A stretch of DNA of 64,000 nucleotides, from contig NEWQ02000015.1 in NCBI GenBank assembly GCA_002869855.2, forward strand, positions 32,458 through 96,457. Direction: 5' to 3'. This DNA is from Nitrospira sp. CG24D (GTDB lineage: Bacteria > Nitrospirota > Nitrospiria > Nitrospirales > Nitrospiraceae). Every line of letters begins with the position of its first letter. The first letter of the stretch is position 1. The notes beneath the pieces are model-generated. The model made no database searches. It saw only the letters and a list, made by a program, of their open reading frames with translations, and was not told the DNA's origin. A program made the position numbers and the translations under genes. Positions 1 to 64,000 of this stretch are shown here, in pieces.

Positions 1-2
1 TG

Positions 3-503
3 ATCGCGGCTATGAATCCCTGTCCTTGTGGTTACTATGGAGACCGGTCGCGGCCCTGTGTCTGTACCGTGCCGCAGATCCGTCGCTATCGCGCCAAGCT
101 CTCCGGCCCCTTGCTCGACCGGCTGGATCTGCATTTGGAAGTACCGCCGGTGCCGATTCGTGAGTTGCGCCATGAACAGCCTCCCACGGAAAGCTCCGCG
201 GCGATTCGCGCGCGTGTGCTGGCCGCGCGCGGGCGGCAGCAGGTGCGATATCGTGACGACGGCATCTATACGAATGCCCAGTTGAAGCCCAGACTCGTGA
301 AGCGGTATTGTGGGCTTGCGGCCGGGCCTCAAGAACTATTGGAGCAGGCGATGGCGAGGCTCAATCTGTCAGCCCGCGCCCATGGACGGATTTTACGTGT
401 CGCGAGGACCATTGCTGATTTAGCGGACTCTGATAAGATCGAGATCGTTCATGTCGCGGAAGCTATTCAGTATCGGGCGCTCGATCGGGCGATTGAGGTG
501 TGA
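3..503 (+). CDS. comM: ComM/YifB-family Mg-chelatase-like AAA+ ATPase, C-terminal part (5' end outside window)
   Basis: Open frame from window edge; MNPCPCGYYGD..., LSGPLLDRLDLHLEVP, ARAHGRILRVARTIADL motifs typical of YifB/ComM C-terminus. Confidence 0.9.
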   Translation: MAAMNPCPCGYYGDRSRPCVCTVPQIRRYRAKLSGPLLDRLDLHLEVPPVPIRELRHEQPPTESSAAIRARVLAARGRQQVRYRDDGIYTNAQLKPRLVKRYCGLAAGPQELLEQAMARLNLSARAHGRILRVARTIADLADSDKIEIVHVAEAIQYRALDRAIEV

Positions 504-509
504 CGGGCC

Positions 510-725
510 GTGCTCATGACAATGAAAGTCTTTCTCTGGTGGTTCGTCGTTGGAGCGACGATGGCACTCTCGGTGCTGATGCTGCAAGGCGGCATCCGTG
601 ATGTCATGCAGGCTCAGGGGTCGGTCTGGACACTCAAGCTGGCGGAACTGCTGACGACCATTATCGGCGGGGGGCTGCTCGGCGGCTGCATCGCCTTAAT
701 TCTCGATCGCATCAAGAAGTCATAA
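510..725 (+). CDS. small hypothetical membrane protein
   Basis: 71 aa ORF with two hydrophobic segments, directly downstream of comM; start could be ATG 516. Confidence 0.5.
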   Translation: MLMTMKVFLWWFVVGATMALSVLMLQGGIRDVMQAQGSVWTLKLAELLTTIIGGGLLGGCIALILDRIKKS

Positions 726-770
726 CGGCGCCATATCTTTTTACTGACGGTGGGTCACACGAGGGGAAAC

Positions 771-1196
771 ATGGATCTTGAAGTCGGATCGAATGTCTAT
801 CGTAATACAGACGGGACGATTGAAGTTGAGGGCGTGCCGCTCATACAAGTCGCGCAACATCCGTCGACCGGATCGATACTGCTGAACTTCGCCTTGTTCG
901 ACCCGACCGGTCGAATGCTCGTGAAACTGGTGGATAGTACCATCATGTTCAACGAGCGGCGCGCGTACGATGTAACGAAAACCCCCAAGACGGTCACCTT
1001 GAAAGAATCGGCCTCGGGGAAAGTCCTGCTCCAGTTCGACGTCAAAGCGCCGAACGTAGTGGTGTTTTCCAAGGGTGAGTTTCCCACGATGAAGGGGCAT
1101 CTCTTGGAAGTGTCTTCGAAGGAATGGAAAATCGACAAGCTCCGAGCCAGCGGCACGACGCAGGACGTCAACGGCGGCGCGGTCAAACTCGGGTAG
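771..1196 (+). CDS. hypothetical protein
   Basis: ORF 750..1196; ATG at 771 preceded by agggga-like RBS; no family recognised. Confidence 0.55.
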   Translation: MDLEVGSNVYRNTDGTIEVEGVPLIQVAQHPSTGSILLNFALFDPTGRMLVKLVDSTIMFNERRAYDVTKTPKTVTLKESASGKVLLQFDVKAPNVVVFSKGEFPTMKGHLLEVSSKEWKIDKLRASGTTQDVNGGAVKLG

Positions 1197-1221
1197 CGCA
1201 AGTCCGACGGTCAATCGGCGA

Positions 1222-3822
1222 TCAGCCCTCCGTCGTCACCGTCGGGATAATTACCAGCGCGTTCTCTTTCCGGTCTATCGACGCGGTCTCACCGTCGCGC
1301 AATTCCCCCTTCACTAAAAGCCGTGCAAGAGGCGTTTCCAGCTCCTGCTGAATGAGCCGCTTAAGCGGACGCGCGCCGTAGACCGGATCGTAGCCGCGTT
1401 CTCCCAGATAGGCGAGCGCCGCCGGGGTAATAGCCAGCTCAATGCGCCGTTCGGCAAGTCGCCCTCGCAACCGTTCCAGCTGAATCTCCACAATCTTCAC
1501 GAGCTGCTCGGTGGCCAGGGGATGGAACACGACGGTTTCGTCCACGCGATTCAGGAACTCCGGACGGAAATGCTGCCGGAGTTCTCCCAAGACGACAGAT
1601 CGCATCTCATCATAGGAGGCACCGGTCTGCTGGGCCTCGAGGATCTGCGGACTGCCGATATTCGACGTCATGATCAGAACGGTATTCTTGAAGTCGACTG
1701 TCCGGCCTTGGGAATCCGTCAGCCGGCCATCGTCCAGGATCTGTAAGAAAACGTTGAAGACGTCATGGTGGGCTTTTTCGATCTCATCGAACAGCACGAC
1801 GGAGAACGGGTGACGGCGCACCGCTTCGGTCAACTGACCGCCTTCCTCAAAGCCCACATAGCCCGGAGGCGCCCCGATCAGGCGGGCGACCGTGTGTTTC
1901 TCCATATATTCAGACATGTCGATACGAATGAGGTTGCTCTCATCGTCGAACAGCACGGTTGCCAGCGCACGAGCCAGCTCGGTTTTCCCCACTCCGGTCG
2001 GACCGAGAAAGAGGAACGATCCGATGGGCCGGTTGGGATCTTTGATGCCGGATCGCGCCCGCAATACCGCATCGGCCACCGCGCGTACGCCTTCATCCTG
2101 CCCGATGACTCGCTGATGCAGCAGATCTTCGAGCTTCAGCAGTTTGTCTGATTCGCCTTCCATCAACCGCGAGACAGGGATCCCAGTCCATCGGCTCACG
2201 ACGGCGGCAATCTCATCCTCATCGACTTCCTCCTTGAGCAGCCGGTTCTGATCCTGCTTTTTCCCCAAGGACGTTTGTTCGATGGCGAGTTCCCGTTCCA
2301 GACGGGGAAGATCTCCATAGCGGAGTTCCGCAACCCGATTGAGATCGTAGGCTCGCTCAGCCTGTTCAATTTTCAGCTTCACTTCTTCAATGGCTTCTCT
2401 GGTCTTCCGGAGACGTCCGACCGAGGCCTTCTCTGAATCCCACTGCGTCTTGAGGACCTGAGCGGCACTCTGCTTTTCGGCCAGTTCCGTTTCGAGCGTG
2501 GCCAATCGAGCGGCACTCGCCTGATCCTTTTCTTTCCGGAGCGCTTCACGCTCGATCTCCAGTTGGAGTACTTTGCGGGAGACTTCGTCCAGCTCAGCCG
2601 GCAGACTGTCGATTTCCGTCCTCAACCGCGCCGCGGCCTCATCGACGAGGTCGATGGCTTTGTCGGGCAGGAAGCGATCGGCGATATAACGGTTCGATAG
2701 CTTTGCCGCTGCCACCAGGGCGCCGTCCTTAATGCGCACGCCATGGTGAACCTCGTAACGCTCTTTCAGGCCGCGCAGGATCGAGATCGTATCCTCGACC
2801 GACGGTTGATCCACCAGGACGGTCTGGAACCGCCGTTCGAGCGCGGCATCTTTTTCGATATGTTTGCGGTATTCATCGAGCGTGGTGGCTCCGATGAGGT
2901 GCAACTCACCGCGCGCAAGCATGGGCTTGAGCAAGTTTGCCGCATCCATCGAACCCTCGGCAGCGCCGGCTCCGACGACCGTGTGCAGCTCGTCGATGAA
3001 TAACAATATTTGCCCCTGGGAAGATTGGATTTCCTTGAGTACGGCCTTGAGCCGTTCTTCGAATTCACCGCGAAATTTCGCGCCGGCGACCAGCGATCCC
3101 ATATCTAATGTGATGACACGTTTCTGTTTCAGCCCTTCAGGGACATCCCCCTTGATAATCCGGATAGCCAATCCTTCGACAATGGCCGTCTTACCCACGC
3201 CGGGCTCGCCGATCAGGACGGGATTGTTCTTAGTACGTCGAGAAAGAATTTGAATCACCCGGCGGATTTCGTCGTCCCGTCCGATCACCGGGTCGAGCTT
3301 TCCCTGGCCCGCGGCCCGAGTCAAGTCACGGCCATACTTTTCGAGCGATTGATAGGTGCTTTCGGGATCTTGTGTGGTCACTCGTTGGTTGCCGCGCACT
3401 TGCTGTAAACCGGATAGAAGACGATCCCGCGTCACGCCCAGCTTCTTGAAGATGCCGCCTTCTTGAACCATGGCGAGCAAGACGTGCTCGACGCTGAGAT
3501 AGTCATCCTTCAATGCCGTTTTTTCATCTTCGGCTTTGCTGAGCACCTGGCTCAGACGATTGGTGACATGCACCTGTCCCGGCCCACCGCTCGCACCCTG
3601 TACCTGAGGCAATTTACCGAGCGCCTGATCGGTGGCCTGACGAACGGCGGAGAGCGCCACCCCGGCCTGTTCCAGTAATGTGGACGTGGTTCCGCCTTCC
3701 TGATCAAGGAGCGCGAGCAACAGGTGCTCTACGTCGATACCCTGGTGACTACGGCGCATGGCATGGGATGAAGCCGTTTGCAGAGCTTCCTGGAGTTTCA
3801 TGGTCATTGTGTTCATATCCAC
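1222..3822 (-). CDS. clpB: ATP-dependent chaperone ClpB
   Basis: 866 aa; two Walker A motifs ([30 protein letters not shown]), Clp-N repeats, middle coiled coil. Confidence 0.97.
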
Positions 3823-4058
3823 GGGAATCCCTCCTCGACAGGTGCGCGAGTTGCTGATGAAACTCTAATAATCATCGGTCAGCACGTGTCAAGCCATGAG
3901 AGGGGAGATTCTCTCCTCTCCGGTCCGTTCTTGACCAACCAACCGTTCCGGATTATGGTGCAACCCCGTGCAGTCGTGTGTTCATCGAATAGTCGATGCG
4001 GCCGGCAAGGCCAGTCTGTCCGCAAGGTAGAAGTAGGATGAGGCGGTAATAGTTAGAG

Positions 4059-4889
4059 ATGCCCAGCCACGTTTCCTCACTGATTGAACTTTATCGGCAA
4101 GCGATTCGGTCTACGGGGCGTTCGCTCCGTCATGGCTGGATCGCCATGCTCGCATTGGTGGGATTTGCACTGCTGTTTGTCGGAGTATCGCAGGTGGCCG
4201 GCTTATTGGGGCTCGCCGGCGGCTTTCTGCTCGGGGCCCTCAATGCGCTGCTGGTGGGAGCGACACTCTCGTTGATCGAGCGCTCGCTTGGCGGCGCCCG
4301 CTCTCTTCAACTGCAGGACATCCAGGAGAGCCTCGGCTGCTACTTTTGGGAAGTCATCGGAGTGGGATTTGTCTTGTGGCTCCCCATCATGGCGCTCGAT
4401 ATGGGGACTCAAGCCAATCCCTATGGCCAATTTCTCTCATCGGCGGCGCTTCTTTTGCTGTTTATTCTGCTGAATCCGGCGCCCGAGGTTATTTACCAGG
4501 TGCGGCAGGATTCTCCGCTGGACGTGCTGAAGACCTGCTACGAGTTTGTACTGGAAAATTGGATCGAATGGTTTTTGCCGTTTGGACTCTTGATACTTCC
4601 AGTGGTGATATCGCCGTCCGGGCTTGAACAGTTTGTCCGGTTGTCCAGTCGTCTTGGTCGAGGAGCCGGACTCGATTTTTTCCAACTCTTGATTCTGCCG
4701 TTCACCGTGCTCGGCGGGTGGTTTAGCTATCTGGGGCTCCCGTCCGACGCCTACTGGATTTTGGCGATTCTTCTCACTCCTCCTGTGGCCATGAGCATCC
4801 TCCTGTTCCGCGGCCATCTCTTTGCATTGCTCCATGGCTCATCTCACCGCCAGCGCGAGTTCGCCCGTCGATTTGATGACGGTCGATAG
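4059..4889 (+). CDS. hypothetical multi-pass membrane protein
   Basis: 276 aa with several hydrophobic segments. Confidence 0.7.
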   Translation: MPSHVSSLIELYRQAIRSTGRSLRHGWIAMLALVGFALLFVGVSQVAGLLGLAGGFLLGALNALLVGATLSLIERSLGGARSLQLQDIQESLGCYFWEVIGVGFVLWLPIMALDMGTQANPYGQFLSSAALLLLFILLNPAPEVIYQVRQDSPLDVLKTCYEFVLENWIEWFLPFGLLILPVVISPSGLEQFVRLSSRLGRGAGLDFFQLLILPFTVLGGWFSYLGLPSDAYWILAILLTPPVAMSILLFRGHLFALLHGSSHRQREFARRFDDGR

Positions 4890-5092
4890 CTGGTCGGATT
4901 GCGATTGCCGGCGCGGAACTCCCGCCGATTCCATGGTTGGGACGGTTCGGGAGCTTGAAACTTCATAAAATATTCTGGAATTCACAGGAAACAGCAACGC
5001 AACGGTTGTGACAGAGAGTGAAGTAATGTATGGTTTTACCTACACTCGGTAATTGAGCGCCTCCAGCTCATCAGACGAAGGCTTCTAAGCTC

Positions 5093-6565
5093 ATGAGACT
5101 TTCCATATTTTGGCGGTTGGTTCTCACATGTCTTGTGATTATTGTGGTTATGGCAGGGGTAAATCTCTATGCCTTGTTCCAGCTTCGCCAGCTCACGGCT
5201 CTCAGTACGGAAATGGCTTCGTTTCACTACCCCGCAGTGGAGGCAGCCAAGCGATTACAGGAATCGTTGTTTGCGCAACTCAACAGCGAAAAAAAATACC
5301 TTGCGACGAAAGATGGGACGTTCCTGACGAATTTTAATGAAGAGGTTGAAGAATTTCAGCGGAACCTTCAGCATCTCCGTGATCAAGAAATTGCTCCTCA
5401 TGCGATCACACTGCTGCAAGAGGCCGGGCAGCTGCTCCAAGAGCGCCTGGTCCTTTTTCATGATGAATTCGAGCAACCCGGCGATCGGGTCGGCGGCCAT
5501 GAGGTAGGATACGAGAATCGTCGAGATGCCATCATGGATCGGATGTCCGCGACGATTCAAAGTTATATCGATGTGCATGAAGCTCGCGTGAGTGTGGGGG
5601 TCAGCGAATCCCGCGCCAGCGCGGCGCGGGCGGAAGCCGTCACGGAGCAGTTAGTGTTGGTTGCCTTGGTCTTCGGGCTTGGCCTCGCGGGAATTGCCAG
5701 TTACAGTATTCTACGGCCGCTTCGTCAGTTGCAGGGACATATCAAGCTGATCGGGCAAGGAAAATTCGGGACGCCCTTGGAGATTACCGCACCCTCGGAG
5801 CTTCGCGATCTGGTGGACACCGTGAACTGGATGGGGGGGAAGCTCCAAGAGCTGGACGACATGAAGTCGGAATTTCTCGCTCACGTATCACACGAACTGC
5901 GCACGCCGATGGCCTCAATTCAGGAAGGGACGCATCTGCTCCTTGATGAAATTCCAGGACCGCTCGTTCAAGAGCAGCGGACCACGCTTCGGATTATGGC
6001 CGACAGTAGTCGACGGCTGATTCACCTCATCTCGACGATTCTCGATCTTTCCAAGATGGAAGCCGGGATGATGGAATATCGCATTGTCCCGATCGATCTG
6101 AATAGGATAGCGGATATTTCAGTCAATAAGGTGAGGCTCCTGGCTGATTCCAAACACGTTCAGCTCCTGACGGAGCACCCGAAAGAGCGGTTGTGGGTGA
6201 AGGCCGACGCATTGCGCATTGAACAAGTGTTGGATAATCTCTTGTCGAACGCCTTGAAATTCAGTCCCGAAGGAGGCATCGTCAAGTTGCACATGGCTCC
6301 CGATCCCAAGGCGGGAGTCTTAGAGATATCAGTCTCCGATGCCGGACCAGGTATCGATTCGGAAGATCTTCCTCATATCTTTGAACGGTTTTATCAGGGA
6401 AGAAATAAGGCCAAGAATGCCTCCGCAGGGAGTGGACTTGGATTGGCGCTGGCAAAGAAAATTGTGGAAGCCCATAGTGGGCGGATCTGGATTGAAGGTG
6501 AGGCTGGAAAGGGGACGACTGTACGGTTTATCCTACGGTTGACCAAACCTGGCGGGACAAGCTGA
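5093..6565 (+). CDS. glrK: sensor histidine kinase, HAMP-HisKA-HATPase (GlrK/QseE-like)
   Basis: N-terminal TM, periplasmic four-helix-type region, second TM, HAMP, FLAHVSHELRTP H-box, GSGLGLALAKKIVEAHSG G-box; synteny with lipoprotein and GlrR-like regulator. Confidence 0.85.
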   Translation: MRLSIFWRLVLTCLVIIVVMAGVNLYALFQLRQLTALSTEMASFHYPAVEAAKRLQESLFAQLNSEKKYLATKDGTFLTNFNEEVEEFQRNLQHLRDQEIAPHAITLLQEAGQLLQERLVLFHDEFEQPGDRVGGHEVGYENRRDAIMDRMSATIQSYIDVHEARVSVGVSESRASAARAEAVTEQLVLVALVFGLGLAGIASYSILRPLRQLQGHIKLIGQGKFGTPLEITAPSELRDLVDTVNWMGGKLQELDDMKSEFLAHVSHELRTPMASIQEGTHLLLDEIPGPLVQEQRTTLRIMADSSRRLIHLISTILDLSKMEAGMMEYRIVPIDLNRIADISVNKVRLLADSKHVQLLTEHPKERLWVKADALRIEQVLDNLLSNALKFSPEGGIVKLHMAPDPKAGVLEISVSDAGPGIDSEDLPHIFERFYQGRNKAKNASAGSGLGLALAKKIVEAHSGRIWIEGEAGKGTTVRFILRLTKPGGTS

Positions 6566-6567
6566 GG

Positions 6568-7347
6568 GTGACTATGAAGAGTGTCGTATTGTGGATCCTT
6601 TCTATAGTAGTAAGCGGATGTGCGAGTTGGGCTTCGCCATTGCCGCTGAATCAGCCTTTTTTCCATGTTGATTCAGGAGAATCCAAGCTCTATCAGACAC
6701 TTGCAAAGAAGCAGGACGCTATAGTCCAGAAATGCAACGAAACAAGTTCGTGCGATCATGCCTACTTCACCCGTGGCCTCTTAGGATTGTACGAAAGCCG
6801 CGAAGTTGCTGAAAAATACTTTGGGAAAGTCCTCGCCGTTGCGCCCAAAAGTCAGTTAGCCGCCTCCAGTAAAGCCTGGCTAAAACTGCTGCAGGATGGG
6901 AATGGCTCAAAGGACCCATCCTGGGTGCAGGCGGTGTTAACGGCTCCCGCCATGGCCGATGCGAATAGCGCTTTAAATCAAGCGGTAGACCGCCTGGTGC
7001 GAGACTTGCTTGATCGTGAAGTAATCATGCAGCAACTTCGCGGGATGAAGGATGCCGATGCGCAAGCGATTGAAGCGCTACAACGGCAGATTGCCGACCA
7101 GGAACGGAAGATCGAGACGTTGACATCGAAGAAGGACAAAGACGGTCCGAAAACGGCGTCCGAGCAAGGCTCAGTCCAAACATTTCAGAAACAAGTCATG
7201 GAACGGGATAAGAAGATCGAAGAGCTATCAAGCCAATTGGAGGCGCTGAAGCGAATCGACCAAGAGATGCGAGAGAAGGTTCGACCGATTCGCCCGCCAT
7301 CAGCGAGTGCGCCTGTTCCCGTGCCGGAACCCGCACCAGCGCAGTAA
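6568..7347 (+). CDS. putative lipoprotein with C-terminal coiled coil, QseG/YfhG-like
   Basis: Lipobox-like IVVSGCASW; located between GlrK-like kinase and GlrR-like regulator as qseG is. Confidence 0.6.
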   Translation: MTMKSVVLWILSIVVSGCASWASPLPLNQPFFHVDSGESKLYQTLAKKQDAIVQKCNETSSCDHAYFTRGLLGLYESREVAEKYFGKVLAVAPKSQLAASSKAWLKLLQDGNGSKDPSWVQAVLTAPAMADANSALNQAVDRLVRDLLDREVIMQQLRGMKDADAQAIEALQRQIADQERKIETLTSKKDKDGPKTASEQGSVQTFQKQVMERDKKIEELSSQLEALKRIDQEMREKVRPIRPPSASAPVPVPEPAPAQ

Positions 7348-7354
7348 GGAGCCT

Positions 7355-8773
7355 ATGGACAAGGAACAAATCTTAGTAGTCGATGACGATGAAGGATTGC
7401 TGCATCTGTTGAAGATGCGACTCTCCGCAGAGGGATTTGCCGTGACCTCCTGCACCACCGGGCATGAAGCTCTGGTGGAGGCGAAAAAGAAGATGTTCGA
7501 TCTGGCCATTACGGACTTGCGCCTTCGCGGGGAAGATGGCCTGGATGTGACGGAGGAACTGCTGCGGGTTCATCCTCAGTTGCCGGTGATTATCCTGACT
7601 GCGCACGGCAGTATTCCGAATGCCGTCGAAGCGATGCAGCGTGGCGCATTCGGGTATCTGACGAAGCCGTTCGATGACAAAGAGCTGAAAGCCACGATCG
7701 AAAAGGCGCTGGCGCAACAGCGCATGAGCAAGGAAATTCAACGGCTCAAGTCTTTGGTCAAGGAACTCTACGGCCTTGAAAATGTCGTGGCGCGCAGCCC
7801 GGCGATGCAACGGCTCTTTCAGCAGATTGCCCAAGTGGCGGATTCCGATGCCACCATTCTTCTGTTCGGCGAAACCGGCACCGGTAAGGAAGTGATGGCT
7901 CGGGTGGCGCACACTAACAGCCGCCGGAGCAAAGGGCCCTTTGTCGCGCTCAACTGCGCCGCTATTCCTGAAACCCTATTCGAAAGCGAACTCTTCGGGC
8001 ATGTGCGCGGGGCCTTCACCAGCGCGCATGGCGCTAAAAAAGGACTCTTCCAAAGCGCCAATGGCGGGACGATTTTCCTCGATGAAATCGGGGAAATGCC
8101 GTTATCGATGCAGGTCAAGTTACTGCGTGCCGTTCAAGAGCGGGAGGTCCGCGAAGTCGGATCTGAACTCTCGACTAAGATTGATGTACGCATCATTGCT
8201 GCGACGAACAAAGATCTCGGCGAAGCGGTCAAGAACGGCAGCTTCCGCAACGATCTCTATTACCGGATTTCCGTGGTGCCGCTCTTCATTCCGCCACTGC
8301 GCGACCGTCGCGACGATATCCCGTTACTCGCCCAGCATTTCCTCAAGATCAGCAACCAGCGGGCGAATAAAGATGTCCGTGGGTTTACACCAACAGCGTT
8401 GCATCGCTTGATGGTGAATCCGTGGCCGGGCAATGTGCGCGAGCTGGAAAATGCTATCGAGAAAGCCGTGGTGATGACCCGGCAGGATATGATTACGCCG
8501 GACCTCCTGCCGTCCGTGGGAGTGTCTCCGGATACGCCGCTGAAGCCCTTGACCGAGGCGAAGGAAGAATTCGAACGGACATATCTGAAGAATGTGCTCC
8601 AGTTGACCGGCGGGAATATCTCCCGCGCCGCACAGTTTGCAGGCCGGTATCGGGCAGACTTTTATAAGATGTTGCGGAAATACGGATTGCACCCCTCGAC
8701 CACGAAGGGAAAGATCGAGGCTGATATCGAAGAGCTGGAAGATGAATCGACTCTGATGGAAGCTGATCGATAG
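7355..8773 (+). CDS. glrR: sigma54-dependent response regulator, GlrR/QseF-like
   Basis: REC (VVDDDEG...ITDLRL), AAA+ GETGTGKEVMAR, C-terminal GNISRAAQFAGRYRADFYKMLRKYGL HTH resembling E. coli GlrR; ATG 7355 after taagga RBS. Confidence 0.88.
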   Translation: MDKEQILVVDDDEGLLHLLKMRLSAEGFAVTSCTTGHEALVEAKKKMFDLAITDLRLRGEDGLDVTEELLRVHPQLPVIILTAHGSIPNAVEAMQRGAFGYLTKPFDDKELKATIEKALAQQRMSKEIQRLKSLVKELYGLENVVARSPAMQRLFQQIAQVADSDATILLFGETGTGKEVMARVAHTNSRRSKGPFVALNCAAIPETLFESELFGHVRGAFTSAHGAKKGLFQSANGGTIFLDEIGEMPLSMQVKLLRAVQEREVREVGSELSTKIDVRIIAATNKDLGEAVKNGSFRNDLYYRISVVPLFIPPLRDRRDDIPLLAQHFLKISNQRANKDVRGFTPTALHRLMVNPWPGNVRELENAIEKAVVMTRQDMITPDLLPSVGVSPDTPLKPLTEAKEEFERTYLKNVLQLTGGNISRAAQFAGRYRADFYKMLRKYGLHPSTTKGKIEADIEELEDESTLMEADR

Positions 8774-8824
8774 AACACGAGAGTGGCCTGATATCCAGAT
8801 CGGCCGGCACCACTGTAGAACAGG

Positions 8825-8857
8825 TGGAGCCGGCGAGAGGAATTGAACCATCCAACC
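8825..8857 (-). repeat. degenerate tRNA-Thr 3'-end fragment (copy A)
   Basis: tggagccggcgagaggaattgaaccatccaacc matches the complement of the 3' end of the tRNA at 10587..10661 with one mismatch and one inserted base. Confidence 0.7.
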
Positions 8858-8979
8858 GTCGCCGGGTCGGCCCTGAAGCTTGCCTCTCCGGCTCCTGCAG
8901 AGGGGGCCAGCCCCCTCGCACACTCCCCACGAAGGAGACTCATCCCCTTCGAAACCCCTAGGTCGGAGGTTCAATGTTT

Positions 8980-9023
8980 TGGAGCCGGCGAGAGGAATTG
9001 AACCTCCAACCTGTTGTTTACAA
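8980..9023 (-). repeat. truncated tRNA-Thr 3'-half (copy B)
   Basis: 44 nt tggagccggcgagaggaattgaacctccaacctgttgtttacaa vs 10587..10630, three mismatches. Confidence 0.8.
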
Positions 9024-9367
9024 GCTCGACCTCGCCCAATTTGACCCGACCCACGAAGAGCTAATCCCACGAAAACTGACTATTCGGTAAGCCCATCCTC
9101 CGATGCAGGGGGTGGGTTAGCCTGTTCAGGTAGCCGAGTACCGGAGGTGTCATGTATGAACTCAGATACTATCCCCCGCAATGGAGACCGGGCGAAGATT
9201 TGGGAATGAATCGATTACGGGACCATACTGACCGTGGCCGGCCTCTAGCATTTGTTGGCAAGCTTGCAATGTGATAGGACAATGGTCGGGTAATCTGCGG
9301 ATAGTTAACACAGATGCCTGGTGGATGCTGATGGATTTTTCCAATCCGAAAGCGGAGTCTAACCATT

Positions 9368-10495
9368 ATGGACATTGACAAAAAAGAATCCTCTGAAGAG
9401 CTGCGCGATAACACCGACAAGAGCTTAGAGGAGGAGCGGGACAAAACTAACGAATATCTCGACCAAAGTATTGCAATGGTCGAACAAAAGACTAGTGAGA
9501 AAGTCGATTCCATTCGGCTGGCCACTGATAAAGCTGTCGAAAGTCAACGGGACGAAGTGGATCTCAGCAAAGAACATCAGCGTGAAGTAACTGGCATCCC
9601 ACCTTCACAATTGACCGAGAAACTTTTAGTTCAAGAGCGCGAAATGTCGGACAAATCTCAGGCCCTTGAACGGGAAGCAGAAGATCGTGCTCGGACCGAT
9701 GAACGGAAACAGAAACAAGTGATTGCCGAGGCTCTCCTTGAACGGGAGCGTAAGAAAACGGACAACACTCTGCTCGAGGAACGGCTCCACGGCGATTTAG
9801 AGTTGACTACGCGGGATCAATTTCTCGCAATTGTCAGTCACGACTTGAAGAATTCCATCGTCGCGATTGCGATCGGCGCTCGTTTGATGCGGGGGGGTCT
9901 TTCCAAAGGCGCGGTGGAGGCAGGCAGTGTGCTCGAACACCTTAGATTAATCGAGCAGGCCGCCGCGGGCATGGACCGGATGATCAGCGATCTCCTTGAT
10001 GTGGAGCAATTCTCACACGCCAAGCTAATACTTAAGCCTGAACAGGTCGACGTTCGCGCTTTGTTAGAAGAGTGCAAAGGCCTATTTGCTCCGATCGTTT
10101 CAAGTAAGTCATTTTCAATGACCATTCACACAGCTCCTGAGCCGATATTCGCCGATTTGGATCACGGCAGAATTCATCAGGTGTTGTCTAACCTGATCGG
10201 CAATTCACTGAAGTTCACGCCCAATGGAGGCACCATCGAGCTGTCTGCGCAGAAACAGGATACTCAAGTGGTAATTTCAGTAACCGATAATGGGCCTGGG
10301 ATTCCCGAAGGCGAGAAGGAGCAGATTTTTGAAAGGTTCTCGCAGCTTAAAAGGAACGACCGCCGTGGCCTGGGTCTGGGACTGTTTATCGCCAAGTGGA
10401 TCGTGGAGGCCCATGGGGGACGTATTTGGGTGGTGTCTGAAATGGGAAAGGGAAGCACATTCAGCTTCAGCCTTCCATTAACGGTAAAGCCCTAA
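9368..10495 (+). CDS. soluble orphan sensor histidine kinase with long charged coiled-coil N-terminus
   Basis: [13 protein letters not shown]-box, [39 protein letters not shown]; no TM segment visible. Confidence 0.9.
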
Positions 10496-10586
10496 AGTTG
10501 CCTGTGTTTGGTTACACATGCGAAAGTGGAAGGGGAAAGCAGTAGTTCTGTAAGCTGCAAAGAGGTTGATTCGTCAGCGGAGTTTA

Positions 10587-10661
10587 TGGAGCTGGCGAGA
10601 GGAATTGAACCTCCAACCTGCGGTTTACAAAACCGCTGCTCTGCCATTGAGCTACGCCAGC
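10587..10661 (-). tRNA. tRNA-Thr (anticodon TGT), CCA encoded
   Basis: Reverse complement GCTGGCG TA GCTC AATGGCA GAGC A GCGGT TTTGTAA ACCGC AGGTT GGAGG TTCAATT CCTCT CGCCAGC T CCA folds as cloverleaf. Confidence 0.95.
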
Positions 10662-10859
10662 CATAGGAAAGTGCCCTGAAGCAACAGGGCCAGTTACCAC
10701 GCGCACCCTAGCAACTCGCCAAATATTCTGTCAAGGAATAGGTCAAGAAACATGCGGCTTGGCGATCCAGCCCGTGAGGCTTCGTCATGCTTGCATTGAT
10801 GGCACAGGATCTTTATTCTATGCGCGATAACACTGTCCTCACCTCGGAATAAACACCTG

Positions 10860-12272
10860 ATGACTGCTCCTCATGTTTTAGTCATTGATGACGACCAGGC
10901 GGTGCGTGACATCCTGCAGGAGACCCTATCTTCTGAAGGATATACCGTCTCAGTCGCCGCCGATGCCACGACGGGCATGCAAGTCGTCAAAGAGCATCCC
11001 GTTCAGATTCTGGTCACGGACTTCCAGCTGCCTGATTTTAACGGTCTCGAAGTCATTGAACGTGTGACGAGGATCGACTCGAAAATCCTTCCCATTGTCA
11101 TGACCGGATTTGGAACCGTCGAGTGCGCGGTCCAGGCGATGAAAGCCGGCGCCTTCGACTTTGTGACGAAGCCCTTCGATCCCGATACCGTCGTGGTCGT
11201 TGTGAAAAAGGCCATCGAGTTTCAACGACTCCGCCAGGAAAACCATCTTCTCCGGAAAGCCGTGCGCGAGCAGTACCGTCTGGAGCAATTGATCGGCGTC
11301 AGCGAACCGATGCAGCAGGTATTAGACTTTGTGCAAAAAGTCGCCGACAGCGACAGCACCGTCTTGATTCAGGGAGAAAGCGGAACGGGAAAAGAACTGG
11401 TTGCACGCATGCTCCACTTCAATAGTTCCCGCAAAGATCGCCCCATGGTGCCGGTCAACTGCGGCGCCATTCCGGAAACGTTGCTCGAATCAGAACTGTT
11501 CGGGCATGAGAAGGGCGCCTTCACCGGCGCAGCCCAGACGCGAATGGGACGATTCGAACTCGCCAATGGCGGAACGATCTTTCTCGACGAAGTCGGCGAG
11601 ATGAGTCTCTCCCTTCAGGTCAAACTTTTGAGAGTGATACAAGAACGATCCTTTGAGCGGGTGGGGGGGAGTCGGACGATTCAGGTCGATGTTCGAATTG
11701 TCGCGGCCACCAACCAGGACTTGGAGAAAATGGTCGAGGAGAAGCGATTCCGGGAAGACCTCTTTTATCGCCTCAACGTGATTCCGATCGTTACCCCGCC
11801 GTTGCGCGACCGGCAAAGCGATATTCCATTGCTGATTGAACATTTCCTGAAGCGGTTCAATCATATGAAGCAAACCGCCATCACAGGGTTTGCCCCTGAG
11901 GCGTTGGAGCTGTTGACGACCTTTCACTGGCCCGGGAACATTCGCGAGTTGGAAAATATGATCGAGCGCCTGGTCGTGCTCAAGAAACAGGGGCTCTTGA
12001 CCGTTGCCGACTTGCCCGAGAAGCTGCACAAGAAAACGGTAAGTCAGCCCGAGATGAAGGAACAGTTCATCCATTTTACCGAAGACGGGATTCATCTGTC
12101 CAATGAAGTGGAGCAATACGAGAATCAGTTGATCGGAGAAGCCATGCGGAAGGCGAACGGCGTCACCGCACGCGCGGCGCAGCTGCTCCATGTCAATCGC
12201 ACTACACTCGTTGAGAAATTGAAGCGCAGGGGGATAGAGGCCAAACCCCGCATCGACGCGTTGCCGAATTAG
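10860..12272 (+). CDS. sigma54-dependent response regulator (NtrC/AtoC family)
   Basis: REC + AAA+ (GESGTGKELVARM, GAFTGA) + Fis-type HTH. Confidence 0.92.
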   Translation: MTAPHVLVIDDDQAVRDILQETLSSEGYTVSVAADATTGMQVVKEHPVQILVTDFQLPDFNGLEVIERVTRIDSKILPIVMTGFGTVECAVQAMKAGAFDFVTKPFDPDTVVVVVKKAIEFQRLRQENHLLRKAVREQYRLEQLIGVSEPMQQVLDFVQKVADSDSTVLIQGESGTGKELVARMLHFNSSRKDRPMVPVNCGAIPETLLESELFGHEKGAFTGAAQTRMGRFELANGGTIFLDEVGEMSLSLQVKLLRVIQERSFERVGGSRTIQVDVRIVAATNQDLEKMVEEKRFREDLFYRLNVIPIVTPPLRDRQSDIPLLIEHFLKRFNHMKQTAITGFAPEALELLTTFHWPGNIRELENMIERLVVLKKQGLLTVADLPEKLHKKTVSQPEMKEQFIHFTEDGIHLSNEVEQYENQLIGEAMRKANGVTARAAQLLHVNRTTLVEKLKRRGIEAKPRIDALPN

Positions 12273-12404
12273 TGCCTCCGATGTCGTCAATTCATTGACG
12301 ACCCTCACGCATCCCTGTCGACCAATTTGACGGTCGATCTATCCCGGCAGCTGAATCCGCTCTATCCGGCCCGATATTCAAACAAATCCGCACGGCTGAG
12401 CTAA

Positions 12405-12421
12405 AGGCACGGTCTTTGCTG
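12405..12421 (+). promoter_or_regulatory. candidate sigma54 promoter (-24/-12) for TPR/FlrBC-like operon
   Basis: aGGCACGGTCTTTGCTg, GG-N10-GC; but predicted TSS falls close to the annotated GTG start at 12435. Confidence 0.5.
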
Positions 12422-12434
12422 AAGTTGCCTTGCC

Positions 12435-14600
12435 GTGTACTCATCACACCGATCTTGGACACAACTGACCCTGTTTCTCCTCGCGTGGTTTTGCCTGCGC
12501 CCGCTGGCGCCCGGCGACCTCGCCCTGGTTCATGCTGGTCCGACGCCGGCAGCGCCTTCCGCTTCGACTTACACCTCTGACTCGACGGAACTCGCATTCT
12601 CTATCTTGCCGGATGACGGACCGCGGCTCGAAGGGCAATCGCAAGGAATGGATGCGTTGGCCTTGCAGGAAGGCATGAACGCCTATGGCAAAGGGGAGTG
12701 GTCTCAGGCCCGCCGGCTTTTTGAAAAAGTGGTTTCGCAACAACCGGAAAGCGCGCTGACTCCCACGGCCATGACCTTTCTCGCAGAGACTGCCTTGAAG
12801 GAAAATACGTCGAATGGCAATCGACTGGAAGCGCTTGATCGATACAAGACGCTGCTGCGGGATTATCCCCAATCACTGAACGCAAAACGTGCGGAATGGC
12901 GCATGGCCGATGTCTATCTCTCACAAGGATGGCATCAGGAGGCCCAATCGCTGTACGAGCGGGCGCTGTCGCATAATGCTCAAACGCCGGACGGGGAGCG
13001 GGCATTGTTAGGCATCGGCTATACCGCGTTGGCCCTGGGTAAATGGAGGGATGCAGAGCTGACGTTTGAGGATTTGCGGAAGCGAAGCAGCCACGATCAC
13101 ATTCTTCTGCATGCCACAGTAGGGCTCGCCTCTTCATTCTTTCGTCAGCGACGGGCTCAAGATGCGTCGGCCATGTATGACCTGGCGTATCGCCGCTGGC
13201 CAAAGTCCATGCGAATGAATCCGCTCGCGCTGGGACGTTATGCCTCGATTCAACTGGATCTGCACCATGAGGTGATCGGCCGGGGCCTGTTGCTGCAGTT
13301 TTATAATCTCTACCCCGCGCACCAGGACGCGTCGGTCCTGCTCTTGCGGTTGGCTGATAGTCTTCAGTCCTCGAAATACTTGCCCAGCGCAGAACTGTTT
13401 TATGGATTTATTGCTGCTCATTACGCGGACAGCCCGCAAGCGGCGTTAGCGGCGGTGCGTCTGGCCACTCTGAGAATGGAGCAGAAGGTCGAAGCCGGCG
13501 GCAGGCCTGTGGTGAGAACTCCTGCAGGGCTTATGTATGACCATCCCTCTCCGGATCAAAGCGTGGACGACTATCTCAAACAAATGCAGGCGATTGCCGC
13601 ACAACACGACCACGATATGATCGGGAGTGAGGCCTTGTATGAAGTAGCCGCGCGTCTGGAGCAATCTGAAGAGATTGCTCCGGCCCTGATCGCCTATAAG
13701 CTCGTGGCCGACCGGAACAGTGCGGGGCCAGATGATCCCTGGCCGGCCAAAGCCGGTGATCGACTGGCCACTATCTTGCGTCCTTGGATGGAAGCCGCCG
13801 TCCGATCGCACGACGATTTGACGCTGACGACGCTCTTTCATCGTCATGGGCCCGCTGCTGAACGGCACTATCTGGCTTCTCCGCTCCTGCTCGAAATTGC
13901 CGAAGCTCACGATCGTCTGGGATTTACTACGGAAGCCGGTCGCCTCTACCAACTGATGGCCAAAGGGACCAAACGCCCTCTGGTCACTGAACAGGCGCTC
14001 ATAGGTTTGGCGAAGGTCTATCTCTCGCAGCGGGATACGGCGGCAGCCAGAAAGGTGCTCGAGCGCTATCGCTTGGAGTATCCCATCGGCCGCTCTGAGC
14101 AGGAAGCGCTCCATCTGCTTGTCCAGACGATGGCGGAAGAGGGTGATCTGGCCGGCCTCCTGCATTTCTGTCGGGCCTGGATGCTCCATCATCCCAAACA
14201 CCCGGAGCGGCCCTGGATGTATCAGCAGATGGCCACGGTATTTCTGCGCCTCAATAAACATGAGGAAGCCGTGATTGCGACAGAAGAAGCCTTTAAAGCG
14301 GGGGCGCCGAAGACCATCGTCGCACTGCTCGCCTATGCCGATCTGCTGGCGCAGATGAAGCGGTATCAAGAGGCCATCGACGTCTACCACACCGTCGTCG
14401 AGAAAAAGCCCGATCAGGCTCAGCTCCAATGGGCCCGGCTTCAGATTGTCCGTGGCTGGCAGGCCTTGAAACAACATGATCGCGCCACGGTGGCGCTCGC
14501 CGAACTCGGACAGACGGACGACGCGCTGGTGACCCGCTTTTCAAGCTCAATCCATGAAAGCATCAAACAAGAGCGGCAGTTGCCGCAGGAGGGACTATGA
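12435..14600 (+). CDS. tetratricopeptide-repeat protein with N-terminal signal-like segment
   Basis: 721 aa, multiple TPR-like helices; overlaps downstream kinase start by 4 nt. Confidence 0.8.
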   Translation: MYSSHRSWTQLTLFLLAWFCLRPLAPGDLALVHAGPTPAAPSASTYTSDSTELAFSILPDDGPRLEGQSQGMDALALQEGMNAYGKGEWSQARRLFEKVVSQQPESALTPTAMTFLAETALKENTSNGNRLEALDRYKTLLRDYPQSLNAKRAEWRMADVYLSQGWHQEAQSLYERALSHNAQTPDGERALLGIGYTALALGKWRDAELTFEDLRKRSSHDHILLHATVGLASSFFRQRRAQDASAMYDLAYRRWPKSMRMNPLALGRYASIQLDLHHEVIGRGLLLQFYNLYPAHQDASVLLLRLADSLQSSKYLPSAELFYGFIAAHYADSPQAALAAVRLATLRMEQKVEAGGRPVVRTPAGLMYDHPSPDQSVDDYLKQMQAIAAQHDHDMIGSEALYEVAARLEQSEEIAPALIAYKLVADRNSAGPDDPWPAKAGDRLATILRPWMEAAVRSHDDLTLTTLFHRHGPAAERHYLASPLLLEIAEAHDRLGFTTEAGRLYQLMAKGTKRPLVTEQALIGLAKVYLSQRDTAAARKVLERYRLEYPIGRSEQEALHLLVQTMAEEGDLAGLLHFCRAWMLHHPKHPERPWMYQQMATVFLRLNKHEEAVIATEEAFKAGAPKTIVALLAYADLLAQMKRYQEAIDVYHTVVEKKPDQAQLQWARLQIVRGWQALKQHDRATVALAELGQTDDALVTRFSSSIHESIKQERQLPQEGL

Positions 14601-15901
14601 CCACATCGACCGCACTGCACCCGGCTGAACGAGACTTGCTTCAGGAAGCCTTTCACACCTTTGACCAAGCGGCTCATACGTTGCAGCAGTCCTATTCCAC
14701 GCTGACGGACCGTATCGAACAGATGGATGTGGAGCTTTCGCAGAGTAATGCCGCCTTACGGCAGCAGCTTCAGGACAATGAAGCGATGCGGACACACCTA
14801 AGCGGAATTTTGGACTCCCTGACGACCGGGGTTTTGGTCCTTGATCTCGGCGGTCGTGTGACGAGAGTGAATGCGGCGGCCAGTCTATTACTGGGTCGCC
14901 CCGCCGATGCGCTTCGGGGGCAATCCGCGACCGCGCTCATGGCCGAGCTTCACCTCACCGTGAGTGAACAGCCTCAGCGGCACGAGTCCCATGTGCTGAC
15001 CATTGCCCAGCGCTCATTGGAGGCCTCTCCGGGGCAGTCTTCCGGCCAGCTGATCCTCATTCACGATGTCACGCAGATGTGTCAATTGGAGGAACGCCTG
15101 CAACGCCAGCATCGCTTCGTCGCGATGGGTGAAATGGTCGGGCGCATCGCCCATGAGATTCGCAACCCCCTGGGCAGCATTGAACTGTTCGCCTCGATGC
15201 TGCGGCGCGATCTGCAGGACAGCCCCTCAAGCCTGACCTATGCCGAACAGATCTCTCAGGCGGTCCATGGCCTCGATCGGTTGCTGTCGAATTTGTTGAT
15301 CTATACGCAACCCGAGCGATCGGCGCGCGGGTGGCAGACCGTTGAAACGCTGGTGTTGGATGCCTTGACCCTCGCGGCCCACGCCATTACTAAGACCCCT
15401 GTGGATATACGGCTTGATCTTGATCCCCGTATTCCGGCGATCTGGTGCAACGAAGGACAGTTCAAACAGGTGGTATTGAATCTGATCCTGAACGCCATTC
15501 AAGCCATGCCCGCCGGAGGTGTTCTGACCGTCAAGCTTGTGAAAGCGGACGATCAGTCCCTTGGGGCAGGCGCGATCTGTATGACGATCACCGATAACGG
15601 CCCCGGGATCGATCCCGCCCATCGGTCCAGAATATTTGACCCGTTTTTTACGACGAAGGATGAGGGAACCGGGTTAGGCCTCGCGATTGTGCATGCAATT
15701 ATCGATGCGCATCATGGGCGGATCGATGTCGAGAGCCGGCTGGGGGAAGGCACGACCTTTACGATCCTGCTGCCTCATCCAATGGAACCCCTTATGGCAG
15801 ATGAAGGAACTGATGGATGGAATGGTGAGGAGGAGAGACCGTCTCCCGATCCGGAGTCTGTCGCCGATGTTGAGATGATGGAGGAACGCGCACATGAATG
15901 A
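14597..15901 (+). CDS. PAS-type sensor histidine kinase, FlrB/FleS-like
   Basis: PAS-like segment, MGEMVGRIAHEIRNPLGSIELFASML H-box, HATPase; operon with FlrC-like regulator just upstream of flgB. Confidence 0.85.
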   Translation: MTTSTALHPAERDLLQEAFHTFDQAAHTLQQSYSTLTDRIEQMDVELSQSNAALRQQLQDNEAMRTHLSGILDSLTTGVLVLDLGGRVTRVNAAASLLLGRPADALRGQSATALMAELHLTVSEQPQRHESHVLTIAQRSLEASPGQSSGQLILIHDVTQMCQLEERLQRQHRFVAMGEMVGRIAHEIRNPLGSIELFASMLRRDLQDSPSSLTYAEQISQAVHGLDRLLSNLLIYTQPERSARGWQTVETLVLDALTLAAHAITKTPVDIRLDLDPRIPAIWCNEGQFKQVVLNLILNAIQAMPAGGVLTVKLVKADDQSLGAGAICMTITDNGPGIDPAHRSRIFDPFFTTKDEGTGLGLAIVHAIIDAHHGRIDVESRLGEGTTFTILLPHPMEPLMADEGTDGWNGEEERPSPDPESVADVEMMEERAHE

Positions 15902-17300
15902 CCGTGAGACCACCATAGAAGGCTCTGAGAGCCATGATCGCATTCTCATTGTCGACGATGAACCGTCGATGCGTACGGCGCTCATGGAGTCCGTGCGCCG
16001 ACTGGGATATGAGGTACAAGGGGCGATCGATGGATCCGATGCGTTGGAACGGGTGACGCGCTTCCGTCCCTGGCTGGTCATTACCGACCTGAAAATGCCG
16101 CGCATTACCGGATTGGATCTCATTAAAGACATTAAGGCGCGCGCCCCACAGACCGTGATCGTCTTGATGACGGCCTACGGGACCGTGGAGACGGCGGTAG
16201 ATGCGATGAAGTTCGGAGCGAGTGACTATTTACTCAAGCCGTTCTCGATGGATTTGCTTGAACGGGTCATCACCAACCTCAAAGAAGGACGGGATCTTGA
16301 ATCTCCCGGGACTTCGACGGCCGTCGAAGGGCGTGCGATTCTGACGCAAGACCCGGGGATGATCCGGTTGCTCAGCACCGTCGAGGGTGTGGCCGCCAGT
16401 CAAGCCACCGTCTTGATCAATGGAGAGAGCGGCACCGGAAAGGAATTGCTGGCCCGGTTCATCCATACGCGCAGCCCGCGTGCCCACCGGCCGTTCATTG
16501 CGGTGAATTGCGCCGCCCTGCCGGATGGCTTGCTGGAAAGCGAACTCTTCGGCCATGAGCGAGGCGCGTTTACCGGTGCCATGATGAAGAAGATAGGTAA
16601 GTTTGAAATGGCGCATACCGGAACCATTCTTCTGGATGAAATCAGCGAAATGAACTTGGGCTTGCAGGCCAAGCTCTTGCGGGTCTTGCAGGAGCGGGAG
16701 GTCGACCGTATTGGCGGACGCGATCCCGTGGCCGTCAACATTCGGGTCATCGCGACTACGAACCGTAACCTGTATCGCGAAGTGGAACAGGGGCGTTTTC
16801 GGGAAGACTTGTATTACCGGCTCAACGTGTTTCCCATCACCGTCCCGCCGCTGAGAGAACGGCCGGCCGATATTGCCTTGCTGGCGCGTCATTTTACTGG
16901 CGCCTCCGCCGTCAGAAATGGCGTCGCTCAACCGGCCTTGTCCGAGGCTGCCGTGGCGCATCTCCAGACTCTGCCGTGGAAAGGGAACGTGCGAGAACTC
17001 GAAAATGTCATGGAACGGGGCGTCTTGCTCGCAGGGCAGGGAACCATTCTCCCGATGCACCTTCCCGAGGCCCGTCAGGACCAGGCGGCACCCGCGAGCC
17101 CGGCTCCTGCCGCCGCGCCGGCACCGGTGAACGGATCGCTCTGGGAAATGGAGCGGGAGCTGATTTTCAAGACTTTATCGCGGGTGAAGGATAACCGGAC
17201 CCATGCGGCGAAAGAACTGGGAATCAGTATCCGAACCTTGAGGAATAAACTTCGGGAGTATCGTGAGACGGAACTGCCGCTGACGATGTCCGAGAACTAA
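15894..17300 (+). CDS. sigma54-dependent response regulator, FlrC/FleR-like
   Basis: REC + AAA+ with GAFTGA + Fis-type HTH; adjacent to FlrB-like kinase and flgB. Confidence 0.88.
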   Translation: MNDRETTIEGSESHDRILIVDDEPSMRTALMESVRRLGYEVQGAIDGSDALERVTRFRPWLVITDLKMPRITGLDLIKDIKARAPQTVIVLMTAYGTVETAVDAMKFGASDYLLKPFSMDLLERVITNLKEGRDLESPGTSTAVEGRAILTQDPGMIRLLSTVEGVAASQATVLINGESGTGKELLARFIHTRSPRAHRPFIAVNCAALPDGLLESELFGHERGAFTGAMMKKIGKFEMAHTGTILLDEISEMNLGLQAKLLRVLQEREVDRIGGRDPVAVNIRVIATTNRNLYREVEQGRFREDLYYRLNVFPITVPPLRERPADIALLARHFTGASAVRNGVAQPALSEAAVAHLQTLPWKGNVRELENVMERGVLLAGQGTILPMHLPEARQDQAAPASPAPAAAPAPVNGSLWEMERELIFKTLSRVKDNRTHAAKELGISIRTLRNKLREYRETELPLTMSEN

Positions 17301-17388
17301 TGAGTGACAGATCTTCCCATAGGTATCTTGTGACTCGGCAAGCTTTGCCGGGTCCGGTGAATTGACCGGGCGGCGGGCGGTGCATTCT

Positions 17389-17405
17389 TAGGCATCGACG
17401 TTGCT
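17389..17405 (+). promoter_or_regulatory. candidate sigma54 promoter upstream of flgB
   Basis: tAGGCATCGACGTTGCT, GG(17391)-N10-GC(17403), about 40 nt upstream of ATG 17446. Confidence 0.65.
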
Positions 17406-17445
17406 ATAGAACGTGAGATGGGTATTTACACAGGAGGAGGCGGCC

Positions 17446-17856
17446 ATGGAACTGCTCGATAAGACCATGCAGTTGCTGCATCGGAGTCTCGATCTCCACA
17501 GCGCCAGGCAGCGGGTCATTGCATCCAACCTGGCCAACGAGGAAACGCCGGGGTATCGCGCATCCGATCTGCAGTTCGCTCAACAACTGCAAGCGGCGCA
17601 CAAGGGTCGCCTGCCGCTTACGATGATAGCGACGCAAGGAGGCCATTTCGGATTGCAGGGGCAGCAGGGGTATCAGGCCGTCACGGGAAAACTGGCTGAA
17701 GTGCCCGCCGGCGATCTGCCTCTGGATGCGAACTCCGTCAATCTTGAACTGGAAATGGCGAAGTCTTCCGACAACGCCATGCAATACAACGCGGCGGCGA
17801 GTATCACCGCGCAACGGTTTCGCCAGCTCCTCAGTGCGATTCGCGACGCCCGCTGA
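17446..17856 (+). CDS. flgB: flagellar basal-body rod protein FlgB
   Basis: LHSARQRVIASNLANEETPGYRASDLQF; ATG after ggaggagg. Confidence 0.95.
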   Translation: MELLDKTMQLLHRSLDLHSARQRVIASNLANEETPGYRASDLQFAQQLQAAHKGRLPLTMIATQGGHFGLQGQQGYQAVTGKLAEVPAGDLPLDANSVNLELEMAKSSDNAMQYNAAASITAQRFRQLLSAIRDAR

Positions 17857-17876
17857 CGGCGAAAGGAGACACGACG

Positions 17877-18326
17877 ATGGATATGTCTGATTCGATGGCG
17901 GTTTCGGTATCCGGTCTGGACGCCCAACGGCGACGGCTGAACGTTATTGCGAGCAATCTGGCCAATGCCCAATCCACACGCACACCCGGTGGCGGGCCCT
18001 ACAAACGGCGGGACGTGGTGTTTCATTCGGCTCCGGTGCTCAGTGCGTTCCAAAAAGCGTTTCGACAGGTGGCCATGGGCACGACGGCGCACGCTCTGGA
18101 AGGGGTGTCGGTCGCGCGCATCGTGGAAGATCAGAAGCCGGGACAGTTGATCTATGATCCTCATCATCCTGACGCCGATCCCAAAGGCTTTGTCCGTTTG
18201 CCCAACGTGAATGTGATGGAAGAGATGGTCAACATGATCGGCGCCTCGCGGGCCTATGAGGCAAACGTGCAGGCCATCAATGCAACTCGCGGCATGTGGA
18301 ACAAAGCTCTAGAAATCGGAAGGTAA
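17877..18326 (+). CDS. flgC: flagellar basal-body rod protein FlgC
   Basis: GLDAQRRRLNVIASNLANAQSTRTPGGGPYKRRDVVF; VNVMEEMVNMIGASRAYEANVQAINATRGM. Confidence 0.96.
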   Translation: MDMSDSMAVSVSGLDAQRRRLNVIASNLANAQSTRTPGGGPYKRRDVVFHSAPVLSAFQKAFRQVAMGTTAHALEGVSVARIVEDQKPGQLIYDPHHPDADPKGFVRLPNVNVMEEMVNMIGASRAYEANVQAINATRGMWNKALEIGR

Positions 18327-18432
18327 TCCATGACACCCATTGACGTGCACGTGCAGGATATCAAGGCAAGTCGCGGTATGCGGATCAAAGCATTGGAGAT
18401 CGGGAGGTAGACCATGACACCCATTCAAGGCA
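18265..18432 (+). repeat. 84-bp tandem duplication spanning flgC 3' end / fliE 5' end
   Basis: ACGTGCAGG..ATCAA.GCAA.TCGCGG.ATG.GGA.CAAAGC at 18265 and 18349; stop codons at 18324 and 18408 and ATGACACCCATT at 18330 and 18414, all offset by 84 nt. Confidence 0.93.
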
Positions 18433-18719
18433 TCTCGCCGGTTATTCCTACCATTGCGGACAGGATCGCTCCGGTCGGAGCGTCTGAAGCATCCGGACCC
18501 GGCGGGTTCATGGATACGCTCAAGAACGCCATCGGGAAGGCGAATGACGTGCAGGTGCAGGCCAATCAGGCCGTCGATGCTCTGGTGACGGGTCAATCGC
18601 AGGACCTCCATCGTACGATGGTGGCCTTACAGCAGGCCGATGTGTCGTTCCAACTGATGATGCAGATTCGCAACAAGCTTGTGACGGCGTACGAAGAAAT
18701 TCAACGGATGCAAGTGTGA
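18414..18719 (+). CDS. fliE: flagellar hook-basal body complex protein FliE
   Basis: Small protein with C-terminal ADVSFQLMMQIRNKLVTAYEEIQRMQV. Confidence 0.95.
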   Translation: MTPIQGISPVIPTIADRIAPVGASEASGPGGFMDTLKNAIGKANDVQVQANQAVDALVTGQSQDLHRTMVALQQADVSFQLMMQIRNKLVTAYEEIQRMQV

Positions 18720-18756
18720 CCGGAGCCTTTTGAGGCGGATGAGGTAAACCAGCTGT

Positions 18757-20331
18757 ATGTTTGGGAAATTCTCGATCAATCAACGCATGATCATCCTGGT
18801 TGCGCTGGCGGGATCCGTCGCCGGCCTGATTGCGCTCGCCCTCTGGACGCAACAGCCGGATATGCAGGTGCTCTTCACGAATCTCAATAGTGAAGATGCC
18901 TCGTCGATTATCGATAAATTGAAGGAATCGAAGACACCCTACGACACGACGGGCGGAGGAGCCACGATTCTTGTTCCCACCTCGCAAGTCCATGACCTTC
19001 GCCTGACGCTGGCCAGCCAAGGGATTCCCAAGGGCGGCGGCGTCGGCTATGAGATTTTCGACCGCACCTCTATCGGCATGTCTGAATTCGTTCAAAAACT
19101 GAATTATCGTCGCGCTCTCCAAGGTGAGCTGGCTCGCACGATTGCGCAGATGCCTGAAGTAGAGCGCGCGCGCGTCCATTTGGCGATTCCGGAACGGCGG
19201 TTGTTTGCCGCGGAACAGGAGCGGCCGCGTGCCTCCGTGGTGGTCTCACTCAGAAATGCCCAAGCGCTGAGCAAGGGGCAGGTCCAGGGCGTCGTGCATC
19301 TTGTCGCCAGCAGCGTAGAAGGGTTGCAGGCCCGTGATATCACCGTCGTCGATGGCCACGGCCATCTCCTGTCCTCAACGGCGCAGGACGAAACGGCCGG
19401 CCTGACTAACACGCAGCTCGAATATCAGCGCACGATTGAAAAAGACATCGAAGGCCGGATTCAATCGATGCTCGAACGCATCGTCGGATTGAACAAGGCT
19501 GAAGTCAGAGTCTCCGGCCTGATCGACTTCAGGAAAGTCGAGACGACCGAAGAGCGGTATGACCCCAACGGACAAGTTGTCCGAAGCGAACAGCGCGGCC
19601 AGGAAAAGGCCAACGGCGTGAACGGCGTCTCCGGCGGTGTGCCGGGGGTTCAATCTAATGTGCCTCCGGGGACGGAAGCGGAGTCGACGCCAACAAGTTC
19701 GAATGCGACCCAAACGAAAAACGAAACGGTGAATTACGAAATCAGTCGGACTGTCTCTCGTATCGTGGAGCCCATCGGCTCGATCAAAAAACTGTCGGTG
19801 GCGGTCCTGGTAGATGGGACCTATGAAGTGCCCAAAGCCGGGGAAGGGGAACCGGCCGACAAGCCGACAGGTGACGTCATCAAGAAGTATATTCCTCGCA
19901 GTGAGGAAGACCTCAAGCGGATCGAAGACATCGTCAAGAAAGCGATGGGCTATTCAACCGAGCGCCAGGATCAGGTTCAGGTCGTCAATGTCCAATTTGG
20001 ATTTGGCCCTGAAGAGCCGGCCACGGCGACCGTCGAAGCCGTCGCAGAGACCACGCAACCCTGGATGCCGTACATGAGGTACGGAGTCGGCGCGTTGTTA
20101 TTCCTGCTCATTCTCTTCTTTGTCGTCCGCCCCCTCATTGCAATGCTGGGTGTCTCGGCGATTGAAACAGCAACGGCGGAGACCGCCGCGCCGGCCTTGC
20201 CCGCTTCCGTCAGCGCGGTGGAAGCCTCGCTGGAATCCAGCGCGAATCGCGCTCAAATCGTCGATATGGCCAGAAAGAATCCTGATGGGACCGCGGTGGT
20301 CGTGAAACAGTGGTTGAAAGGTAATGCCTAG
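18757..20331 (+). CDS. fliF: flagellar MS-ring protein FliF
   Basis: GGVGYEIFDRTSIGMSEFVQKLNYRRALQGELARTI; two TM segments. Confidence 0.97.
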   Translation: MFGKFSINQRMIILVALAGSVAGLIALALWTQQPDMQVLFTNLNSEDASSIIDKLKESKTPYDTTGGGATILVPTSQVHDLRLTLASQGIPKGGGVGYEIFDRTSIGMSEFVQKLNYRRALQGELARTIAQMPEVERARVHLAIPERRLFAAEQERPRASVVVSLRNAQALSKGQVQGVVHLVASSVEGLQARDITVVDGHGHLLSSTAQDETAGLTNTQLEYQRTIEKDIEGRIQSMLERIVGLNKAEVRVSGLIDFRKVETTEERYDPNGQVVRSEQRGQEKANGVNGVSGGVPGVQSNVPPGTEAESTPTSSNATQTKNETVNYEISRTVSRIVEPIGSIKKLSVAVLVDGTYEVPKAGEGEPADKPTGDVIKKYIPRSEEDLKRIEDIVKKAMGYSTERQDQVQVVNVQFGFGPEEPATATVEAVAETTQPWMPYMRYGVGALLFLLILFFVVRPLIAMLGVSAIETATAETAAPALPASVSAVEASLESSANRAQIVDMARKNPDGTAVVVKQWLKGNA

Positions 20332-20333
20332 CC

Positions 20334-21335
20334 ATGGCCGGTGAGCCTAAACAGATGTCCGGTGAACAGAAAGCGGCGATTCTGCTGCGCGCCATTGGGG
20401 AAGAAGCGGCTGCTCAGGTCATGAAGCAGCTTGACCCCAAGGAGATCAAGAAGTTAGGGCATTACATGAACGGCACCGCGCAAATCTCAAAGGAAGATGA
20501 AGAGGTCGTGATTTCTGAATTTGAAAGCGCGAGCGCGACGGGAGACGTGCAGTTTAAGGGCAATGAATATATCCGCAGTGTCCTGATCAAAGCGCTGGGC
20601 CCGGAAAAGGCCAAAGCCATCATCGAATCGATGACGCGGAAATCCTATCCCGGCCTGGAAGCCTTGAAGTGGGTCGACGCGAAATCATTAGCGGGAATGA
20701 TCAAAGTCGAACATCCGCAAACGATTGCCGTCATTCTGGCGCATTTAGAGAGTGAACAGGCCAGCCAGTTGTTGGCCCAACTGCCGGAATTCCTGCGAGG
20801 CGATGTCGCGTTGCGACTGGCCACGATGGAAGAGGTGCAACCCGATGTCTTGGAAGAACTCAGCAACACGATGCAGGAGGCGTTGCTGTCGAACACCGGC
20901 ATGCGTGCTCAGTCGCTTGGTGGAACGGAGATGATGGCGGATATCATGACCCGGCTCGACAAGAATACCGAAGGCAACATCATGGCCAAGATCGCGGAGA
21001 AGAGTCAGCCGTTGGCCGATGCCATCCGGGCCCTGATGTTCGTCTTCGACGACCTGATCAAGCTGGACGACCGTGGCATGCAGGAATTGATGAAGGAAAT
21101 CAGTAAAGAAGATCTGCCCCTGGCGCTCCGCGGGGCCAACCCCAATATTAAGGATAAATTCTTCAAGAACATGTCGAGCCGGGCGGCCGAGATGCTCAAG
21201 GACGATATGGAGTCCAAGGGACCGGTCAAGATTACGGATGTGGAGCGATCTCAGCAGAACATCCTCAAAGTGTGCCGCAAGCTGGAGGAAGAAGGCCGCA
21301 TTGTGGTGGCCGGCGCCGGAGAGGAAATGTTGTAA
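20334..21335 (+). CDS. fliG: flagellar motor switch protein FliG
   Basis: EHPQTIAVILAHLESEQAS, MFVFDDLIKLDDRGMQELMKEI. Confidence 0.97.
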   Translation: MAGEPKQMSGEQKAAILLRAIGEEAAAQVMKQLDPKEIKKLGHYMNGTAQISKEDEEVVISEFESASATGDVQFKGNEYIRSVLIKALGPEKAKAIIESMTRKSYPGLEALKWVDAKSLAGMIKVEHPQTIAVILAHLESEQASQLLAQLPEFLRGDVALRLATMEEVQPDVLEELSNTMQEALLSNTGMRAQSLGGTEMMADIMTRLDKNTEGNIMAKIAEKSQPLADAIRALMFVFDDLIKLDDRGMQELMKEISKEDLPLALRGANPNIKDKFFKNMSSRAAEMLKDDMESKGPVKITDVERSQQNILKVCRKLEEEGRIVVAGAGEEML

Positions 21336-22385
21336 ATGGCCACGAGCGCATCACTTCCGGCGAGACTTTCCGCTCCGGCATCGTCTGGAGCTCCGAAACT
21401 GCATGGATCGATCCTCGTCGTCGATGATGATGAGATTATCCGGAATCTCTTTATCGAACTCTTTCGATCGGAGGGAGTGGCCATTCGTGTTGCCGGGACC
21501 GCCCAAGAAGCGCTGGCGATGGTGAAACAAGCCTCACCTGCTCTCCTGATGGTGGATGTGACGCTGCCGGATCTGGATGGGATTTTGCTATTGGAGCAGG
21601 TCCAGGCCTGCGATCAGCGAGTGATCAGCGTCGTGATGACCGGATCACCGAGTGTCGAGCTGGCCGTTCGAGCCATGAAGGCCGGGGCCGCGGAATTCTT
21701 TATGAAGCCGATTCAGAACGATGTCGTGCTGATGACCGCTCGACGGTTGCTCGAACTGCATGCGTTACGCGCGGAAAACACGGTACTGAAACATGCCGTG
21801 GTCCGTGCCGGCGGGTTGCGCGTGCAAAGCATGGTGCTGCAATCATTCGGCGAAGACGGTGTAACGCGCGGGCAAGACGGACTGACTGAATTGGAACGCG
21901 GTATTGCCGAAGGCGAGCGACGCGCCTGTGCCCGGGACGAAGAGCGCCGGCGCCATGAACGGGCTGTACTCTCGAATGCCGTGAGAAAGTTCGATCAAGC
22001 CTGGCTGGCCTTGCATCAGACCGTGGAAGAAGAAGTGGTGAGTCTGGCCTTCCAGATTGCCACCAAAGTGCTGCACGACCGGGCTGACCAGGTCAAAGAA
22101 CAAGTGGCGGCGCAAGCCAAAACGGCGCTGGCGGCCTTGAAAGAGTCCGGCCGAGTGACGATTACGGTGCATCCCGCCGACGCCGGAACGCTCGAAGCGC
22201 TGCGCGGCGAATTGAGCCAGGTCGGCGATCTCACGCTCTCGCTCCATATTGAGCCGGATATCACGCTGTCGAGAGGAGGATGTATCGTGCAGACCGTCAA
22301 CCGAGTGGTCGACGCGTCGCTCGATACGCAATTAACCAGACTGGGCGAAGCGCTTCGCGCAAGAGGAACACATGTCGCTCAGTGA
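21336..22385 (+). CDS. fliH: response-regulator receiver domain fused to FliH (flagellar export ATPase regulator)
   Basis: aa ~25-140 receiver domain (VVDDDE, LLMVDVTLPDLDG, VVMTGS, FFMKPI); aa ~180-345 FliH-like coiled coil and ISTKV/HPADAGTLEAL...GGCIVQT; sits between fliG and fliI. Confidence 0.9.
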   Translation: MATSASLPARLSAPASSGAPKLHGSILVVDDDEIIRNLFIELFRSEGVAIRVAGTAQEALAMVKQASPALLMVDVTLPDLDGILLLEQVQACDQRVISVVMTGSPSVELAVRAMKAGAAEFFMKPIQNDVVLMTARRLLELHALRAENTVLKHAVVRAGGLRVQSMVLQSFGEDGVTRGQDGLTELERGIAEGERRACARDEERRRHERAVLSNAVRKFDQAWLALHQTVEEEVVSLAFQIATKVLHDRADQVKEQVAAQAKTALAALKESGRVTITVHPADAGTLEALRGELSQVGDLTLSLHIEPDITLSRGGCIVQTVNRVVDASLDTQLTRLGEALRARGTHVAQ

Positions 22386-23676
22386 TCTCCTTGATCAGGT
22401 CGAACCATTGGACATTACCGGACGTGTGGCGCAAGCCGTCGGTCTGGTTATTGAAGGCACCGGCGCGCGCTCGACGGTCGGCGATATCTGTCACATCACA
22501 AGAGAAGACGGTAAAGGGGTGATTCCTGCGGAAGTTGTGGGATTTCGAGGTGATCGTGTTTTGCTGATGCCGCTTGGGGAAATGCAAGGGATCGGGCCTT
22601 CGAGCCGCATCGCAATGACCGGTCAAGCGGCCGGACTTGCAGTCGGTCCCGCTCTGCTCGGGCGAGTCTTAAATGGGTTGGGGGAGCCCTTAGACGGCAA
22701 AGGACCCCTCGCCGCGCAGACACACTATCCGCTCCGGACGAGTCCACCGAATCCATTGTCGCGGAACCGTATCACGACCCCATTGGATCTTGGCGTCCGG
22801 GCGATCAACGGCTTCTTGACCTGTGGGCGCGGACAGAAAGTCGGGATCTTCGCCGGATCAGGAGTCGGTAAAAGTGTCTTGCTCGGAATGATCAGCCGCT
22901 ATACACAAGCGGACGTCAACGTCATTGCGCTGATCGGCGAACGCGGACGTGAAGTGAATGAGTTTCTGGAACGCGATCTGGGCCCTGAAGCCTTGAAGCG
23001 ATCGGTCGTCATTGTGGCCACGTCGGATCAACCGCCGATGGTCCGGTTGCGTGCATCTCTGGTGGCAACCTGTATTGCCGAATACTTTCGCGACCAGGGA
23101 CGTCAAGTGCTCTTGATGATGGACTCGTTGACCCGGTTGGCCTACAGCCAACGAGAAGTGGGGTTGGCGATCGGTGAACCTCCCACGACCAAAGGTTATA
23201 CGCCGTCGGTGTTCGCCATGCTGCCCAAGCTGCTGGAACGAGTGGGAACCGGACCCGGGGTCGGCACGATTACGGGGTTGTATACGGTGCTCGTGGACGG
23301 CGATGATCTGTCCGACCCGATTGCCGATACGGTGCGTTCTATTCTGGATGGACATATCGTCCTCTCGCGCGCCCTCGCGGCGCAAAACCACTTCCCGGCG
23401 ATCGATCTGCTCCAAAGTACCAGCCGGGTTATGCGCGATATTGTCACGCGGGAGCATGAGACCGCGGCACGCCAAACGATCGAATTGCTGGCGCGGTATC
23501 GACAATCCGAAGATCTCATTCTCCTCGGCGCTTATAAGCAGGGGATGAATGCGGCTCTGGATCGAGCGGTGCGCGGACAAGACGCCATTAATGGATTTCT
23601 CCGTCAGGCGGTTGAACAGCCCGCTGACTTTGCCTCATCGCGACAGGACCTTCTCACCTTGGCACAACAGACATGA
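22372..23676 (+). CDS. fliI: flagellum-specific ATP synthase FliI
   Basis: GIFAGSGVGKSVLLGMI Walker A, LLMMDSLTRLAYSQREVGLAIGEPP. Confidence 0.97.
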   Translation: MSLSDLLDQVEPLDITGRVAQAVGLVIEGTGARSTVGDICHITREDGKGVIPAEVVGFRGDRVLLMPLGEMQGIGPSSRIAMTGQAAGLAVGPALLGRVLNGLGEPLDGKGPLAAQTHYPLRTSPPNPLSRNRITTPLDLGVRAINGFLTCGRGQKVGIFAGSGVGKSVLLGMISRYTQADVNVIALIGERGREVNEFLERDLGPEALKRSVVIVATSDQPPMVRLRASLVATCIAEYFRDQGRQVLLMMDSLTRLAYSQREVGLAIGEPPTTKGYTPSVFAMLPKLLERVGTGPGVGTITGLYTVLVDGDDLSDPIADTVRSILDGHIVLSRALAAQNHFPAIDLLQSTSRVMRDIVTREHETAARQTIELLARYRQSEDLILLGAYKQGMNAALDRAVRGQDAINGFLRQAVEQPADFASSRQDLLTLAQQT

Positions 23677-24113
23677 GCGTACAGTCACTGCAGCATTATC
23701 GTATTCAGGTCGAGGAGCAGCTCAAGATGGAGCTGGCTGAGGTTACCCAGCAACTACTCCAGGCTGAGCAATCCATTGCGCGCTTGGCGGACGATCAGCG
23801 GCAGCAGGAGGAACGGTACCGTGAAGAGACCCGCCAAGGCTTGACGATTGAGCAATTGCTGCAGTGGCAATCGCACTTTGAAGCGCAGGCATCCGCAACG
23901 GAGCAGGCCCGGCGAACCATGGCGCATTGGCAACTGCAATGGGATGAGGCACGAACCAAGCTGGTGGCGGCGAGCCAGGATCGCCGGACATTGGATCGAC
24001 TGATCGCGCGGTATCGGGAGGCGGCACTGACGGAAATGCGTCGCCGCGAGCAACTGGCGACAGATGAGTCTGCCCATCATCGATTTGCCGGGCAGGGAGA
24101 TGCGCTGTCATGA
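23673..24113 (+). CDS. fliJ: flagellar export chaperone FliJ-like
   Basis: Coiled-coil 146 aa protein directly after fliI. Confidence 0.75.
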   Translation: MSVQSLQHYRIQVEEQLKMELAEVTQQLLQAEQSIARLADDQRQQEERYREETRQGLTIEQLLQWQSHFEAQASATEQARRTMAHWQLQWDEARTKLVAASQDRRTLDRLIARYREAALTEMRRREQLATDESAHHRFAGQGDALS

Positions 24114-24883
24114 AGCCTAGACACACTCCTCACGTCTCCGATCGTATTACATTACGGCATGCCGTGAGACCTCAACCTTCATTGACACGGTCAGCGCGGC
24201 GCTCCCATCTCTGGACGTTGGCCGGAGGAGTCACCGGATCGGTCTTTCTGCTGTGGGTGATGGTACAACTGGGCCAGGCCTCATCTGAGCCGCAGCCGAA
24301 GCCAACCAAGCCGGTGGTTGCGGCCGCGCCGTCAACCACGTCGGGACCTGCCGGGAGCGCCGAAACGGCTGCTGACACAACCACCGTACCGGCCACGCAA
24401 GGACCGGCCATTGAGACGCCACGAGAAGTCATTGAGATGTTAGATCAGCGTAAGAAGGATCTCGATCGCCGTGAAGTGGCCGTTCGGCAAGAAGAAGAGC
24501 GTCTCCTCGCCCTCAAGACGGAACTGGAAGGACTTCTCACCAGAAATGAAGCCATGCAGAAGAAGCTTGAGGAGTCTCGGCGGCTGCATCAGAAACAAAC
24601 GACGGAACAGAAAGCCCAGCAGGACCAGTTTATCGCTGATCGGAAAGCCATGTACTCCAAGCACGCACAGGATCAGAAGAGTCAGAGTCAGGCGCAACTC
24701 GCAAAGATGTATGAATCCATGCCGTCTGAAGAGGCCGCGGCCAGACTCGAAAAGCTGCCTGAACACAAAGCAATCGAAATTCTTCGCATCGTCAAGCCGA
24801 AAACCGCCGGCGCGATTCTCGCTCAAGTCCGTGTCGAACGGGCCGCAAAGCTCACCGAACAGTTGCTCGTTCAAGCCCCCTAA
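24110..24883 (+). CDS. MotE/MgtE-N-like flagellar protein
   Basis: N-terminal TM, coiled coil, C-terminal YESMPSEEAAARLEKLPEHKAIEILRIVKPKTAGAILAQV. Confidence 0.7.
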   Translation: MKPRHTPHVSDRITLRHAVRPQPSLTRSARRSHLWTLAGGVTGSVFLLWVMVQLGQASSEPQPKPTKPVVAAAPSTTSGPAGSAETAADTTTVPATQGPAIETPREVIEMLDQRKKDLDRREVAVRQEEERLLALKTELEGLLTRNEAMQKKLEESRRLHQKQTTEQKAQQDQFIADRKAMYSKHAQDQKSQSQAQLAKMYESMPSEEAAARLEKLPEHKAIEILRIVKPKTAGAILAQVRVERAAKLTEQLLVQAP

Positions 24884-24983
24884 GCCTGTCCGCAGTGCAG
24901 GGTGGATCCATCTTGCCTACGGGATAGGAAGTTCTTTCCACCTCCATTAATTCTGCTGATACCGCGTCGTTCATTTCCATCAA

Positions 24984-25000
24984 TTGGCGCAGAGTTTGCG
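24984..25000 (+). promoter_or_regulatory. candidate sigma54 promoter P1 upstream of fliK
   Basis: TTGGCGCAGAGTTTGCG, GG(24986)-N10-GC(24998). Confidence 0.5.
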
Positions 25001-25010
25001 GTTAGGCGAC

Positions 25011-25027
25011 CTGGCACGAGGCTTGAA
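25011..25027 (+). promoter_or_regulatory. candidate sigma54 promoter P2 upstream of fliK
   Basis: CTGGCACGAGGCTTGAA, near-consensus -24 element, -12 GA instead of GC. Confidence 0.5.
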
Positions 25028-25073
25028 CTATGCCGGTGCGTGTCATCCGATAATCATTGGGAATCCTGAGGCC

Positions 25074-26696
25074 ATGATGGACGTTCAACTACCTCATCTC
25101 GCATCAGCAGGTACTTCCAGCGCGACAAGCTCTCAGAGCACTCCTCGCCCCGGACAAGGCGGAGGCAGACGAGAGTCGGCCGGATCCGGCAAATCATTTT
25201 CGTCCGAATTGCATGCCGCTAATACAGTAAAGGAACCGCGTCACGAGATAGGACATAGCCAAACAGAGGGTGATGAGCACGATGCCCCGACGTCTTCGGA
25301 CGAATCTACGCCCACAGCAACAGCTGAAACCTCTTCCGGCGCAATCAGGGTTGAACAAACGAGCGACAGAGCAGGCGAACCTTCCCGGCATGACTCCGAC
25401 ACCGTCACAGCGTCGCCGTTGCCCGATGTGACGACGCAAAGCGTGTTGCTCGCGCTGATCGCTCAGCCCATTGTCAGCACAGATGCTCAGGCCCTGACGC
25501 AGACCTTATCTGATGAACAGACGAACACCGCAATGGGGTCCGTGATGTCTTCTGTCATGGAGGACGGGACATCGTTGCCGGTCACGGCGGCGGACTCCTC
25601 CACATATTCGCAGGTAGATAGCAAAGAGAGCACTGCCAAGTCCACAGATGCCACGGCAGCCATTCCATCAGGAGCAGTCCTTACCGCTGCGGTCGATACC
25701 GCGATACAGCAGAATTCATCCCTTGACCAAGATACGACTCTGGGCAGTCAGGCGCAGCTAACTCCCGAAGAGCTCCGCACTCTTCAACAGGAGAAATCGA
25801 CATTCCCGCTCACGGATGAGGAAGGGCCGCATATCTCAGTGGAGGTTGAGGCGAAGAATGAGTCGATAGTCACGCCAAATGATCTGCGGTCTCAAGTACG
25901 GGAAGAACTCAAGGCCGTCGCGGCTCTGACAGCCGAGCCGGTCCAGCGGCCAGAAGATAATCGGCCGGTACTCATGGAGCGCCCGGTTCCAGCACAAGAG
26001 ATCCCGGGACCGAATGAAGACGTGGCGCCTCGCCAGCCATCCGTTGCCCCGATCGCGTGGCAAGAACCCACGAACCAGGAGGCCGAGAGCGGGATGGAAT
26101 GGTCCGGCCGCGACCATCGCGAGCGCCCATCCGGAGATCAGGTCCTGGCGCAGTCCACCATGCCGGACGTCTCCGCGCCTGCCACACCGTCGAATTCCAC
26201 GCTATTGAACAATGGTATAGATCACCGCGTATTTTCTTCTGCTCCTTCAGACAAGCTTCCTGTTGACGCTCAACCGGCTGCTTCTGCACTTCCTGTTCAG
26301 CCGACCGATTGGATGCCGGGAACTTCTGCGAATCAGACCAAGTCGATGGTGCTTGAGCTTTCTCAAGCTGATTTGGGGCGGGTGAATATTCGTGTCGCGG
26401 TCAATCAGGATACCGTACACACGCATTTCTCATCCGAGCGGAACGAGTTAGGACAGTATCTCGTGAATGGGCAAGACCGATTGCAATCAGCGTTGAACGC
26501 GTCAGGATTGGATCTGGGGCGATTCCAGGTTGACATTGACCGCCAGAGCGCCGGGCGGTCCTTCCAACAGCCGGCGTCCCAGGGACAGTCACAGGGGCAT
26601 ACGCCGCAGGGAGAGAGTCAGAACCCAGGACAGGGGCGTGAAGAAGTGATGCGTGACAACAAGCCGCGTCGCGGCATGTTGAATCTGGTGGCATAA
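25074..26696 (+). CDS. fliK: flagellar hook-length control protein FliK
   Basis: Low-complexity N-terminus; C-terminal MVLELSQADLGRVNIRVAVNQDTVHTHFSSERNELGQYL; ATG 25074 preferred over 24984 because promoter-like motifs precede it. Confidence 0.85.
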   Translation: MMDVQLPHLASAGTSSATSSQSTPRPGQGGGRRESAGSGKSFSSELHAANTVKEPRHEIGHSQTEGDEHDAPTSSDESTPTATAETSSGAIRVEQTSDRAGEPSRHDSDTVTASPLPDVTTQSVLLALIAQPIVSTDAQALTQTLSDEQTNTAMGSVMSSVMEDGTSLPVTAADSSTYSQVDSKESTAKSTDATAAIPSGAVLTAAVDTAIQQNSSLDQDTTLGSQAQLTPEELRTLQQEKSTFPLTDEEGPHISVEVEAKNESIVTPNDLRSQVREELKAVAALTAEPVQRPEDNRPVLMERPVPAQEIPGPNEDVAPRQPSVAPIAWQEPTNQEAESGMEWSGRDHRERPSGDQVLAQSTMPDVSAPATPSNSTLLNNGIDHRVFSSAPSDKLPVDAQPAASALPVQPTDWMPGTSANQTKSMVLELSQADLGRVNIRVAVNQDTVHTHFSSERNELGQYLVNGQDRLQSALNASGLDLGRFQVDIDRQSAGRSFQQPASQGQSQGHTPQGESQNPGQGREEVMRDNKPRRGMLNLVA

Positions 26697-26714
26697 AGAT
26701 AGGGGAATCGGATT

Positions 26715-27395
26715 ATGGCAACAATTAGTTCCGCGACATCACAGACGACCCCCGGTGTCACGACTCCAGCGAGCGGCGGGATCTCCGGCGCGTTGAGTGG
26801 CAACCAACAATTGGGTCAGAACGACTTTCTCAAGCTGCTGGTCACGCAACTCAAGAATCAGGATCCATTGAAGCCGATGGATAACACCGCATTTGTTGCC
26901 GAGCTGGCCCAATTCAGCCAGTTGGACCAGAGCACCAAGCAAGTCCAGCTGTTGGAAAAGAGTATCGCCCAACAAACGGATTCGATGCAGTACACCTTGC
27001 TGCCGATGATAGGGCGAAACGTCCAGGTCGAAGGCTCGCTCATCGATCTGAACAACGGACCGGCAAAACTCACGTATGCGTTGGAGCATGAAGCGGCCAC
27101 CGTACGGGTCACCATCCAGGACAAACAAGGAAAGGCCATTCGCGTCCTGGAATTGGGGACACAGAGTGCCGGGAAGCAGGAAGTACAGTGGGATGGACGC
27201 AATCAAAACGGTCTCTTGATGCCGAACGGAACCTATCAGTATCAAGTCCTGGCAAAGGACGCGAAGGGTGCAGCCGTCATAGCCGCCCCGAGTTCCGTCT
27301 TAACGGTTTCCGGCGTGCGGATGGTGGATGGAACCCCGCAACTCGCCGCCGGCGAGTATGTGATCGACCGCAAAGACATTGTCGAACTGCGATAA
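26715..27395 (+). CDS. flgD: flagellar hook capping protein FlgD
   Basis: LGQNDFLKLLVTQLKNQDPLKPMDNTAFVAELAQFSQLDQ. Confidence 0.97.
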   Translation: MATISSATSQTTPGVTTPASGGISGALSGNQQLGQNDFLKLLVTQLKNQDPLKPMDNTAFVAELAQFSQLDQSTKQVQLLEKSIAQQTDSMQYTLLPMIGRNVQVEGSLIDLNNGPAKLTYALEHEAATVRVTIQDKQGKAIRVLELGTQSAGKQEVQWDGRNQNGLLMPNGTYQYQVLAKDAKGAAVIAAPSSVLTVSGVRMVDGTPQLAAGEYVIDRKDIVELR

Positions 27396-27436
27396 ATTGA
27401 ATGAGAAAGCATTTGCTACAAAGGAGGGTGTGATCC

Positions 27437-29173
27437 ATGGGTATTCTGTCGTCCCTATTTGCCGGAGTGAGCGGGCTCAATGCCAACGGCACGGCGCTGT
27501 CGGTCATCGGTAACAACATTGCCAATCTCAGCACGGTCGGGTTCAAGGGGAGTCGCGCCACCTTCGCCGACTTGATCAGCTCCTCGATCTCGGGAGGGTC
27601 CGGTTCAGTGCAAACCGGAATCGGCGTGGCTCTTACCTCGGTGCAAGGGGATTTCACCCAGGGATCGCTGGCCACCTCCTCGAACGTGCTCGATCTGGCC
27701 ATCGACGGCAACGGATTTTTTGTCATGAAGGATGCGCAGAACGGCACGTTCTACGGCCGCAATGGCCTCTTCCGTTTGAATCAAAACAGCGTGGTCGTGG
27801 ACCCGACAGGATTCAAGTTGCAGGGATTCCTTGCTGATACCACCGGGACCATCACGGGAAATATCGGCGACATTGCCTTGCCGACGACGACCGCGGCGCC
27901 GAATCCCACCACGACCGCGCTATTGGCCGCCAACCTGAACTCCGGCACCTCGACGACCGGAGTCCGCGGCAATGTGATTGCATCTGCCGCTTCGGTCACG
28001 ACCTCGGCAGCCGGCAATAATGCCTTTACCATCAATCTGAATGGGGATGGCGCTCAGACGGTCACGGTTGCGAACGGCCTTACCGGATCAACGCTCTCCA
28101 GCGCGATCCAGAGCGCGGTACGAAGTTTGACTGCGGCCAACCCATACTTGCAGTCGGCTTATGATGGTTTTGAAGCGACGGTGGGGGCCAGCAACATTTT
28201 CACCTTCCGATCAGGCATCTCGGGCACAACGAACGATGCAGCGACCAATGACGGTGCTGTGGTGGTCGCAGCCAGCGGTGCCAATACCCTGGCCTCAACG
28301 CTGAACATGCTGGCCGGCACCTCGACCACCGGCACAGATTTCGATATCACTGATCCGGTCGGGACCTCGAACTTTACCACCTCCCTGACGGTCTATGATA
28401 CGTTGGGAAATGATCACCTATTGACCACCTATTTCACGAAGGTTGGATCGAATACCTGGAACTATAACGTTGTGTCGAGCACCGCCGACGTGAATACCGC
28501 CAACTATCATTCGAGCAATATCGATACGACGCTTGGAATTGTGCGAGTCGGCGCCGGCACCCTCACATTCGGAACGGATGGGACGCTGCAGCGTGAAGGG
28601 CCGGTGATTCGATTCGATACGAATACGGCAGCGGGAACGGTGGGAACGACGGCGGGAGAACTGCAGATCGACTTTGTCGGCGCTACGCAAGATCAGCTCA
28701 TTGAGTTCAATTTCGGCGATAGTGTGATTAGCGACGGTGGGAACGGGCTGACCGGATCGACGCAATTCGGCTCCACCTCTGCGTTGGTCCAGCAAACCCA
28801 AGACGGCTATGCCGCCGGTTCGCTCCAGGCCTTCAGTGTCGATACGAATGGCGTCATCAGCGGCCGGTTCTCTAACGGGCAACTGCGCGCCTTGGCTCAG
28901 GTGGTTCTCGCGAGATTCCCGGATCCGATCGGCTTGACCAGGACCGGCAAGAACACCTTTGCCGAATCAGGAAATTCCGGTCAGCCGGTCACAGGCTCTC
29001 CGGATAGTGCGGGCCTGGGACGGGTGCTCGCGAATTCACTGGAGCTTTCGAACGTCGATCTCGGCCAGAGCTTCATCGATATGATCGCCGCACAACGGGG
29101 TTTCCAGGCCAACTCCCGTGTCATCACGACATCAGACGAAATCCTTCAGGAACTGGTGAATTTGAAACGGTAA
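27437..29173 (+). CDS. flgE: flagellar hook protein FlgE
   Basis: SLFAGVSGLNANGTALSVIGNNIANLSTVGFKGSRATFADL; C-term VDLGQSFIDMIAAQRGFQANSRVITTSDEILQELVNLKR. Confidence 0.97.
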   Translation: MGILSSLFAGVSGLNANGTALSVIGNNIANLSTVGFKGSRATFADLISSSISGGSGSVQTGIGVALTSVQGDFTQGSLATSSNVLDLAIDGNGFFVMKDAQNGTFYGRNGLFRLNQNSVVVDPTGFKLQGFLADTTGTITGNIGDIALPTTTAAPNPTTTALLAANLNSGTSTTGVRGNVIASAASVTTSAAGNNAFTINLNGDGAQTVTVANGLTGSTLSSAIQSAVRSLTAANPYLQSAYDGFEATVGASNIFTFRSGISGTTNDAATNDGAVVVAASGANTLASTLNMLAGTSTTGTDFDITDPVGTSNFTTSLTVYDTLGNDHLLTTYFTKVGSNTWNYNVVSSTADVNTANYHSSNIDTTLGIVRVGAGTLTFGTDGTLQREGPVIRFDTNTAAGTVGTTAGELQIDFVGATQDQLIEFNFGDSVISDGGNGLTGSTQFGSTSALVQQTQDGYAAGSLQAFSVDTNGVISGRFSNGQLRALAQVVLARFPDPIGLTRTGKNTFAESGNSGQPVTGSPDSAGLGRVLANSLELSNVDLGQSFIDMIAAQRGFQANSRVITTSDEILQELVNLKR

Positions 29174-29186
29174 GTAACACGCATCT

Positions 29187-29232
29187 GCCGGGGTGAGTTC
29201 CTACAAACACTCACCCCGGCTTCCCTTCCTCT
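29187..29232 (+). terminator. rho-independent-like terminator after flgE
   Basis: GCCGGGGTGAGT-tcctacaaac-ACTCACCCCGGC perfect 12-bp stem followed by pyrimidine tract ttcccttcctct. Confidence 0.75.
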
Positions 29233-29430
29233 CTTTCCATACTCGATCCGCCAGTAGATCAACCGCCGTTACGTCTCTCTAGAGTGACCTCACCGTCAGA
29301 TTTCTGACAGCGTCAAGGGACCGGCTCTCCACAGGCGGTCTTCTTCCTATTCTTAACATTTGCCCCCTTCCTCACGTTCATTTGGCGTGTAGTTGTCTGC
29401 CAACTCAATGACAGTCGAGACAATCTGAGA

Positions 29431-29447
29431 TGGCATATCCATTGCAC
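29431..29447 (+). promoter_or_regulatory. candidate sigma54 promoter upstream of fliL operon
   Basis: TGGCATATCCATTGCAC, GG(29432)-N10-GC(29444). Confidence 0.7.
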
Positions 29448-29493
29448 AAACCCCCGGTGACGGCAATTGTGCGTGCGAATTGAGGAGGTCTCC

Positions 29494-30039
29494 ATGTCAG
29501 ACGAAGCAGCAGCAACTCCAGAGACAGGCAAAACCGCGGCACCAGCTCCCGCGCTTCCTATTAAGCTTCTCATCATTGTAGTCGCCGCGGCGCTCGTAGC
29601 CGGACTCGGTGGCGCCTTTGTGATTGTGAAACTCATGGGGGGCCACAGTAGCGGAGGAGGAGAGGCGGGGGACGAACATAAGGCCGAAGCCGTCGCGAAG
29701 TCGGAGGGGCATGGCGAATCCGCTGGAAAGGCAGCCGCAGGCGTGGTGTTTGATCTGGACCCGTTCATTGTCAATCTCGCCGACGCGCCGGACATTCGTT
29801 ACCTCAAGATGACCATCAAGTTAGAAGTGGAGAATGAAGGGGTTTCGGCGAATCTTTCCGCGCGCATTCCTCAACTCCGTGACACCATCCTGGTGTTGCT
29901 CTCCAGTAAAGACTCCGCCGCGATTCGGTCCCCACAAGGAAAATTTCAACTCCGGGATGAGATCACTCAGCGGATCAACGGCCTGCTGCCCAAGCCGGGG
30001 GTGAAGACCGCCTATTTTACGGATTTCGTCGTTCAGTAG
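29494..30039 (+). CDS. fliL: flagellar basal body-associated protein FliL
   Basis: Single TM, FDLDPFIVNLADAPDIRYLKMTIKLEVE; ATG 29494 after gaggaggt. Confidence 0.93.
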   Translation: MSDEAAATPETGKTAAPAPALPIKLLIIVVAAALVAGLGGAFVIVKLMGGHSSGGGEAGDEHKAEAVAKSEGHGESAGKAAAGVVFDLDPFIVNLADAPDIRYLKMTIKLEVENEGVSANLSARIPQLRDTILVLLSSKDSAAIRSPQGKFQLRDEITQRINGLLPKPGVKTAYFTDFVVQ

Positions 30040-30049
30040 TCCGAAACCG

Positions 30050-31030
30050 ATGGAAAAGATTCTTTCACAGGATGAGATCGATGCGCTGTTGAATGGCGTG
30101 GTCTCCGGTGAGGTCGAAACGGCGCCGGCGGCGGAAGCCGCGGCTGAAGCGACGACCGGCGTGAAGGGGTACGATCTCCTCAATCAGGAGCGGATTATCA
30201 GGGGACGCATGCCGACCCTGGAGATGATTAACGATCGCTTTGTACGACGCCAGGCGGTGGCGTGGACCGGGGTGCTGCGAGAAGCGATTGAATTTGTAGT
30301 GGTCGGAACACAGGTCATCAAATTCGGTGAATTTCTAAAAAAGATTCCGATGCCATCCTCACTCAACGTTTTCCACATGGCCCCCCTGCGCGGCAGCGGC
30401 CTTTTTGTGATGGATGCCTTTCTCGTCTATCTCCTGGTCGATTACTTTTTCGGAGGGAAGGGACAAACCCATGTGAAGCCGGAAGGGCGGGATTTCACGG
30501 CCGTCCAAGTCCGCATGATCAAGAAGCTGCTCATGCTGGCGCTCGCGGATCTGGAAAAGGCCTGGCAGGCGATTCTTCCGGTGAAAGTAGACTATGTGCG
30601 CTCCGAGAGTAATCCCCAATTTGCCATGGTTGTGACAGCCTCAGAGGTCGTCATCGTGGTGACATTGCAAGTCATCATCGGGGAGACCACTCGGGATCTG
30701 TTCGTCGTGTATCCCTATTCGATGCTTGAGCCTATTAAGGAAAAGCTCTACTCCGGGCTGGTGTCGGATCAGTTGGAACAGGATGGGTCCTGGAACAGCA
30801 AATTCCGCGACTTGATCCATGAGTGCGAATTGCCCATTTCTGTGAAGCTCGGTTCCACCACAGTCACCGTCCAGGATGTGCTGAATTTTGCGCCCGGCGA
30901 TGTGGTGATGCTGGATCAGCGTCCCGGTGATCCGCTGGAATGTTATGTCGAGGACTATCTCAAGTTTCTGGGAAGCCCTGGGGTATTTAAAGGGAATCAC
31001 GCCTGTCGTGTCACGAAGGTGCTGACTTAA
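30050..31030 (+). CDS. fliM: flagellar motor switch protein FliM
   Basis: KILSQDEIDALLNGV N-terminus, FliM/FliN C-domain. Confidence 0.97.
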   Translation: MEKILSQDEIDALLNGVVSGEVETAPAAEAAAEATTGVKGYDLLNQERIIRGRMPTLEMINDRFVRRQAVAWTGVLREAIEFVVVGTQVIKFGEFLKKIPMPSSLNVFHMAPLRGSGLFVMDAFLVYLLVDYFFGGKGQTHVKPEGRDFTAVQVRMIKKLLMLALADLEKAWQAILPVKVDYVRSESNPQFAMVVTASEVVIVVTLQVIIGETTRDLFVVYPYSMLEPIKEKLYSGLVSDQLEQDGSWNSKFRDLIHECELPISVKLGSTTVTVQDVLNFAPGDVVMLDQRPGDPLECYVEDYLKFLGSPGVFKGNHACRVTKVLT

Positions 31031-31054
31031 CTCACAGGTAGGGGAGATGACCGT

Positions 31055-31423
31055 ATGGCTGACGACGATGCCAATCAAGCTGCCGAAACCACGACTCATG
31101 AGTCTGTCGCCGCGACGCCGGCCTCGTTTCCGCCGGTGACGAATACCGCGGTTGCGGAACAGACGAAGAATATCGATTTCATTCTCGATATCCCGATGAA
31201 GGTTTCTATCTACGTCGGCTCGACGAAGATGGCCATTCGAGACCTCTTGCAGCTTGCGCAAGGATCGGTGATCGAGCTCGATAAATTGGCCGGCGAACCG
31301 ATGGAAGTCATGGTGAACAATAAGCTGGTGGCCAAAGGCGAAGTGGTGGTCGTGAATGAAAAGTTCGGGATCAGGCTCACCGATGTGGTGAGCGCTGCGG
31401 AACGTGTCAAGCAACTGGCCTAA
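31055..31423 (+). CDS. fliN: flagellar motor switch protein FliN
   Basis: DFILDIPMKVSIYVGSTKMAIRDLLQLAQGSVIELDKLAGEPMEVMVN. Confidence 0.97.
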   Translation: MADDDANQAAETTTHESVAATPASFPPVTNTAVAEQTKNIDFILDIPMKVSIYVGSTKMAIRDLLQLAQGSVIELDKLAGEPMEVMVNNKLVAKGEVVVVNEKFGIRLTDVVSAAERVKQLA

Positions 31424-31442
31424 ACAATAGGGGAGCGATACC

Positions 31443-31850
31443 GTGGTTGACGTGTGGGACAGTATGGGCCGAACACTTTTGGCATTGGGGACGGTCCTGC
31501 TTCTGATGGGAGCCGTCGCCTGGGTTGCCCGGCGCGTATTATCACAACGCATCGGCATGTCCGGTGGCACACCCCTTATCCAGGTCGTGGCGAACAGTTA
31601 CCTGGCCCCGCGACAATCAATCGCCCTCGTCGCCATTGCCGGTCAATACTTCGCCGTCGGTCTGACGGCAGACACGCTCATTCCTCTCGGGCGTATCGAA
31701 GCCACAGAACATCTGGCGACGCTTGTATCATCCTCCGGTCAGACCAATGCTCCGTGCGGGATTTCCCCTCGTAGCCTGCTTTCAACTGAATGGTGGCAGG
31801 ATGTGACCAAAGCCTTCGGGCAGGGTAAACAAGGCGGACCGCATGCATAG
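31443..31850 (+). CDS. fliO: flagellar biosynthetic protein FliO
   Basis: TM segment plus IQVVANSYLAPRQSIALVAIAGQYFAVGLT; position between fliN and fliP. Confidence 0.88.
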   Translation: MVDVWDSMGRTLLALGTVLLLMGAVAWVARRVLSQRIGMSGGTPLIQVVANSYLAPRQSIALVAIAGQYFAVGLTADTLIPLGRIEATEHLATLVSSSGQTNAPCGISPRSLLSTEWWQDVTKAFGQGKQGGPHA

Positions 31851-32619
31851 CGTGAAGCGCGTGGCCGCACCATGGACCAGGTTCGTTCTAATTGGAGTTC
31901 TGCTCCTTATTGGCCTGGGGATGGCGACGCCTGAGCCGGTGTGGGCTGCCGGGCCGTCGGTCAGTATCGATCTGGGATCGGATTCACCCAAGCAGACGGC
32001 CGTCGTCATTCAGATTCTGATCCTGTTGACGGTGCTTTCTCTGGCGCCGGCGCTCTTTATCATGGTGACGTCGTTCACGCGGATTGTGATCGTCCTCTCG
32101 TTTCTCCGCCAAGCTCTCGGGACGCAATCGGTGCCACCGAATCAAGTCTTGCTGGCGCTCGCCTTGTTTCTCACGATGTTCATCATGGCCCCTGTCGGAC
32201 AACAAGTGTACGGCGACGCGCTGCAACCGCTGTTGGCCGAACAGCTGTCGTATGAAGATGCCTGGAAGAAGGGTATCGAGCCGGTGAGAGGATTCATGTT
32301 GCGCCAGCTCCGGGACAAGGATCTAGAACTCTTTATCACGCTCAGTAAGATCCCTAAACCGGACAAGATTGCCGATGTGCCGACTCATGTGGTGATCCCG
32401 GCCTTTATTCTGAGCGAGCTGCGCATCTCCTTTCAGATCGGTTTCTTGATCTACATCCCATTTTTGATTGTGGACATGGTGGTGGCCAGCATTCTGATGT
32501 CGATGGGCATGATGCTCTTGCCGCCGGCCGTCATTTCATTGCCGTTTAAACTCATTTTGTTTGTGCTGGCCGACGGATGGTATCTCGTCGTCGGTTCGAT
32601 GGTAAGGAGCTTTCAGTAA
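31843..32619 (+). CDS. fliP: flagellar type III export protein FliP
   Basis: MVTSFTRIVIVLSFLRQALGTQSVPPNQVLLALALFLTMFIM. Confidence 0.98.
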   Translation: MHSVKRVAAPWTRFVLIGVLLLIGLGMATPEPVWAAGPSVSIDLGSDSPKQTAVVIQILILLTVLSLAPALFIMVTSFTRIVIVLSFLRQALGTQSVPPNQVLLALALFLTMFIMAPVGQQVYGDALQPLLAEQLSYEDAWKKGIEPVRGFMLRQLRDKDLELFITLSKIPKPDKIADVPTHVVIPAFILSELRISFQIGFLIYIPFLIVDMVVASILMSMGMMLLPPAVISLPFKLILFVLADGWYLVVGSMVRSFQ

Positions 32620-32623
32620 TTCT

Positions 32624-32893
32624 ATGACACCGGAAATGGTCACCGAACTCGGACGGCAAGCCTTGGAAACGACCCTCTTAGTCTCAGCGCCCATCTTAGG
32701 TTTGAGCCTGCTCGTGGGCTTGGTAGTGAGTGCCTTTCAAGCGATGACACAATTGAATGAGCCGACCCTGAGCTTTGTGCCGAAGGTCTTAACTCTCTTC
32801 GGCGCCATTCTCGTATTTTTGCCCTGGATGTTGGGCGTCATGACCAGTTTCATGACCAATCTCCTCACCAATATTCCTGACTACATTCGCTAG
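32624..32893 (+). CDS. fliQ: flagellar export protein FliQ
   Basis: 89 aa, AFQAMTQLNEPTLSFVPKVL. Confidence 0.97.
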   Translation: MTPEMVTELGRQALETTLLVSAPILGLSLLVGLVVSAFQAMTQLNEPTLSFVPKVLTLFGAILVFLPWMLGVMTSFMTNLLTNIPDYIR

Positions 32894-32900
32894 GACCGGC

Positions 32901-33689
32901 ATGGGACTGACGCAAAACATTCACATCCTTCTCCCGCAATTCGAGGCCTTTCTTGTCCTGGTGTCGCGCATTGGAGGCCTGCTGGCCGCGCTGCCGGTCT
33001 TCAGCGGACGGACGATCCCCATCAAGGTCAAGCTCGGTTTAGTCTTGGCGTTGAGTCTGATGCTGGCTCCGTCGATTCCGATGCCCAGCGTGTCACTGGA
33101 TCCGGTGATCTTGGCAGGCGGCATGCTGAGCGAGATGACCATTGGCGTCACTATCGGCTTAGCGGTTCGCTTGATGTTTGGCGCGTTGGAAGTGGCCGGC
33201 GAGTTGTTGGGTATACAAATGGGATTCGGCGCGGTCCATCTGTTCGACCCGACGACCTCACAACAAACCCCGATGGTCGCACAGTTCTTCACCATGCTGG
33301 CTTCGTTGATCTTCCTCTCGCTGAATGCGCATCTGTTTGCCATGGCGACCATCATTCACAGTTATGAGGCGATCCCCGCATTCGGCGCCCATCTGTCCTC
33401 GCACCTGGGAGAAGAGATTCTCCTGCTGTCGCAGCGGATGTTTACGATCGGCCTGAAGTTGTCCGCGCCGGTGTTGATTGCCATTTTGCTCATCAATGTC
33501 CTCATGGCCTTGCTCGGACGCGCCGTCCCGCAAGTCCAGGTCTTTGTCTTAAGTTTTCCCATTACGATTGCCGGTGGATTGCTCGTCCTCAGCCTCGGAA
33601 TGCCGTTTACCGTGGCCTTGATCGGATCGGAGTTCGAACAGCTCCAACTCACGATTGAAGCGTTGCTCAGGAGTCTAGGACGTGGCTGA
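32901..33689 (+). CDS. fliR: flagellar export protein FliR
   Basis: Multi-TM, position fliQ-fliR-flhB. Confidence 0.96.
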   Translation: MGLTQNIHILLPQFEAFLVLVSRIGGLLAALPVFSGRTIPIKVKLGLVLALSLMLAPSIPMPSVSLDPVILAGGMLSEMTIGVTIGLAVRLMFGALEVAGELLGIQMGFGAVHLFDPTTSQQTPMVAQFFTMLASLIFLSLNAHLFAMATIIHSYEAIPAFGAHLSSHLGEEILLLSQRMFTIGLKLSAPVLIAILLINVLMALLGRAVPQVQVFVLSFPITIAGGLLVLSLGMPFTVALIGSEFEQLQLTIEALLRSLGRG

Positions 33690-34776
33690 GTCAGAGTCAG
33701 ACAAGAGCAGTCGGACAGAGGAAGCGACTGAAAAGCGGAAGGCAGAGGCACGACGCGATGGACAGGTTGCGATCAGCCGCGATGTCAGCACCGCGGCGGT
33801 CCTTATCGGAGGGGTCGGCTTCCTGGCCATCGGAGTGCCGATCGGACTGCGGCAGTTGACCGATGTCACGCGGCGCGGGTTGTCATTGTCATTCGACGAG
33901 ACTTTCTGGAAAGCGCTGACGGTGGAACATATCCACACGATTATCGTGCAGATCAGTGTGACGACGATAGTCCTGATTCTTCCCGTTCTCGCCGTCATTC
34001 TGTTCATGGGGACCGGCGCATCGCTGGCGCAAACGGGATTTCTGTGGAGACCGAACGCGCTGCAGCCCAACTTCAGCAAGCTCAATCCGCTTAAAGGCTT
34101 GGGACAACTGTTCTCCACCAGATCCGTAATGGAGCTCGTCAAGGGCCTCGTAAAGATTGCCATCATCATGGCGGTCGGACTCTTTACCGCACGTCACGAT
34201 CTGCTCATGGTGCCGGGACTGATGGACTACGATCTGCCGGCTTCGGTCGAAATGGCCGGGCACCTCACTCTCAAAGTGGCAATGGGCGTCGTGGGCGCGT
34301 TGGCGGTCCTCGCGGCCGTGGACTACATATATCAGCGCTTTGAGTGGTCCCGTGATCTGCGCATGACCAAAGAAGAAGTAAAGGAAGAACACAAGGCGTC
34401 GGAGGGCGACCCGTTAGTTCGTGGCCGTATCCGTTCCGCGCAACGCGATCTCGCCAAGAAACGCATGATGGCGGCAGTGAAGACCGCCGATGTCGTGGTG
34501 ACCAATCCAACTCACCTGGCGGTCGCCCTGAAGTATGACGCCACACAGAAAGCCGCACCGTTCGTGGTGGCCAAGGGCGCCGGATTCGTCGCGGAGCGTA
34601 TTCGCGAGCTGGCTCGTCACCATGGGGTGGCGGTGGTCGAGAATAAGCTGGTCGCTCGAACGCTCTACCGGCTGGTCGATATTGGGAAGGAAATTCCGTC
34701 GAACCTGTATCGCGCTGTTGCTGAAATCCTGGCATTTGTGTACCGGGCCAGGGGAGTGAACCCCGGACAGTTATAA
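33682..34776 (+). CDS. flhB: flagellar export protein FlhB
   Basis: EKRKAEARRDGQVAISRDV; autocleavage NPTH motif VVTNPTHLAVALKYD. Confidence 0.98.
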   Translation: MAESESDKSSRTEEATEKRKAEARRDGQVAISRDVSTAAVLIGGVGFLAIGVPIGLRQLTDVTRRGLSLSFDETFWKALTVEHIHTIIVQISVTTIVLILPVLAVILFMGTGASLAQTGFLWRPNALQPNFSKLNPLKGLGQLFSTRSVMELVKGLVKIAIIMAVGLFTARHDLLMVPGLMDYDLPASVEMAGHLTLKVAMGVVGALAVLAAVDYIYQRFEWSRDLRMTKEEVKEEHKASEGDPLVRGRIRSAQRDLAKKRMMAAVKTADVVVTNPTHLAVALKYDATQKAAPFVVAKGAGFVAERIRELARHHGVAVVENKLVARTLYRLVDIGKEIPSNLYRAVAEILAFVYRARGVNPGQL

Positions 34777-34791
34777 GAAGGGCTGTATCAC

Positions 34792-36894
34792 ATGGCATCC
34801 ACGACAACCGTTACTCCAATCGAACATCCTCCGCTGCTCAAGCATCCGGACATTGTCATGTCCGTGGGTGTGGTCGGCGTGCTCATGGTCATGTTGCTGC
34901 CGCTCCCGCGGTTCTTACTGGACCTGTTGCTCAGTTTCGACATCACGATTTCCATCATCATTTTGTTGGTGGGATTACAAGTACGCCGGCCGATGGATTT
35001 TTCGGTATTCCCCTCGATTCTCCTGATGGTCACGCTTCTCCGGCTGTCCCTGAATATTGCATCGACCCGCCTGATTCTATTGCATGGGAATGAAGGAGCG
35101 GCGGCGGCAGGGGAGGTCATCCGAACGTTCGGCAACTTTGTTGTCGGCGGGAATTACACCGTCGGTCTCGTGGTATTTGCGATCCTGGTGATCATCAATT
35201 TCGTGGTGGTGACCAAGGGCGCCGGCCGCGTGGCTGAAGTCGCCGCCCGCTTCACATTGGATGCGATGCCGGGTAAGCAGATGGCGATCGATGCCGACTT
35301 GAACGCGGGCCTCATCAAAGAAGATGAAGCCCGGCGGCGCCGGAAGGATATCGCGGAAGAGGCCGACTTTTACGGCGCCATGGACGGTGCCAGCAAGTTT
35401 GTTCGAGGCGACGCGGTCGCGGCGGTCATCATCGTCGTGGTGAATATCGTCGGGGGACTGACCATCGGCATTCTACAGCAGGGCATGAGCCCCGGCCTGG
35501 CGGCGCAAACCTATACGCTTTTGACCGTCGGTGAAGGCCTGGTCGCCCAAATTCCTGCGCTGATCGTCTCGACCGCCACCGGTATGATTGTGACGCGCGC
35601 TGCCTCAGAAAACGACCTTGGCGCGGAAATGACGCAGCAACTCCTCAATTCCCACAGGGCCGTCGGGACGGCAGGCGGAATCCTGCTGGCACTCGGCTTG
35701 GTGCCGGGTTTGCCGCATCTGGCCTTCCTGGTGCTCGGAGCCGGCGTGTCCTGGATCGCCTACCATCTCTATCAGCGGGAACAGGCGCCTGAGACTCAGA
35801 CTCCTCCGCCGGTGACCGCCAAAGTTGACGAGCCGGTCGCCCACATTGCCCCGCTCGATCTGATGGAAGTGCAAGTGGGATATGGGCTGATCAATCTCGT
35901 GGAGGGCACACAGGGGAATGCGCTCCTGGATCGGATCAAGGGTTTGCGGAGACAGTTTGCCGAATCCATGGGGTTTGTCGTCCCTCCCATTCATATCCGG
36001 GACAATCTGCAACTGCGTCCGAATGAATACGCGATCATGCTGAAGGGGGTCGAGGTTGCCAAGGCCGAAGTCCTCCCCGGCCATGTGCTGGCGATCGATC
36101 CCGGCACGGCGCAGCGCGGGATGGTGCAAGGCATTCCCACCAAAGAACCGGCATTTGGATTGCCGGCATTGTGGGTCGCTGAGGACCAACGTGAGCAGGC
36201 ACAGATGGCCGGCTATACCGTCGTCGATGCCAGTTCGGCCATTACCACGCATCTCTCTGAAATCATCAAACGTCACGGGCACGAATTATTGGGCCGGCAG
36301 GAAGCGCAAGCCTTGCTCGACGAAGTCGGCAAGACGCATCCGAAACTGGTGGAAGAACTCGTTCCGACCATGGTCTCGCTGGGTACAGTGGTTCGGATTT
36401 TGGGAAATCTCCTTAAAGAGGGCATTCCTATCAGGGATATTCGCTCCATCCTGGAAGCCATCGCCGATCATGCGATGACGACCAAGGATGCCGAACTCTT
36501 GACGGAAATGGCTCGTCAATCATTAGCCCGGACCATTACAAAGCAGTACCAGGCGCCGGATGGCTCGCTCCCGGTCATTACGCTTGATCCGCGCCTCGAT
36601 CGCACGCTTGCTGAGCAAGCGTCAACATTGCCGCAGGGAGCCATGCTGAATCTGGATCCCGCGCTGTCGCACAAACTTCTGACGGCACTCAAGCAATCAG
36701 CGGAACGCGTGGCTGCGCGAGGCCAGCAGCCGATTCTGCTCTGTTCTCCGGCCGTGCGCCGACACCTGCGCCGGTTGACGGACCGGCTCTTGCATTCTGT
36801 GCCGGTCGTTGGCCTGAATGAAATCGATGCCATGGTGAGATTGCAGTCACTCGATACCATCCGGCTGGACTCAGAACTTCCGCAACCGTCGTGA
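34792..36894 (+). CDS. flhA: flagellar export protein FlhA
   Basis: GAGRVAEVAARFTLDAMPGKQMAIDADLNAGLI. Confidence 0.98.
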   Translation: MASTTTVTPIEHPPLLKHPDIVMSVGVVGVLMVMLLPLPRFLLDLLLSFDITISIIILLVGLQVRRPMDFSVFPSILLMVTLLRLSLNIASTRLILLHGNEGAAAAGEVIRTFGNFVVGGNYTVGLVVFAILVIINFVVVTKGAGRVAEVAARFTLDAMPGKQMAIDADLNAGLIKEDEARRRRKDIAEEADFYGAMDGASKFVRGDAVAAVIIVVVNIVGGLTIGILQQGMSPGLAAQTYTLLTVGEGLVAQIPALIVSTATGMIVTRAASENDLGAEMTQQLLNSHRAVGTAGGILLALGLVPGLPHLAFLVLGAGVSWIAYHLYQREQAPETQTPPPVTAKVDEPVAHIAPLDLMEVQVGYGLINLVEGTQGNALLDRIKGLRRQFAESMGFVVPPIHIRDNLQLRPNEYAIMLKGVEVAKAEVLPGHVLAIDPGTAQRGMVQGIPTKEPAFGLPALWVAEDQREQAQMAGYTVVDASSAITTHLSEIIKRHGHELLGRQEAQALLDEVGKTHPKLVEELVPTMVSLGTVVRILGNLLKEGIPIRDIRSILEAIADHAMTTKDAELLTEMARQSLARTITKQYQAPDGSLPVITLDPRLDRTLAEQASTLPQGAMLNLDPALSHKLLTALKQSAERVAARGQQPILLCSPAVRRHLRRLTDRLLHSVPVVGLNEIDAMVRLQSLDTIRLDSELPQPS

Positions 36895-36902
36895 GGTGAA
36901 CA

Positions 36903-38309
36903 ATGAAAGTCAAAACTTTTCATGCCTTGACCATGCAGGATGCGATTCGAGCGATCAAAGAAGAGTTGGGTCCGGATGCCGTCATCCTTTCGTCCAAGGA
37001 AGTGCATCAAGGCGGCCGGCTGATGAGTTATTTCAATAAGCCCGTGTTGGAGGTCATGGCAGCGGCCGAATATGATCCGTTGCCGCCGATCAAGCCGTCG
37101 CGGGACACGTCAGCCCCGAGCGAGCCACGGAAAGCTCCACAGGCGCCATCTTCTGCCAGCACATGGACGCAGCCGATTGGATCAGAAGTTTTTCGTGACA
37201 CCTTGCAAGGAATGTTAGCGAAACCAGCAACTCCATCTCAGGCTCATGGAATAAAGCAACCTCCTGTGTCTTCGCCCGCTCCTCGGCCCGCGCGCCCGTC
37301 AGCGCCGCGGTCATCGGATATCCAACAGGGTCGCTTACACGATCTACGCAAAGAGTTGCGCGAATTGACCCGTGAGATCGGCGCATCATTGCCGGCGGCA
37401 TCACAATCCTTAAGCCATCATGCGGAGCCGGCCATCGCTTGGTTATGCCGCAATCTTGTAGCACAAGGACTGCGTCCGTCGAGCGCAGACCGTATTGGAC
37501 GGTCGTTGGGCGTGGAACTGGCTCGTCGCAACTCGACGGACCCGCACGACCTCCAGAATGCGTTGGCGAAGTGTCTGGCGCAAGACATTCGCGTGAGCGG
37601 ATCACTGCTCTCCGGCGCAGGAGATCGGACGATCGCCATGATGATTGGCACAAACGGAGCCGGAAAGACAGCGGCCATTACCAAGCTCGCGGCACACTAT
37701 CAATTAGAAGAGAAGAAGTCCGTCGCCATTGTCTCGTTGGACACCTATCGATTAGCTTCGGTCGAACAACTGCGGATGTATGCCGACGTGTTGGGCATCC
37801 CCTGCGAATCGGCGATGTCTGCCAAACAGGCCGCGGCATATGTCCACAAGCATGCCGAGGCCGACCTGATTCTGATCGATACGGCCGGTTTCGGAGAAAA
37901 GGATCTGGCCTTGGTGCACACCCTGCATCAGCTCCTGAAGGCCGAACCGGAAGTGCAAACGCATGTCGTGGTCTCGGCCTCGACACGTGAGCAGGATTTG
38001 CAGCGCCAGGTGGCGAAGATTCATGCGCTCCCGCTATTGCGATTGTTGTTTAGCAAGCTCGATGAAACAGATTCATTCGGGGCACTCTACGAATTGAGTC
38101 ATCAATCAGGCATTCCGCTGTCCTATTGGAGCGCCGGTCAGCGGGTTCCAGAGGATCTTGAGGTCGCCACCGCGCCACGGCTGGCCGAGCTTCTTGTCGG
38201 ACGCCGGTACACCGTCCCGTTCCGATCGTCACTGGGCGCTCACGCGTCGACGGATCGGGCTTCATCAGTTAGCGCATACGAAGACACCATGAACACTGTT
38301 ACACGGTAG
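36903..38309 (+). CDS. flhF: SRP-type GTPase FlhF
   Basis: MKVKTFHALTMQDAIRAIKEELGPDAVILSSKEV; GTNGAGKTAAITKLA. Confidence 0.97.
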   Translation: MKVKTFHALTMQDAIRAIKEELGPDAVILSSKEVHQGGRLMSYFNKPVLEVMAAAEYDPLPPIKPSRDTSAPSEPRKAPQAPSSASTWTQPIGSEVFRDTLQGMLAKPATPSQAHGIKQPPVSSPAPRPARPSAPRSSDIQQGRLHDLRKELRELTREIGASLPAASQSLSHHAEPAIAWLCRNLVAQGLRPSSADRIGRSLGVELARRNSTDPHDLQNALAKCLAQDIRVSGSLLSGAGDRTIAMMIGTNGAGKTAAITKLAAHYQLEEKKSVAIVSLDTYRLASVEQLRMYADVLGIPCESAMSAKQAAAYVHKHAEADLILIDTAGFGEKDLALVHTLHQLLKAEPEVQTHVVVSASTREQDLQRQVAKIHALPLLRLLFSKLDETDSFGALYELSHQSGIPLSYWSAGQRVPEDLEVATAPRLAELLVGRRYTVPFRSSLGAHASTDRASSVSAYEDTMNTVTR

Positions 38310-38320
38310 GAGGAACGAAC

Positions 38321-39187
38321 ATGCAGAGCGGATCGTTGATATCTATGACAGGGGACGTATCGGAGCGAGTCTCGTCTCTGCCCCACGTCATCGCCGTGGC
38401 CAGCGGTAAAGGTGGCGTTGGAAAAACGAACATCGTGGCCAATATGGCGGTGGGATTGAGTAAAGCCGGCCAGCGTGTGCTGGTGTTGGATGCGGATCTT
38501 GGGTTGGGCAATCTGGATATCTTACTGGGATTGGTGCCTGAGTATACCATTGAGCATGTGTTAGCCGGGACCCACACGTTGGATGACGTCATTGTCGATG
38601 GCCCGGAAGGCATCCGGATCTTGCCTGCCAGCTCGGGTGTTCCACAGCTGACCTCGCTGAGTGAATCGCAGCAAATGTTGCTCTTGGAGCAATTGGAGGC
38701 GCTCTCGCAGGACGTTGACGTGCTCCTGATCGATACGGGGGCCGGGATTTCTCCGAATGTGACCTTCTTCGCATCGGCGGCGCAGGATACCATTGTCGTG
38801 GTATCCCCTGAACCCACGTCCCTCACAGACGCCTACGCACTCATCAAGGTGTTGACCAGACAATATCGGGAACGTCGATTCAAGGTCCTGGTCAACATGG
38901 CAAAGAGCCCGCGAGAAGCGGCAGAGGTGTTCAGAAAACTCGACACCGCTGCGGATCGTTTCCTGCATGTTGTGCTCGAATATGTCGGCTATATTCCCCA
39001 GGATGATTATGTTCCGCTGGCTGTGATGCGGCAAAAGGCGCTGCTGGAGCTGTTTCCAGCCTCGCCGGCGGCTCAAGCTCTGATGCGGCTCGCTGGGCAA
39101 GTTTTGCAGTGGCCGAAGCAGACTTTTCCTAAGAGTGCCGTGCAGCTTTTGTGGCAACGCTTACTTCATACCACCGCAGTCATGTGA
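38321..39187 (+). CDS. flhG: MinD-like ATPase FlhG/FleN
   Basis: ASGKGGVGKTNIVANMAVGL deviant Walker A; downstream of flhF. Confidence 0.95.
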   Translation: MQSGSLISMTGDVSERVSSLPHVIAVASGKGGVGKTNIVANMAVGLSKAGQRVLVLDADLGLGNLDILLGLVPEYTIEHVLAGTHTLDDVIVDGPEGIRILPASSGVPQLTSLSESQQMLLLEQLEALSQDVDVLLIDTGAGISPNVTFFASAAQDTIVVVSPEPTSLTDAYALIKVLTRQYRERRFKVLVNMAKSPREAAEVFRKLDTAADRFLHVVLEYVGYIPQDDYVPLAVMRQKALLELFPASPAAQALMRLAGQVLQWPKQTFPKSAVQLLWQRLLHTTAVM

Positions 39188-39209
39188 TGGAGTCAAAGGC
39201 ATATTTATT

Positions 39210-39959
39210 ATGAGTAAAACGGCAGTTCATCGTGTCCATCAAGCGATTCCCAGCGGCGATGCGCATCGGGAACAACTGATCAAAGAGTTTGCGCATGTGA
39301 TTCGGGCTATGGCCCACCGCCTGGCCTTTCGATTACCCGCATACCTGGATGCCGAGGATCTGATCTCCGTCGGGACCATCGGCCTCATGGATGCGATGGA
39401 GAAATACGATCCCAATCGAGAAGCGAAATTCAAGACCTATGCAGAGTTCAGGATTCGCGGCGCCATGCTGGACGAAATTCGCTCGATGGATTGGATTCCA
39501 CGTTCCGTGCATGAACGAATCGGTTTGCTGCAAAAGACCCATATCACGTTGTTGAATCGACTGGGACGCCCTCCGCTGGATGAAGAAGTGGCATCCGAGC
39601 TCAAGATGCCTCTGGATGAACTCGATGACTTTATCTCGCGGGCTCGTGGGGCCGTCATGATCAGTATCGACGACTTGGGGCTTCAAGAGCCGGATGGGCA
39701 CAAAGTCGTCAAGATGCTCGCCGATACGCATCACCCGGACCCCTTGTCCACCTTAGTGAATGAGCGAGAGCGCGAAGCGATCGGCGATGCCATTCAAGGA
39801 TTGCCTGAAAAGGAACGGCTGGTTCTGACCCTCTACTATTATGAAGAACTCACGATGAAAGAAATTGGGGAGCTCTTAAAAGTCACGGAATCCCGTGTGT
39901 GCCAGATTCACACAAAAGCCATCCTCCGACTGAAAGCCTTTCTGCATGCCGACGGGTAG
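39210..39959 (+). CDS. fliA: flagellar sigma factor FliA (sigma28)
   Basis: FRIRGAMLDEIRSMDWIPRSVHERI; LVLTLYYYEELTMKEIGELLKVTESRVCQIHTKAI. Confidence 0.97.
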   Translation: MSKTAVHRVHQAIPSGDAHREQLIKEFAHVIRAMAHRLAFRLPAYLDAEDLISVGTIGLMDAMEKYDPNREAKFKTYAEFRIRGAMLDEIRSMDWIPRSVHERIGLLQKTHITLLNRLGRPPLDEEVASELKMPLDELDDFISRARGAVMISIDDLGLQEPDGHKVVKMLADTHHPDPLSTLVNEREREAIGDAIQGLPEKERLVLTLYYYEELTMKEIGELLKVTESRVCQIHTKAILRLKAFLHADG

Positions 39960-39970
39960 AGCTCGGCACA

Positions 39971-40009
39971 GGCCGACTTGATGCGAATTGCTCGCCGCCT
40001 GAGTCGGCC
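39971..40009 (+). terminator. possible stem-loop downstream of fliA
   Basis: GGCCGACT...AGTCGGCC 8-bp inverted repeat with long loop. Confidence 0.35.
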
Positions 40010-40131
40010 TTACCGTGATGGTTTGTGGCGGTTTCTGCCGAATTGAGTGTTTCTCATACGTGCTCTTCAGTTCTCTCGCTGAACAGCCGAGACAGAGGCA
40101 TCACCTGGAAGGATGTCTCCGCCTCTCGGTC

Positions 40132-41067
40132 ATGGATAGAAAACAGCCTACATCGACTAGCTCAACGCCCCCCACCTCCCCAGACGGATATCGTGGGCCG
40201 TTCACCCTGGGTCTCTCCCGCCTCGGTCGCTCTCGCTTACGAGTCGGCGCATCGTCTCGCAAGAAAGCGCTCAGCTGTTTTGCGGTTGCTCTCATGACCG
40301 GCCTCTTCGCGGCCCACTGGATCCTGAGTGTACCGGCGAGAGCTCCGATCGGCACGAGCATTGGCAGCACACTGGGTAGTACATCTCTCGCCGCTCCCGA
40401 ATCACTCGTTGGCGGAATGGGTCTTCTCATAAGCGTCAGTTTCAGTCTTGCCGGATTATGGTTTTGGCCGTTTGCCCAGAGAAGCAGAATCCAACCCCGC
40501 GAAGAAAGCCTGGCGGCATACGACCATGTGACAGGCTTGCCCACGTTGCGCCTCTTCACCGTGCTCCTTGAACAAGGGCTCACTCGGGCGTCACACCTGG
40601 GCCGCAGTATCGGCGTGCTTGTCGCAGATCTTCATCAGTTTTGTCCGCTTCCGACCTCAGTGACGACTCCCAATATCTCGTTGATCGTGCGAGTGCAGGC
40701 TGCCCGCATTAAGAGCGCGTTGCCCTCGAACAATACCGTTGCAAGGATCGGGGACCGTCGGTTCGCGATTCTGATTGAAAACGTGCTCGCACGGGATCAG
40801 ATCGATACCCTCGCACAAAATATTTACCGCACCATGTCGCTTCCCCTCATGATTGAAGGACAGGAGGTATTGTTGACCTGTCAGATTGGAGGAGCCATGT
40901 ATGCCTCCTCTGCCGCATCAGGAGAAGCCCTGTTGAGTCAGGCCGTGAAATCTCTGGCCCTTGCGACCTCTGAGAATCCCATCCGCTTCTCTGATTCCGT
41001 CAGTGACACTCCCAGCACCTCTTCCATGGCCATGCATTCGGCCGCCGCCGAATCCCTTCTGCGCTAG
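40132..41067 (+). CDS. membrane protein with degenerate GGDEF domain
   Basis: Two N-terminal hydrophobic segments; DHVTGLPTLRLF...RIGDRRFAILIEN where GGDEF would be; start uncertain (40015 or 40132). Confidence 0.75.
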   Translation: MDRKQPTSTSSTPPTSPDGYRGPFTLGLSRLGRSRLRVGASSRKKALSCFAVALMTGLFAAHWILSVPARAPIGTSIGSTLGSTSLAAPESLVGGMGLLISVSFSLAGLWFWPFAQRSRIQPREESLAAYDHVTGLPTLRLFTVLLEQGLTRASHLGRSIGVLVADLHQFCPLPTSVTTPNISLIVRVQAARIKSALPSNNTVARIGDRRFAILIENVLARDQIDTLAQNIYRTMSLPLMIEGQEVLLTCQIGGAMYASSAASGEALLSQAVKSLALATSENPIRFSDSVSDTPSTSSMAMHSAAAESLLR

Positions 41068-41227
41068 GCAACTATTTCTTCATCAGTGGAACTATTCGCC
41101 GATCCAAAACAATAGGGTGGCCTGTTCTGTTTCTATCGGACCGTCGGTTAATTGACAGCCTGTCATATTCCCCCGCATTTCTCTCTTCCCTCATCGAACA
41201 GACCTACGCCGTCTGAATATCACGGTC

Positions 41228-41243
41228 TGGCATGCAGGTTGCT
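41228..41243 (+). promoter_or_regulatory. candidate sigma54 promoter upstream of flgF
   Basis: cTGGCATGCAGGTTGCTg, GG(41229)-N10-GC(41241), about 40 nt upstream of GTG 41283. Confidence 0.72.
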
Positions 41244-41282
41244 GTCTCCTCTTGCGAAACGAACGATCAAGGAGACAAGACC

Positions 41283-42053
41283 GTGAATCGAGGTATCTAT
41301 CCAATCCTGTCCGGCGCCCTTGCCCATGAGCGGCGGATGCAAGTGTTTGCGAACAACATGGCGAACGTGAATACCGCCGGGTTTAAGCAGGATGAGCAGA
41401 CCTTCAAGGCGGTATTCCCCAAGGCGCATCTTGCTATTCCATCAACGCCAGGAACCGTCTCCCTCGCCAACCAAATCGTGGCCAAACCCTTCGGCCCGAC
41501 GGAGCGCGTGTATACGGCTCCGAATGCTGTCAAAACAACATACGACGCAGGACGAATTCGCCTCACCGGAAACCCCCTCGATGTTGCCATCCAAGGCCGT
41601 GGGTTTTTGGAAGTCAAAACACCTCACGGCACGCGCTTTACCCGTAACGGAATGCTCTCTCTCGATAATCAACGCCGGCTTGTCACCAATCTCGGATATC
41701 CGGTGATGGGGACGAAGGGGGAGCTGAAGATTCCCGTCGGGAAAATGGATATTTCCAATCAGGGAGAAATTAAAGTCGACGGCAATCCCGTCGGCACCAT
41801 CAAGGTGATGGATTTCCCCGATGCCAACATGCCGCAGAAATACGCGGAAGGCATGTTCATCTCCGATAAGGGGTTCCCTGCCAAAACGCCCCAAGTCCAG
41901 GTCGGACATATCGAAGATTCCAACGTCAATTCCATTGGTGAAATGGTCAAGATGATCGAGGGCATGCGCGGGTATGAATCGGCTCAGAAGTTGATTCAGA
42001 CCCTGGACCGGATGGCTGAAACAGCCATTCAAGAAGTCGGACGAGTGGCTTAG
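41283..42053 (+). CDS. flgF: flagellar basal-body rod protein FlgF
   Basis: GTG start after aaggagac; MNRGIYPILSGALAHERRMQVFANNMANVNTAGFKQD. Confidence 0.94.
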   Translation: MNRGIYPILSGALAHERRMQVFANNMANVNTAGFKQDEQTFKAVFPKAHLAIPSTPGTVSLANQIVAKPFGPTERVYTAPNAVKTTYDAGRIRLTGNPLDVAIQGRGFLEVKTPHGTRFTRNGMLSLDNQRRLVTNLGYPVMGTKGELKIPVGKMDISNQGEIKVDGNPVGTIKVMDFPDANMPQKYAEGMFISDKGFPAKTPQVQVGHIEDSNVNSIGEMVKMIEGMRGYESAQKLIQTLDRMAETAIQEVGRVA

Positions 42054-42062
42054 GAGGCGATT

Positions 42063-42854
42063 ATGATTCGGGCAATGTGGACAGCCGCCACCGGAATGAC
42101 GGCACAACAGATCAATGTGGATACGGTGGCCCACAACCTGGCCAACGTCAACACCAACTCGTTCAAGCGCAGTCGGGCGGAGTTTGCCGATCTGCTCTAT
42201 CAAATCCAGCGCTTACCAGGCACCAGCGCATCCAACGTCGGCGTCTTTCCCGTCGGTATTCAAGTCGGCGCCGGTGTCCGCCCGACAACGGTTTCGAAGG
42301 AATGGCTCCAGGGCAACATGCGCCAGACTAATAACGATCTGGATGTCGCTATTGATGGACCCGGGTTCTTCCAAGTGTCCAGACCGGATGGAACCATCAT
42401 GTACACCAGGAACGGATCGTTCAAACGCGACAACGTCGGCAACTTGGTCACCGGCGACGGCGACTTATTGAATCCCGTGATTACGATTCCATCCGGCGCG
42501 CTGAAGATGGACATCGGTCAGGATGGCACAGTATCCGTTCTGCTCCCTGGCGTGACTCAGGCTTCCCAGATCGGCCAAATTCAGCTCACACGATTCGATA
42601 ATCCAGCCGGGCTGGTCGCAATGGGAAACAATCTGTTCATCGACAGCTTTGCATCGGGCCCTCCGACCCAAGGAACCGGCGGATTCTCCACCGGATTCGG
42701 GACCATCCAGCAGGGATTCCTGGAAAGTTCAAACGTCAACCTCGCTGAGGAAATGGTCAATATGATCATTGCGCAGCGGAGCTACGAAATTAACTCTAAA
42801 ACGATTCAAGCGTCTGACGAAATGATGTCCATCGCGAACAATCTCAGACGATAA
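42063..42854 (+). CDS. flgG: flagellar basal-body rod protein FlgG
   Basis: MIRAMWTAATGMTAQQINVDTVAHNLANVNTNSFKRSRAEFADLLYQ. Confidence 0.98.
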   Translation: MIRAMWTAATGMTAQQINVDTVAHNLANVNTNSFKRSRAEFADLLYQIQRLPGTSASNVGVFPVGIQVGAGVRPTTVSKEWLQGNMRQTNNDLDVAIDGPGFFQVSRPDGTIMYTRNGSFKRDNVGNLVTGDGDLLNPVITIPSGALKMDIGQDGTVSVLLPGVTQASQIGQIQLTRFDNPAGLVAMGNNLFIDSFASGPPTQGTGGFSTGFGTIQQGFLESSNVNLAEEMVNMIIAQRSYEINSKTIQASDEMMSIANNLRR

Positions 42855-42864
42855 GGAAGACGTT

Positions 42865-43668
42865 ATGACCAGCATTCGCATCATCGCCGTTGCTTGTATG
42901 CTCGCCGCTGGGGTCAACCAGGCCATCGGCGCCACGTCGGAGAAGCTGGCCAAGCCGGTATCGATCGGAGGACAGGGGGCCAACGGACCGGCCCTCAGCA
43001 AGTTGGATTCGACTCGGCCGACGATGCGGGAGCTGCATTTTGAGCAGATCCAGAAGACCATTCAGAAATATCTCGAAGGTGAATGGGGGACCCGGGTGAA
43101 ATCGGTGCAAGTCACTCTTCTGGAGCCACTGGATCCGATCAAGATTCCGGTTGGGGTGATTGAGCTGCAAATCCCTTCCGTTGCCGGAGGCTCTACGACA
43201 ATGGGACGCAGAAGCTTTGCCATCCAGGTCATGGTCAATGGAAATCCTTGGAAGACTGTTGATGCACTCGCTGATATTGCAGCCATGATTGATGTGGTGG
43301 TACCGGCGCGGTTTTTGAAGGCTGAAGAAACGATCGAACCGGAAGATCTGACGACAGCACGTATCGTCACCTACGATGTGAAGCATCCCTTCATCACGGA
43401 TCCGGAGGCCGTCATTGGAAAGAGCACAGCTCGTCCGTTGCAGCCAAACACTCCGTTGCGTCCGACCTTCCTGAAAAAGCCGTTTATGGTGAAAAAGGGA
43501 GATCACGTCATGATTGAAGCGCGGCGTGGCAACTTCTCCGTTCAAACCTCAGGAGTGACGAAGGGGAGCGGACAAGTAGGGCAGACCGTGATGGTAGCCA
43601 ACCTTGATTCGGGACGAGAGCTGCGCGCGAAGATTGTCGCCCCAGGTCTCGTGCAAGTGGAGTTTTAG
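42865..43668 (+). CDS. flgA: flagellar P-ring assembly chaperone FlgA
   Basis: SAF-type C-terminus; flgG-flgA-flgH-flgI order. Confidence 0.92.
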   Translation: MTSIRIIAVACMLAAGVNQAIGATSEKLAKPVSIGGQGANGPALSKLDSTRPTMRELHFEQIQKTIQKYLEGEWGTRVKSVQVTLLEPLDPIKIPVGVIELQIPSVAGGSTTMGRRSFAIQVMVNGNPWKTVDALADIAAMIDVVVPARFLKAEETIEPEDLTTARIVTYDVKHPFITDPEAVIGKSTARPLQPNTPLRPTFLKKPFMVKKGDHVMIEARRGNFSVQTSGVTKGSGQVGQTVMVANLDSGRELRAKIVAPGLVQVEF

Positions 43669-43676
43669 GATCACGC

Positions 43677-44372
43677 ATGCGCAGTGCAATGATTAGAACA
43701 TGGGGTGTGGTGATAGTCGGCGTGATGCTGAGCGCCTGTAGCCTTATGCCCACAGCCTCGACTTCAACCAAGTTGACCGTCCCGTCATTGCCTCCTCCTA
43801 AGACTATTGGATCGTTGTGGCAAGAAGAGAATGGCCGGGCCTACCTCTACGAAGATCTGCGCGCCATGAGGGTGGGGGATATCCTCACGGTCAAAATTGT
43901 CGAAAAGCACAAAGGGTCAAAGTCGGCGGATACTGCGGCACAACGAGATTCCACTCTCTCGAACTCCCTGGCAGGATCCGGAGTGGGATATTTTGGAATC
44001 CCCGGTTTCAGAATCAGCGATGAAGCCAGGCGAGGTCTTGGAGTTGATGCGAGTGCCAGCAATAAATTCAGCGGAAAGGGCGCCACCAGCCGGGAGGGAA
44101 CATTAACCGGTACGATCTCGGTCATCGTGATGGAAGTGCTTCCGAACGGAGATTTACGAGTTGAGGGACGCCGGGAAGTGACGGTCAACAGTGAAAAACA
44201 ATTGATGACCATTGCCGGCATCGTACGCCGGGTGGATGTCGACACGAAAAATACGGTGCTGTCGTCGGCTATTGCCGATGCCAAAATCGAATACGCCGGG
44301 TTAGGGGTCCTCGACGATGTGCAACGACCAGGGTGGCTGGTCCGCATTCTTGATTGGGTCTACCCATTTTAA
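43677..44372 (+). CDS. flgH: flagellar L-ring lipoprotein FlgH
   Basis: Lipobox MLSACSLM; SLWQEENGRAYLYEDLRAMRVGDILTVKI. Confidence 0.96.
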   Translation: MRSAMIRTWGVVIVGVMLSACSLMPTASTSTKLTVPSLPPPKTIGSLWQEENGRAYLYEDLRAMRVGDILTVKIVEKHKGSKSADTAAQRDSTLSNSLAGSGVGYFGIPGFRISDEARRGLGVDASASNKFSGKGATSREGTLTGTISVIVMEVLPNGDLRVEGRREVTVNSEKQLMTIAGIVRRVDVDTKNTVLSSAIADAKIEYAGLGVLDDVQRPGWLVRILDWVYPF

Positions 44373-44378
44373 CGAAGG

Positions 44379-44654
44379 ATGTTCCTTGTGAAAACGATTG
44401 TTAAACGGAAAGTTTCGGTGAAGTGGGAGCTCTGGCGAGGCGCGGTCTCGCTCCAGTCGTTGCAAATGATGGTGATGAGCGGTGTGGTGCGGCGAGCGGA
44501 CTTAGACCCGCCTCAGGATCCCGGTCGAACCGGCTATTGGCACAGCGGAAAAAACAGAGTCAACATTCCGCAAGAGTCGGCCTCGGAGCAGGGATGGATT
44601 TCGAGAATGCTCTTGGGGCGTAAGTCGCACATTCAGTCAGCGCAGAAGTTGTAA
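44379..44654 (+). CDS. hypothetical small protein between flgH and flgI
   Basis: 91 aa ORF with 6-nt gap to flgH and RBS-like gaagga; no family recognised. Confidence 0.5.
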   Translation: MFLVKTIVKRKVSVKWELWRGAVSLQSLQMMVMSGVVRRADLDPPQDPGRTGYWHSGKNRVNIPQESASEQGWISRMLLGRKSHIQSAQKL

Positions 44655-44675
44655 CACAAAAGGATTACGGCTGAA

Positions 44676-45818
44676 ATGAGAACACGTTGGGCCAGGTCAT
44701 TGATGGTAGGGCTATTCATCGGGGCCTTGGGCCTGCCGCTCTCAGCGGAGGCGGTCAGGATCAAGGACATCGGGGCCATTGAAGGCGTTCGAGAAAATCA
44801 GCTCATCGGATATGGATTGGTGGTCGGGCTCGATCGAACGGGCGATCAAGTCATCGGTGGCCAGTTTACGATCCAGGCCATGATGTCCATGCTGAATAAA
44901 ATGGGCATCAATCTGGTCATCGATCCGATTCAGCTACTCACAAAAAATATTGCCTCCGTGATGGTCACGACCAAGCTGCCCCCGTTTGCCAAGCCGGGTC
45001 AAGCCCTCGATGTCGTCGTGTCTTCGATGGCCAATGCGAAAAGTTTGCAAGGCGGGACTCTCTTGCTGACTCCTCTCAAAGCGGCCAATCAACAAGTCTT
45101 TGCCGTGGCACAGGGACCTGTCTCGGTGGGAGGGTTTCTGGGCGGGACAGGCGGGCCTGGAGGAGCCACGGTCACCAAGAATCATCAGGCAGCCGGGGTG
45201 GTGCCAGCGGGAGCGATTATCGAAAAGGAGTTGGTGGTCAATATCGATGCCTGGGAGACCGTGTCGGTTCTGCTGCGCCAGCCGGATTTCACCACGGCGA
45301 TTCGGACGGCAGAAGCGATCAATGGCGTGTTCGGGAAGGGAAGTGCTGCGCCCGTGAACGCCGGTCTTGTCAAAGCCACGATTCCATCAGCTTTCCATGG
45401 TCGCGTCGTTGAATATATCGCCTCAATTGAAGGGCTCGATGTCTCGGTGGATATGGCCGCCAAAGTCGTGGTGAACGAACGGACGGGTACGGTCGTACTC
45501 GGCGAGCATGTGCGAATCTCGACCTGTGCGATTTCTCATGGCAATCTCACGATATCCGTGAAGAATACGCTCAATGTCTCTCAGCCAAATGCGCCGCTCA
45601 TTGGAGCGGCCAGCAATCAACCAGCGACGGTGACGGAAGATGTGCAGACGGAGGTGAAGGAGCAAGAGTCTCGTTTGATTGTGGTCGACGAGACCGTCAC
45701 GCTAGGTGAGGTTGTTAGGGCGCTCAATGCTGTGGGGGTTACGCCTAGGGATCTCGTGTCGATTCTCTCGGCGTTGCGGTCTGCAGGGGCACTTCAAGCG
45801 AATCTTGAGATCATCTAG
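44676..45818 (+). CDS. flgI: flagellar P-ring protein FlgI
   Basis: VRIKDIGAIEGVRENQLIGYGLVVGLDRTGDQ. Confidence 0.98.
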   Translation: MRTRWARSLMVGLFIGALGLPLSAEAVRIKDIGAIEGVRENQLIGYGLVVGLDRTGDQVIGGQFTIQAMMSMLNKMGINLVIDPIQLLTKNIASVMVTTKLPPFAKPGQALDVVVSSMANAKSLQGGTLLLTPLKAANQQVFAVAQGPVSVGGFLGGTGGPGGATVTKNHQAAGVVPAGAIIEKELVVNIDAWETVSVLLRQPDFTTAIRTAEAINGVFGKGSAAPVNAGLVKATIPSAFHGRVVEYIASIEGLDVSVDMAAKVVVNERTGTVVLGEHVRISTCAISHGNLTISVKNTLNVSQPNAPLIGAASNQPATVTEDVQTEVKEQESRLIVVDETVTLGEVVRALNAVGVTPRDLVSILSALRSAGALQANLEII

Positions 45819-45894
45819 TCAAGGCACTGATGGATCTTGCTATTATTCATCATAATAAGACAGTCCTTCCCTGTTGTATTACAAGAGAGTCCCT

Positions 45895-46263
45895 ATGAAT
45901 ATTCATGATTCGACACAAGCGCAGTTTCTTTCATCTCCGGTCTTCACTGATCCACTGGGGAACCAGATTGACGCCAACCAATTGAAAGTAAAGGGAAGTC
46001 CAGATGATCAGAAAGAGCTGATCAAGGCCTCCAAGCAGTATGAAGCATTCTTTGTGTCCTATCTGATGAAAGTCATGCGGGAAACCGTCCATGAATCAGA
46101 GATGTCCGGCAAGATGGGCTCATACTTTTACTCCTTTTATGACCAAGAGATCGGGAATAGGGCATCCGAGTCAGGGGGCATCGGAATTACCCAAATGGTC
46201 CAGGAATATATCGAAAAGAATTATCCTCCAACCCCTAAAGTTCCAGACAGTGAAGACCGATAA
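45895..46263 (+). CDS. flgJ: rod-binding FlgJ-type protein lacking a muramidase domain
   Basis: KQYEAFFVSYLMKVMRETV...YFYSFYDQEIGNRASESGGIGI; only about 122 aa. Confidence 0.9.
   Translation: MNIHDSTQAQFLSSPVFTDPLGNQIDANQLKVKGSPDDQKELIKASKQYEAFFVSYLMKVMRETVHESEMSGKMGSYFYSFYDQEIGNRASESGGIGITQMVQEYIEKNYPPTPKVPDSEDR
46236..46263 (+). promoter_or_regulatory. candidate sigma28 promoter upstream of flgM, embedded in flgJ 3' end
   Basis: TAAAGTTC...GACCGATAA; the TAA of the -10-like element is the flgJ stop codon; spacing 1 nt longer than E. coli consensus. Confidence 0.6.
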
Positions 46264-46342
46264 GGTGTGCGACAGGGTTTGAAGCAACCGAGAGGGAAAA
46301 GCCCCGGTTGGCTCAGCCGTTTCCCAGAAGAAGGAGAGAGAT

Positions 46343-46648
46343 ATGCAGATCTCAGGTTCAGGTCGTTCCGATCAACTGGCCAAGATTCTCTTAGGCACAC
46401 AGGAGACGAAGGGTCCGTCGACGCAACGGCAACCGTCTCAGAAAGAGACGGGAAATGACCGGGTCCAGATTTCGGATCAGGCCAAAGAGCTGCAGCGCAT
46501 TCGCGCGCTGGGCCAGAGCCCCGATCACGAACGGGCCGCTCGTGTGGATCAAATTAAGAATGCCATCGAAAACGGCACGTACGATGTGAGCGGCCGCAAA
46601 GTCGGCGACGCGCTCATCAAGCAAGTGCTGACCGACGCAGTGTTGTAG
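46343..46648 (+). CDS. flgM: anti-sigma28 factor FlgM
   Basis: C-terminal ARVDQIKNAIENGTYDVSGRKVGDALIKQVL. Confidence 0.93.
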   Translation: MQISGSGRSDQLAKILLGTQETKGPSTQRQPSQKETGNDRVQISDQAKELQRIRALGQSPDHERAARVDQIKNAIENGTYDVSGRKVGDALIKQVLTDAVL

Positions 46649-46690
46649 CAGTCACGGTCCACATCGACACGCAGCCAGGATGGCTGCGTC

Positions 46691-47233
46691 ATGTCCGAAG
46701 CAAGTTCGCAGGGAGCGCGTATGCCTTCGGTTTCAACGGCACTGTCAGCACAATTAGTGACGATCCTTCTCCGGGAGCTGGCCTCCTGCCAGTCCCTCCT
46801 TGAAACGGTCGAGGCGGAACGTCACGCAATCAAGACACTCGCCATCGGCGACTTCCACCCCATCAATGTTCGCCGCCTTGCGATACTCGAACAACTCCAA
46901 TCCATTGCGGATGCGCGCGACCAGGCGGTCCGCCAGATTGCCGCCGCCTTGTCGTGGCCTGATTCGATCGCGTCGTTGCACAGCCTGCTTGATCGCTGGC
47001 ACGGTTCGGAAGCCACGACCGTCCGCCATCATCACGAGAAGCTCCTGGCCACCGCCAAACATGTGCGTGAAGAGATCAAGCAGAACGTGGTCCTCATCGA
47101 TGGCATTCGTGGGTTTGTCGAACATGCCTTGACCGCCGGAGCGACCGCTCTGACGGACGGCAACGCATACAGCCGGACGGGAAAGCCTGCTCTGACACAC
47201 CCATTATCAGCTGTACTCTACCAGCAGGGATAG
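46691..47233 (+). CDS. flgN: flagellar chaperone FlgN-like
   Basis: Helical protein between flgM and flgK; start uncertain. Confidence 0.8.
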   Translation: MSEASSQGARMPSVSTALSAQLVTILLRELASCQSLLETVEAERHAIKTLAIGDFHPINVRRLAILEQLQSIADARDQAVRQIAAALSWPDSIASLHSLLDRWHGSEATTVRHHHEKLLATAKHVREEIKQNVVLIDGIRGFVEHALTAGATALTDGNAYSRTGKPALTHPLSAVLYQQG

Positions 47234-47236
47234 CCT

Positions 47237-49264
47237 ATGGTCGGCTTAAATTCCCTCTTTGACATTGCCCGGACTGCCCTGGCGACCTCTCAGCAAGCGC
47301 TGACGGTCAGCGGGCATAACATATCCAACGTCAATACTCCGGGCTTTTCACGACAGGAAGCCGTGTTGACGGAGCGGCCGCCGATCAACGGCCAACCCGG
47401 CATGACGGGAACCGGAGTGCAAGCTACCTCTATCCGACGCCATGTCGATCGCTTTATCGAACAACAGCTCACGGTCTCCGATCAAACACTCGGGCGGCTT
47501 TCCGTATCCCGCGACGAACTCTTTCGATTGCAAAATATATTCGGCGATAGTAACGACCTGGGCATCGGGGCCGCCCTCAGCGAGTTCTTTCAGGGACTGC
47601 AGGATGTCTCGACGTCGCCGGGCGAGTCGACGGCACGGTCGGTCTTGTTGGGGAAAGCGGCTCAACTGACGTCGAGTCTCAACCAAGCGGCGTCAGATCT
47701 CACGAACGCTCGCTCTTCGTTGAATTTCCAGGTCTCCCAAACCATTACCGAGATCAATAGCCTCACGACGCAGCTGGCCGAGCTGAACGGGAAAATTATC
47801 ACGGCGGAAGTGACGGGACAGAATGCCAACGACCTCAGGGACCAGCGCCAGCTCGCGCTCAATGAGTTGGCCCAGCGCATCGATATCACTAGTATTGAAA
47901 ACGGCACCGGAGGGCTAACGATATTCGCGGCTCGTGGGCAGGTTGTCGTGGAAGGCGATACGCATCGCGACCTGGAGGCGGTCGCCTCGGCGGACAATGA
48001 GGGGCTCTTTGAAGTCGGATATTCGACAGGCGGAACCAGGACCGTCAGTCTCGACCGGCAGATCACCAGTGGCCGGATTCGTGCCTTACTTGATCTGCGC
48101 GACACTACGGTCCAGGGGCTACAAGATCAATTTGACCGGATGGCCGCGACACTCTCAAATGCGGTCAATCTGATTCATCGTCAGGGCTATGGTCTTGATG
48201 GGTCAACAGGACGAGACTTTTTCACTCCGCCCACGATCACGACTCAGGCGGATTCCAGCAATCAGGGAACGGCGGCGATCGCCACCGGAACCGTGACCGC
48301 CAACAGCTTGCTGACATTTCACGACTACGAAATCCAGTTTACCTCTGCAACGGCGTACTCCATTGTGGACACCACCACTGGAGCGACGATTCGAGGCAAC
48401 TATACCGGCACCGCCATAACGGCCCCTTCGAGTCCTGCGCCACTCTCCATCATCACCGGAACCAACGACACCTTGACCGTCTCAGTCGATGGGGTCACAT
48501 CCGGCACGATCACGCTGACAGGAGCCGCGTCACCGGGCCAGTCCTATACCTCCGGCGCGGCGCTGGCCCAGGAAGTTCAGGCGCAAATTAATGCCGATGC
48601 GACACTGCAAGCCGCAGGACTGACGGTATCGGCCACATTTGACACGATCACCAACAGGCTGGTGCTGACATCCAACGGGACCGGCGCCTCCTCGGCAGTG
48701 AATGTCACGGGCGGCACCGCCAGAACCAGCCTTGGCCTGCTGGCCGGAACCAGCACCGCTGCCTCCGGCACCTATAGCGATCCCTCCACCTTCATCTTTG
48801 ATGGCATCAGCGTCACACTTTCCGGCGCCCCTGCCGCCAATGACGTGTTTCGAGTGAACTCCTATCGCGACAGCGCCGGTAACCTCGCCGTAGCACTTAC
48901 GGATCCGGCCACGGTAGCAGCCTCTTCCACGCGCGCCGGCATCCCGGGCAACAATGCCACATTGCTTCAACTGGTGGCGCTCCAGCAGCAACACTTCGCC
49001 AGTTTGAATAACAACACGTTGCATGACGCCTATCGCAGCACCGCGGCCAATCTCGGGGTATCCGCACAAACGGCCGATCGCGAACAAACCGCACAGGAAA
49101 TCCTCCGCGATCAAATCGACACCTTCCGCGCGCAGGTCTCAGGCGTCTCGATCGATGAGGAACTCGTCAATCTCGTCAAGTTTCAACGAGGATTTGAAGC
49201 AGCTGCGCGCTTGATCCGTGTCACCGACGAGATGTTCGATACCTTGTTGAGCCTGAAACGCTAG
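47237..49264 (+). CDS. flgK: flagellar hook-associated protein FlgK
   Basis: SLFDIARTALATSQQALTVSGHNISNVNTPGFSRQEAVLTE. Confidence 0.97.
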   Translation: MVGLNSLFDIARTALATSQQALTVSGHNISNVNTPGFSRQEAVLTERPPINGQPGMTGTGVQATSIRRHVDRFIEQQLTVSDQTLGRLSVSRDELFRLQNIFGDSNDLGIGAALSEFFQGLQDVSTSPGESTARSVLLGKAAQLTSSLNQAASDLTNARSSLNFQVSQTITEINSLTTQLAELNGKIITAEVTGQNANDLRDQRQLALNELAQRIDITSIENGTGGLTIFAARGQVVVEGDTHRDLEAVASADNEGLFEVGYSTGGTRTVSLDRQITSGRIRALLDLRDTTVQGLQDQFDRMAATLSNAVNLIHRQGYGLDGSTGRDFFTPPTITTQADSSNQGTAAIATGTVTANSLLTFHDYEIQFTSATAYSIVDTTTGATIRGNYTGTAITAPSSPAPLSIITGTNDTLTVSVDGVTSGTITLTGAASPGQSYTSGAALAQEVQAQINADATLQAAGLTVSATFDTITNRLVLTSNGTGASSAVNVTGGTARTSLGLLAGTSTAASGTYSDPSTFIFDGISVTLSGAPAANDVFRVNSYRDSAGNLAVALTDPATVAASSTRAGIPGNNATLLQLVALQQQHFASLNNNTLHDAYRSTAANLGVSAQTADREQTAQEILRDQIDTFRAQVSGVSIDEELVNLVKFQRGFEAAARLIRVTDEMFDTLLSLKR

Positions 49265-49279
49265 AAGGGATGAGTTTCC

Positions 49280-51046
49280 ATGCGTGTCACTGAGCAACAA
49301 ACGTTCGGCGTATTGGTCAATAATCTGGAACGCTCTCGCGCACGGTCCTTGGAACTCCAACAGCAGGTGTCGACGGGAAAGAAAGTGCGCAAACCGTCCG
49401 ACGATCCCAGTGCCTTCAACCATATCAGTCTCGATAAGGCTTCAGTCGCGTCGATTGAGCAACGCCTACGCAATATTTCCTTCGGCAGGACGCGCCTCGA
49501 TCTGAGCGACAAGCTCCTGAGCAGTACGACGGACACCCTCAGCCGGGTCCAAGAACTTGCAGTCCAGTTCGGCAGTGATACGAACGGCCCGGCGGAACGC
49601 GTCATCGGCTCCAGCGAAGTCCGGCAGCTCTATTCATTGGTTCAGCAATATGCCAATGCCGAGTTGAACGGACAGGCGGTATTTACCGGCACCAGCACCC
49701 ACGGCCGGACAACGGGGCTTGCGATTACCACGCCTGTTACGCTGACCAACGGCACCAATGATAGTCTCGTGGTCTCGGTCGATGGAGTGACATCCGGCAC
49801 AATCGATCTGACCTCAGCGACCGGAAGTTTGACCGGGGCCGCCCTCGCAGCGCGTGTCCAAACCCAGATCAATGCCGATACCGCACTGACTGCAGCCGGC
49901 AAACATGTCACCGTGACGTTTGAGACGGATCATCTTGTCATTGCGTCCGATGCGCATGGATCGGACTCAACTGTGACGGTAACCGGAGGCACGTCTCGCG
50001 CCACATTGGGGCTTGTGGGGGGAAGCCGGACTACCGGAGATAAACCCTTTGCCCTCACGGCCACTACCAGCCCGGGATCGACCAATACGGGTGGCGCGGT
50101 GATCAACCAAGGAACCGTCGTAGATGATAATCTCGTCACGCTGGATGATTACGTAGTCCGATTTTCGTCGGCGACACAGTACGACGTTTTCGATGTGACG
50201 GTTCCTGTGAATGTGACGAAGAACGGCGCCAATACAGGGGGAGCCGCCGCGTCTGATGCCGGGATTATTGGACCGGCCAATTTGACTCTCAATTCCTATG
50301 CGATCCAGTTCACCTCAAGTACGCAGTACAACATCGTCAACACCACGACGAGTGCCACGGTGTCTTCCGGAAACACCTACGTGTCAGGTAACGCCATTGA
50401 GTTTGACGGGCTCCGGATTGTCCTCACCAATAGCGATCGCGGCGGACCGCAAAGCGGTGATGCCTATGCGGTGAGTCTCACTCCACGAACAGTGTTGGCC
50501 AATCAAACATACAGCACGGGAAGCGATATCAGCTTCGACGGAATCCGGCTGCAGCTCTCCACGGGAAGTGGCGCTCCGGCAACGGGTGATCGGTTTGCCG
50601 TGGTCACAGGGTTGCAATATCAAGGCGATGCCGGCGTCCATCAGATGGAGGTGGGCAATAATCAAGTGGTGCCCACCAACGTGTCCGGGGATCGCGTGTT
50701 TAGCGGTCCCAATATCGACTTATTTGCCTCGATCAAGACTCTCATGACCTCGCTCAGAACAAACTACCGCGGAGGGATTCGCGACACGATCGGGGATGTC
50801 GGCACGGGGCTCAGCCAAGCCGGCGCCGTCCTGGGAGAAGTCGGGGCCTTGTCGAATCGGTTGACGGGCAGCGCCGGCCGACTCGATGAATTCAAGACCT
50901 TCTTTACCCAAACGCTCTCGGAAACTGAGGATGTGGATCTCGCCAAAGCGATTTCCGACCTCACGTTGCAGCAATACGCGATCGAAGCCGCCAGTCGAAC
51001 CCTGAATCAACTGTTCGGAAACTCCCTCCTGAAATATCTGCAATAA
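49280..51046 (+). CDS. flgL: flagellar hook-associated protein FlgL with enlarged middle region
   Basis: MRVTEQQTFGVLVNNLERSRARSLELQQQVSTGKKVRKPSDDPSAF; C-terminal flagellin-type helix. Confidence 0.93.
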   Translation: MRVTEQQTFGVLVNNLERSRARSLELQQQVSTGKKVRKPSDDPSAFNHISLDKASVASIEQRLRNISFGRTRLDLSDKLLSSTTDTLSRVQELAVQFGSDTNGPAERVIGSSEVRQLYSLVQQYANAELNGQAVFTGTSTHGRTTGLAITTPVTLTNGTNDSLVVSVDGVTSGTIDLTSATGSLTGAALAARVQTQINADTALTAAGKHVTVTFETDHLVIASDAHGSDSTVTVTGGTSRATLGLVGGSRTTGDKPFALTATTSPGSTNTGGAVINQGTVVDDNLVTLDDYVVRFSSATQYDVFDVTVPVNVTKNGANTGGAAASDAGIIGPANLTLNSYAIQFTSSTQYNIVNTTTSATVSSGNTYVSGNAIEFDGLRIVLTNSDRGGPQSGDAYAVSLTPRTVLANQTYSTGSDISFDGIRLQLSTGSGAPATGDRFAVVTGLQYQGDAGVHQMEVGNNQVVPTNVSGDRVFSGPNIDLFASIKTLMTSLRTNYRGGIRDTIGDVGTGLSQAGAVLGEVGALSNRLTGSAGRLDEFKTFFTQTLSETEDVDLAKAISDLTLQQYAIEAASRTLNQLFGNSLLKYLQ

Positions 51047-51062
51047 GTACGGGCAGGGGACT

Positions 51063-51088
51063 TAAGGTTTCAGCAGAAAGACCGATAG
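51063..51088 (+). promoter_or_regulatory. candidate sigma28 promoter upstream of csrA
   Basis: TAAGGTTTcagcagaaagaCCGATAG; spacing 1 nt shorter than E. coli consensus. Confidence 0.5.
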
Positions 51089-51129
51089 ACTCGTAGGGAG
51101 TATCGGTTCAACAGCCACGGAAGGCGTTC

Positions 51130-51375
51130 ATGCTGGTCCTGACACGAAGACGCGGTGAAGGTGTGACCATCGGTCCGGATATCCGGGTCATCGTCCTCGG
51201 GATGAAGGGCGGGCAGGTTCGCCTGGGGATCGAAGCCCCTCACACGATCGAGGTGCATCGTGATGAAGTGTATGCGCGCATTCAGGACGAGAATCAGCTG
51301 GCGTCTAAGACGCAAGTCATTCCGCTCGACGCCTTTCGCCATTTAGTGCTGCCGAAACGGCGGATCGCTCCATAA
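51130..51375 (+). CDS. csrA: carbon storage regulator CsrA
   Basis: MLVLTRRRGEGVTIGPDIRVIVLGMKGGQVRLGIEAP. Confidence 0.98.
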   Translation: MLVLTRRRGEGVTIGPDIRVIVLGMKGGQVRLGIEAPHTIEVHRDEVYARIQDENQLASKTQVIPLDAFRHLVLPKRRIAP

Positions 51376-51384
51376 GGATAGATG

Positions 51385-51867
51385 ATGCAATGTCGTTCAA
51401 CCCGATTCGGTACCTGTGATGTTCTACCTGACGCCGTGCTGACATTTCCGAGCGGCATCCTGGGGTTCCCCGACTGTCGCCGCTATGTCATTCTCGATCA
51501 CGATACGGACGCGCCGTTCAAATGGCTGCAGTCACTCGACGAACCGGGATTGGCCTTTGTCATTCTCGATCCGGCCACGTTCCACCCTGAATATGACGTC
51601 CAGGTTCCCCATGAAGCTCTCCTTGAGGTGGACGGCAAGGATGACGACGAGTTGATCCTGTCCGTGCTGCTCACCATTCCTTCCAACGACCCGACAGGCA
51701 TCACGGCAAATCTGCGGGGGCCGCTCCTTATGAACCCTCGCACAAAGCTCTGCAAACAGCTGATCCTCTCCGACAGCTATCCCACGCGTTTCCCGCTGTT
51801 CTCACACAAGCCCTCATCTGAGACTCTTGCCCACAAGCCAGTGATAGCGGCGGTCTGCTCCGCCTGA
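51385..51867 (+). CDS. fliW: flagellar assembly factor FliW
   Basis: FPSGILGFPDCRRYVILDH...PFKWLQSLDEPGLAFVILDP; adjacent to csrA. Confidence 0.95.
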   Translation: MQCRSTRFGTCDVLPDAVLTFPSGILGFPDCRRYVILDHDTDAPFKWLQSLDEPGLAFVILDPATFHPEYDVQVPHEALLEVDGKDDDELILSVLLTIPSNDPTGITANLRGPLLMNPRTKLCKQLILSDSYPTRFPLFSHKPSSETLAHKPVIAAVCSA

Positions 51868-51907
51868 TCATTTGTTAAGACAGCATCACGCTGAAACAAT
51901 ACAGATG

Positions 51908-54751
51908 TCAGGCGGCAACCTGTGTCATGACACCGCTCGCTCCACGATACTCTCTGAGAACTTGGACCAAGCGAAGCATCTCCATTTCGAGGTGTGCATA
52001 GACGGCCGGAGCATCGTGCAGCGTTCCCAGCCGACCGACGGCTTCTAGGCGCCCAGCTGCCAGTGCTACCTCCGGAGCGCAGAGATTGCCGGCCGTTCCC
52101 TTGAGCGTATGAGCCGCGCGCTCGACCGTCAGGGCATCTCCAAGAGACAATGATTGCCGAATCTGACTCATCATGTCGGCCTGGCGTTCAAGGAAGAGGT
52201 CAACGAGTTGGAGCAAGAGATCCTGATCGCCTCCGATATTCTGGAGCATTTGGGACGGATCGAAAATCGCCCGTCCCTCGGACACCGGCCCCAAGCTCTT
52301 CACCCCGCCTTTGTCCGTTTCTTCTGAAGCAGGGAGCATGACCCACCGTGCCAGCGTGGTCCGCATATCTTCCAGCTTAATAGGCTTGGCAAGGTAGGCA
52401 TCCATGCCGGCGGCCAGGCAGCGCTCACGGTCACCTTGCATCGCATTGGCCGTCACCGCGATGATCGGCAAATGACCGGCGCTGACATAGCGCTTTCCCG
52501 CCGCTTCCTGCCGACGAATCGCCGCCGTGGCCTCAAATCCATCCATGACCGGCATCTGGCAATCCATGAGGACCGCGTCATACCCCCCCGCGTCGAGGGC
52601 GGCTAATGCTTCCTGCCCATTCTCGACGAGATCGGGCCGGTACCCGAGTTTCTCCAGCATCCGTATAGCGAGCTTCTGATTGACGCTGTTATCTTCAACG
52701 ACCAACACCTTTCGGCGCGTGGCATGTTCTGCCAATGTGTGTCGCGTAACCAAACGGGGCGTCGTAGGATCGTCCGTCTCCGGCGTCTCAGCCGAAGCAT
52801 GCGCCATACCGAGCACCGTACGCAGGCAATCACGCAATTCATCATGTCGGACGGGCTTGGTGAGATAGCCCTTGGCTCCGACCTTGCGGGCACGCTCGGC
52901 ATGTCCCCGTTGCAAGAGAGAGGTCATGACGACGATACGCAGTGAGGCGGCACAGGAAAGCCTTTGGAGTTCAGCCGCCAACTGCAGACCATCTTTACCG
53001 GGCATCACCACATCGACAATCGCGCAATCGAATGGAGTCCCACGACGGGATGCCTCCTCAATGTGTGCTATGGCACTTGCCGCATCTTCTGCAAGCACAT
53101 CCTGCATACCCCAGCCGGAGACCAGATGATGCAAAATGAGCCGGTTGGACTCATTGTCATCCACGATGAGCACACGGTGACTTTGAAGATCCGCCATAGG
53201 AAGAATAGCCGAGACCGACGAAGGCTGTTTCGCAAAGCGGGTCGTACACCAAAACGTGCTGCCACGATCAGGCGCACTCTTCACGCCGATCTGTCCGCCC
53301 ATCAATTCAATCAATTGCTTGGATATAGACAAGCCGAGTCCTGTTCCGCCATACCGCCTGGTCATGGTCGAGTCCGCTTGGACAAATGGCTGAAAGAGCT
53401 TACCCTGAGTATCCTGGCTGATGCCGATGCCACTGTCCGTCACGTCAAATCGGAGCAGAGCGTCTCCTTCGGTCTCTTCTTCGAGATATACCTGTAGGGT
53501 GACATCTCCCTGTTGGGTAAACTTAATGGCGTTCCCGACGAGATTCGTCAGGACCTGGCGGAGCCGGCCGGGGTCGCCTCGCAATCCGGTCGGCACGGCC
53601 GCATGAATGAGGCCGGTCAATTCCAAACCTTTGGATTCTGCGCGTTCGGCGAACTGCTTGAGCACATCCTCCACGGTGGTCCGAAGATTAAATTCGATCG
53701 ATTCCAGTTCGAGCTTGCCCGCTTCAATCTTGCTGCACTCCAGGACATCGTTGATCAAATGCAAGAGCGCTTCCCCACATTGGCGAATGGTCTCGGCATA
53801 CGAACGCTGTTCGGGAGCGAGTGGAGTGTCCATTAACAAGCTCGTCATTCCGATGACCCCATTCATAGGGGTGCGCAGTTCATGACTGATTGTGGCGAGA
53901 AACGCCGCCTTAGTATGAGTGGCGGCTTGCGCCTCCTGAAGCGCCCGATCCAACCGGAGGTTCTGCGCGGTCAGTTCCTCAGCCGAGGCATGGAGCGCCT
54001 CTTTCGCGCGCTGAGTTTCTGTCAGATCTACGGCATACCCGCGGACGTGGCGATCGGCCTTCACCGGACAAAACACCCACGCATAGCGTGCGTCGGGAAG
54101 GCGGGAAGCGATTTCCTGGACAGGCGCGTCCGAATCCAAACAACGCCGCACCAGATCCGGCAAGTCCTGTGGAGCCACTTGTGGGAATCCGTCAGGTCCA
54201 TAGCCGAATCGAGTCAAGAGTCCGCTCATCACCGGGTTGGCATAGATCAGGCTGGCCTGATCGTCGAGCTCAAGAATCGGGTACGGACTCTCGTCGGCAA
54301 TCGATGCCAGACGATTACGATCGTGCGTGAGTTCCTGCTCCCGAGACGTATCTTTGAGGCTAACGGAGACTCCGAGTTGTTGATCAAAGCTGGCCGGCAT
54401 ACAGGTCCACTCAACCGGAGTCGCACAGTCCGGGCCTTGCCGTATGATCACCTGAGCTGGTTGCCTGGGTTGCTTCTCGCGGTGAACCTGCTGAATGAGC
54501 TGTCTGGTGACGTGACACTTCCGCCCCGTCAATTGCTCCCACAGCTCCGGAAAGGAAGCCCCGATATATCCAGCCGCAGCCCCCCCGCACAACCGGGCGC
54601 CTTCGGCATTCATCGCGGAGATGACCCCGTCCGGACTCAACAGGAGGACGCCAATCGGCAGTCCGTCCAAGAGTCCTTCGTATGACTGCGGCGACCTCTT
54701 CTTGGTAGGCCGAGTCGCCGCCGAGCGCCGCCGTTGGGGAACCTGCTTCAT
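51908..54751 (-). CDS. soluble hybrid histidine kinase PAS-HisKA-HATPase-REC-REC-HPt
   Basis: FLATISHELRTPMNGVIGM, two REC domains (AIVDVVMPGKDG, VLMDCQMPVMDG), HPt ERAAHTLKGTAGNL. Confidence 0.95.
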   Translation of the reverse strand: MKQVPQRRRSAATRPTKKRSPQSYEGLLDGLPIGVLLLSPDGVISAMNAEGARLCGGAAAGYIGASFPELWEQLTGRKCHVTRQLIQQVHREKQPRQPAQVIIRQGPDCATPVEWTCMPASFDQQLGVSVSLKDTSREQELTHDRNRLASIADESPYPILELDDQASLIYANPVMSGLLTRFGYGPDGFPQVAPQDLPDLVRRCLDSDAPVQEIASRLPDARYAWVFCPVKADRHVRGYAVDLTETQRAKEALHASAEELTAQNLRLDRALQEAQAATHTKAAFLATISHELRTPMNGVIGMTSLLMDTPLAPEQRSYAETIRQCGEALLHLINDVLECSKIEAGKLELESIEFNLRTTVEDVLKQFAERAESKGLELTGLIHAAVPTGLRGDPGRLRQVLTNLVGNAIKFTQQGDVTLQVYLEEETEGDALLRFDVTDSGIGISQDTQGKLFQPFVQADSTMTRRYGGTGLGLSISKQLIELMGGQIGVKSAPDRGSTFWCTTRFAKQPSSVSAILPMADLQSHRVLIVDDNESNRLILHHLVSGWGMQDVLAEDAASAIAHIEEASRRGTPFDCAIVDVVMPGKDGLQLAAELQRLSCAASLRIVVMTSLLQRGHAERARKVGAKGYLTKPVRHDELRDCLRTVLGMAHASAETPETDDPTTPRLVTRHTLAEHATRRKVLVVEDNSVNQKLAIRMLEKLGYRPDLVENGQEALAALDAGGYDAVLMDCQMPVMDGFEATAAIRRQEAAGKRYVSAGHLPIIAVTANAMQGDRERCLAAGMDAYLAKPIKLEDMRTTLARWVMLPASEETDKGGVKSLGPVSEGRAIFDPSQMLQNIGGDQDLLLQLVDLFLERQADMMSQIRQSLSLGDALTVERAAHTLKGTAGNLCAPEVALAAGRLEAVGRLGTLHDAPAVYAHLEMEMLRLVQVLREYRGASGVMTQVAA

Positions 54752-56016
54752 TAGGCTGCCTGATCCATGCCATCGCCCAGGTACATGGCAATATTGACGC
54801 GCTCTTGGACGGGATCCAACACGCGTAAGACCGTGCGTGACACCTTATCCTGCGAAGGAAGAGAGAGGTCGACTTGTTCAGGGTTGGGATAGGACTCTCC
54901 GTGCGGCCCTCCGGTAATCTTTACTTGAGGTTTTAAGCGCTGTTCCGGATTGACACCGACCACCACCGCCTGCTCTCCGGTATTCAAACGAACCAGGCTT
55001 CCGACGGGGTACACGCCGATACTTCGGATGACGGCCTCAACTAACGGTTTGGGATATTGCCCGCGTTCTCCAACCAAAAACAATTGACGGACCGCATCAT
55101 GAGGAATCATCGCCGGTCGGCCCCCACGGCGGCTGACCATCTTGTCGTAGAGATCCACGATCCCGACAATTTGGGCAAGCGGGGAGATCTCTTGGGCCTT
55201 CACCTTCCTCGGATACCCGCTTCCATCGCAACGCTCGTGATGCTCCACAACAACTTGACAGACCTCCTGGTGAAAACCGGATTGCTCCCCCAGCACGGTG
55301 ACGCCCAATTGAGCATGCTGCTCTAAGAGGCGTTGTTCAGAATCAGTGCACTCATCTCGTTTGCGGACAAGATTGCGGGGGAGGCGGACGTACCCGACAT
55401 CATGCAGAAGCGCTCCCATCCCGAGATGTTCGTAGAGGGACGGATCGACGCCGCTCTCGACTGCGACGACCAGCGACAAAATAGCCGTATCCAGCGCATG
55501 GGCGCCCAGTGAACGATCGAACTGTTTCACCTTGAGAAAAGTACTGTGCAGCAGGAGTGCGCTGCGGTCCTGCAACACCTGGTTGATGACACCCCCGACG
55601 ATCACCTTGGTCGCGGCCGGCGTCGGCGGCACTCCGCGTTCTAGATCGGCAAAGATGCGCTCCACGGCCTCTTGCGCTTCTCCATACACAGCTGCAACCT
55701 GGGACTCACCTCCGTCCATAGGTAGTGAACCTGGTTTCTGCGGGACCTCATCGGCCGCTTCTTTAGCGTCCGACGCGCCTGCAGAAGTCTCCGAATTCAC
55801 GGGCGGCGTGTGTGCAGGCGCCTGCACGTCCAGTCCCTTGGTCGTATCAATGGTGACGTGTTGGACACCATGCTGTTTCATCACGCCAATCGTTTCCACA
55901 TCACGAATCAGGCGCTTATGGAAAAGAAAGGGCGTGCGATACCAAGGAAGGTCCATCTCCACGACGAACATGCCCGGTATCAGTTGCTCAATGGAAATCT
56001 GCTTCGTCCCACTCAT
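54751..56016 (-). CDS. DUF3391-HD-GYP domain protein with variant HD motif
   Basis: LLHDVGYVRLP, VVEHHERCDGSGYP; translationally coupled (TAATG) to hybrid kinase. Confidence 0.9.
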   Translation of the reverse strand: MSGTKQISIEQLIPGMFVVEMDLPWYRTPFLFHKRLIRDVETIGVMKQHGVQHVTIDTTKGLDVQAPAHTPPVNSETSAGASDAKEAADEVPQKPGSLPMDGGESQVAAVYGEAQEAVERIFADLERGVPPTPAATKVIVGGVINQVLQDRSALLLHSTFLKVKQFDRSLGAHALDTAILSLVVAVESGVDPSLYEHLGMGALLHDVGYVRLPRNLVRKRDECTDSEQRLLEQHAQLGVTVLGEQSGFHQEVCQVVVEHHERCDGSGYPRKVKAQEISPLAQIVGIVDLYDKMVSRRGGRPAMIPHDAVRQLFLVGERGQYPKPLVEAVIRSIGVYPVGSLVRLNTGEQAVVVGVNPEQRLKPQVKITGGPHGESYPNPEQVDLSLPSQDKVSRTVLRVLDPVQERVNIAMYLGDGMDQAA

Positions 56017-56083
56017 GAATTCGTATCTCCTCGATTGCCAAGCTCCGAATACTCATATCCACTTCGAGAGGATCTCACATGTC

Positions 56084-56110
56084 CTATCGGTTCCCGGGGG
56101 AACGATCTTA
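56084..56110 (-). promoter_or_regulatory. candidate sigma28 promoter for HD-GYP/hybrid kinase operon
   Basis: Reverse complement TAAG-N15-ACCGATAG, canonical spacing. Confidence 0.6.
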
Positions 56111-56181
56111 ACGACTGGGAGGACGCCTCATCCTGGCTATAGACCATTCACGGTGCCCTGCGCCGTGTTATGAGATCTCCC

Positions 56182-56209
56182 TCAAGAATTTCTGTACTTT
56201 TTCCGATAC
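56182..56209 (+). promoter_or_regulatory. candidate sigma28 promoter for downstream HD-GYP/PilZ operon
   Basis: TCAAGAATTTCTGTACTTTTTCCGATAC, spacing 1 nt longer than consensus. Confidence 0.4.
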
Positions 56210-56263
56210 AGAAGCAAGCGTCGATCTGCGCGCCACTCGACCGGATACCCGCAGCCGTCATTC

Positions 56264-57487
56264 ATGGCCACACGCATTCACATCACCCAGCTTCGTCCCG
56301 GCATGCGCATCGAGAAACTCGATTGTTCCTGGTTTGCAACGCCCTTTTTCCGTCACCGCATGGCGGTGACATCGATGGAGCAGGTGGAGCAACTCAAAGC
56401 CTGCGGCGTGGAAACGCTCGACATTTCAGGAGAGCTGGAAACTGACGCCCCCGCAACCGGGGAGGGCATCCGAGAGTCTTCCGAAACCAAGCTTACCCCT
56501 CCCATCCTCACCGGCCCCCCAGTAGTGACCGATATGTCCTTTGAAGAGGAACTGCCGGCCGCAAAGCTCGTGTATACGGCGGCCAAAAATGTGATCGAAC
56601 AGGCCATGCTCGATGTCCGTATGGGCCGCGACATCAATATGGATGCGGTCAATCAGGTGGTATCGGAGATGGCTGACAGCGTCCTCCGGAATCCCGACGC
56701 GCTCACGAGTCTCTCTCGCTTAAAGCATTTTGACGAATATACGTTCTTTCATTCGGTCAACACCTCGCTGCTGGCCTTATCGCTCGGGCGTAATCTGGGG
56801 GTCAACGAAGCCTTGCTGCATCAACTCGGTGTCGGCACCTTGCTCCATGATATCGGGAAGACGAAAGTCCCTTTGGAGATTTTGAATAAGCCGGGCAAAT
56901 ACGAAGCCCATGAATTTGAAATCATGAAGCAACATGTGATGCGGGGCGCCGAAGTCTTGTCAGGCACGACCGGGTTGACAGACAACTATCTGAAGCCGGC
57001 GCTGGAACATCACGAACGGGTAGACGGGACCGGCTACCCCTATCAGCGTCAGAAGTGCGACCTCAGCCAGTTCGGGATGATGGCTGCCGTCGTGGATATC
57101 TACGATGCCATCACGAGCGATCGCTGCTATCACAAAGCCAAACCGGCGCATGAAGCTCTGCAATTCCTTTATCTCATCTCGCAAAAGGGGCATCTTGAAC
57201 ATACCCTCGTCCAACGGTTTATCCAGGTCGTCGGAGTCTATCCGGTCGGCTCAGTCGTCCGGCTCAATACAGGGGAGGTAGCGGTCGTCAGCCGTATCAA
57301 TCGGCCCACGCCCCTTGAGCCCGAGGTCATTGTGGTCAAAAGCGCCGGAAGTACGCTGGTGTCGCATCCCGAGACGGTTGATCTTGCTCAAACTCAAGGG
57401 CCGACGCGACGAGCCATTGTAGCGGTCACAGATCCCGTGAGCACCGGTATCAATCCCACTGTCTATCTCGACCAGGAGCCCTCATGA
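56264..57487 (+). CDS. DUF3391-HD-GYP domain protein (predicted c-di-GMP phosphodiesterase)
   Basis: FFHSVNTSLL, LLHDIGKTKVPLEIL, LEHHERVDGTGYP, DIYDAITSDRCYHKA. Confidence 0.95.
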   Translation: MATRIHITQLRPGMRIEKLDCSWFATPFFRHRMAVTSMEQVEQLKACGVETLDISGELETDAPATGEGIRESSETKLTPPILTGPPVVTDMSFEEELPAAKLVYTAAKNVIEQAMLDVRMGRDINMDAVNQVVSEMADSVLRNPDALTSLSRLKHFDEYTFFHSVNTSLLALSLGRNLGVNEALLHQLGVGTLLHDIGKTKVPLEILNKPGKYEAHEFEIMKQHVMRGAEVLSGTTGLTDNYLKPALEHHERVDGTGYPYQRQKCDLSQFGMMAAVVDIYDAITSDRCYHKAKPAHEALQFLYLISQKGHLEHTLVQRFIQVVGVYPVGSVVRLNTGEVAVVSRINRPTPLEPEVIVVKSAGSTLVSHPETVDLAQTQGPTRRAIVAVTDPVSTGINPTVYLDQEPS

Positions 57488-58203
57488 ACGATGTGACCAC
57501 GATACTACCCACGCCGACATCCTTTCTCACGGTTGGCCTCTCTCTCAAACTGTCCTTCACGCTCAACGGGCAGAAGGGAATGTACGGGTCAACACTCCTA
57601 GGCTGGAAAGACTATGCATGGCTGGTCTGTGAATGGCCATTGCAGGTCGGCCATGGGACGGAGATTCCACGGGGAACCCCCTGTACGGTCAGCTATCTCC
57701 ATGACGGAAAGCTGGTCGGGTATCGAACCGAAATTCGCGACATGTTGAGCGCGCCGGTCCCGCTCCTCTTCATTGCATTTCCGCAAACCGTGGAGGAAAT
57801 GCATTTGCGTAAACATGCCCGCGTGTCCTCCTGTGAGCCGATCGTCCTTGAGCGGGCGGATCGCGCCGCGGTGGGCGGAGCGCCCTCGGCGGCGATCGTC
57901 GGCGGGCTTCTTCAAAATCTGAGTATCGGCGGCTGTAGTGTGATCGTCCCGCACGCTCCGGCATGGCTGCGGGCAGGAACCGCACTGCGCATGGAGTTTG
58001 AGCTGGCCGGACTCGGTCACGTCACAAATTTGACAGGGCTTGTCAAAAGTGCCGAGGCCATAGAGGGCACCTGGACACTTGGTATCGCATTTCGTTTTCA
58101 AGAAATGGAATACATCGAATACCGCGGGTGGGGTGGATCCGTTCATCAGGCCATCGAACAATGGACCACGCAGAAAGTACACGATTCGATTCCACTGCAA
58201 TAG
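57484..58203 (+). CDS. YcgR-like PilZ domain protein
   Basis: MHLRKHARVSSCEPIVLE (RxxxR) and LQNLSIGGCSVIVP (NxSxxG). Confidence 0.85.
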   Translation: MNDVTTILPTPTSFLTVGLSLKLSFTLNGQKGMYGSTLLGWKDYAWLVCEWPLQVGHGTEIPRGTPCTVSYLHDGKLVGYRTEIRDMLSAPVPLLFIAFPQTVEEMHLRKHARVSSCEPIVLERADRAAVGGAPSAAIVGGLLQNLSIGGCSVIVPHAPAWLRAGTALRMEFELAGLGHVTNLTGLVKSAEAIEGTWTLGIAFRFQEMEYIEYRGWGGSVHQAIEQWTTQKVHDSIPLQ

Positions 58204-58337
58204 TCTGGCTTTTCACGCGTTCGCCTTCAGCGTCTTCTCCTGTCCTTTCTTTCCTCCTTGCACGGCACATCTTGCCGAGTGAATCACACGCCCTTCCGCT
58301 GTGTCGTGACAAGTCGTCAGATCCCATGACGAAACCA

Positions 58338-58355
58338 ATGGCATATAACTTGTAC
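58338..58355 (+). promoter_or_regulatory. possible sigma54 promoter upstream of nucleotide-sugar cluster
   Basis: ATGGCATATAACTTGTAC, GG(58340)-N10-GT; resembles fliL motif ATGGCATATCCATTGCAC. Confidence 0.4.
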
Positions 58356-58408
58356 TAACCTCTTCCGCCGGACTAAACCCATCGAGATTACGATCGAGGA
58401 GAGTAGCC

Positions 58409-59605
58409 ATGGAAGGCCGTCATTCAGTGCAGCAGACTATAAACCCGCGATGGTGTCTTGCGTACGACACGATCGATCGCCAGGACATCAATCGATTGGT
58501 GGAATGGCTGCAGACTTATCCTCGCTTGACGAAAGGCCCCATCACCGTCGACTTCGAGTCGCGTTGGTCACAATGGCTGGGGGCCTCCCACTCCGTCTTT
58601 TGTAATTCGGGATCGTCGGCCAATTTACTCATGTATTACGCCCTCCTGGCTTCCGGACGCCTGAGGAATAAGAAGGTCATTGTCCCCAGTGTGGGCTGGG
58701 TGACGTCGATCGCGCCGGCCATTCAATTCGGCTTTGAACCCATCATGTGTGAGGCCGATCCGGATACATTTGGTCTTGATCTGAATCACCTTGAAGCGCT
58801 CTTGAAGCAGCATCAACCTCAGACGGTCATGCTCGTTCAGGTCTTGGGTGTCCCGCATAAGATGCGGGAAATGATGGCCCTGAAAGAACGCTATGGATTC
58901 GTCCTACTCGAAGACGCCTGTGCCGCGATCGGCGCGAGCTACGAAGGGCGGAAAGTCGGCTCATTCGGAGATATGGCCAGTTTCTCCTTCTATTTCGGCC
59001 ATCAGATGTCGACCATCGAAGGCGGCATGGTCTCCACGAACGACAAAGGCCTCGCGGATCTTCTTCTGATGCTCCGGAGTCACGGGTGGAGCAAAGATCT
59101 GGACACTGAGACCCATCGTGCGCTAGTCACCCAGCACCTGATCGATGATTTTCATTCGCCGTTCGTCTTCTACGAACCGGGATTCAATCTCCGATCGACC
59201 GATCTGAATGCCTTTATTGGAATTGGGCAAGTGGAGAAGCTAGATTGGATGACCGAACAGCGTCGGGCTAACCATGGGCGTTATCTCGATCGCCTCAGTT
59301 CAAGTTTCTATGTCCAACGTCCCCCGAAGAACAGTCAGGTCGCCAGCATTTCGGTCGGCTTGTTAGCGGAGTCGCGCCAGCAGCGCCAGCGGATCGTTCA
59401 GGCGCTCGTAGCGCGAGGGATTGAAACCCGCATTTTCTCAGCCGGCAACCTGGGGCTCCATCCATTCTGGACAAACCGGTATGGCACGACGAGTTTCCCG
59501 GTGGCCGATCGTATTCACCACTGCGGCTTCTTCCTGCCAAACCATGCAGCGCTGACACCGGACGATGTCGCCGCCATTTCGCAGGTCGTTCTGGAGGCCG
59601 CATGA
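58409..59605 (+). CDS. DegT/DnrJ/EryC1-fold sugar enzyme; His at PLP-Lys position (dehydratase-like)
   Basis: FCNSGSSANLLMYYALL, EDACAAIGASYEGRKVGSFGDMASFSFYFGHQMSTIEGGMVSTND. Confidence 0.88.
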   Translation: MEGRHSVQQTINPRWCLAYDTIDRQDINRLVEWLQTYPRLTKGPITVDFESRWSQWLGASHSVFCNSGSSANLLMYYALLASGRLRNKKVIVPSVGWVTSIAPAIQFGFEPIMCEADPDTFGLDLNHLEALLKQHQPQTVMLVQVLGVPHKMREMMALKERYGFVLLEDACAAIGASYEGRKVGSFGDMASFSFYFGHQMSTIEGGMVSTNDKGLADLLLMLRSHGWSKDLDTETHRALVTQHLIDDFHSPFVFYEPGFNLRSTDLNAFIGIGQVEKLDWMTEQRRANHGRYLDRLSSSFYVQRPPKNSQVASISVGLLAESRQQRQRIVQALVARGIETRIFSAGNLGLHPFWTNRYGTTSFPVADRIHHCGFFLPNHAALTPDDVAAISQVVLEAA

Positions 59606-60558
59606 CAGGCCCACTACTGGTGACTGGTGGAACCGGCCTGTTGGGATCGGCCGTTCGGAAGATTCGGCCTGACGCGATCTTCCTATCGCGCGCAGACGGA
59701 GACCTCCGTGACCGCAGCGTTGCGCAACGGCTGCTAGAAGACATTCGGCCAGGGCAAATCCTTCATCTGGCCGGTTTGGTCGGGGGCGTGAAGGCCAATG
59801 CGGCGAACAATAGCCGCTTCTTTGAGGATAATGCGCTCATCAATACGGCGGTGCTATCCGCCGCTCGTTCCCTTGAAATACAAAGAGTTGTATCGCTTCT
59901 CTCTAGTTGTGCCTTTCCTCTCTTCTCTGATCGGCCGACGACTGAAAACGATCTCCAGGCCGCACTTCCATATGACGGCAATGCGGGGTACGGCTATGCC
60001 AAGCGGATGCTGGACCTTCACACTTGCCTCGTGGCGAAAGAAGAGGGCTGGAAGTGGACCACGCTGACACCGGTCACGATCTATGGTCCCCAGGATTCGT
60101 TTGACCCCGAGAGTGGTCATGTGGTGGGTTCGCTGATCAGCCGTTGCTGGGCAGCCAAAACAACCGGCACTCCGTTGGTCGTATGGGGAAGCGGACGTGC
60201 GGTGCGCCAATTCGTTTTTGTCGACGACGTCGCCAAGATCGCCGTCGATGCGGTACAGCGCAACCTTGATTCAATCACGACCATCATTGCCCCGGATGCC
60301 GGCATCACCATTCAAAGCTTGGCCGAAACCATCGCGGCAGTCATGGGCTATGCGGGCCCGATTGTATTTGACCGTACTCAACCGGAAGGCGTGCTGGTCA
60401 AGCGCTTGCGCAGCCTGACGTTCTCCGAGCGGTTTGCTGATTGCCGGTTCACTAGCCTGAGAAGCGGTCTCGAAGCGACAGTGCGTTGGTTCATCGATCA
60501 CTCATTAGCAGGGAAAGGGATACCGAGCCGGTCCCTTCCACTTTGTCATCAGTCCTAA
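59602..60558 (+). CDS. NAD(P)-dependent epimerase/reductase, GDP-L-fucose synthase-like
   Basis: VTGGTGLLGSAV Rossmann motif, HLAGLVGGVKANAANNSRFFEDN, YGYAKRM. Confidence 0.85.
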   Translation: MTGPLLVTGGTGLLGSAVRKIRPDAIFLSRADGDLRDRSVAQRLLEDIRPGQILHLAGLVGGVKANAANNSRFFEDNALINTAVLSAARSLEIQRVVSLLSSCAFPLFSDRPTTENDLQAALPYDGNAGYGYAKRMLDLHTCLVAKEEGWKWTTLTPVTIYGPQDSFDPESGHVVGSLISRCWAAKTTGTPLVVWGSGRAVRQFVFVDDVAKIAVDAVQRNLDSITTIIAPDAGITIQSLAETIAAVMGYAGPIVFDRTQPEGVLVKRLRSLTFSERFADCRFTSLRSGLEATVRWFIDHSLAGKGIPSRSLPLCHQS

Positions 60559-60573
60559 GGAGTCGCCATCTCA

Positions 60574-61521
60574 ATGACTACAAAACAGACACACGTACTG
60601 GTGACCGGGGGAGCGGGCTATATCGGATCGGTGCTGTGCAAACAGCTTCTTGACCGGGGCCATCGCGTCACCGTCCTCGACAGTTTCCTGTATCGACAAA
60701 ACAGCCTGTTGGATTGCTGCGCATTCGAGACCTTCCGTGTCGTACGCGGGGATTGCCGGGATGAACGAATCATCACGGATCTCCTGCGTGACGCGGATGT
60801 CATCATTCCGCTCGCTGCGCTGGTGGGAGCGCCGTTGTGCAATCGAGATCGGGTCGGCGCCTACACGATCAATTTCGAAGCGGTGCAGATGTTGGCCAAG
60901 CTCACCTCGCAACAGCAGCAGATCATCTTCCCGGTCACGAACAGCGGGTATGGCATCGGGCAACCGGGCGTTGCCTGCACAGAAGATTCGCCGTTACGGC
61001 CCATCAGCTTGTATGGCGAGACGAAGGTCAAAGCCGAGCGCGTCGTACTGGATCGCGGCAACGCGATCACCCTCCGGCTGGCCACCGTCTTTGGCGCGTC
61101 TCCTCGAATGCGGATGGACCTCCTGGTCAACGATTTCGTGTGGCGCGCGGTGCACGATCGCGCCGTCGTGGTGTTCGAGGGCCACTGCAAACGGAACTAC
61201 ATTCATATCAGAGACGTCGTGAAGGCCTTTCTCCACGCCATGGATCACTTTGAGAGCATGAAGAATCGCGCCTACAACGTCGGTCTGGACGACGCCAATC
61301 TCTCGAAGCTGGAATTGTGCCGGGAGATCCAACGACACATTCCTCAGTTTGTCTTTTTTGAAGCGCCGATCGGAGAAGATCCCGACAAACGGGACTACAT
61401 CGTCTCGAATGAACGGGTTCTCTCGACCGGGTTCAAGCCGGACTGGTCGTTAGAACGCGGCATCCAGGAATTGACCAAGTGCTACACCATCGTGACCGGA
61501 ATGGGATACGGCAATGTCTAG
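60574..61521 (+). CDS. NAD-dependent epimerase/dehydratase
   Basis: VLVTGGAGYIGSVLCKQLL, YGETKVKAE. Confidence 0.88.
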   Translation: MTTKQTHVLVTGGAGYIGSVLCKQLLDRGHRVTVLDSFLYRQNSLLDCCAFETFRVVRGDCRDERIITDLLRDADVIIPLAALVGAPLCNRDRVGAYTINFEAVQMLAKLTSQQQQIIFPVTNSGYGIGQPGVACTEDSPLRPISLYGETKVKAERVVLDRGNAITLRLATVFGASPRMRMDLLVNDFVWRAVHDRAVVVFEGHCKRNYIHIRDVVKAFLHAMDHFESMKNRAYNVGLDDANLSKLELCREIQRHIPQFVFFEAPIGEDPDKRDYIVSNERVLSTGFKPDWSLERGIQELTKCYTIVTGMGYGNV

Positions 61522-61554
61522 CGCCGGCATCCAACGGATAGAAGGAGGGGCTCG

Positions 61555-62625
61555 ATGATCATCAGCCGCACACCCTTTCGCATCTCCTTCTTCGGAGGCG
61601 GAACCGACTACCCCGTGTGGTTTAAAGAACACGGCGGCGCCGTTCTCGCCACCACGATCGACAAATATTGCTATATCAGTTGCCGGTATCTGCCTCCGTT
61701 CTTTGAACATCGTACACGGATTGCCTATTCCCGCATCGAGCAGGCCAAGACCAACGCCGACATCGAACATCCGGCCGTCCGCGGCGTACTTCAGCATCTC
61801 AACATTTCTCACGGACTGGAGATCCATCACGACGGCGACCTGCCCGCAAGAACCGGATTGGGTTCAAGCTCTTCATTTACCGTCGGCTTGCTCCACGCGC
61901 TCTATGCCTTGCAGCACACCATGCCGAGCAAAACGGAACTGGCTCATGCAGCCATCCATGTCGAACAGAATATCCTCCAGGAATCCGTCGGCTGCCAGGA
62001 CCAAGTTATGGCAGCACATGGGGGGCTCTGTCGGCTGCAGTTCTTTCAAAACGGCGAAATCGGGTATACCCCGCTGGTCATGAAGCCCGAACGGCTGTCC
62101 GCATTCCAAGACCACCTACTCCTGTATTTCACCGGGTTTTCACGAACCGCCTCGGAAATTGCCAAAGAGCAAATCGCGAAGACCAAGCAGCGGCGGGTTG
62201 AGCTCTTTGCCATGCTGCAAATGGTGCAGGAGGGCGTCTCCATCTTGTCCGGAGATCGGGACCTCGCGGACTTCGGCGAGCTGCTCCATGAAGCCTGGAT
62301 GGTCAAACGCAGCCTCACGTCGAAAATCACCACACCGATGATCGATGACATCTATGAGGCGGCAAGGGGAGCCGGGGCCCTCGGCGGCAAACTGTTGGGA
62401 GCGGGCGGGGGCGGATTCATGCTCTTCTTTGCACGGCCGGAGACGCATGCCCAAATACGAGCGGCCCTGCCGGGGCTGCTGGAAGTCCCCTTTCGCTTTG
62501 AAGGTCTCGGCAGCCAGATCGTGTTTTACCAGCAGGAAAGCCCGATCATTCGCGACGTGTCGTGGGGCGAGGAGAGACACACCGTCGACATTCACGCCTC
62601 AACGCCGTTCGGAAAGGTGGCATGA
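61555..62625 (+). CDS. GHMP-family sugar kinase, D-glycero-D-manno-heptose 7-phosphate kinase-like
   Basis: MIISRTPFRISFFGGGTDYPVWFKEHGG, LPARTGLGSSSSFTVGLL, LLGAGGGGFMLFF. Confidence 0.9.
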   Translation: MIISRTPFRISFFGGGTDYPVWFKEHGGAVLATTIDKYCYISCRYLPPFFEHRTRIAYSRIEQAKTNADIEHPAVRGVLQHLNISHGLEIHHDGDLPARTGLGSSSSFTVGLLHALYALQHTMPSKTELAHAAIHVEQNILQESVGCQDQVMAAHGGLCRLQFFQNGEIGYTPLVMKPERLSAFQDHLLLYFTGFSRTASEIAKEQIAKTKQRRVELFAMLQMVQEGVSILSGDRDLADFGELLHEAWMVKRSLTSKITTPMIDDIYEAARGAGALGGKLLGAGGGGFMLFFARPETHAQIRAALPGLLEVPFRFEGLGSQIVFYQQESPIIRDVSWGEERHTVDIHASTPFGKVA

Positions 62626-63395
62626 CCGGCACAGCACTCCAGAGCTGCGACCTCCTCGTGCTATGCGGGGGCCAAGGCACCAGACTTCGGTCAGTGGTCC
62701 ACGATCGCCCTAAACCCATGGCTCCGGTCGGCGATCGCCCCTTTCTCGAGTTTGTCATTGCCCCGTTGGTAGCACAGGGCATTCGGCGTGTCATTCTCTG
62801 CACCGGATACATGAGCCGGCAGGTAGAGCAATGGTTTCTCGCACAGGAGCATGACTACGAACTGTTGTTTTCCCGTGAGGCCCGTCCAATGGGAACCGCC
62901 GGAGCTCTTGCACAAGCCGCACATCTCGTACAGAGCAACGCGTTGATCGTCGTCAATGGCGATTCAGTTTGTGACGTGCATTTGGCCGGGCTGTGGGATC
63001 ATCACCGCGCGACCGGCGCATGCGCGACGGTCACATTGACTCCGGCCACAGCTCGAACTGACGCAGGGTGTGTTGAGATGAACGCGGACACTCGGCTGAC
63101 AGGCTTTCAGGAAAAAGGTTCCGCTCAGCGAGGCTCCTTCCATAACGCCGGTATCTATGTCTTCGACCGGTCCGTCCTGAACCGGATCCCGGCCGAACGC
63201 CCCTCTTCCATTGAAACGGATCTCCTTCCCGCGTTGCTTTATCAGGGTGTGTATGGATTTGTAACCGATGCCCCATTATTTGATATCGGTACACCGGAGC
63301 GGTTATCCCAGTTTCGCACTCATGTCGAATCGCTTACCCCGGCCGCCATGGCCGGAGCATCGGCCTCGCCGGACCGGAGGCGGCCTCGATCATGA
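62622..63395 (+). CDS. sugar-phosphate nucleotidyltransferase, HddC-like
   Basis: LLVLCGGQGTRLRSVVHDRPKPMAPVGDRPFLEFVI; ATGA overlap with kinase stop. Confidence 0.88.
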   Translation: MTGTALQSCDLLVLCGGQGTRLRSVVHDRPKPMAPVGDRPFLEFVIAPLVAQGIRRVILCTGYMSRQVEQWFLAQEHDYELLFSREARPMGTAGALAQAAHLVQSNALIVVNGDSVCDVHLAGLWDHHRATGACATVTLTPATARTDAGCVEMNADTRLTGFQEKGSAQRGSFHNAGIYVFDRSVLNRIPAERPSSIETDLLPALLYQGVYGFVTDAPLFDIGTPERLSQFRTHVESLTPAAMAGASASPDRRRPRS

Positions 63396-64000
63396 CGACG
63401 CCACAGATTGTCAGCACCCTGCCTTTTTCACAACGCGGTGATCGACTGATCGGCCAGGAAATGTTTAAAGTCATGGACCGCGCCCAAGCGCTCGAGCGCC
63501 AAGGTCATCGAGTCTGCCATCTTGAACTCGGCAATCCCCGGATTGCTCCGCCTCAGGAGATCATTGAGGCGACAGTGGCCGCCATCGAGGCCAAGCAACT
63601 CGGCTATGCCCCGATGGCAGGACTTCTGGAACTGCGCACGGCGCTGGCGGATCGCTATGCACGCATCGCCAATCGCGCGATCGACGAGCATCAGGTCGTG
63701 ATCAGCCCGGCCAATCTAATCATCAGCCAGTTTCTCGACCTGACCTGCAACGCTGGAGACCGCATCGCGCTGTTCACGCCGACCTTTCCTTCCTACTGGG
63801 CGGCGGCGGCGCATATCGGACTCGAGGTCATCCCGGTCCCTCTGAGCCAGGACAATGGATTCCACTTGGCCGAGTCGCATATTGAGGCAGCGTTGGCCCT
63901 CCATCCCAGAGCCATCATCGTCAACTCGGCCAATAACCCGACGGGAGCTGTCTATACCCAACTTATGTTGGAGCGGTTAGCCCGGCGGTGCGAAGAGGAA
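63392..64000 (+). CDS. class I/II PLP-dependent aminotransferase, partial (runs off window)
   Basis: Frame opened by ATG 63392 (MTTPQIVSTLPFSQRGDRLIG...), LGYAPMAGLLELRTALADRYAR, VNSANNPTGAVYT; no stop before window end. Confidence 0.88.
   Translation, partial: MTTPQIVSTLPFSQRGDRLIGQEMFKVMDRAQALERQGHRVCHLELGNPRIAPPQEIIEATVAAIEAKQLGYAPMAGLLELRTALADRYARIANRAIDEHQVVISPANLIISQFLDLTCNAGDRIALFTPTFPSYWAAAAHIGLEVIPVPLSQDNGFHLAESHIEAALALHPRAIIVNSANNPTGAVYTQLMLERLARRCEEE

Follow-up and report, generated by a model that had tools for sequence, protein, structure and literature searches.

In a 64-kb stretch of DNA from a Nitrospira MAG (G000, contig C7; hereafter the window), flgC and fliE are separated by an 87-nt spacer that holds one unit of a tandem repeat and an open frame of 26 codons, which raises the question of whether this insert is kept for a function or is the trace of its own origin. 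The original prediction, made from the letters of this DNA, read the junction as an in-frame 84-bp duplication that may be retained to set FliE translation or to encode a rod-derived micropeptide. With good confidence, we read it instead as a partly deleted, microhomology-associated tandem duplication that moved a ribosome-binding site (RBS) which had overlapped flgC, and that stands as a neutral scar.

Results

All features placed in the window here lie on the + strand. The product of flgC (17877..18326) matches the Pfam families Flg_bbr_C (E 5.9e-15) and Flg_bb_rod (E 6.6e-8) and has full-length matches among Nitrospira relatives, while its last codons, EIGR and a stop, form part of the upstream copy of the repeat; fliE (18414..18719) matches Pfam FliE (E 2.4e-27). 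TRF found this repeat as the sole tandem array in the window, and a repeat search placed the copies at 18265-18341 and 18349-18425, with an offset of 84 and 82% identity over 77 nt. The original prediction had both starts right, but the match stops at 18425, not at 18432. Each copy does carry codons of the FlgC tail together with a stop, an RBS and ATGACACCCATT. Unit 1 (18265..18341) consists of the FlgC tail, a stop, a weakened Shine-Dalgarno sequence (SD) and a copied fliE start, with its flgC codons changed synonymously only, and unit 2 (18349..18425) of a decayed FlgC tail, a stop, a strong fliE SD and the fliE start. No promoter or terminator was found within the junction, and a search for structured RNA gave no Rfam match there to E=1.

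The mini-ORF at 18330..18410 was present as first described, with 26 codons encoding MTPIDVHVQDIKASRGMRIKALEIGR followed by a stop. Its description as a FliE start joined to a FlgC tail holds for both of these parts but omits a third, internal piece of fliE. Codons 1-4 of fliE (MTPI) are copied at 18330..18341 with a 12/12 match to the fliE start, and at 18341..18357 lies a remnant of fliE codons about 44-50 (TGACGTGCACGTGCAGG; 16/17 match to 18545-18561), the peptide 'DVHVQ' coming from 'DVQVQ' of FliE. A longer version of this remnant occurs in the relative L003.

We examined the flgC-fliE junction in 80 flgC loci from relatives' contigs, and fliE starts 2-3 nt past the flgC stop in all of them except L003. 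A genus-wide search gave 68 genomes with matches, of which 65 have no insert: their spacer is 2-3 nt, and the span from flgC start to fliE end is 79-97 nt shorter than that of the window. A long spacer is found in the other three, namely the window (87 nt), G050 (116 nt) and G069 (77 nt); L003 and G050 are identical sequence, from a related MAG. The original prediction had held that relatives lacking the second unit, or carrying it with frameshifts or stops and no effect on fliE expression, would point to a neutral scar, and on the side of sequence both were found, as the close relative G022 (91% DNA identity) is without the unit and the unit of L003/G050 is frameshifted.

The origin of the insert can be traced through L003. 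Positions 25-63 of the L003 insert match fliE nt 113-151 (codons about 38-50; 39 nt, 92%, E 1.8e-12), positions 54-88 match the flgC tail (35 nt, 94%, E 1.3e-12), and the two matches overlap by exactly the 10-bp GTGCAGGCCA. In the window this microhomology marks one duplication breakpoint in flgC (18267..18276) and another in fliE (18555..18564). In L003 the junction copy precedes the fliE copy by 204 nt, a spacing shared by the two GTGCAGGC copies of the insert-free L087, which argues that a 204-bp tandem duplication took place. The repeat of offset 84 is real, but 84 bp is what remained after deletions and not the size of the event. Point changes aside, the window insert equals that of L003 minus one 29-nt block, CAACGCCTCGCGCCAGCGGGAAGGCCAAT; the net loss since duplication is 120 nt in the window and 91 nt in L003, where the insert is out of the FlgC frame.

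Tandem duplication and deletion mediated by microhomology occur in bacteria. The present case shares with them a chimeric junction with a short direct repeat (10 bp) at both breakpoints, relatives free of the insert (65/68) and later shortening, and no mechanistic difference was found. Literature searches of a partial library returned no paper on a duplication of the flgC-fliE junction. We propose that, in an ancestor common to the window and G050, a 204-bp segment underwent tandem duplication between the GTGCAGGCCA microhomologies, as the L003 junction shows; the segment ran from ~60 nt before the end of flgC, through the spacer, to ~150 nt into fliE. The product was flgC, then a fusion FliE(1-50)::FlgC-tail, then intact fliE, with the fusion in frame because 204 nt make 68 codons. 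Deletion later reduced this fusion to 26 codons in the window, and in L003 the fusion lost its frame.

In 85 of 86 insert-free tails flgC ends in GGG AGG plus T (GGGAGGT), a fliE SD nested in the upstream gene with conservation at synonymous sites. AGG makes up 4% of the Arg codons of the window and GGG 24% of its family, and the retention of GGG AGG in flgC tails fits selection for the fliE SD. The lone insert-free tail off the motif is that of L079 (GGGAGATAA, -7.4 kcal/mol), despite a 2-nt spacer.

Duplexes with the anti-SD were predicted using the conserved 16S tail, and their median in relatives is about -11.7 kcal/mol. In unit 2 the predicted values are -12.2 (window) and -11.7 kcal/mol (L003), against -7.1 and -7.8 kcal/mol in unit 1, so the two RBS copies, GGAAGG and GGGAGG in the window, are not equivalent. 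The decayed copy inside flgC (GGAAGGTAA, 18318..18326) carries a synonymous change, GGG>GGA, while the probable working fliE SD (GGGAGGTAG, 18402..18410) overlaps the mini-ORF stop and has the same motif as the 85 insert-free tails. In each of the three insert carriers, synonymous change has weakened the SD copy within flgC.

Before the duplication, the fliE SD would have lain inside the Gly-Arg codons of flgC (GGG AGG). Afterwards the downstream copy alone would have been needed for fliE, which left the flgC copy free to drift by synonymous change, and fliE is probably translated today from the SD of unit 2. The proposal that the unit is retained to set FliE translation survives insofar as unit 2 carries the strong fliE SD and start, its conserved part, but there is no sign that a second unit alters the level of FliE.

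The substitutions, polarised against a majority ancestor, fall differently in the two units. In the flgC tail of unit 1 there are 4 (window) and 6 (L003) synonymous changes and 0 nonsynonymous ones, whereas the nonsynonymous changes in unit 2 number 5 (window) and 4 (L003), beside 4 and 2 that are synonymous or concern a stop codon. The changes in unit 2 avoid the SD/start block, with 16/17 placed upstream of it (Fisher p 0.012). The changes themselves are there in the alignment; that the peptide part of unit 2 and the SD copy of flgC drifted neutrally is what we infer from them, and the peptide part would have been free to drift once the duplication had occurred.

Discussion

A duplication, deletions, an SD kept downstream and weakened upstream, and a frame lost in one lineage can be read off the compared sequences, and our verdict is that the scar moved the fliE SD out of flgC, with all functional steps inferred from these comparisons. 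Against the scar reading count the mere two insert events known, the small numbers of substitutions and an ancestor reconstructed by majority, as well as the open ORF in each insert carrier and the position of G022 by its flanking genes, both taken up below. An SD that overlaps its co-directional upstream neighbour, at the 3' end or the stop codon, is a known arrangement (PMC2784483), and insert-free Nitrospira, with the fliE SD GGGAGGT inside the last flgC codons, resemble it; unlike that arrangement, the duplication seems to have split the two roles here, after which the flgC copy decayed synonymously. The locus can be seen as a natural experiment on overlapping function, in which an RBS inside flgC fixes codons and a second copy loosens the flgC copy at synonymous sites only, and such loosening is seen in two apparently independent events in the genus. 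It gives neither a new system nor a new peptide, and the finding is real but ordinary.

Another reading is that the mini-ORF is maintained as a translated bridge that stays open regardless of the peptide it encodes, on which ribosomes finishing flgC restart 3 nt on and reach the fliE start. We consider this unlikely. In experiments with E. coli and H. volcanii, termination-reinitiation almost ceased once the spacer exceeded about 20 nt (PMC10666635), which makes such a bridge conceivable, and in all three insert carriers an ATG lies 3 nt past the flgC stop and opens an ORF to fliE that ends 3 nt before the fliE ATG in the window and in an ATGA overlap in L003 and G069. Like the known pairs coupled by termination-reinitiation (PMC10666635, PMC6728339), flgC and fliE usually have just 2-3 nt between them, which is within coupling range, but the window differs from those pairs in its 87-nt spacer with a mini-ORF. 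A bridge would preserve coupling of flgC and fliE over a spacer otherwise too long. Against it, fliE possesses a strong SD itself, and PMC10666635 also cites studies that report coupling over greater distances. Chance openness of the three ORFs is 0.50, 0.51 and 0.26, with a product of about 0.07 in which the window and L003 are not independent, and at this value the openness may be due to chance and not to selection of a bridge ORF.

The third long spacer, that of G069, appears to be a decayed duplication that arose independently, with a period of 74. At this offset it matches the preceding flgC tail in 44/80 positions, among them a 12-mer in register, and no other offset in a scan from 60 to 94 exceeded 30 matches. 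The local alignment beat 1000/1000 shuffles without the SD part, and 3/1000 shuffles reached its score with the SD part. G069 falls outside the window group in the tree with insert-free lineages between, which makes an independent duplication the simplest account. Here too the flgC tail has a poor predicted SD (GGACGA, -3.5 kcal/mol) and fliE a strong one (-11.6 kcal/mol), and the spacer ORF encodes MMVLFRVVMSNVPCGTLPESVGGKP, unrelated to the window peptide. The strong divergence of this duplication counts against the scar reading. One could suppose that duplication recurs at the flgC/fliE junction in Nitrospira, where each event would release the fliE SD from the coding constraint of flgC and the insert would be kept as a translated bridge independent of its sequence, a combination that we regard as improbable. 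Within the G069 spacer (L084, 1951-2027) there is also a near-perfect palindrome, GCAATGTTCC-ATGT-GGAACATTGC, for which a hairpin is predicted, and its core TGTTCCATGTGGAACA may resemble a parS site.

Returning to the scar, its mini-ORF is probably not selected as a peptide. The original prediction had stressed that the frame stays open, but such an ORF stays open by chance after 12-14 neutral substitutions in about 70% of cases, so its openness says little about selection. A selected FlgC-tail micropeptide acting on rod assembly is very improbable, even with the FlgC frame intact in the window: the frame is shifted in L003, 5 of about 19 residues have changed, W>R and A>D among them, and the G069 peptide is another one, so that neither frame nor residues are conserved in relatives. 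Unit 2 descends from the last ~19 codons of the FlgC C-terminal domain (Flg_bbr_C, PF06429) but, unlike that domain, is shortened and has diverged, and its frame is lost in a close relative; the peptide spans under half of the 43-residue Flg_bbr_C match, and a Pfam search of the 26-aa product that included this family gave no match at E<=1. The L003 frameshift and the nonsynonymous changes in unit 2 led us to reject the micropeptide, and the mini-ORF would be passive; at most, ribosomes coming off flgC, 3 nt upstream, may translate it incidentally. That the insert is an artefact of assembly or binning is scarcely credible, even for a window from a MAG in 87 contigs, since the copies differ at 14/77 sites and an independent MAG (L003) has a homologous insert of different length, as the original prediction's dismissal of an assembly duplication would have it.

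The history of the insert among the window, G022 and L003 is less straightforward. Trees of flgB+fliF favour the window with G022 and reject a clade of the window with L003 (AU p 0.017), whereas flgC+fliE prefer the window with L003 but do not reject the alternative (p 0.118). G022 has no insert, though the flanking genes set it nearer to the window than L003, which implies one of two histories. Either the insert was lost from G022, its units having recombined with each other, or recombination moved the insert in an exchange of the locus; TA-GAA, common to unit 1 and the tail in G022, is a hint of excision there, from too few sites. Farther along the contig, window positions 22000-27700 match G050 contig C104 at 81% and at 89% further on, while G022 matches at 91% across the whole 20 kb, and this contrast in G050 possibly reflects recombination or a binning problem in G050.
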